Below are positions 1-64,000 of a stretch of DNA of 64,000 nucleotides, piece by piece; within the stretch, counting starts at the first letter, position 1, and every line of letters starts with the position of its first letter. The position numbers and the translations under genes were made by a program. The DNA comes from Crambe crambe (lineage: Eukaryota; Porifera; Demospongiae; Poecilosclerida; Crambeidae). Location of the stretch: assembly GCA_963924555.1 (NCBI GenBank), contig OZ004583.1, positions 930,001-994,000 of the forward strand. The letters are read 5' to 3'. The notes beneath the pieces were generated by a model, which had not been told where the DNA came from, made no database searches, and worked only from the letters and a program-made list of their open reading frames with translations.

Positions 1-217
1 AACTATGTACATATCTAAGGAATGCCCTCTGTAAACAGTAAGGTATAAACTGTAATACCTTTACTGTTACAGGGAACATTCCTTCAGTATAAAGTACACA
101 CTCATTTTACAGTAGACTAAGATTTCAGGATGATTGTCCATGAGGAATGAGCAATATGGTTTGCACAACTGTTATTATTCTGTATGGGATCAGGTTTGTG
201 CACTCCTGCAATGGACA
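1..217. other. Left-edge sequence, no gene assigned
   Basis: No supported exon is seen here. The Lys/Glu-rich reading frame to the right ends in a stop at 218-220, but a possible donor (AAAG|GTTATG, minus strand, near 297) would allow that gene to splice further left and out of the window. Confidence 0.3.
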
Positions 218-640
218 TTAGCTCTGCTTACCTATGATTAATAGAAGGAATATCACAAAATAGCATAAACACTTGTTGATCTTTGCCCCATAACCTTTTG
301 GAATCTCATCTTTTTCATAACCTTGCATTTCAGACACTCTTGGTTCTCCAACAGCACGTCTCTTTTTGTTTTCAGCTTCTTCTTGATCCCTGGTATTGTC
401 TTCCTCCTCATCATCTTCCTTCTCGCTATCTTCTTCAGCTTCTTCCTTCTTGCCATCTCGTCCCCTCTTGCTAACCTCTTCGTTCTCACTATCATCTTTC
501 TTCTCACCATCTTGTTCCTTCATCTTAACCTCTTCATTCATGCCAACCTTTTTCTTCTCGCTATCTTTTTCCCTCTTGCCATTTTGTTCCTTCTTGCTAA
601 CTTTTTCCTTCTCATCATATTCTTTACCTTCTTTGCCATC
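218..640 (-). pseudogene. In-frame continuation of the Lys/Glu repeat after the stop
   Basis: The frame downstream of the TAA at 641-643 continues without further stops to 218 and keeps the repeat (KKEQNGKREKDSEKKK, then EEDSEKEDDEEED), ending in a hydrophobic tail. It may be the real C-terminal part of the protein if the stop is an error or polymorphism, or a decayed remnant. The tail CLCYFVIFLLLII may be intron read-through rather than a membrane anchor. Confidence 0.35.
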
Positions 641-1501
641 TTATTTCTTCTTGCTAACCTCTTCCTTCTTGCCAGCCTCTTCCTTCTTGCCATCTTCTTT
701 ACCTTCTTCCTTCTCACCACTTCGTTCCTTCTTGCTAACCTCTTCCTTCTCGCCATCTTCTTTAACTTCTTCCTTCTCGCTATCTTCTTTAGCTTCTTCC
801 TTCTCACCATCTTGTTCCTTAATCTTAACTTCTTCCTTCTCACCATCTTGTTCCTTAATCTTAACTTCTTCCTTCATGCCAGCCTTTTTCTTCCCGCTAT
901 CTTTATTACCTTCTTCCCTCTTGCCATTTCGTTCCTTACTAACCTTTTCCTTCTCATCACATTCTTTACCTTCTTTGCCATCTCGTTTCTTCTTGCTAAC
1001 CTCTCCGTCTTCTTTACCTTCTTCCTTCTCACCATTTTGTTCCTTCTTGCTAACCTCTTCCTTCTTGCTATCTTCTTCCTTATTGCCATCTTGTTCCTTC
1101 TTGTTGACCTCTTCCTTCCCACTATCTTTTTGCTCCTTTGTGTAGTCCTCCTCACTGAGACTAAGCTCCGGTTTTACTGAGTAAAGATAATTGAATAGTA
1201 AATAACCCCTTCACATCTTAACATAGGGTCAACTACCTGTTTTAATGTTGGATGATTTATCACTACTTGTGGAATTTGGGGCGGGCTTCAAGGATTTGGC
1301 AGTGGGATCGAACTTTGAAGAAAGGTCGGTCTCTGGGCATTCAGTGGACTTTGGGGATTTGGCAGTGGCATCAGACTTTGGGGGTTCGGCAGTGGTATCA
1401 GACTTTGGGAGTTTGGCAGTGGTATCAGACTTCAAGGGTTTGGAAGGGGAATCAGACTCTGGGGTTTGGGCAAGACTCTTGGGTACTTGGAGACTCAGCA
1501 T
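641..1501 (-). CDS. Lys/Glu-rich repeat protein
   Basis: Two-exon model: 1501-1237, a 60-base intron (donor CAG|GTAGTT, acceptor CTCAG), then 1176 down to a TAA at 643-641, giving 266 aa in phase. Residues 1-88 hold a Ser/Pro/Lys/Thr repeat built on KSDTTA units; the rest is a highly charged repeat built on KKEEVSKKEQDGEKEE-like units. No known domain is visible and the protein would be intrinsically disordered. After the TAA the same frame stays open with the same repeat down to 218, so the stop looks like a substitution in a CGA/CAA codon of the repeat. The true start may lie in an upstream exon: an acceptor TTTTTTACAG occurs near 1560, but that frame meets a stop. I do not recognise the family. 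Confidence 0.5.
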
Positions 1502-1907
1502 GATACCCCTTGAGAGGGTAGTCAGTTGGATCTCCAGTCAAGCGTACCTCTACCTCTGTAAAAAAGCAACAAAAAAAAGAGCATATATTATCGCTAGCTA
1601 CCGAAGGACTCGAGTTTGATCACTCACCACTCATTTTGACCACGGTCAGATCAGACAGATTAGGCCGGGAAAACAAAATTTGTAGTTTCTCAGGCTTTTT
1701 TTTGTCAAAAAGCATGAGGGAGGGAAGTTTTTTTTTGTTTTTTTTTTTCTCCAACCAAGGCAGAGTATTAAAATGTGATTACTAAAACAAATGAAATACA
1801 CAGAAAACAACAGTATATAAAATTTAGCTATTATATATTATTATAAAAGGAGAACACAAATATGCATGGTGCAGAAAACTTTTTTTTTTGTTTTTGCATT
1901 TTTTTGA
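1502..1907. other. Intergenic, AT-rich
   Basis: Contains homopolymer T runs (1725-1750, 1879-1890) and no supported exon. It probably holds the 5' part of the Lys/Glu gene and the 3' UTR of the next minus-strand gene. Confidence 0.4.
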
Positions 1908-2452
1908 TTACATATGTTTCCTCTTCCTTTTCAATAGAGGGGACTTGCCATGTTGTTTGCAGTCTTTGCAAAGGGGGTACTGTCCATCACTGAGTTCACT
2001 TGACTTGCACAATAATATGGTATTTCAATGCAATCATCACATGAAATATTTTCCCGAACAAAAACACGATCAAAAAGACCTGTTTTTCATTCTGCAAGCA
2101 ACAGAAACACGTGCACACGCCCCTTGAACTTCTTCACACTGGACAAAGAATTTAATGTAGACTCCGAATGTAGGTACGGCATCACTTATGCTAACTGCCA
2201 TGGGTATATCTTGAAATGCTCCTGCTTGCTCTTTCCCTATCTGGGCTTTTATAGGAACGTTTTTCTGCTCTGGTAACAGAACAAACTGCTCAAGTGTGTC
2301 CAGAGCGTGATCAACAATGCACTGGTAAAATCCGCCAACGTAACACTTACATCTCCTTCTGGAATCATCACAACTCTCCAATCTCGAGCTACAGCAGTTC
2401 TAGCTAGGTACTGCAAGATGATTTTAGTTGAGACTAACATGTTCGTTCGCAT
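1908..2452 (-). pseudogene. Zinc-ribbon protein with broken frame
   Basis: ATG at 2452 opens a 34-codon exon to 2351 (ending EGD), followed by GTAAGT...TTTTACCAG, which would be a 29-base intron; the frame then continues in phase at 2321 (CIVDHALDTLEQF...) for about 80 codons. Two further shifts are needed to stay in coding-like sequence: one base in an A5 run near 2078 and a 5-base tandem duplication (CAAGT twice) near 2006-2015. With these bridged the tail has two CxxC pairs (CDDC, then CKDC) about 26 residues apart, resembling a zinc ribbon, and ends in a KRKRK nuclear-localisation-like stretch before TAA at 1910-1908. I cannot name the family. The three shifts may be pseudogene decay, assembly error or unusual splicing. 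Confidence 0.4.
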
Positions 2453-2470
2453 GCAGCTGCTCTTCAATAT

Positions 2471-2496
2471 CACGTGCGTGACCGCTTGTGACGTCA
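2471..2496. promoter_or_regulatory. E-box CACGTG and CRE TGACGTCA
   Basis: CACGTG at 2471-2476 and the palindromic CRE TGACGTCA at 2489-2496 lie just upstream of the ATG of the zinc-ribbon gene. The same pair recurs in the ELP4/UBE2N promoter. Confidence 0.5.
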
Positions 2497-2612
2497 TAAT
2501 TGCTTGCCAAATTAATCATGCGGGCTGGCCTGAGAAACAATGAATTTCTTTTTCTAAGCCTTGCCCGTTACATGGATAGCGACTAGTCGATCTATCACTA
2601 GTCTGGCGCGAC

Positions 2613-2620
2613 TATAAAAG
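2613..2620 (+). promoter_or_regulatory. TATA-like box TATAAAAG
   Basis: A good TATA consensus in a GC-richer context (GGGGAGCCGGGAGGCGGGG follows). No plus-strand gene could be found downstream, so its role is uncertain. Confidence 0.2.
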
Positions 2621-2664
2621 GGGAGCCGGGAGGCGGGGCTGTACATCGAGGTCAAAGGTTATTA

Positions 2665-3594
2665 TTAATTAATCAACCATTGTTTACTCATAACTCTCAG
2701 TATAGCTGGCCTAACATCTTCTTTCATTCTCAAACTAATATATCTTGATAACTGAAATGTCCAAGACTCATCATCGTCAAATAGTTTTGGTTCTGCCGGA
2801 TGCCCTACTGGCACGAAAGGCATCTTCTCCAACACTTCGCTGGATATTCCTTCATCTTCCAGTACCTCATTTATCTGACTCTTCCACTGGTTACTTCTCT
2901 TCAGGACATGTTCTCTGCTCCGCCTCATTTGCTGACGGTTGTCAAGGTAAACCACTTCATTTGCAAAGGTCAGCACAAACAATGTCCTCTCCCACAGATG
3001 GTGACCGAATGCTCTCGATAATTTACGCAAGGGTTCAGTGTCTTCCGGTCGTATTCGTGTATCATCCATTTTCATAGCATAAAAGATCAAATCCACCATT
3101 TTGATTTTGTCTTTCATTTTCTTTATATCTTCATCTATTTTGCCATTGTACAATCCAAAGTCCCACACGGTTATGGCCACTGGGACTTCATTGATGTTCA
3201 AAGTTTTTGAGACAATGGAGTTAGTAGTGGTATCTCCTCCATCCACTTTCCTATCTAACATTCCATTGATCAAAACAGACTTTCCACTTCCCGGCTTTCC
3301 AAAGATCATGAGTTTGATATTTCTTCCTGGTCTCCACAAGTTTTTCTTCTCGTCCATCCACTGTTCACTGATGGTGTCAAATAATCCATTCCCCTGTGAT
3401 TGGCTATGTATAATTCCGTGGGAGGACCTTCCATCAAGAGTTCTGCACATGATCACAACTACCAGGAACAAAGAATTATCGTATGTATGAATGAGTACCA
3501 TAGCTTTTAGGTATACTATATACTTACAGCAAATTATAACTATTAGCACTGCAAATTTCTTTATATGATCCTCATTCTTCTTTAACTCTTCCAT
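2665..3594 (-). CDS. Membrane-anchored AIG1/GIMAP-type GTPase
   Basis: Model: 3594-3528, intron 3459-3527 (GTAAGT..TAG), 3458-2665; 286 aa. The ATG at 3594 is the first in frame; the frame is open back to 3708 without another ATG, so an upstream exon is possible. An N-terminal hydrophobic segment (about residues 14-31, FAVLIVIICFVIMC) would anchor the protein, with the GTPase domain after it. G1 is GKPGSGKS; a TTT stretch is a candidate G2; G3 is WDFG; the segment LWERTLFVLTFANEV is typical of AIG1/Toc34-like GTPases, with the G4 specificity motif reduced to TFAN. In this family G4 is often degenerate. Family members act at membranes, in animals often in immune or survival settings; the substrate here is GTP, the biological role unknown. 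Confidence 0.72.
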   Translation of the reverse strand: MEELKKNEDHIKKFAVLIVIICCKYIVYLKAMVLIHTYDNSLFLVVVIMCRTLDGRSSHGIIHSQSQGNGLFDTISEQWMDEKKNLWRPGRNIKLMIFGKPGSGKSVLINGMLDRKVDGGDTTTNSIVSKTLNINEVPVAITVWDFGLYNGKIDEDIKKMKDKIKMVDLIFYAMKMDDTRIRPEDTEPLRKLSRAFGHHLWERTLFVLTFANEVVYLDNRQQMRRSREHVLKRSNQWKSQINEVLEDEGISSEVLEKMPFVPVGHPAEPKLFDDDESWTFQLSRYISLRMKEDVRPAILRVMSKQWLIN

Positions 3595-3838
3595 CGCTGC
3601 GCGCTGAGCGGCATAATCATGCCACGCCCAGTCAGCTGCCTTGCCGCGCGCTACTAGATCCACCCACTTTGTATGCAAAGCATGCAGGGTGTGCCCGAAT
3701 AGAGCCTAAGACTGCGTAATCAGAGCCTAGGGTATTTTTTTGGTATTATTATTATTCAGAAAGAAAGCTACAACTGTATAACAAATAAATAGATCTGCAT
3801 GTTACACCAAGCCATAATTGGCACACTCTGAGTTGGAA

Positions 3839-6800
3839 TTAAGCTGAAGTTCCTTGCAACTGCACTGAGGAGTCTCCCAGTAGGGAGCAGAGTTCTCTTA
3901 ACCGCTGCTGCATCTCGGGGATGCCCGCCAGCTGCGCTTCCAGGCGCTGCTTCTCCTCGCTCAAGGAGAGGCGAGATCCTGCATCTTCAAGGTCGTCCAC
4001 TTTCCATCCTCCTTCCCCGTCAAACTGCAACACTTTGTTGTGGTGTCGCCTGCAAGAGAAACAATACTGTTACTATATATATACAGAGGGAAACCCTTTA
4101 ATCAAGTATTCGTTAATAATGATCAGTAATCCTATTATTTTCCTGAAAAGGACAATTATGCTATAGTTACTGAGAACCTTTAGACATGAGATGAGTTTCA
4201 TTGTCCAATGGTCTTCTTTATATAACACTATAGCCTCTCATTGCATCAAAAAATGTATGGTTTTATGAGTTTTCACTCCCCAATAGCCAGGGTCATCTAT
4301 CATGTACTAGAGCTTCCCTCCTCACCACAAGGAAGGTCTGTGTGTGATGGTGAGCAAAGTGATGCCTTGGTCCTTCGCTGCTTGGAATATGCTCCCTTCC
4401 ACGTCGATACTGACAGCACTCGTGCACTCATCAAGGAGAGCAAACTTTGGTCTGCACAACAGAGACATCCATTAATTCAAGGGCAGAATTAGAGATAGTG
4501 TTCGTTATGCATTATATAAACCTTATTTTTGCTACAATTAATCCGATCCTTTATATCTAGCCTAGCACCTCTGTAAGGAGGATTGGCATAATCTCAACTA
4601 TTGGGTCCAGCTGTATTGTATATTATCCAGAGGTTATATTCTTTTTCAGGCAAGGTTTCACCATGATATGTACCTAGTGAAGGAAAAGTTAAGACATACG
4701 ACATACTTGTGATAAAAAATTCTAGCCATGCCCATTCGTTGCTTTTCTCCGCCTGAGAGAACATCCTTCCAGTCATTTACAGCATTCCAGCCTAAAAGTC
4801 AAGAGTCAAGATGGAGTTTGGGTCTCATACACACTATACTCTTACCTCCTTCTCTTTTGACAATGTACTTGAGGTGAACGATGTCCAGGATGTCTTCCAA
4901 ATCTTTCTCTGTGACACCTTTGCCCTCCATGTCCTCTCGGGTGTCAGGATAGATCACCTGATCCAGCAAACTCCCCAGGGACATGTATGGTCTATATAGA
5001 GAAGGAATAGTGCCTTGTCAACATTATTTTGAACTTTGAACCTTGAACTTTAATCCCCCCAAAATAAATCTATATCACTAACCTTTGTGGGATATAGAAC
5101 ATAGTAGAGGGTGATGGTTTCGTGAGCTTGCCACCATAAATTGGCCAGAGACCACCAAATATTCTAAATAGAGAGCTCTTGCCACACCCATTGGGGCCTG
5201 AGATAAGCAGGTGGTCTCCAGGCTTGACATTGAGGGTCAAAGGTGATGCTACCAGGTCCTTGTTTGGGGTGACGATGGGGACTCCCTCTAAAACAATAGT
5301 GTCCTCACTCTCCACCACTTCTCCGCTGCCAGCTTCAAGAGGGGGCGTGGTCTTGATCACACCCACATTATGAGACTCTATTACATATAATGAGAACATG
5401 TCTAAGCACATGGATTATTTTAACTAACCATTGGTTGCGTCCTTCCTCCCCTTGTCGCCCCCACTTCCTAGTTCCCCTGTCACACCCACCACTTGGTACT
5501 TCCCCTGCTGCACTTCCTCGAAGACTCGAATCATCTCGCTCACTCTAGAGGTGTACCCAGCCAACTCTGTGATCTGTAGATAAAGGTGATTGGAAATCAT
5601 CAGTGAACTGGGAATAAAGACTGAAGTAATACATACATAGCCCATACTTCTTAGGATTTTTAGAGCCATGGTTCAATGTGGCATCAGACTAATACTTGAG
5701 CTACCACTCATAATGTAGTTGTCCTTGCTTCGGTGTGTAAACCCATTACTAATTACACCACCACTAATATGTAGTCTTCCTTACTTCCTTGAAGGAGGTC
5801 ATGATCCTTTCTATTGCATCTGCGCCATTGATAAGCAGGTTCTTGGCGGTGGTGTAGGCCTGGGAACGCTCGCTGACAGAGCTACTGGGATCTTTGATAT
5901 TCCCACTCAGTATCGGCCAAGCAACTATTACCATACCTAGAAATGAATGATGTAAAAAAGATGACCACTTCCTAGCCACACCTCTGATCACACCCACCTG
6001 CAAGTCCCCACATGTATTTCATGAGGAACTGTTCAAGCATGATGAACCACAGCTTCTTCCTGAAGATCAGATCCATCTGCCGAGCGAGGGCAGTAAAACT
6101 CCCACGGAGCAGAGAGTGCTCAATCTGGAGATGATCAACACACGAGGGTCATTCCAGGAACATTATAATACAACAAGGAACAACTTTCAGAGTCTCCCCT
6201 ACGTTGCTGTACTTTCAAACAGGGTGCTTAAGTATATTCATGGGAATATAATTCAATTAGTGCCACACTTTCTTTGGCCTGCCCTGTATACTGGGGAACC
6301 GCTACTGACTTTATACGAGTAATAATAAAAATATCGAAGGCAAGGATGACTGTATATGAATCGCATGTTCAAAAATGAGGAGTACCTATTCTATACCACA
6401 AAATTAGTTGTTGGGTCAACTCCATAATTATTGATAAGAAATTGATATTGACCGGACATGATGTCCCCACACATTTAACTGGACTGCATCAGTGTGCAGT
6501 TTGACCAGCACTTTGTCCGCTAACAAATAATGACCACAATAATTGGCCGGGAAATGTCTGTTATCATAAGCTGCCCTGCACATTAGGCAAGGTAAACACT
6601 CTTATTAGGTTTTCTTCTTGGAGGATGCACACTCATGATACTACTTTGCTTACCTGATGTCCTCCATAAAAGGCTACCTCTTCAGCATTTGTGATGACCC
6701 TGGAGTGGACGTATCTCAGGTACCCATTCCTCCTTGCCTCCTCTGCTACCAGCTTCCCAAACGGGGGAGAACACACCCTTAATAACCACCCCGTGAAAAA

Positions 6801-7565
6801 GATCATGCTGAACCCGATGATCCCGGGGAAGGGCGAGTCCTCTCCTCGCTTGCGTGCCAGCTGCCCCAGGGCGCTGGTCATTAGGATCACGTCGAGTAGG
6901 GGCTTACTCACATGGGAATAAATGTGTGTTACAGCAGCCGAGAATGCCTGTATGTCCTCTGTAAGCGAGTGATCAGGATTGGCCAGTCTTCCGTCTAGAT
7001 TGCTGACGCGGTAGTACGTCTGGTTCTTGAAATAGAGCGAGTAGGCATAATCGACCAGTCGAGTCCTGATAGCCAGTGCCAATTTGGACTCCAAAAAACG
7101 CAACAAACTGTTGATGAAAGTGGCAGGTAGGGATATCAGAACCCAACTTACACAGAGTCGGAGAAAGGCAGAAACTTTCCTTTCAACGATAGACTTGACA
7201 ATGCGGCCATCCAGGTGAGCAATATAAATAGAGAGGAAGGTTCGAGCAACAAGAGAGGAGGTGTGGATCACAAGAAGAGCAAATTCCTTTGAGAAGATGC
7301 TAGGGATGGAGATTTTTATCAGCTTGATAAGTTGCTTCAGGAAGACTTTGTCCACTGCTGGGTTCTTCTTCTTTCTCTTCACGAACTCCAAGACTGCAGG
7401 ACTGATAGAGGAGCTGTTCTTGTGGAGTTCTTCCTCGCTTGGCGGCTTCTTCTTAAAGAAGTAACGTTTCCCTGCAGCGTAGAACACATAGCCCGAGGCG
7501 CAGGCGAACAGAGCCACGCCCACCTTTTGTTTGGAAGTCATCGGGGCCATCTGCAAAGCTGACAT
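3839..7565 (-). CDS. ABCD1/2: Peroxisomal ABC half-transporter, subfamily D (ALDP-like)
   Basis: Nine exons: 7565-6654, 6124-5998, 5936-5785, 5573-5429, 5377-5083, 4991-4846, 4791-4707, 4451-4326, 4049-3839; all junctions are in phase and give 732 aa, close to ALDP (745). The product imports very-long-chain acyl-CoA into peroxisomes as a dimer of half-transporters. Exon 1 carries the membrane domain with the EAA-like motif ([12 protein letters not shown]). The nucleotide-binding domain shows Walker [10 protein letters not shown], the subfamily motif [12 protein letters not shown], signature LSGGEKQR, Walker [11 protein letters not shown] and the switch His in ITHRPSLW. The C-terminus ([16 protein letters not shown]) is typical of ABCD1/ABCD2 rather than ABCD3. 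Intron 1 (6125-6653) is the only long one. It is head-to-head with SLC25A26, with 173 bases between start codons. Confidence 0.95.
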
Positions 7566-7698
7566 GAGTGATAGGGGGTGATAGCGTGGAGAAAATCAAC
7601 CACCCTCTAACTCTCTACCCTCCAACATCTTTGCCAAAAAATTAATAATTAAGGTCGTCACTGACGCGCGCTCGTATCTAGATATACATATCTAGCTA

Positions 7699-7710
7699 GG
7701 CCACGTGGCC
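7699..7710. promoter_or_regulatory. 12-base palindromic E-box in a bidirectional promoter
   Basis: GGCCACGTGGCC is a perfect palindrome around CACGTG, midway between the ABCD start (7565) and the SLC25A26 start (7739). CACGTG is the classical site for bHLH-ZIP factors (USF/MYC/MITF class) in animals. Confidence 0.55.
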
Positions 7711-7738
7711 TCAAATCTTATTTAATTGTCTTGAAAAA

Positions 7739-9514
7739 ATGGATAGGCAATTCATCTCTCCACTAGTGGTGAGTTTTATAGCATGTAATAGATAAGAATT
7801 AAATGATTTTTGTGCTAGTCAGGAGGTGTGGCAGGTCTAACAGTTGATCTTGTTCTCTTTCCATTGGACACTGTCAAGACACGTCTACAGAGCAGCCGTG
7901 GGTTTCTGGCCTCTGGTGGTTTCAAGAAAATCTATGCTGGCATACTACCAACAGCTGCAGGATCTGCACCCTCTGGTATGTAGAAGGACGAAACGAGGTT
8001 TTTAATATGAATATGGTGACTCTGGTCTCCCAGGTCTTCCATCATTAATTCCATGTATGTGCTGTAATAGGAAATATCTTTTACTTAATCGTAATGGATG
8101 TAGCCTTAATTTCAAATTTTCTTAATGCAGCTGCTTTATTTTTCTGTACATATGAGCTGACCAAGAGAACTATTGGGTCAAGAGTCCCTGAGGAGTATGG
8201 TCCTTTTGTCCACATGTTGGCTGCTATAATGGGTGAAGTTGTAAGTAAAACTCTCCCTAGTGTACAGGATGATTGCAGAATGATTGCACCAAAGTATAAA
8301 ATCTGAAAGGCTCACTGCCTTCCTTATAATGGACTTAAGAAACCCAATACTCTGTTACTGTGTATCGTTTACTGACCTCAAGCACTTAAGAGTCATAATA
8401 ATATAATTGACACAGCGTAAAAGACACTCTAAAGAGGCTGTGAAACCAAACTTTGAAAAAACAAAAACAAAAAAAACAACAAACCTCTCAACAAAGGACA
8501 AAAGACAACCTAAATAGTCTGTACTCCAAAAGAGGATAACCTCTGTACAAAAGACAAAAGGATGGGTCCCCAAGTGTGTCCATTGATTGGAGGTATACTC
8601 CTTCAACGTTATCATCTTCATTGTGGGCTAGAAAGCACATAACAATTTTGCCATACTCTATAATGTTTAGGTTTCCAACATTATGAGAGTACCTTTTGAG
8701 GTGATCAAGCAACGATCTCAAGCCAATATCCACCTTACACCTTTCAAGATATTGAAGAATACCCTCAACGCCGAGGTAAAATTAACAGTGCTCTGTGTGA
8801 GCTTTTACAATTTCGTTGCAGGGAACCAGGGGGTTATTCAGAGGTTATTTCTCTACCATAGCCCGAGAGATCCCCTTTTCCTTCCTGCAGTATCCTATAT
8901 GGGAACACCTCAAGGTTAGTGGTTTGGTAAAGGGTAGTTAGACCTCTGATCAGGGGTTGTGGGTGGTTTGGTAAAGGGTAGTCATAAAGTGAGACTCAAT
9001 ATAATAATGATATCAATATATGCAAAAATAGTGGAGGTGGAGAACGAGGCAATCTGGAATTTTGTTACCATGGCAAGGAGCTGTGTGTGGTGCCTTTGCC
9101 GGTGGCTTTTCTGCTGCGGTAACAACTCCACTGGATGTAGCCAAAACAAGGATTATGCTAGCCAGGGTGAGTCAACTCAAAATAGGAATCGATTATTTTC
9201 TTCTTCCTTGTGTATCAATCTATTCCACTCCTCACCGTGATCTTCTATTCTTTTCGACAGGCAAGTGATTCAGAGGCCAAATTGTCTTTATTTAAGGTGC
9301 TACTGAACATTGGAAAGCAGGAAGGAATGTCAGGGTGAGAAAGATGCCACTTTACAAACTAAAGAGATTTCTTATCCAATGCTTTCTTTCTCTCTCTCCC
9401 TGAAGTTTGTTAGCTGGTTTTGTGGCTCGAGTGTCTTGGACCAGCATGGGAGGGTTCGTGTTTCTCGGTGCATACGAGAAAGCCAGTCACACCATATCAA
9501 ATTTTATGCAGTAA
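7739..9514 (+). CDS. SLC25A26: Mitochondrial S-adenosylmethionine carrier
   Basis: Eight exons: 7739-7768, 7819-7975, 8131-8240, 8671-8775, 8822-8914, 9032-9166, 9261-9334, 9406-9514; 270 aa (human 274). The carrier exchanges cytosolic SAM for matrix SAH across the inner mitochondrial membrane. The three mitochondrial-carrier signatures are present: [20 protein letters not shown] and PLDVAKTRI. Other segments match SAM carriers: [17 protein letters not shown] and [18 protein letters not shown]. The start MDRQF matches the human MDRPGF start. Its stop is 123 bases from the convergent TDG stop, so the 3' UTRs probably overlap. The intron at 8241-8670 carries a MITE-like segment. Confidence 0.94.
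8480..8582 (-). mobile_element. MITE-like fragment in an SLC25A26 intron
   Basis: Contains AAACCTCTCAACAAAGGACAA and AAGTGTGTCC, the same internal motifs as the element at 16701-16826. Ends are not clear, so it is probably a degenerate copy. Confidence 0.35.
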
Positions 9515-9637
9515 TCGTAAGCATATTCATCACTGAATCAAAATCACCATTTCTTAAATTATTATTGATCTTGTCATGATTCATGTAATAACATTATTCA
9601 TTCACTGGTAAAAATAATGATTTTGCTAGGTGAAAGT

Positions 9638-10729
9638 TTAACTTCTTGTTTTGTCTGAAGTGGTGATTTCTGCAGTGCTGTTCTGTGTAGCAGAAGAGAG
9701 AGATGAATCGTTGCTAACGTCATTTGTGTAGACCTCATCTGCAGGTTGTAGCCCCTTTTCTGATCGCAGTTTGTCCCTCTGTTCCTTCAGTTCATAGAAG
9801 AACTTGAGTTTGTCGGCTCTTCTTGGGTAAGTAGCAGCCCTACCTGATGTAGAGGGCATCACATAGACCAGCTGTAGGAATAAAATATCAACATATGATG
9901 TGTACACAGGTGGACAATATTGTTATAGTGACGACCTATGCACCCGGAAAAGCAGGTTCAGTATTGTCTTACAGTTTCTGTTCCAGGAAGAGGTTGAGCC
10001 TGCAGTCCCACTTCACACTTCCCTCCACTGAAGATCTCGTAGATACCCTTTCCATTAAAGCAGGCTACCAATGGCTTCAATTCTTTCATTCTTTCGATCA
10101 TCACTTGAGACCATTCCTTCATTTCTTTTCTGGGATTAAGGGGAGGGGTGGGGGTGGGAATCAAAAGCAAAATGAATAATAAAGGGGAGGAAAGTAATTG
10201 CTGTACTCACCTACTCAATTCATTGGCAGCTCTTGTCGTCCTGGGAACAATGTTAGTGATGCCTATTCCATAGTTCAAGAGTTGTGCATCTTCTCTGAAC
10301 GTCAGCTTCTTCGGGATCAAGCCAGATTCAAACAAACATGGCCCTAACGATAAATAAGAAATTATTACAACATACTATGCCAATAACTGATAGATTATCA
10401 GCCAAACTTACAGAAGTGGTTATTTGCATTGCAGTAATGATGGCCGAGGTAGGCTGAATAAAGACCAGGGTTGATACCAATCTAAATAACACAATATATC
10501 AGCATTAATTGCACATTCTCTGACTGCCATGTACACACACAAAAATGATGTCGAGACCAGGCTTCATGTGATCTGGAAGTAGTAGTTTGCACACTTCTTC
10601 TTCAGTCATGCCTCCAAATTTTGACTCGGGTAGAGATTTATTCTTCTTGGTAACCTTTTTAGCCTTAATAGGGGAACCATTCTCTTCAGCTAGTTGCTCT
10701 GATGGACGCTTTTTCCCTGCTAAAGCCAT
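9638..10729 (-). CDS. TDG: G/T mismatch-specific thymine-DNA glycosylase
   Basis: Five exons: 10729-10541, 10481-10412, 10343-10211, 10129-9973, 9871-9638; 260 aa, shorter than the vertebrate enzyme (about 410) because both flanks are short. It removes T or U opposite G, and in vertebrates oxidised methylcytosines, leaving an abasic site. The catalytic motif IGINPGLYSAYLGHY holds the essential Asn (in GINPG), and the second motif VMPSTSGRAATYPR is the family's minor-groove loop. FNGKGIYEIFSGGKCEVGLQ also matches TDG. The N-terminus is Lys-rich (KKVTKKNK). The reading frame extends one TTG codon above the true ATG at 10729. It is divergent from UBE2H. Confidence 0.94.
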
Positions 10730-10811
10730 CAAGTCTCTGTACTGTTTTTTTTTTTTTTAATGCAATATTACTTAATTATAAATAATGTCGTATAAATAGA
10801 AACAGGTGTAT

Positions 10812-10817
10812 CACGTG
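10812..10817. promoter_or_regulatory. E-box CACGTG in the TDG/UBE2H promoter
   Basis: CACGTG lies 83 bases upstream of the TDG start, inside the 628-base divergent promoter shared with UBE2H. The rest of 10730-11357 holds no exon that I can support beyond likely UBE2H 5' leader. Confidence 0.4.
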
Positions 10818-11357
10818 ATAACATCAATGTTTCGTATAATTAGAGAAACCGCAAATTAATCACATGAATAACTCGTGACTGATATAGATGATGTCACTTT
10901 GTTTACAAAATCTGCAATCACCAGGCAAAAGCCAATGATGAAAGAATCGATGAGAGAGAGTGTGTCATCATCATTGGATACCAGTGCGTGCGTCTTCTTG
11001 GTTACCGAGTTTTGTTCACACATTAAAGTAAACGGCTGCTAAGCTTACTCTGATCCCTATCACGCGACTCACTAGATAGCTAAAGAAGTTTATTAAGCAG
11101 GAATTGAACAGAAATCCGAGTTGTGTAGAGAGAAGTAGCTGACTAACGCACCGTCTACTTCTTACCTACCTGTAAGGTACGAAGGTTAGTAGCAGCTCAA
11201 GTTCGAAGAGGTGTGAATTGAAGCTAAATTTTATACCTTGTTTTATTCTGTAGTGTTCTGTGTGACTGAGGCAGTAGTTGTGAGTACTGACTGATCCAGG
11301 AGAGGAAAAAGAGAGAGATTTTGCTGGCTGGAGAAGAAGACAGGTTGATTTAAGAGC

Positions 11358-14300
11358 ATGATGTCTTCACCTTCAGCAGGCAAAAGAAGAATGGACACAG
11401 ATGTTGTCAAATTGTGAGTCTGGGTTTCTTGTAAAATGTGACCTCTATTCATAAACATGACTGTCTCTTCACCGACATGCCTACCTAAGCATATTCACTA
11501 GTCACTTTACATTCTTCCTATTAGCAGCATGATACCACAAATTTGTATAGCGTCTGTTTAAATTCAGTCTTTGCCAGAGCAGCTACATCACTTTGACCAC
11601 GATCATAAAAAGAAATCTCCATAAAAGCATTGCAGGCTGAGTCTGGAGAGATTTCAACCTGGCTTGTGTGCCATTACTAATGTGTTGTTTAGTCACTGGT
11701 TAATGGGTGTGTATCCATATCGGTTGTACTGGGCATTATACAGTTTGTATTTATGGGGACTACCTAATTGTGTATTGATACACAAATACTGACAACTCCA
11801 TTAGGCCTGTAGTTAATCAGAGACATGACTTCCAAAGAGGGATCATATTTTGTGGTCTTTCATTCAAATTTAACTCTGATACAATGTATGAGGGACAGTG
11901 GGATACCTATTGACTCTTGATACAATGTATGAGGGAAAAAAGAAACTGTGGGATGCCTATTGATTACATATTTGCACCTAACCTCACAAGTACTTTGGAA
12001 TCTAGGTTTTGTACATCACTAAGCAAGGTGATGAGGCCTTATATACTTGCTATTCCTCTAGTGGTATGTCCTGTTGAACACAGATTCATGTGATATCTCT
12101 GAGCATTTTAATAACTGCCAAACTCGCAACCACCACATGCTCTTGTTAATAATCCATCTAGAAAGTTACTGATGCAGTAGTAGTAACAGTAGTTATGTAA
12201 CAAACAGAAATCTATCTATTGAAGCTTGGCTTCATATAACATGTAAACCTTTTGTATTGTACTGAGCTATTGAGGGCAGTGATGCTCATAGAGCATTATT
12301 ATTACTGTGGCTAGCACATTCAGTGGGGAGCTACTCAGATTCTGTAAATTCACTCTCTGAATGAAGTTTGCACTCATACCATTTTACACCTTTTCTCACA
12401 AAATCCCACTACATGGGGCAGTGAAGGAACCAGTTCTTCCTGGCTATGTCCTGATAAACGATGGGACTAATTCGAGGGGAAGGGGATAATCCTCTCATTA
12501 TTTACCTCATTAGGGGTAATACCTATGCGAAATGAATAATACATCTCCGGCTCCTGTTATGGTTATTGTTGTTTTTTTTTCTTGTTCACTTTTGCAGAAT
12601 AGAGAGTAAACATGAGGTGACTATCTTGGGTGGGTTGAATGAATTCTATGTGAAGTTCTTTGGACCTACAGGAAGTGAGTTGATGAAACAGCTGCTCATC
12701 TAGTAGCAGTTACACGGCAATGACTTTTGAGTTTGTCCAGTAGCTGTAGTTCTGTAGCTGTAGAAGCAGTGACAGGGCAAATCACGAAGTTATGGGTAAT
12801 TGCTTGTCTAAAGCGCTAAGCCAGGAAGCTCTTCTAAATAAAGCACCTGTTTGAATCCATGTATGCCATTCAGGGTCGGATAAAATTGACCCCCTTTCTG
12901 CTAAAAATCCAATTGTGCTTTGAAAGCTCTTACAACACTGCCAACAGGGCTAATGGACACCAAGTGGTTTTTCTGGTGCAGAGCACAGCACCCCACTTCA
13001 GTGATGCTGACACAGTTGTTGATTGCACACTTGCCAGCTCATCCGTTACCAGGCATTGGGGCTAACCCTGAAATTGGCTACAAAAATATAGCCAAAAAAG
13101 TCTTTTATTTCTTTAATCGGATTATTCTTTCCTTCTCTTCTTCCCACTTCAGCTCCGTATGAAGGTGGTGTGTGGAAGGTCAGAGTGGACCTGCCTGACA
13201 AGTATCCTTTTAAATCCCCGTCAATAGGTACGTAGGTCGGAGTGAGATCTCTAGATAAGACACTGAATAACATATGGCAATTATAATGCCAGCTAGTGAT
13301 TCTAGCCTCAGTGGGAAATAGTCCTATAAATTCTCTCAGTGCCATACCAGGATGCAGAGAAGAGATAGTCATCCCTTGATATCTATCTTCCTGTAATAAG
13401 GTCATTTGCATCCCTATGACTTCAGGTCCCTCGAGGGTATATGCATACCTGATGGTGAAAGTTTTCACAGACAGTGTGGGAAATACCATTTGAATTGCTG
13501 TCAGTTGCTGCTTCATAAGCAGTATGTGTATGTTTAGCAATGCACGATTGTATACATGGTCTGCCAAGCCAGAGCATTTAGTTTTCACTCCATTCAGTAT
13601 AGCAGTAATGGATTATAGAGTATATAAGACATGTGAAAGATTGAAAAAAGTTGTTATTTTGAGCACTGTGATAGTAGCTGTATTTTCAAGATGAGTTCAA
13701 ACTGTTTGCTTTTGTTTCATTAGGTTTTATGAACAGAATATTTCATCCTAATATTGATGAAGCGTAAGTAATTCATACATAGCCACAGCTAAATGTATGG
13801 AGTCTAAATAGTACATACTCACTTCATCTTATAAGCCATCAACCAATCAGCTGACTCTCTCTCTCTCTCTCTCTCTCTCCCTTCCTCCTCCTCTCTCCAG
13901 GTCAGGGACTGTATGTCTAGATGTCATCAACCAAGCCTGGACGGCACTTTACGGTAAGCACACACAGTATACAGTCACATGACAAGACCTACAGCATGTA
14001 AGCCAGATACTTGCCATGTAAATTACCCTGACTTAACATCAGACCAACCATTAGCTTGTGTCATGAGATTCTGTATCTATGATGTCAGATTGTGCCATTT
14101 TTGTCGAGTATGGAGGTTTATCAGAATCTGTAGAATGCAGGGGCAATATAACAGTCTGACACTGGTCAGTGGGTTGGACAATAAATAAGTATAGAAATCA
14201 CAGTTCTATGCCACCTGATGGGTTAAACGTTAGTTGGCGTAGAAAGGAAATTGTGGTTTTCAGATATTGACCACTTTTTAGAAGTGGTTTGGATAATGAG

Positions 14301-14385
14301 GATGTGTAATAGATGTAAGAGGTGTCTTCAGAATAATTAGCACCATTGTGGAGGTGTTACTTGACTCCTGTTTGAGAGGAAAGGT

Positions 14386-14442
<57 letters not shown>

Positions 14443-15114
14443 CACAGATCTGTCAAATATCTTTGAGGCATTTCTACCTCAACTGCTCTCCTATCCTAAC
14501 CCAGCTGACCCCCTCAATGGTGATGCTGCAGCTCTCTATCTTCATAAACCTGAAGACTTCAAGAAAAAAGTTTTAGGTAAATACAGATGTTTCTACCTAC
14601 TTCTTTCAACAGGAAGTTGGATATATCAAGGGGGATATAATATTCTTCCTGGTGTCAGTGTAGAGGTTGACATTGGGGGTGGTTTTCATGATACAGTGGT
14701 GTTCCATCAAAGGGCAATGCATACAGCTTAGTGACATCAAAGGAAAGTTAATGTGCCTGAAGCCACCAGATGTATGTACAGGAATCCATTTAGTAACAAC
14801 TGCCAAAAGGTTGGCTTCTTAGTGAAGAAGGAAGATTGCAAAGCATGGTTTGAACAGCTACTGGCAACTTGAAAGTTTGGCTTTCAGCTTATCAGATTTC
14901 ATAATCCCTTGGATTTCAGTATCATTGTGCCATCAATCACATGCTCATTGGTATAATCAATGTTATGTGTTGTCCTTCTCTTTGTGTGGCAGACTATGTC
15001 AAGCGCTATGCAACAGAAGATGCATTACGGGATGACGAAGCTTCGAGTTCAAGTGCCAGTGAAATGAGCGAGTTATCGGACGACGAAGACCAAATTCAAG
15101 ACATGGAGCTATAG
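11358..15114 (+). CDS. UBE2H: Ubiquitin-conjugating enzyme E2 H
   Basis: Seven exons: 11358-11413, 12598-12674, 13153-13227, 13724-13763, 13901-13953, 14448-14576, 14993-15114; 183 aa, the same length as human. The protein begins [19 protein letters not shown]; the second Met (11361) corresponds to the human start. The UBC fold shows [18 protein letters not shown] with the catalytic Cys in TVCLDV. The tail is acidic ([18 protein letters not shown]), as in UBE2H, the E2 of the CTLH/GID ligase in vertebrates. Two acceptors sit directly behind CT microsatellites (13859-13900 and 14394-14447). Intron 1 is 1.2 kb. Confidence 0.97.
14394..14441 (+). repeat. (CT)n microsatellite used as polypyrimidine tract
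   Basis: About 48 bases of TC repeat run into CACACAG|, the acceptor of UBE2H exon 6. A shorter tract at 13859-13880 precedes exon 5. Confidence 0.9.
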
Positions 15115-15602
15115 CACATCTGCAGACTAGGCCACACCTTCCTTTTTTCTTCCTGTACGATAAAATTAATAATTCTCTTACTCATGAAGTATCATCATTT
15201 TCTCATTATCAACTACAAAACAGATTTTTTTTTTTTTCATTTTCAAAAAATTAACTATTTTCCTTATTATTATTTTTTCCATTTCTGGTTTTTCTTTTCT
15301 TTCTCGTGCATTCAATTAGGGAGGTTTATGTTGCATGCTAAAAGATTTTGTAGAGCTGATGCATAAATGTACCATACTGACTCTGTAGTGTAATACATCA
15401 CATTACACTATGGAACTCGACTTTCACAATCACCTGATGCCTTCAGGCGGTTTACATTATGCCACCAAAATAAGATTTGTCATCATCATTAGTAAATATA
15501 ACTGTCATAATTAGCTGATGCAACATTTCATTTTGATTCATGATAAATTATGTGATTTCTTTTTATTCGCTATTTTATTTATTATTTTTTTCCTTCAAAG
15601 TT
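15115..15602. other. Convergent 3' region between UBE2H and ELP4
   Basis: T-rich sequence with no supported exon; probably the 3' UTRs of both neighbours. Confidence 0.5.
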
Positions 15603-18600
15603 TTAAAAATCAATATCTCGTTTTGTTAGTTTTCTTCTTGTTCCTTCTGCGTCCTTGCTAGTACTACCATCGTTCTTGGTGCTCTTAGGTTTTGGGATTG
15701 TTACTGGATCTTGCTGTGCTCTGTTAGCAGTCTCTGATAGCTCAGGGGGAAGATGGAGTTTCTGTATGTTAGAGTGGGACGGATCATTTGATCAAGGAGA
15801 TTATGACCACAATGAATGTATAGATAGCTACTGCATTCAGCCCCTTATGTGTGCAAACATACATACATACATACATACATTCATTCATTGTACTGAGGCC
15901 ACCTACCCTTAAAGTCTTGCATACTTACTTCAATGGAGAACTTCTTTCTCTTGAGTTTGAAGGCAAGGTCAAGTGTTTCAGGATGGTAGCTGGTCAGGGA
16001 GTTCAAGCAAGGCAACTTGTGAATGTGAAACAACCCTACGACAAAGTAAACATCCTCTTGATGCAGTAAGGTACGTAAGGTATGCATGTAAGAGTGTTCA
16101 AGGGCATTGCTGAGTGCTTACCATGGTAGTCTCTAAAGGCAGGATTGGTTTCTTTATCAGACCCAGCAAAAGACTCGAGTCTCACAGCCCCATCACACAG
16201 TCTTCGCAGTCGGTTGATATGGAGACTATCCTACCAGAAATACAAGCAAGAATTGTTTTTTTTTTCTTTCCCCTTGCTAGCTAGAGTTCAAAGTCCATGG
16301 TATATTATTGTACCTACCTGCATGAGGTGGGTGGGGACAGTCACTAAGGCAACAGCATAAGCCCTCCTGAGGAGTGCCCTGAGACAATGGAAGAATTGGA
16401 GAAGGGAGTGGGAGGAGTCGGTCATGCCTCCCTGGTCCAGCCAGAGGGGTGAGCCGAGGGACTGCAATCCTAGTCTAAGAACATTTCTCTGCAGGAAGAG
16501 GGAAAGAAGGGTCTTTAGTGTATGTTAGACATTATGTACTTTACCTGTTTTGAAATGGCTTCATCGACTGAAAAATGATTTCTCTGGATCACCTCCTCAA
16601 TCTCCTCCTTTAGGGCGATGTAGAGTTCCTGAGCTGAACTGTTACGGAAGGAAAATTTAATGTGTAAGCACTTCTCGGATCAACAAGATATCCTGTGATT
16701 TCAGGAACTGGACACACTTAGGACCCTCTTTTGGAGGTCATTTTGTACACAATAGTACAGCAGATTGTCCTTTGTTGAAAGGTTTGTCCTCTTTCAAAGT
16801 GTCCTCTATCGAAGGTTCCACAGTATAGTTACATACCTCATTCCCGTCTTGCCCAGTGCATTGAAATGCACTGTATCCACAGCTTCAGTTCTTGTTTCTG
16901 ACATCCTGGCAGTCAAGTCAAATGAGTGACCAAACCGATTGCTGAATGATGACTGAACCTTGGGGAGGCTTTGGTAGCGCCAGGCTATCTTCATGGGGTC
17001 CTCCTCTGAGGGCTCTACTTCATCCTTCTTCGTGGACGGCTGCTCTCTGCCCTTCTGGAAGGCTTGGGGAGAATTCCTTGCATCATCAACTGATCCCGGA
17101 AGATCCTACAATTAGAAGAATTATCTATCATTGGTGAATTAGAAATCTAAGGTCAGGGCAGTAACATTCCAGTTGGCAGATATTTTACCAATAATAATTG
17201 CAACTAACTATTAATAAAATACTACAAAAAGAACTAGTTATGTGATAAAGTTGCTTGAGAATCGCTAAAATAATTGAATACTATTTTTAAATCTGTCACA
17301 CGCATAAACTATACCACTATCGTCTACTGCTAGTCCGTGAACAGGTTTCCACTCCCCTTTGTCCTTCCTTTTATTATAAAATGTTGTCTTAAAGGATCCC
17401 TTGGAGTTGAACACAAAGATACGATAGTTATCTTCGTCTGTGACATACACATAACCATCAACATCAAGTGCAATACGTAACGGTGAGCTCAGATGCTTTG
17501 AACCAAATACTCTCACGGATTCTCCCCCAGCCGTGAAGACTTGGACGCGTTGGTTCCCCTTATCAGCCACGAATATTTCTCCAGAGCTATCACAGGATAT
17601 ACCAGATGGACACTTCAAACAGTTCTTTCGCCAGCCTTCCCCCCAATAGTACTAGAAAAGGTGAGGTCAGAGTTGAAGACTTGAATACAATGATTGCTGA
17701 AGTCAGTCATGTAGATCTTATCGTTGTATGTATTGTAAGCAATACACATTGGTATACTCGGTTTGTTAATGTCGGTACTAACGGCAACGATGAATTCACC
17801 TCTTGCTGTGAATTTCTGAATGCGGTGATTGCCACCGTCTGTTACCAGAATATTCCCATTACTGTCCACTGCCACATCATTGGGACACTTAAACTGCCCT
17901 TCGCCGGAACCTTGTGTGCCAAAGGAGAGAGGTTTCTCTCCACTAGGACTTAAAACTGTTACACAATGTCTATCTCGCTCAGTTACAACCATTTCCCCCC
18001 TTGCATTGAGGACTATTCCATATGGTTGGTTTATTTGATCGAAAGTTTTGAAGGGGAAATCTAAATGCATGACAGTCGACTTTATACACAGGAAAAAAGG
18101 ACTTCCTCTGATGTGCTGATCTTCGACTTTAACAGATAGCTGATGCCTCCCTTTGGTAGTCGGACAATAACTAATTTCATATTGACCCTTAATTTCTCTT
18201 CTCTTTACGTTGCCTCTCAATATGGCACCTGTTAGCTCAGATATAAGTTCACATTGAAATAACGCTTTGCAAGGTTCACCCTTGAAGTCGCTAGCTTGTA
18301 CGATGGCAGTAGATTCCTCTCCAACCACAGCTACCTCCAAACCTTTACCTGTTGCATGGCATTGTGAGGGGTCAGGACTTCCTGGTACACCTATTCGTCC
18401 ATAGTTCTGACACATTGCAGTGACATCAGTTGAAGCTATGAATTCTATGTCAGCTTCTGTGTTAGGCTTTAATACGTCTGGTTGGAGTGTAGCAGTCAGT
18501 TCCTTCACTTGCTTGATTATGGTTGTCATCACTTCTTCCTGACTACTTGTCTCCAGGCTCTCAAGACAGCTGCTCAACTTGGCCATGATGGTCTCCAACT

Positions 18601-19766
18601 TGTCTCTTTGGACTGCAAGGCCTTTCAGCTTCTCCTGAGTCCTTTGGTGTAGCTGGCTTATCAACTTGGTCTCTCTGACATCGATGATTTCATGGAGTTG
18701 TTGGGTGGTACGATGTATATCTGCTTCAGTAGCCGCTTGCTGGTCAGATATCTCTCCACAATGCTCATCGAAATGTGCCAATGCTTTCTTGACAGTTGTG
18801 AGTTGCTTCCCCAGTGATGGGGTCATCTCTCTCTTGTACTTCTCGTAACATGAGGTGATCAAGTTGTACTCGTGGCTGAGATGTTTCTGGCCTTGGAGTG
18901 TACAGTAAGAGCAGATTAGCTCCCCACATGTCTCACAGTACAGCTCCAGTTCTCTATCAGCATGAACAGAGCAGACTTTCTTTGAAGGATTGGGGCGTGT
19001 CACGTCACCTTCCACCCTCTCAAGTTGCTCAATTGTTGCTTCTTTTCGAGACATTTCTGACATAAACACATACAGGTCAAGCAAGGTGGGGGTGTGCACA
19101 ACGCTAAAATCATTTTGAATCATAATATGATTGTCATTAATTTTGTCAGCAGAATAACACATGAATCTATTTATTCTCTTCAGTAAATATCATTAATTAT
19201 ACATGTTAGCATCATTGATAAAGACTTTAGGATTCTGTCTACCACTAACCTCAGTGGTTCCAGTCTACTAATTTCAGTGGCCTGACCTTCAGAATATCTT
19301 GGGTCTTCTCATTGGCGCTGGCCAGAAAGAGGGTGTGGCCACACATGACTCCTTCTGAGAGGAAGTACTTGAAAAGCAGACGAGAATATGATCCAGCAAC
19401 ATCCTCCTCTGAAGCATAACAATATACATTGTACAAGTTTCAGTCCCGCATACTAATTAAGAAGGGGATGGGGAGGGGTGGATGAAAGGGAGGGAATATC
19501 TTCAGGCTTTACTACACATACTAGGGAATGACATACTTACCTAATAGCAAGACAGTACCCACAGCTAGACCTCCACCTACGATAACATGATTATACCATG
19601 TATGTGTCAACCAATCAATGTGACCACACCTTTGTTTCTTACCTAATAGAGAGTCCATGGAGGGTACCCCACTAGAGACAAGGAGCTGGGCATTGTACAG
19701 AGACGGTCTAGAACCTCTTGGGTGTGAAGGCTTGTTGGTTACTTTCTTCTTGAAACTGGAAGCCAT
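15603..19766 (-). CDS. ELP4: Elongator complex subunit 4
   Basis: Nine exons: 19766-19643, 19576-19541, 19408-19287, 17105-16837, 16638-16545, 16488-16318, 16230-16122, 16035-15929, 15761-15603; 396 aa (human 424), all in phase. ELP4 is a RecA-like subunit of the Elp456 ring of Elongator, which supports tRNA wobble-uridine modification. Diagnostic segments are [64 protein letters not shown]. An in-frame ATG at 19865 exists, but 19766 fits the family better and lies below the promoter motifs. The 2.2-kb intron (17106-19286) holds a TRIM/NHL-like gene on the same strand; the intron at 16639-16836 holds a MITE. Confidence 0.94.
16701..16826 (-). mobile_element. MITE-like element, pogo-type ends
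   Basis: On the minus strand it begins TACTGTGGAACCTTCGA and contains AGAGGACA and CAACAAAGGACAA motifs, ending near a GTGTCC segment. CAGTGGAACCTC-like termini are typical of pogo/Tigger-derived MITEs. It shares motifs with 8480-8582 and 55664-55822. Confidence 0.5.
17265..19063 (-). CDS. TRIM/NHL-like protein without RING, nested in the ELP4 intron
   Basis: The ATG at 19063 (or 19054) opens about 480 codons. In order: B-box ([18 protein letters not shown], then CSYC and HLSHEY), a coiled coil ([20 protein letters not shown] region), a filamin-type Ig repeat ([17 protein letters not shown] to HIRGSPF), then NHL beta-propeller repeats ([20 protein letters not shown]). This is the TRIM2/TRIM3/TRIM71 layout, but no RING is seen at the N-terminus and only about 220 bases separate it from the ELP4 exon. 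The frame breaks near 17635 in a G6 run; one extra G would join it to the last NHL repeats ([19 protein letters not shown]), ending at 17265. The break may be an assembly error or a real truncation. Family members are ubiquitin ligases or RNA-binding regulators; without a RING, ligase activity is doubtful. Confidence 0.75.
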
Positions 19767-19795
19767 AGCATTTATATTCAAATTTTTCAAAGGTC

Positions 19796-19830
19796 CACGT
19801 GGGTGTCGTTTTATTAGAACAGTGACGTCA
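19796..19830. promoter_or_regulatory. E-box and CRE in the ELP4/UBE2N bidirectional promoter
   Basis: CACGTG at 19796-19801 and TGACGTCA at 19823-19830 lie in the 160-base gap between the two start codons. Confidence 0.55.
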
Positions 19831-19926
19831 CGACGCTTGTATGTATGTTTGGCAGCCAGCCGCAAATCTGGCCAAGCCGTTGCCTATAATAATTATTTTG
19901 AAGTAAAGAAGTACCAAGTCTTCATA

Positions 19927-21334
19927 ATGGCTGGCCTACCAAGAAGGATAATAAAGGTAGGTCTCTGTGGTAGAATTCAGTCCAGAAAATATGTAACTGG
20001 CTTGCTATGAGGTGTGAGCTTGCTATCATTCTGGCCTCCTCATCTACAATTATAATATGCTACTCATTATTTCATGTGTAGGAGACTCAGCGTCTTATGG
20101 CAGAACCAGTCCCAGGGATAAGTGCCATCCCTGATGAAAGCAACTCCAGATACTTCCATGTTATCGTAGCGGGCCCAAAAGATGTGAGTCAATTAGTATT
20201 ACATTACGTCTTCAGTGTGATTCCTAGAGATTAGTAAGTAACCCACCTTTTACTTAAGTTGACTGCTCTTTTACTTGATGGTGTGGGTCTCTGAGGAGTT
20301 ACCTGAATAGTGACACAGCGTAGAAAGAGAACTTGTGATATCCTATATAATGCCCACCTTACTTATATTGTTTTCGCCATTTCGCAGTCTCCATTTGAGG
20401 GTGGGACATTCAAACTAGAGCTCTTTCTTCCTGAGGAGTATCCAATGGCTCCTCCCAAAGTTCGCTTCATGACAAAAATCTATCATCCTAATATTGACAA
20501 GCTAGGAAGAATTTGTTTGGATATTTTGAAAGGTATGTACATACATAGGTCAAGAAGATGAACTCCATGAACTTATAGTAACTAATTAATGAGGGAAGGC
20601 ACATTTTTGTGGGTAGTAGACCAAACAGCAATTCTAGTTCATGGTAAAGGTGGTCATTATTATCTCTGTTGATTTCACTGGAGGATTTTTCTGGATGACT
20701 CTGCAGCTTAGCCCAATACACATGCATGTTAACTATACTATAACTCCTAATGAAGGGAGGGAGAATGTGGTTAATTATAATTAATGAGCCGCTGAGTGAT
20801 TACCCAATGAGGGGAAAATTCTGCCATAAACTATCATACCGGATGAAACCCTGTGTATGCTGAAACTGAAGGACTTAATTTATCATGATTATTAAACAGA
20901 CAAATGGAGTCCAGCTCTGCAGATTCGGACAGTACTATTGTCAATCCAAGCACTTTTGAGTGCTCCCAATCCTGACGACCCTCTAGCAAATGATGTTGCA
21001 GAACTATGGAAGACAAATGAAGCTCAAGCAATTAAAACTGGTGAGTAGTGAGGTTCTTAACTAGCATTGCAGTACCAGTTGCTTATCTAACGTGTTGCTT
21101 ATTTAACATCTCTGGCAGTTTTTATATATTTTTTTATTGTTTTTTTTTTCCTGGTCAGTGGGGGTTAACAGTTTCTTCCTTTGTTCAATAGGTGCGGGGA
21201 AATTACCCCCCAAACTGGTCAATAATCACTGTGTATTATACCCCAAACTAGTCAATAATCACTTTGTGTATAATCATTATTTCCTCTCTTCTATAGCAAG
21301 AGAATGGACAGCACGACATGCAATGTCAAGTTAG
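19927..21334 (+). CDS. UBE2N: Ubiquitin-conjugating enzyme E2 N (Ubc13)
   Basis: Five exons: 19927-19956, 20082-20183, 20388-20532, 20900-21040, 21297-21334; 151 aa (human 152). With a UEV partner it builds K63-linked ubiquitin chains for DNA-damage tolerance and TRAF-type immune signalling. The start [10 protein letters not shown] and segments [16 protein letters not shown] (catalytic Cys in RICLD) and [20 protein letters not shown] are almost identical to the human protein. It is divergent from ELP4 and convergent with TMEM254 (224 bases between stops). Confidence 0.97.
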
Positions 21335-21558
21335 AACAATGCAGTGATTTTAAGACTTTTATTTGTTGTATGAATACAGCAGTTATTCTTATTATTATTG
21401 TATGACATGCTCTCTCGTGTTTCACCATAATCACAAGTGTCTCTGAATGCATGCACCCACAACTAATACTAATATGCTTGCTTAGAGTCAATTATTATTA
21501 GTATTTTTTTCTTAATATTAACTGACTAAGAAAACAACATACTATGCAACACAAGAAT

Positions 21559-22054
21559 CTATTTGGCAGCTTTTTTATTCAGAATCTGGTTGCATTTTGC
21601 TCTCAATGGTAGTAAGGATGTGAAACCAACAAGGGTGGTTTGCACTGTCCAGAAAAAGGTGTCCCTTCTTGTCAGATTCATTCTCCTGTGGAGAGAGAGA
21701 GAGAGAGAGAGAGTAAATGGATAACTTTAGGGTGTGGCTCTGCAAATATATATCTACCTGGTAAGTATGTAAGCATACAGTCCTTCTGCTAAGTGAACTG
21801 CTATCGTTGCTCCTAGCATCAATCTTAGGAGAGTGGGCTGTTTATAATTCATGTAGGAGAGGAAGGTACCCAGAGGTCCCAGCACACTATAGGGGATCAC
21901 ATCTGGGCAAAACACTCCAACCTCCAGAAAAGATGCTTGATTCTTATAAGAGTTTACAAGGTGCTATTTATCTTACAGCCATGGTTCCTATTCCTACAGT
22001 GACCCAAGCCCAGTTGTACCACTGAACAATCTTGAAATAGTTTCTCTCCTTCAT
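21559..22054 (-). CDS. TMEM254: TMEM254-like membrane protein
   Basis: Three exons: 22054-21977, 21921-21758, 21685-21559; 122 aa (human 123). The segment IPYSVLGPLGTFLSYM matches human IPYQNLGPLGPFTQYL, followed by a membrane segment with HLAEGLYAYIL (human HVGESLYAIVL). The C-terminus is Lys-rich. The function of TMEM254 is not established. The acceptor of exon 3 follows a CT microsatellite (GA on the plus strand, 21692-21714). Confidence 0.85.
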
Positions 22055-22578
22055 TTCAATATAGTAGGTAATGGTCGCCAATAGCGTGACTTTGAGATTA
22101 CGATTTAGAATTACCAACGTGCACGGACTGCTAGTAAACTAGCTGTACTGTAAATAGAGCACAGTTTGTTTGCATGCGAGGATGTATGCAGAAGGAGGAA
22201 GCATTCTTACTGAAAGTATGCGCAGATAATACTATTTGCAAATCAAGATCCGATATCAGGTAATTAAATTCACATTCCTAAGAATGTACAGACTAAAATA
22301 GCTGTCAGTATAAGCAATATAGTTAGTGTAATCTTAATTATTCCGAGTGGCTATGTGTACAGCTGGCTACGCTGCATTAGACCAAGTGTATCCATGCGGC
22401 AGCATTATAACACTTGGCAGCCTAGCGTGCCAACATACCTGAGTTTAGCAGTCAATTGTGATTCAGGTGCTAGCTAGCTCAGTTTTGGCAGGAAACACAT
22501 ACTGTCCCCAGTTACATAGCTAGGAGTGTAGTTAGTAGTAAACACCACATTTGTGGTAGTAAAGTTAGAGTAAAAACC

Positions 22579-41375
<18,797 letters not shown>

Positions 41376-41669
41376 TTGAGTTGAATTATGTTTTGTTCGT
41401 TATTCATTACCACACCCCCCACTCCAGTGTATGTATGTTTTTTGTGCAAGCCTTATGCTGACTAATAATGGTTGAAATTTATGTATGTATATATGTATTA
41501 CTTCATCACATCAGATATTTAATAGTCTATGATGCTTGCATTAGATGAATTGTTTATGGCACTTTTTAGTTCCAAATCCTTTCGAATCTTTCTTAAAACT
41601 TTTTTTTTTGACAATGTCGTGGCAATGGTGCAGTGTGAAACGTGATATAATTGTCATAGATTGCTAGTG
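41376..41669. other. Convergent 3' region between FGD and SNIP1
   Basis: AT-rich, no supported exon; presumably shared 3' UTR space of 294 bases. Confidence 0.5.
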
Positions 41670-43514
41670 TTATGTTTCCTCCTGTTCTTCGTCTTCCGAG
41701 TCTCCCTTGGAGTTTTCGTGTAGAATGACATACTCTCTTGAGCTGAACCCAAACTTGATCACATCCTGCAGAAATAATGGAAAGAGAGCCAAGTCACTCA
41801 ACCTGACAAGGGCAAGTTCATGTATTATATAACCCAACAATAATTAATGTGAGAGAAGGCTTATTTTGCTCAAAAGTCTCTCTCTCACCTTTTCCTTGAG
41901 TTCATAATACTTGGCTTGTTCAATCTTCTGGTCATTGATGAAGGAACCATTTGTGGATCCAAGGTCAATCAAATATGGCCTAAGAAATAAGAAGATATGG
42001 CTAGAATTAGATACTAGCTGTCTTGGGGCTTCTGCTATAGATCATCTACTGTTTAAATACTTACTCAAACCGCCTAGCCTCATATCAAGATACTTCTGTA
42101 TCTGTATCTCTATGTATGGTCCCTTGGAACATAAATATGTAACTGATGACCGACCTGACTCTTTTCCCATTGTCTCCATTGGGTTTGGTGTACTCCACCA
42201 GTCTATACTGCAGCACTGCATGTTGTTTGGAACACGATGGGTGGTCCACGGGCAAGTCACAGATCTGAAACAAGAAGATCAGTCTTGGTATACATAAGGG
42301 AAAGAAAGGGTCTGGTCACTTACCCTTCTATCTCTCCCCACCAGATACGCACTCTGTCTGTGGATATAAAGGGTAGCTGCAAGCAAGAAAAAACACCAAT
42401 ACATCTTTGTAATAATTGGTAAAAACTGAAGGATGGGACTACAGTATTACATAGCATATCTTACGTAACGTTTCGTCTCCCTTGAAGGCATACAATCTCC
42501 ATCTAGTTTTTGGAATCCTAGCCTCTTCTGGCTCACTGTAATTGATCACGATCCCCTGGAAGGGGGGAGATTACATCCTCAATAACCACAGCAACAGACC
42601 ACACCTTCTAAATACCTTATAAGTATTAGTTTCAGCAGCTAATTTTCCCGAGAGAGCATAGTTTGTTCCTGTAGTGGCAGAGTTAGCGTCTTCTGACTTA
42701 TCTTCCTCCCCTTCCTCCTGTCCTCCCTCTGAGGCAGCTGTTCTTGTCCTTCCCCCTCCATATCTGAGACAAACAAAGACGGTGTTCTCTCCATGTAGGA
42801 AGGTTTTTGAAGGTGTGCTCTTTTTTAGGATAAGCTATTTAGACTAGATTGTAGCTACATGCACCTATTAATAATTTCAACTGTGAAAAAATTGTTAACT
42901 ATGAGTACTATGGTCCTTTAAGAAATCTTTCTTTTTTAAATACTTAGTTTTAAAAGGGACACTCACTCATATTGAGAATAATCTACTCCTTCTGGTGGCC
43001 CTCGTCTGTGTCGAGATCTTTCAGTAGGTTCCTGTCTCGAATCATCTCTTCCATGGGTCTCTCTGCGATCCCCCCTCTCTCCTCTCCTCTCCCTTTGGTC
43101 TTCTACCTCTTCCCTCTTCCTCTGAAAAGACTCTGTTGTTTCCTTCTGTGGTCTCCTCTCCTTTCTATCTCTCCTTCTTTCATGAGTTCTACTTTGATTG
43201 TCAGAATCCCCATCACTTTTTCTCCTTTTATGATGATCGTGATGAGATGGGATTCCATTATTAGGTGACTGATGACTTCCAGGTGAAACTTCTTGTCTGT
43301 GATGTGTCTTATGTCCAATTTCTCTGTGTTCTCGAGATCTGAAGGGATAGAAGATCTCTAATTAATGCACACCCTATTCCAAACAGTGCACACTTTACCT
43401 CATCCTAGGACTTCTTGATCTATGTCTGTGTCTTCGCTTTTCGTCTGGCTCTCTTTCTCTACGCTCTTCGTCCTCATAGTGTCTCCTGCTAGAAGACCTT
43501 TTCTCCGATTCCAT
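41670..43514 (-). CDS. SNIP1: Smad nuclear-interacting protein 1 (FHA domain)
   Basis: Eight exons: 43514-43399, 43338-42967, 42763-42616, 42555-42465, 42376-42324, 42264-42155, 41979-41889, 41765-41670; 358 aa (human 396). The N-terminal half is rich in Arg, Ser, Glu and His, typical of splicing-associated proteins. The FHA domain is clear: YLVGRDRRICDLPVDHPSCS, KQHAVLQYRLVEYT, YLIDLGSTNGSFIND. The C-terminus KFGFSSREYVILHE matches human KFGFSSREYVLLHE. SNIP1 is a spliceosome component and modulates Smad/CBP signalling and Dicer-linked RNA processing in vertebrates. The donor of exon 6 (GTCGGT) is weak but required by phase. Confidence 0.94.
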
Positions 43515-43672
43515 CGGGGTGAAGATATGGGTCCGGGTGCAGGTGGTTGGTAAAGGGTCGGCTACGCGAGACTACGTACGTACGTACTGTACATGTACAT
43601 GTACTGTATACTACGTACGTGCAGGTAGGTGTGGTTTATCGGCGCGGCGCGCGCGGCGTTTTACATAAGCAA

Positions 43673-43680
43673 TGACGTCA
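43673..43680. promoter_or_regulatory. CRE TGACGTCA in the SNIP1/DCP1 promoter
   Basis: Palindromic CRE 159 bases upstream of the SNIP1 start. The same region has a GC-rich block (43640-43660) and repeated ACGTACGTACGT / GTACATGTACATGTAC palindromes (43573-43618). A 42-codon ORF from 43782 may be a uORF or part of the DCP1 leader. Confidence 0.5.
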
Positions 43681-44232
43681 GCATAATTCAGATCGTTCGA
43701 AAAAAAATGTCTGACTTGTGAAAACAGCTAAGGGATCCCAGTCAGCATTTTGCACTTCTATTTCGTCCTGAAGAGCAGGAGATGGATAGTAAAGTGAAAA
43801 GAACTCTAATTCTTAGTGACCAAAGTATTCTATCTTCGAAGAGCCCAGTTCAAAGTGACTTTTCTTGTATGTCAATTCCCAATTCGTCTGTGTTGTTCAC
43901 CTTCAGATAGCTACTCCCCCAATTACGATACTCAGCAAGGATTGAATTTTAAAACTGCTTCACCCTCCTTCATCATTTGTAACTGTAAGACAACTTAGTG
44001 TTAGATATTAGCAAATTTTGTATACAGGTTCAAACTCAACTTATAGTTTAAAAATTTGAGATTCCCTCTGATCTCATTCTGGGTATTCTTTCAAGGCCCA
44101 GACTTGGAATAGCTTGCTAGTAGGATTCTCACTTAGCTACGAGATAGAGTGTATACCTTCATAGTATAACTTGGTAAAGGAACTATTGTTTCAATTCATT
44201 GTGCCGAGGAAAAAAAACAACATTGAGATAAA

Positions 44233-47200
44233 ATGTCGCAAAATAAGCAAAAAAGCACTGAATTGAGACGATCTCCCGTGTCAACACAAATGTCTATGAA
44301 AACCAACAGCAAGCCCAAGACGACACCTAAGAATAAGGTTACCAAAGCAACCAAGAAGTCTCTTAGTAATGGTGTCCACACCACTGGATCCAATGGGGTA
44401 GTTGTGGGCGGGACTACACCTGATGAGAAGGAAATTGCAAAGATCAATTTGAAGACTCTGCAGAAGGTGGACCCGACGATCAGCCGTATCTTAGCAACTG
44501 TACCACATGTGGTGTTGTATGAGTACAAAGATACAGAGAATATGTGGGTGAGTTGATATCAACTTTTGATGGATCGTTAAGTAGATGCTATGTACTGTAT
44601 GTGATAAAGAATGAGGTGACTGTTGCTATGTGAGCTCTCTTTTAATATGTGATGTGTCATGTTATGGTATTGTGAAATCAAGATGTGATATCAGCAAAAA
44701 GAAAGGAATAATCATCACTTCCTTTTTTGAACTATGTCAATGGTGTCACAATCTCTTGTTTTCATAGGAACGGACTTCATCTGAAGGGACTTTGTTTGTT
44801 TACCAGAGGTGAGATAAACTTCTAACTATTGATGCAATATTCATGACTTGAGCATTACTCACCTTCATTAGAGAGTCAACCTCTGAGCATGGATTCATGA
44901 TCCTCAATAGGCTGAATAGCGAGAACACACAAGAACCCATCAAACCCAACACTGAGTTCCGTCTCCAGCCCCCATTCGTTCTCTATGGAAAAGAATCAGG
45001 TGTGTTTTGTACTGTCTATTTCAGTCTAGCTGTCCAAGTAGAAAACCGTTGCCAATGCTGTTTGTGTTCTATTTGCACATACAGGATCCATATTTGGTCT
45101 TTGCATTCAAGACAAGGATTACTGCCTGGAAATTGGAAGACTTCTGAATGAGTATGTTTATTGAGGGTTCTATTCAGGGCCTCTCCTATAGGATGTGGAA
45201 ACTAAGGCTCCTGGGGTTCTATGGGTAATAGTTATTAGCATCCTTTGAGTGCCTACACAGGTATGAATGAAATCATGGAAGGGCCACTGAAAAGGAAAAA
45301 GGATACACCCATTAGTTTAGTTCAGCCTTGCAGTTGACACATACTGAGAAGGGTGCAAATATTGTCTCCTTTTTTGATATTTGCTCACTCAATTTTACAT
45401 TGTAATGTTAGCACATGTAGAGGGAAAACATCTCCTTTATGATATGTTTTCTCTTATTGTAGGCTAAGCAGTGCTCGACCATCATCCATATCCAATGGAG
45501 TCCACTCACATACCAATGGAAACTCCCTTCCTCTTTCCAAGAGCACAACGAAAACAACAAGGTCCAAATCTCCATCAAAGGCAGTGGACAGCCAAGAAAA
45601 ACAGAGTGAACTGTTAGAAGTGGCTGGACGGAACTATTTAGGTGGACAATCCTTCAGTGATGACACAGATAGTCATGATGAGGCTCACTCTCCTCCTGCA
45701 GCTAACCTCGCTACTAGTCACACTATTGCCACGACAGCCTCAGCTGCCACGTCGGCCGGCACACCTGGCTTGGTATCAGGACGTGATACGTCCCATATCC
45801 AAGCTCTGTCTTCCAAAGCACAAAGCACCAATACCCCTTCCCGGACTACCATTCACAAGGGAGATTTCAAGCATACTTCTCCTAGAAGCACGTCTCCTAG
45901 AGAGATTCCAAATGGTCACCACCAAGGATCGAGTCATATTCGTGCCCCCCAGACAGGATCGCACTCTCCCAGTAAGCAGAAGCAATCCTCAAAACATCAC
46001 CAGAAGGACAATGACAGTCTTTCTACTACTTCGAGAGGGAATGATTCATCATCGTCAGTTTCTCCTCGCTCGAAACGAAGAGGGATGCATCACACAGTGA
46101 GCTTGGATCGATCAAGGAGTAGTCAGGGTTTGGTGGAAATGTATCCAGGGTCTCGATCTAACAGTCTGTTTGAGACCAGTCCACGTTTCAACACCACTTC
46201 CTCCTCCCATCAGCAACATCATTTCCATTCAGCACAGATTCCCTCTCGTGCTTTCTCAGCAACTACAGACACTTCCTTGAATGCTCCCATCATCAGAAAG
46301 CTCTTTGATAGCCACACTGAATCCTCAATGGGTCAGGAAGCTGTCAGCAGCTCTCTTCAAAACCTCTTCTCTAGAGCTACTGCCGTCAATACCAGTGCTA
46401 ATTTCTCATCTTCCACTGGAAATTTGTACGGAATGACAAACCAGCATCCCAAACCCTCACATTTGATGTCTGCTCTCTCACTGGATGAAATAGAGAAGCA
46501 GATGACAGAAGAAGCTCCCAGCAGTGACAATGTGAAGAGGATTTTTACAGTTGGGTTCGATGATTCGGCCAAAAAGTCATTATCATCATCTTTGCAAGTT
46601 TCATCTGAGAGTAGTACGATTCTTCTTCAGCCTTCAGCATTCACTGCAGTGTCGACAACTGTGTTAAGTTTGGAACCACCTAGGGAACCACCTAGTGTTG
46701 TCGTTGAGGCACAATCAGTCGGTAAATCACAGTCTTTCCCTTCCATCCCCCCTCTGATGCCTTCCGCTGGAATGACTGCTCCACCCCTCTCCCCTCTGTC
46801 TGTGAATACTGTACCAGTCACTTCCAATCAAGTCCAAGTAGTTCAGGGGCTGCCCCATCGAGCTCACACCACCCCAGCTACTGCTGGATTGAAGGAGCAG
46901 ACTGTGGTCAGTCGGGGTCCTCATACTCCACCACGTGTTTCTGCCCCTGTCATTAGCACTGTAAGTAACTAATGATTGAACAGGCAGAGACAATATGATC
47001 ATAATATTATAGTGTATAGCTAGGCACATGTTATGCATTAAGTGCATGCTTATTATGGTTGTACGATATTGATTTTATATTGCTGCAGAAACCCTCTCAT
47101 GGTAGTGAGCTGTCCATCCCTGGACGAAGTGTAACGGTACCCAGCACTCTAATGTCTCCACAACAGTTCTCGCAGTCTCGAGATGAAGCTGTGGACGGTG

Positions 47201-47428
47201 CCACCACCAACACCACAGGTCCTAGCAAAATCAACGAACCTGTGGGTCTCACCACAGACCAAATGAAACAAGCGCTCATGTATCTCATTCAGGTGAGTCG
47301 AATTATTAACAGGAGTGGTGGGATCAGGTAAGTGATGGAACTTTCTTCTTCTTTTGCAGAATGACCACGGCTTCATTGACAAGCTTCACGATGCATACCA
47401 CCTGAGCCTCAAGAAGCAGCAGCCGTAA
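44233..47428 (+). CDS. DCP1: mRNA-decapping enzyme subunit 1
   Basis: Seven exons: 44233-44547, 44768-44808, 44872-44999, 45085-45151, 45463-46960, 47089-47292, 47360-47428; 773 aa. The EVH1-like domain spans about residues 70-180 (INLKTLQKVDPTISRILAT, VVLYEYKDTENMW, GSIFGLCIQDKDYCLEI). A long Ser/Thr-rich linker follows (exon 5). The C-terminus (LTTDQMKQALMYLIQNDHGF) is the DCP1A/B trimerisation domain. The protein activates DCP2 and scaffolds 5'-to-3' mRNA decay in P-bodies. An extended basic N-terminus of about 70 residues precedes the EVH1 domain, which is unusual compared with human DCP1A. Confidence 0.92.
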
Positions 47429-49030
47429 TACCACAACTAACCACCATTGATAAGTTCCATGACCCTCCCAAAATTTTCATGCCTGTATGCAATGCCTTTT
47501 AACTGAACCTCATAAAGAGGACATCATCATTTCATGACTTTGTTTTTCATATACATAATGTGTGTGTTGTGTTTACTTTTTCTTGATTCAATTTCTTCAC
47601 ATCTCAATATGCATCACCATTTAATTTTTAACTCGATTTTAATCTGATTCCAACCCTGTGTGTTTCTCTTATGTGTAGCTAGATTCTATTGAAATCCTAA
47701 CCCTCTATGTTGTCATTTCTCCATGTCATATACCACATACCACCAATTTTAACACCAAATTAGCATACCTTGATTCTAATCATCACCAATTCTTTCTTAT
47801 GCCTTCTATCACCCAGAGCATACACACCAGCACATACTTCTCTGTTCCACTCGCCACGCCACCATGCCACCACTACCTTTCTTTTGTGTGAATTGTGTCA
47901 TAGGTTATTTGTTTGTTTATGTGTTTATTGATATTCAATTTGTGTTTTTTTTTGTACTTTTTGTGTTTGTTTGTACTGTGTGTTTCTTCTTTTTATCTTT
48001 TCTCTCCTTTCTGTCTTTTTCTTCCTTTTTTTCTCTTCCTTTTCCAACCTTATTCTCTCTCTACACACCCTCGTCCTCTTTTTGTTGAATAATAAATCTA
48101 ATTTCTGGGGATTTCTGTTCTGTTCTGTTCCAGCGTTTCCCCAACGCTTTAAATATCCAAATGATTTCACCTAAGTATGACATTATATTGGTGTTACAAA
48201 CAAGTCTTCAGGTCTTCAAGCTAAGTGCCCAATGTACAGAATGTATTATCGAATTTCTTTTTCATTTCCACAGATTCTGCGAGATCAAAGTACAAGATTT
48301 AGAGTCTCTATCTTTGAGTACGAGAGATCTAATAACAGAATGGCACCCCCAGCTTGTATAACATTTGATTGGCATTACTCTGGGGGGGGACTCAGTGACT
48401 CTGAATATTCAATGGTGTAATTCACACTTCTATTTTTTCATAGTAGTTTTGTATTGGATGTAGTAATTGCATCTACAGTCTACAGTATATGCGTAAATTG
48501 ATATTTCCATTGAGAAGATATTCATACATGTGGCCCATTAGGAAAGCAGGAAGCAACATTTCCACAGCTGAGCAATGCCACTACTTTCTATGTATTCTGT
48601 AGCTAGTAATTTAGAATTCCATGTAAATGCATCATTATATGCATCGTGGAACAGCCCTGTTTTTATTTCAAGCTCTTGCTCATCTCTTCTGTCAAGGACC
48701 TCAGAACAATGGAAGGTATATCATTGAGGCTAGGTAATGATTATTCTAGAAACTTCTAATTATAGCTAGCTAGTTGAGTAATTTTAGATAAAAGAATTCA
48801 GCCATGGCTACATGTAGTGCATAATTTTTATGGGGTATATTATTAGTAATGGTGTGTGTATAAGCACAAGTTCGTGTAAGTAGACGAGATGACTTCTATT
48901 GGTTGCGCAGTGTGCGATCTAAATAGAAGCAGAGTTAGAAAAAAAAGAGAACGGGGAGTGGGCGTGGTTATTTTAGCGATTTCCCAAAATTTTACGAGAA
49001 GGCTGGCTGGCTAGAGCATAGGGTCCAAAC
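47429..49030. other. Intergenic region between DCP1 and PFKFB
   Basis: T-rich sequence with no firm gene. One possible exon (48274-48420) follows a good acceptor (TTTCCACAG) and is phase-compatible with the DCP1 exon ending at 47292; it would give an alternative C-terminus lacking the end of the trimerisation domain. This is weak evidence. Confidence 0.35.
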
Positions 49031-54877
<5,847 letters not shown>

Positions 54878-55223
54878 GGTCCCCTCTTCACTGTATTGTA
54901 ATAAAAAGTAATGTGCAGTGATACATGTTCAAGACACCAGACTAGTTTTTTTTAACTTCTTTATTAATATAATTTTATACTTTATTATTATTTTATGCTG
55001 GCCTCATTCAATGCTATGAAGTTGAGATTTTAATTTTTTTTTTCAATTATTTTTTAAAATTAATTTTTAATAATTCACTTAATTGGAACTTAATCGAGTT
55101 AGCGCGTGCGTTGGTCACATGGCGATAAATTCCGAGAAAGTGATTCGGTTGTTATAGTAGCTGCACTTCTGAAGCCCACTAGTTCATCTTCAGCCTAGAT
55201 GCTCACTTCTGATGTAGGTGGGG

Positions 55224-57480
55224 ATGCGTTTAACAAGAATCAGCTGCAGGTTGAGTTACAGACGCGTCTTTATTTTTGTGTTTTACGTGGGTGTGGTCCT
55301 TCTACAGCTGTTCATGTGGCCAGTCTGCAAAGTAAGTTGTTAAACTACAAATGGCAGTTCCCACTTAGCTAAGTTTAAACTACAAATGGTAGTTCCCACT
55401 TAGCTAAGTTTCTAACTACAATTGGCTGTTCCCATCTATATATTGTTGTCATAAGCGGCCCGGGGCTATTCCGAACAGTGGGTAATTCCGAATTGTTCAA
55501 ATATTTCTGAAACTACTGAGATTTCTGAGCTCAATGTTGGAGGATATAATCTACTATAATAGTAGAATATATCTTTCAAAATAGAACTCATAAGCTCAAG
55601 GAGTTTTGAAAATATTCGACCGTTCAGAATAGCCCCGCCGTTCGAAATAGTCCCGCTTTACCTTACAGTGGAACCTCTGAATAATACGGGCACACTTTGC
55701 CTTTGTAGAGAGGTTTAATATCCTATTTTGGAGGTTATAATTATAGATACAAAGGTAGTTTTAGATCATCCTCTGTTGAGAGGTTTGTCTTCTTTTGGAG
55801 TCTGTCAGAGGGTTCCATTGTAAATGGATGTTATATTTTTATAGGATGAAGAAAGCTCTTCATTGTTGGAGGACTTGGAACATAGGGATGATTATGACTT
55901 TGGTCCACTCCCTTCTAATCTACTGGACCCACCCATGTGGTCACATGATGAGCGTGCTACTGGACACTGTGGGTCCTGGCAGAAGCCATACACTCAGATG
56001 CACAGAGGTATAATATATCATCACTCACCTGTAGCCAGGGTGTAGTGTGTGTGTAGCTGTTCGAATTCTTCAAATATCAGTTCCCAACAAACTACTGAGT
56101 TTGGAATAAAGAATGCAATAATGTACTTAGCCAATATCAATCCACTTCATTAGACCCATTCTTACCACTTAGTAACAGTTGCCAAGATGATTTTGCCAGT
56201 CTTTTAGAAGCTCATGGAGATGCCGTTAGTTATCAACCAATTAGCCAATAATTATGCACTCTCTTTACTTTGTAGCAATGCTCTCTGGTCAACTTCCACC
56301 ATCCTATCTCGTCTACACAACTGGACGGGGATTCCCTCCATTTATACAGGGAATCCCCCAAGCCCTCAAGGGAATAGGAACAGTTTTCATGCTGGCACTC
56401 CTCACAGGTATGCAGGAATAGCAGGAAATTTTCATGGGATAAATTTTGCAAAATTTAAGTGTGAACTATAACAAGGTTTTCGTATTATCAAAACCACAAA
56501 AATATTATCCCACAAAAATTTCCAACTGTACAGTATATTGACTGTGCAGTTTCATTGCAATGTTATTATCTCTAGATAGAGCGTTCATTCTGGACTGGAA
56601 ATTACCTGCCGGATTTCAACGTATTCTCACTCCTCGCTACATAGATTGGCGTTTCGATGCACTTGAGGCTAATCCTCCGATCAATCACGTACACGATATT
56701 GGTTCTCCAAACTGGTACCAAGAACAGAACAAGTCTGTAGCCTTTTACATGGAAACAAACTTCAATGACTACTTCACCAACGAGCAGGAAGTAATCCAAT
56801 CCCTTAGTTACGATTTTACTTACGCACTTCTCAGAAATAAGCATTTTAGGAGCAAAATTAAAGAGCTGGGGCTGAACTCTGTTAAGTGTCAGCTTTGCTG
56901 TTTCTGGCATTATTTATTCAAATACTCGACGAGTTTCAGTCGTAATTTAGCATCTGCCGCAAAGAAGAAACTTGGACTCACTCCTGGACGTGACCTCATC
57001 TTCATTGATATCTCCTTTCCCTTGGAGAGGTTGCCAAAAAGATTGCTAATGCAACACACGGATGAAGTGTTCAAATGTGTCCAGAGCGTCGTGAAAGTCT
57101 TGCGTGATCCAGTTTGCATCTTGGCTTCGAATAACTACTTCCTTCTGGACGAAGTGCCAAAGCTCTACCCAAACGTCGTGACCAACAAAGGTCTCTTCTT
57201 CACCAAGGAGAGGTACCAGGTGGAACTACAATATCTCTTAAATTCCACTGAATACAGTTCCAAAAAGTCCGGTTCCAAAATCATGGTACCAAAAACAGAA
57301 CACAATGCACTGATGTATTTCTTCATGGGGTACCACCTCCAGTTAAACAGCACTGTCTTGTTTGTCAGCAAGAAGTCACAGTACTCGGAGAGCATGGCTG
57401 CCTTCAGGCACTTTTATCACCCTTCAAGGTACATAGTGCATTCAGAGAAAGGTTGTAAGTTGGAGAGATATAAAGGATAA
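55224..57480 (+). CDS. Type II membrane glycosyltransferase-like protein
   Basis: Four exons: 55224-55331, 55845-56007, 56276-56407, 56576-57480; 435 aa. The start at 55224 is chosen because it gives the correct phase and a basic cytoplasmic tail (MRLTRISCRLSYRR) followed by a membrane anchor (VFIFVFYVGVVLLQLFMW), the layout of Golgi enzymes. The luminal part has ALKGIGTVFMLALLTDRAFI then LDWKLPAGFQ and PRYIDW, resembling the acceptor region of fucosyltransferase-like GT-B enzymes (G..NR...ALLTNR..L.DW). CILASNNYFLLDEV and LYPNVVT resemble the later donor-side segments. The exact family and substrate are not established. An ATG at 55199 in another frame would give no matching splice phase. 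Confidence 0.6.
55340..55435. repeat. 45-base tandem repeat, about two copies
   Basis: AAACTACAAATGG(C/T)AGTTCCCACTTAGCTAAGTTT occurs twice with a third partial copy, in intron 1 of the glycosyltransferase-like gene. Confidence 0.85.
55451..55662. mobile_element. MITE-like element with imperfect inverted ends
   Basis: The left end TAAGCGGCCCGGGGCTATTC and the right end (reverse complement TAAAGCGGGACTATTTCGAA) are imperfect inverted repeats; an inner ACTATAATAGT palindrome lies between. No coding capacity. Confidence 0.55.
55664..55822. mobile_element. Pogo-like MITE
   Basis: Begins CAGTGGAACCTCTGAATAA and ends with the inverted GAGGGTTCCATTG; contains AGAGAGGTTTAATATCC. Related to 16701-16826. 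Confidence 0.6.
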
Positions 57481-59056
57481 TATTAATAATATTAGGCAAC
57501 AAAGACATTTTGAAATATTTGTTATTTTTTATCCATGGATTCATTGCATTAGCTGTTACGGCTATACATCGTATATGTGACACTCCATGTAGAAATTAAA
57601 TTGAATTTGCTACTTCTCAAAATATGCTTTGATGAATTAGTTCCAAACTTCTGTCATCTCCAGACCATTACCATTAGCAGTCTTAAAAGTGGCCCAAAAT
57701 AAATGCGTCTAATATTTGATTTCTACCACATAATAGCCAGCTGCATGATTATTGATGTCAAATAGATAGCCATGCATCATATTATGTACCCATACTGAGC
57801 ATGTCTAGCTAAGATAATGTATTTTGCCATGGATAGGTCTAAAGTTATGCCCACCTCTGTTTTTGTCTGTATATTACCCAAACAGCTGCATTGATTGAAG
57901 AAACTGGGACTAGTGGCTACTAACTAAAAGTGTACATTATTACCCCACGTGCGCATGCGCAGCAAGGGGTAAAGTGATCACTCATGGTGTCCAAATATAA
58001 TATGTGCCCCCCAAAATTTCCGAATCAGCAATACTACACATTCAACTAACACACAATTGAACGTTACTTACTATATTAATACTTACTCCATTTATAACCT
58101 CAGAAGTCAACCAACTGCAAATATAACCTTTTTCCTGCCACATAAATCCAGTAAAACCAGCTCAATTCTTGTTAAATGTATGTAGTTTGATCTGTACCTA
58201 CTTCAAAATATATATGGCATGCAAAATTTGCATGGGGTATGAAATCTCCGAGTACTCTAGTTTGTATAAGCATATTGTACAGATGTCCCCCTAAGGAAAC
58301 CAATCAGACCTATGTAGCTAGAATAACCACTTTTCTTTCATAGTTGTGTGGTAATGCGAGTAATCTGCATCTTGAGATAGAATTGGTGAAGCTATTGCAG
58401 AATTTAGGCACATCCTGTAACCAATAGCTCCACCTAGCAACTGTCTCGCCAATTTTGCAACTCCATGACTGCTTGGAAGCTCAATCTCTTCTAAAATCCT
58501 CAACTTATCTATTTTCTCATCATGCACCCTCCATATTGTAGTCTACAGTGATCAGCTAAGTCTCTGAAGGGGGGGGGGGGGGGAGTTCATTTTGAGAGGG
58601 GCACATGCCCCCGTGCCCCCCTGGTTCCTCTGTCTATGACAGTACGATTCAAAGAAGGCAACACTACCACATATGATTATTGATGTCAAATAGCTAGTTA
58701 GGTGGTCTACCCTGTTTCTGTCTGTATATTACCCAAGCAGCTGCATAGAAATCAGGACCAATGCATTCAGTATACTAGCGGAATATCCATACGTAAAATA
58801 AACCAGTTTTGCAACTCCTAAATAACTGGGTGTGTATGTCAACTGCTCTCATGTCATGTGCATGTGTGATGTGTTGTTTTATATCAAAATGCAAAGAAGG
58901 TGTGATCTATTTATAACTCAATGATGTCATTTAATAACTAGTAATAAGTAATGTTACTATTATGAGTCATGCACTCTATGCTGATGTCATTGCATCACTC
59001 ACCAGTTGAGTCATATAAAAGTGTGTTTTTGATACTTTGTTCCTTTAAGAATATTT
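57481..59056. other. Intergenic region with dispersed repeats
   Basis: No exon supported. A segment with TGATTATTGATGTCAAATAG and TCTGTATATTACCCAA is present twice (about 57745-57890 and 58670-58745). A poly-G element lies at 58568-58585 within GGGGCACATGCCCCC-type sequence. Confidence 0.5.
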
Positions 59057-59151
59057 TCACTCCCATAATAATAGGAATACGTATAGCTATAGCTACTTAG
59101 ATACAGTTTTTAGTTTGAGTCCTCATACATAGTTAAGTTATTGATGGGACA

Positions 59152-59793
59152 TCATTTGCAAGTACTGGTACTGCTGCTGCATCTCTTTGGACGTATCTTC
59201 ATTTGAATCTTTGTGAACTTGATGTGCCTTGATCCATTGTACCAGCTAGGAGTAAAAGATGTATAGTTGATATTGAGGGTGGCATAAGAGCAATTATTAT
59301 ACCACCATCCACTTCCAGTGTATACAGCACAGTTGCCACTGTAGTTATCATTATCACGGTCTGGAGTGCTGAAATACCTTCCATTATGATAGGCCATTGA
59401 GTCAAATGTACCACCCACTCCTTGGCCTTGTCCAATGCTTAGTTGATAGTTGGTTTCAGCCCCACCCACTTTGAACAGTTGATAGGTCCAAACAATGGAT
59501 GGTTTGGGTCCATTCCCAAGTTCAATACGTAGTTCCACATCCTCTCGTGTGGTGAGGCAGTGAATCTTTTCCAGTCCGTACCAAAATTCTCCCTCCAGAT
59601 CTCCAAAGCCACTCACATAGTCAGTCCAATTGCGATAGAAGTTGACAGAGCCATTGATCCTACGCTGGATGACCAACCACTTCCCTCCAGCTGTTTCCAT
59701 GTCACAGCGAGCCAGATTGCCTACTTGAAAAACATTGCAGACATCCACTATTTCATAACTGCCAGAATTTGCTGTTGGCACTAATTCCTTTAC
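59152..59793 (-). CDS. Second fibrinogen-related exon, alternative ectodomain
   Basis: 214 codons ending at 59152, starting after the acceptor GTTGTAG at 59794 in the same phase as the exon at 60839. The first half is nearly identical to the 60204-60839 exon; the C-terminal half differs strongly (YHNGRYFSTPDRDNDNYSGN, WWYNNCSYATLNINYTSF). Glycosylation sites (NGS, NWT, NCS, NYT) remain. It has no TRAF exons of its own, so it is probably an alternative last exon of the gene at 60204-62306, or a partial duplicate. Confidence 0.75.
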   Translation of the reverse strand, partial: VKELVPTANSGSYEIVDVCNVFQVGNLARCDMETAGGKWLVIQRRINGSVNFYRNWTDYVSGFGDLEGEFWYGLEKIHCLTTREDVELRIELGNGPKPSIVWTYQLFKVGGAETNYQLSIGQGQGVGGTFDSMAYHNGRYFSTPDRDNDNYSGNCAVYTGSGWWYNNCSYATLNINYTSFTPSWYNGSRHIKFTKIQMKIRPKRCSSSTSTCK

Positions 59794-59863
59794 CTACAAC
59801 ATTTAAGGATCCACATTAATTTATCATACATGTAGCTACTTGTGATCATAGCTGTATACATAC

Positions 59864-59964
59864 CTGGCAGCAGTCACGGAATCCAAGAATAGAATCTTTC
59901 TTCAGTGAAGTGTTTTCTTTGTTGTTGTAGAAGTAAAAAGACAATAACAAAATACCAATGGGCA
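59864..59964 (-). pseudogene. Partial copy of the transmembrane exon end
   Basis: Repeats the end of the receptor's exon 2 (YFYNNKENTSLKKDSI, LGFRDCCQ, donor GTATGT at 59863). Homology to the intact exon stops at AAAATACCAAT, inside the membrane span, so the fragment cannot encode an anchor alone. Confidence 0.8.
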
Positions 59965-60203
59965 TGCTCAATTGTAATTGCGATAATAGATTTCTACAGC
60001 CTTGGGGCTAGGCTGTAGAAATTAATGTTTGCAAACTGCTGTAGTATTTAGATGTTATCGCTCTAGGATAGTGTTGACCATCAAAAAATGGATAATCATA
60101 TGATTTTAAAAAAACAATAACAAAAATTCACTCCCATAATAATTATACTAATGCACAATCACTGTTTTTAGTTTGAGTTCACATATGTAGTTTTGATGAG
60201 ACA

Positions 60204-62306
60204 TCATTTGCAAGTACTGCATCTCTTTGGACGTATCTTCATTTGAATCTTTGTGAACTTGATCCATCTTGATCCATTGTACCAGTGAGAATAAGGATTT
60301 GTATAGTTGGGCTTGGTATTCAGGTGGGCTAGAGAACAAGCATTGTGCCACCATGCACCTTCTCTCTCTACAGCACAGTTGCCACCATGGTTATCATTAT
60401 CACGGTCTGGAGTGCTGAAAGATGCTCCATTGCTATGGGCCATTGCATCATATGTACCACCCACTCCCTGGCCTTGTCCAATGGTTAGTCGGTAGTTGGT
60501 TTCAGCCCCACCCACTTTGAACAGTTGGTAGGTCCAAACAATGGATAGTTTGGGTCCATTCCCAAGTTCAATACGCAGTTCCACGTTCTCTCGTGTGGTG
60601 AGACAGTGAATCTTTTCCAGTCCGTACCAAAATTCTCCCTCCAGATCTCCAAAGCCACTCACATAGTCGGTCCAATTGCGATAGAAGTTGACAGAGCCAT
60701 TGATCCTACGCTGGATGACCAACCACTCCCCTCCAGCTGTTTCCATGTCACAGCGAGCCAGATTGCCTACTTGAAAAACATTGCAGACATTCACTATTTC
60801 ATAACTGCCAGAATTTGCTGTTGGCACTAATTCCTTTACCTACAACATTTAAGGATCCACATTAATTTATCATACATGTAGCTACTTGTGATCGTAGCTG
60901 TATACATACCTGGCAGCAGTCACGGAATCCAAGAATAGAATCTTTCTTCAGTGAAGTGTTTTCTTTGTTGTTGTAGAAGTAAAAAAAAGACAATAACAAA
61001 ATACCAATAAACAGCAAAATAGAACCATTTCTCCTTAACTGGACCACCATATTCCCACTCTCTCTCCGAAACTGAACTGCCATATCCTTGGCCTCTTTCC
61101 TTAACTTGATAGCCATATCCTTACTCTCTCTCCTTAACTCAGCAGCTATATATTTCTTTAACTCGGCAGCCATATCCTTACTTTCTCTCTTTAACTCAGC
61201 AGCCATATTGTCACTTTCTTTCCTCAACTTGACTGCCATATCGTCACTTTCCTTCTTCTGATTCTCAGCGGCTGACTGTAGATTGTCTTGCAATTTGATA
61301 ATAGTGTTGAGAACCTGATGGAAATGTGCCTTATCATCCTGCTCATGTGCTCCCATATCTTTTCTCTTCATCTTCATATTACACCCGATCCTCTCATACT
61401 TGCATGATATCACAGTGTGTGCACAGTCGTTTTCAAGATGCTGTTTTATCTCGGCACGTTGCATGCTATCAGGACAGTCAGGATTAGGGCAAGGAACTGA
61501 TTTCTTTTCACAAATGTCATCATGAATGTCCATTATGTTGGCATATGTATCCTTCTTTCCGCAATACTGACATTTGTAAGCTCTGTTCACACACTGTTCA
61601 GTTAAATGTTTATCCAAATCTTTCCTCGATATCATCCGTACTTTATTGTCTTCTTTGCATTTGTTGGGGCAGGGAACTTTGCAGTTGTTCATAATATGTT
61701 CCTCTAGTGTACCAACAGTTCCTTCCCATCCACATCCTTCCTTAGCACAATCACATTTGACACGGAGAGCTTTAATTTCTCTTTTACCTAGTGAGTAATT
61801 GTCGAGTGCATGAATTGTATGCAATAACCATTCTAAATAGTGCACACCTGGTAGAACCCACACTATTAAAAGAGCTTGAGAAGAAGCTCATATATATTTA
61901 TACTTGAAGAAGGCTCTCAAAGAGAAGCTTATAATAACTTTGGCCTGGCTGGTATACCTGGCTGATTTGCGTATTTTGAGGCACTTCAAAGCTTCTGTTG
62001 GTATGTACTAAATATTGTAGGTCTTCCCCACCCCAGAATGGGTGCACACCATTTGTACAGTGGTGTGACATGTTTCATGCATTTCTCTGACTTACTCTTT
62101 GCATCCATCAAGTACTGTGGCTGCTCCATCCTGCAGTTGGGACAAGGCTTCCCTTTGCCATGTTTATTTAGACAATTTTGACAGAATAGCCTGCCACACT
62201 CTCCATGCTGCCATGGGTCTCTAGCTATTGCTAAACAGATCAAACACTTTAGAGCATCATCTGGTTCAGACACAAAATTACACTCATACCCAGAACAAGC
62301 AGCCAT
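60204..62306 (-). CDS. RING/TRAF zinc-finger transmembrane protein with fibrinogen-related ectodomain
   Basis: Three exons: 62306-62096, 61787-60910, 60839-60204; 574 aa, phases match (AAAG A|GTAAGT; CCAG|GTATGT). Exon 1: RING-like (CLICLAIARDPW, GECGRLFCQNC, KPCPNC), but the usual zinc-ligand His after CG is Arg. Exon 2: TRAF-type zinc fingers (CDCAKEGCGWEGTVGTLEEH, CPNKC, CQYCGKKD, CPNPDCPDSM, CKYERIGC), a linker, then an 11-residue coiled-coil repeat (RKESDNMAAEL, KRESKDMAAEL, RRESKDMAIKL, RKEAKDMAVQF, RRESGNMVVQL) and one membrane span (ILLFIGILLLSFFYFY). Exon 3: a complete fibrinogen-related domain with CDMETAGGEW, the calcium-site DRDNDN and the CAV..CS pair. Positive residues before the span put TRAF inside and fibrinogen outside. 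Likely role, by inference: ligand-sensing receptor coupled to ubiquitin-type signalling. Confidence 0.85.
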
Positions 62307-62470
62307 TTATAGCACTTACAACTGAACCATGTGTGTTAGATTGTTTACCCTTTACCTGATAAAGGTTCTACTAATATTCATTTTGTAGCTACGTGTATGC
62401 ATCACCATTCTCGGCTCCCTCATATCAGTTGATGTCTCGTCACAAGCCTTGGTTGGAGTGAAGTGAACCT

Positions 62471-62907
62471 ACACAAGGGTGTAGATAAGTTTTTTTCAAC
62501 TGGGGGGGGGGGGGGGGGGGGGGGGGCTAAATATGCATGCAGGAATGTATAATTATGTGTGAAATGCAGCACTGCATTATCTAGAGGGGTCCGGGGGCAT
62601 GCTCCCCCGGGAAATTTTTGAATCTCAGGTGTTTTGAGATTGCTTCTGGTGTGATAAGAGGTGATTATATCACTATTCAGTACATGCACAATCAATTGAT
62701 TAGTCAATGATCCACTACTAAAACATGTTAGTGGCCATTAAACACTACATGTACACAAGAACAAAACTGACCATTCCTTTACTTACAGTTGGAAAATGAG
62801 TTCATCAAATAATACTAAATATTTGGGTTTCATTCAATATACGATTCAAAAATTCTGGGGGGCTTTAGCCCCCCAAGCCCCCCCCCCCCCCTTACCTACA
62901 CCCCTGC
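62471..62907. mobile_element. Repeat element with poly-G/poly-C ends
   Basis: GGGTGTAGATAAG (62477-62489) and its near inverted copy CTTACCTACACCC (62891-62903) flank about 400 bases; poly-G (62502-62526) and poly-C (62878-62892) lie just inside. The inner GGGGGCATGCTCCCCC palindrome is also repeat-like. Confidence 0.5.
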
Positions 62908-62920
62908 TACAATGGTATAA

Positions 62921-63240
62921 AGGAAAAAAATATTTATTCTAAATAAAAAAGAGAAGTATAGGGATGGCTGTGTGCGGTTCAAAAAAGTTCAGCAACAAGA
63001 GAGTGAACTTCAGTCAAGTAACCCCTTACCCATCACCAACTACGAGGTAACTATTCCTACTTCACTCCCATGCATGATGAGATATAATTTAAGGGAGTGA
63101 AGTAGGAATAGTTACCTCGTAGTTGGTGATGGGTAAGGGGTTACTTGACTGAAGTTCACTCTCTTGTTGCTGAACTTTTTTGAACCGCACACAGCCATCC
63201 CTACTTCTCTTTTTTATTTAGAATAAATATTCTTTCCTTT
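62921..63240. repeat. Long near-perfect inverted repeat
   Basis: Arms 62921-63069 and 63093-63240 are about 148 bases each and nearly perfectly complementary, with a 2-base indel near 62958 and a spacer of about 23 bases. The arms hold no obvious gene. A foldback element or a transcribed hairpin are both possible. Confidence 0.92.
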
Positions 63241-64000
63241 ACTTGTTCATCATCTTTTTTGATGTAATGTTATTACAGACAACTGGATGCTATCAAAAGT
63301 TAAAGTTCACATGTTGTAGCTATGTAGTTCATTGCAGATTTCATTGTATGAGCCTGATCTGGAAGATCTACAGTTTATAAGATTGCCATTGACCTAATTT
63401 TGTATATAATTTTTAAGGCCTTTACTGATATGTACCTGATATATTGTTGCACCAAGGGTTGATTCATAACCAGACTCTTCATATTTGAGTCCTAGCATGT
63501 TGAAGGTGTTCTGTCTTCAGATTAGGAGTTGCTGACTGCAGGAGGTAAGTATTTTGGAGTTATGAAAGAAAATATTAAGTACTACTCCAATGGAGCATCC
63601 GTGCCATCCCTACTTAGAGAGTACTATCGTACTCTCTGATAACTTGCAATCATAATGCTATAACACCTTCCTAACTTTTGAACCCTCACTAAAAAATGGT
63701 CATTTTAACATCTTTTAGTTATACTAGCTAACCATGATGGGTTGAAATTACTGAAATGGTCATTCAGATGTAAAAATGACCCTGTATTAATTAATCTGGT
63801 TGTATCACCTTACATTGGGTCATCATTACCACCACTGGTAAATTCAACTCAAGATAAACATATTCATGACACCTTCATTAAACCCATTCTGGAAATACAG
63901 CCATTAAATAAATAGCCAGCATCAATATTATGTAGTGTAGATGAAGAGTTAGAGTCTGGTTGGAATAGGTCAGAATGACCTTTGCATCATGGGTAAGTAA
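63241..64000. other. Right-edge sequence, no gene assigned
   Basis: I find no supported exon. A short inverted repeat, AGAGAGTACTATCGTACTCTCT in part, occurs at 63618-63639. Confidence 0.4.

Follow-up and report, generated by a model that had tools for sequence, protein, structure and literature searches.

The window, the whole stretch of 64,000 nucleotides analysed here (Crambe crambe, contig OZ004583.1, positions 930,001 to 994,000), carries a three-exon gene of 574 residues on its minus strand (window 62306-60204), in which a TRAF-type module, a coiled coil and a predicted membrane span are fused to a fibrinogen-related domain (FReD). The frame is open and both introns are GT-AG. The gene model was picked from 708 frame-keeping splice combinations because it fits the splice consensus, shows TRAF/FReD homology and agrees with two paralogs (copies 2 and 3; the gene in the window is copy 1). 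Beside it lies a partial duplicate. The features are as follows.

62096..62306, minus strand: exon 1, with the start codon and a RING-like finger at about residues 18-62; copies 2 and 3 share this exon
61788..62095, minus strand: intron 1, GTAAGT...TAG, 308 nt (316 and 350 nt in copies 2 and 3)
60910..61787, minus strand: exon 2, ending in ...ENTSLKKDSILGFRDCCQ; TRAF-derived up to KKD and, from GFRDCCQ, sequence of a secreted-type FReD gene
61333..61782, minus strand: TRAF-type zinc fingers (residues about 73-222), matched by zf-TRAF in Pfam and by the TRAF6 and TRAF4 fingers in PDB
61033..61332, minus strand: predicted coiled coil of 11-residue repeats (residues 223-322)
60970..61026, minus strand: single predicted membrane span (residues 325-343, hydropathy peak 1.85)
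60840..60909, minus strand: intron 2, phase 0, GTATGT...TTGTAG, 70 nt (75 nt in copies 2 and 3)
60204..60839, minus strand: exon 3, FReD and stop; mosaic, with a fusion-type 5' end and a secreted-type 3' part
59864..59965, minus strand: exon-2 tail of the partial duplicate; it has its own ATG, the greater part of the span and the same donor site as exon 2 (MPIGILLLSFYFYNNKENTSLKKDSILGFRDCCQ)
59152..59793, minus strand: second FReD exon, intact and phase-compatible with the fusion's exon 2; Pfam E 2.8e-53

A sequence-only reading had proposed a single gene with this domain order, and the open spliced frame of 574 residues with its Pfam matches to zf-TRAF and Fibrinogen_C agrees with it. Of the RING, zf-TRAF and fibrinogen profiles searched against the spliced protein, the last two give clear matches: zf-TRAF is over the cut-off in two stretches (E 2.2e-16) and Fibrinogen_C covers residues 359-567 (E 1.3e-50). 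The FReD is complete, as had been claimed. The RING models are weak, with one of four over its curated cut-off (PF00097, 21.8 bits versus 21). The best solved-structure match of residues 1-283 is the RING and zinc fingers of TRAF6 (5vo0, E 5.7e-12). The 11-residue-repeat coil described in the same reading is real: motifs start at residues 248, 259, 270, 289, 300 and 311, and the 11/3 periodicity, by which the coil was judged rather than by a dedicated coil predictor, is matched by 4 of 5000 shuffles. MATH, likewise claimed to be absent, has no match in the Pfam scan of the 574-residue model, and the same scan detects this domain in P0002, P0003, L020, L021 and L023. TRAFs are cytosolic adaptors requiring a receptor. 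The fusion protein shares with TRAF adaptors (TRAF6, 5vo0) the RING-like finger, the TRAF zinc fingers and the coiled coil, in the same order, but differs in that MATH/TRAF-C is replaced by the span and the FReD and that the RING histidine is replaced.

A single hydrophobic segment exceeds 1.6 in the 19-residue Kyte-Doolittle mean (residues 325-343), consistent with the single span claimed before; the span is thus predicted by hydropathy and not by a dedicated membrane predictor. Five of the six N-glycosylation sequons follow the span and the sixth is at its edge (324), with none in residues 1-323, and a Lys/Arg-rich stretch precedes the span. Because of this distribution of sequons and basic residues, a type II topology, with the TRAF module inside and the FReD outside, is favoured. 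The hydropathy of the span is modest (1.85), which counts against reading the protein as a membrane receptor.

We read 80 kb around the fusion gene (C5:985001-1065000). The region contains three copies.

C5:992306-990204, minus strand: copy 1, that of the window, 574 residues
C5:1001811-999606: copy 2, 604 residues, same three exons, splice motifs and phases
C5:1039382-1037218: copy 3, 579 residues, same three exons, splice motifs and phases

Copies 2 and 3 are intact and located 9 and 47 kb from copy 1. All three are under constraint, with whole-gene dN/dS values of 0.39, 0.33 and 0.37 for the pairs 1-2, 1-3 and 2-3. For the same pairs, dN/dS is 0.38, 0.19 and 0.19 in the zinc fingers, 0.33, 0.31 and 0.35 in the FReD, 0.59, 0.42 and 0.48 in the coil, and 0.58, 0.66 and 0.40 in the RING exon. 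The copies do not amount to three independent tests, since their TRAF halves may be alike through conversion. Values near 1 are found in the C-terminal FReD of copies 2-3 (0.98 on 18 changes) and in the membrane span plus stalk of copies 1-3 (1.06 on 5 changes); they rest on few changes and weigh against constraint in these regions.

An own-genome search with exon 2, with 134 of 269 candidates scored and 137 match rows, has matches that extend to the exon end at just three places, all on C5. P0121, from another contig, is a fourth variant of exon 2 that shares this tail; it is absent from the fetched genome sequence and from the own-genome match rows. An assembly artefact was considered and is unlikely, because the three exon-2 sequences recur letter for letter in another contig layout (926,123 bases), although the independence of the underlying reads is uncertain.

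The partial duplicate (59965-59864 and 59793-59152) consists of an exon-2 tail that begins inside the span and a second FReD, without the TRAF part, and is 89% identical to copy 1 at the DNA level over 866 bases. Either a short independent gene or an alternative last exon is conceivable, and the frame is kept in both cases. According to the latter reading, the TRAF trunk would be spliced to either the 60839-60204 or the 59793-59152 FReD, so that one gene would produce two receptors. Both acceptors are indeed in phase, and the trunk joined to the second FReD remains open for 576 residues. Moreover, the second FReD differs from the first chiefly on the ligand side (DNA identity of 83% and 82% in the last two segments versus 98% in the first two). 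We nevertheless consider alternative last exons somewhat unlikely: the second FReD has a donor copy, most of a span and an ATG (59965) of its own and, for this reason, could be either a small gene in its own right or a copy in decay.

The fusion copies lie among lectin genes. Of the 81 FReD matches in the genome, 34 are within C5:989188-1054476, many of them fragments. Ordinary FReD genes of this array start with a signal-peptide-like exon (MSILSIVIATFLLAHAQG..., by eye), followed by the FReD as the second exon. The leader exons end in a GAxFxDCCQ-type motif (e.g. GAGFRDCCQ) at a phase-0 donor, the same joint as in the fusions. C5:985001-1065000 contains 18 leaders of this kind, of which 17 are on the minus strand and at least 2 are broken, and a promoter-like motif of the CTATAAAA type is found in the array 21 times (20 minus, 1 plus strand). 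Secreted single-FReD lectins (ficolin/tachylectin-like, and those of the C5 array) thus share with the fusions the FReD exon, the phase-0 joint and the seven residues that precede it, but have a signal-peptide-like leader where the fusions have the TRAF part and the span. The FReD exons of the fusions lack a leader, their first Met being at codons 32, 30 and 27, and are separated from the TRAF exon by an intron of 70-75 nt. Because the fused exon retains the GFRDCCQ end of a lectin gene, the joint can be placed within about four codons, with TRAF sequence extending to KKD and FReD-gene sequence starting from GFRDCCQ. The TRAF-MATH protein P0003 continues as NENTSLKKDIVSA where the fusion has NKENTSLKKDSILGFRDCCQ, with NENTSLKKD in P0003 versus NKENTSLKKD in the fusion.

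These observations bear on whether the TRAF and FReD exons belong to one transcript. Exon 2 reads through its donor for 15 residues (VCIQLRSQVATCMIN) before a stop, as would be expected if the short intron held the end of a truncated membrane TRAF, followed downstream by an unrelated FReD gene. However, the donor and acceptor motifs fit the consensus and are identical in three copies, the FReD exon has neither an early start codon nor a leader of its own, and the tail of exon 2 is itself FReD-gene sequence. Separate transcripts are unlikely given that three intact paralogs have the same splice motifs, and we regard this reading as highly improbable; the single spliced transcript is what we infer from the gene model.

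The TRAF half derives from a group of TRAFs for which C8 holds a large cluster. Among the 27 C8 loci surveyed, five have a span between the coil and the C-terminal domain (one of them with two spans), two have a C-terminal span and 20 have none; because the frames were selected by a script, a span may have been overlooked in the few that are short or broken (L022, L029). The five loci with a span after the coil are:

L020
L021
L023
L024
L026

Pfam confirms MATH in three of these five (L020, L021 and L023) and in P0002 and P0003; P0037, which also has a span, has MATH according to its Pfam listing. P0002 and P0037 share nearly the fusion's own span, and the span of P0003 is looser. The latter three proteins come from contigs outside this assembly, which also hold exact copies of some C8 genes; they are not among the loci fetched, and the best own-genome places of P0002 are partial. 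Since three other proteins of the same contig set (P0007, P0013 and P0004) are found letter for letter in this genome, we take the set to be from the same or a very near species. The description of the fusion as a transmembrane TRAF therefore stands for the protein itself but not as a unique property: its TRAF-MATH relatives in the same genome share the zinc fingers and coil followed by a span, and differ in ending in MATH. As membrane-span TRAFs are already present in the genome, the novelty of the fusion is the exchange of MATH for a FReD.

In the search for further fusions, the zf-TRAF genome scan scored 150 of 388 candidates, and a fusion involving a more distant TRAF may have escaped it. 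In eight FReD loci (L001-L008, of 47 FReD matches outside C5), no TRAF-like frame of at least 110 residues was seen by eye within 3.6 kb. With regard to other species, none of the proteins among 120 of 126 matches listed in a whole-model protein search has both zf-TRAF and Fibrinogen_C; this negative is weak because the gene calls there are exon by exon, and the fusion itself appears in that protein set as exons only (P0001, P0121, P0122 and P0123). One candidate, a C1 TRAF near FReD genes, was rejected: in 9.5 kb, the TRAF frame has a MATH-like end (by eye) and lies ~6 kb from one FReD exon, and nothing indicates that the two are joined.

The FReD of copy 1 is a mosaic, with a fusion-like start and a ligand-binding half that matches two secreted-type neighbours. 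Codons 1-40 of its FReD exon share 98% identity with the partial duplicate, 91% with copy 2 and 87% with copy 3, versus 78% with s1009, 75% with s1016 and up to 83% with other array members. Codons 81 to the end are, by contrast, 94-98% identical to s1009/s1016 versus 62-81% to copies 2 and 3, and the intervening codons 41-80 are alike in all compared FReDs. In a max-descent permutation test, for which s1009 and s1016 were chosen as secreted-type parents because they are the closest relatives of copy 1, none of 20,000 permutations matched the observed value for any of the six parent pairs, and the switch starts at exon nucleotide 151-186. Two such tests on the partial duplicate gave 4 and 0 of 20,000. 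Consistently, copy 1 groups with s1009 and s1016 in the FReD tree (100/98 support), apart from copies 2 and 3. Synonymous distances between copies 1 and 2 rise from 0.06 in the zinc fingers to 0.58 in the FReD, whose C-terminal part reaches 1.11, and those between copies 1 and 3 from 0.13 in the zinc fingers to 0.62 in the FReD; for copies 2 and 3 the two regions are alike (0.15 and 0.13). The evidence for conversion applies to copy 1 and the partial duplicate and does not extend to copies 2 and 3.

The ligand site is only partly conserved. The calcium-ligand residues Asp510 and Asp512 are kept in copy 1, eight and six residues before Cys518, the first Cys of the P-side disulfide, and their spacing is the same in copy 2; the calcium loop of copy 3 is three residues shorter. 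In FIBCD1 the pocket histidine, His415, directly follows the second Cys of the P-side disulfide, and both FIBCD1 and the ficolins have the acetyl-pocket histidine, according to the available excerpt of PMC3908420. At this position copy 1 has Ser532, and copies 2 and 3 have Phe. Compared with acetyl-binding FReDs (ficolin, TL5A, FIBCD1), copies 1 and 2 therefore share the spacing of the calcium-site Asp residues but not the pocket histidine. A carry-over of acetyl specificity from ficolins and tachylectins to this domain is not supported, and an acetyl ligand should not be assumed since the histidine is replaced in all three copies.

Variability of the FReDs is concentrated on the ligand side. 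Across 18 intact array FReDs, entropy peaks at residues 514-558 (1.15-1.30 bits versus at most 0.66 elsewhere). At residues 498-558, pN/pS is 1.17 versus 0.45 in the core for a nine-row clade, and 0.69 versus 0.24 for all 18 array FReDs. Judged from these alignments, the high pN/pS may reflect either diversification or relaxed constraint, the two not being separable.

At the other end of the protein, the canonical RING histidine is Arg39 (CGRLFC) in copy 1. It is absent in all seven aligned rows, with Arg in five (the three fusions and two relatives) and Gln in two, and His34, three residues before Cys37, is retained in five of the seven. A fold of exon 1 predicted from the shallow seven-sequence alignment was of low confidence (mean pLDDT 44.7) and was discarded. 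With the histidine replaced in every row and no confident RING fold, E3 activity of the fusion protein is doubtful. Given the missing canonical histidine, the fusion could depend on a partner with an active RING or act as a brake. If the RING is inactive, the protein could bind ligand and TRAF partners without making ubiquitin chains, damping signalling or holding TRAFs at the membrane. The Arg at a canonical zinc-ligand position in three fusions and two relatives and the RING Pfam scores at or under the cut-off are in line with such a decoy. On the other hand, the replacement is common to the TRAF rows aligned, so the RING may be a variant zinc site, and His34 is kept in most of them. Heterodimers can also work, as TRAF5 supplies ZF1 to TRAF6 (PMC5702613, the part available). 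We therefore consider a purely inhibitory role unlikely.

Our preferred reading, which we hold to be probable, is that the small fusion family encodes type II membrane receptors with a TRAF tail inside, a FReD outside and an exchangeable head, and that it originated by recombination. Recombination would have placed a TRAF gene with a span between coil and MATH into exon 1 of a secreted-type FReD (lectin) gene, at the cost of MATH on the TRAF side and of the signal peptide on the lectin side. The zinc-finger part would then have remained near-constant and the coil would have varied in length, and in copy 1 the ligand-binding half of the FReD would have been replaced by gene conversion from the surrounding FReD array. 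The ligand of the FReD would be multivalent, probably a glycan of microbial or self origin. Clustering of FReDs by this ligand, together with the coil, could gather the RING/zinc-finger modules under the membrane, where they would assemble or recruit ubiquitin-chain activity, alone or paired with RING-active TRAFs, and TRAF-type signalling might thus start without a separate receptor. TRAF6 activity depends on RING dimers, according to the available part of PMC5702613.

FIBCD1 is a membrane FReD receptor and also has a complete FReD. The fusion could likewise be an endocytic or adhesion receptor, in which ligand bound by the FReD would be taken up and the TRAF tail would act in ubiquitin-dependent sorting, not immune signalling. 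FIBCD1, however, as described in the accessible portion of PMC3908420, has a short tail, a coil outside the membrane and an intact acetyl pocket; in the fusion, a TRAF module of more than 320 residues and the coil precede the span, and the pocket is changed. We find an uptake function of this kind quite unlikely, and the signalling receptor outlined above remains our preferred reading. Sponge membrane-bound NLRs, reported in PMC12909245, are similar in that a normally cytosolic immune protein has an added span, but they belong to another family and are without a FReD.

We found no description of a TRAF with a FReD, or of one with a span between coil and MATH, in the open-access literature, a scope that mostly leaves out subscription papers and preprints; the statement that no family with this architecture had been described is upheld to that extent. 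Sponge TRAFs and fibrinogen genes are mentioned as separate items in the available parts of PMC6208332 and PMC8242945. Receptors formed by domain fusion are a known kind, and the TRAF-FReD variant is new. If our reading is true, receptor and adaptor can merge into one gene, with MATH swapped for a membrane-anchored recognition domain. The preserved joint shows the route, a single recombination inside the first exon of a lectin gene, and the mosaic FReD ties soluble to membrane-bound recognition through a shared donor array. More tentatively, with confidence somewhat short of even, the fusions could represent a new class of innate receptors in which a TRAF ubiquitin-ligase adaptor forms the receptor tail and the head is kept variable by conversion from a neighbouring donor array of secreted lectins. 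This would be a form of germline diversification in which one recognition set feeds soluble and signalling formats. Of all these points, the shared donor array most deserves testing. Finally, in organisms with expanded TRADD-N, Amphimedon being among those named, the portion of PMC8195603 available reports no matching MATH expansion; the genome of C. crambe has at least 150 zf-TRAF matches.

A fourth variant of the TRAF exon of the fusion gene, P0121, sits on another contig and is absent from the matches in the own-genome search. Copy number may differ between haplotypes.

C8, another sequence of this genome, carries a large TRAF cluster, with noted loci L020, L021, L023, L024, L026, L025 and L043. 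In some members (L020, L021, L023, L024 and L026) the predicted membrane span is sited between the coil and MATH, one member having two spans, and in others the span is C-terminal. Membrane TRAFs seem to be a recurring theme in the Crambe crambe genome. The span is also C-terminal in the RING/zf-TRAF protein P0097, a relative in which a MATH match was not found. Two further relatives are P0078, a protein that carries zf-TRAF, a span and, beyond the span, repeats, and P0092, which combines a hydrophobic stretch, a coil-like part and a FReD in one protein.

The FReD array on C5 and further features of the window are as follows:
C5:985001-1065000, tandem FReD gene array (loci L047-L054)
window 62947-63215, almost perfect inverted repeat, ~640 bases 5' of the fusion gene
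window 39925-39996, plus strand, tRNA gene
window 17615-19189, B-box/filamin/NHL-type reading frame (from the Pfam listing of its match P0125)

Leader exons of the array genes resemble signal peptides, and a CTATAAAA-type motif recurs upstream (21 matches). Broken copies are numerous, and variation among these FReDs is greatest at residues on the ligand side.

The inverted repeat, with arms of 2 x 132 nt (93% complementary), a 5-nt spacer and additional outer arms, looks like a hairpin-type mobile element. The tRNA gene is the sole match above the gathering score in the Rfam scan of the window. The B-box/filamin/NHL frame belongs to another large expanded family: 2406 proteins are similar to it at E <= 0.001, and several of these lie on the 926,123-base contig, which also carries the three exon-2 sequences of the fusion.
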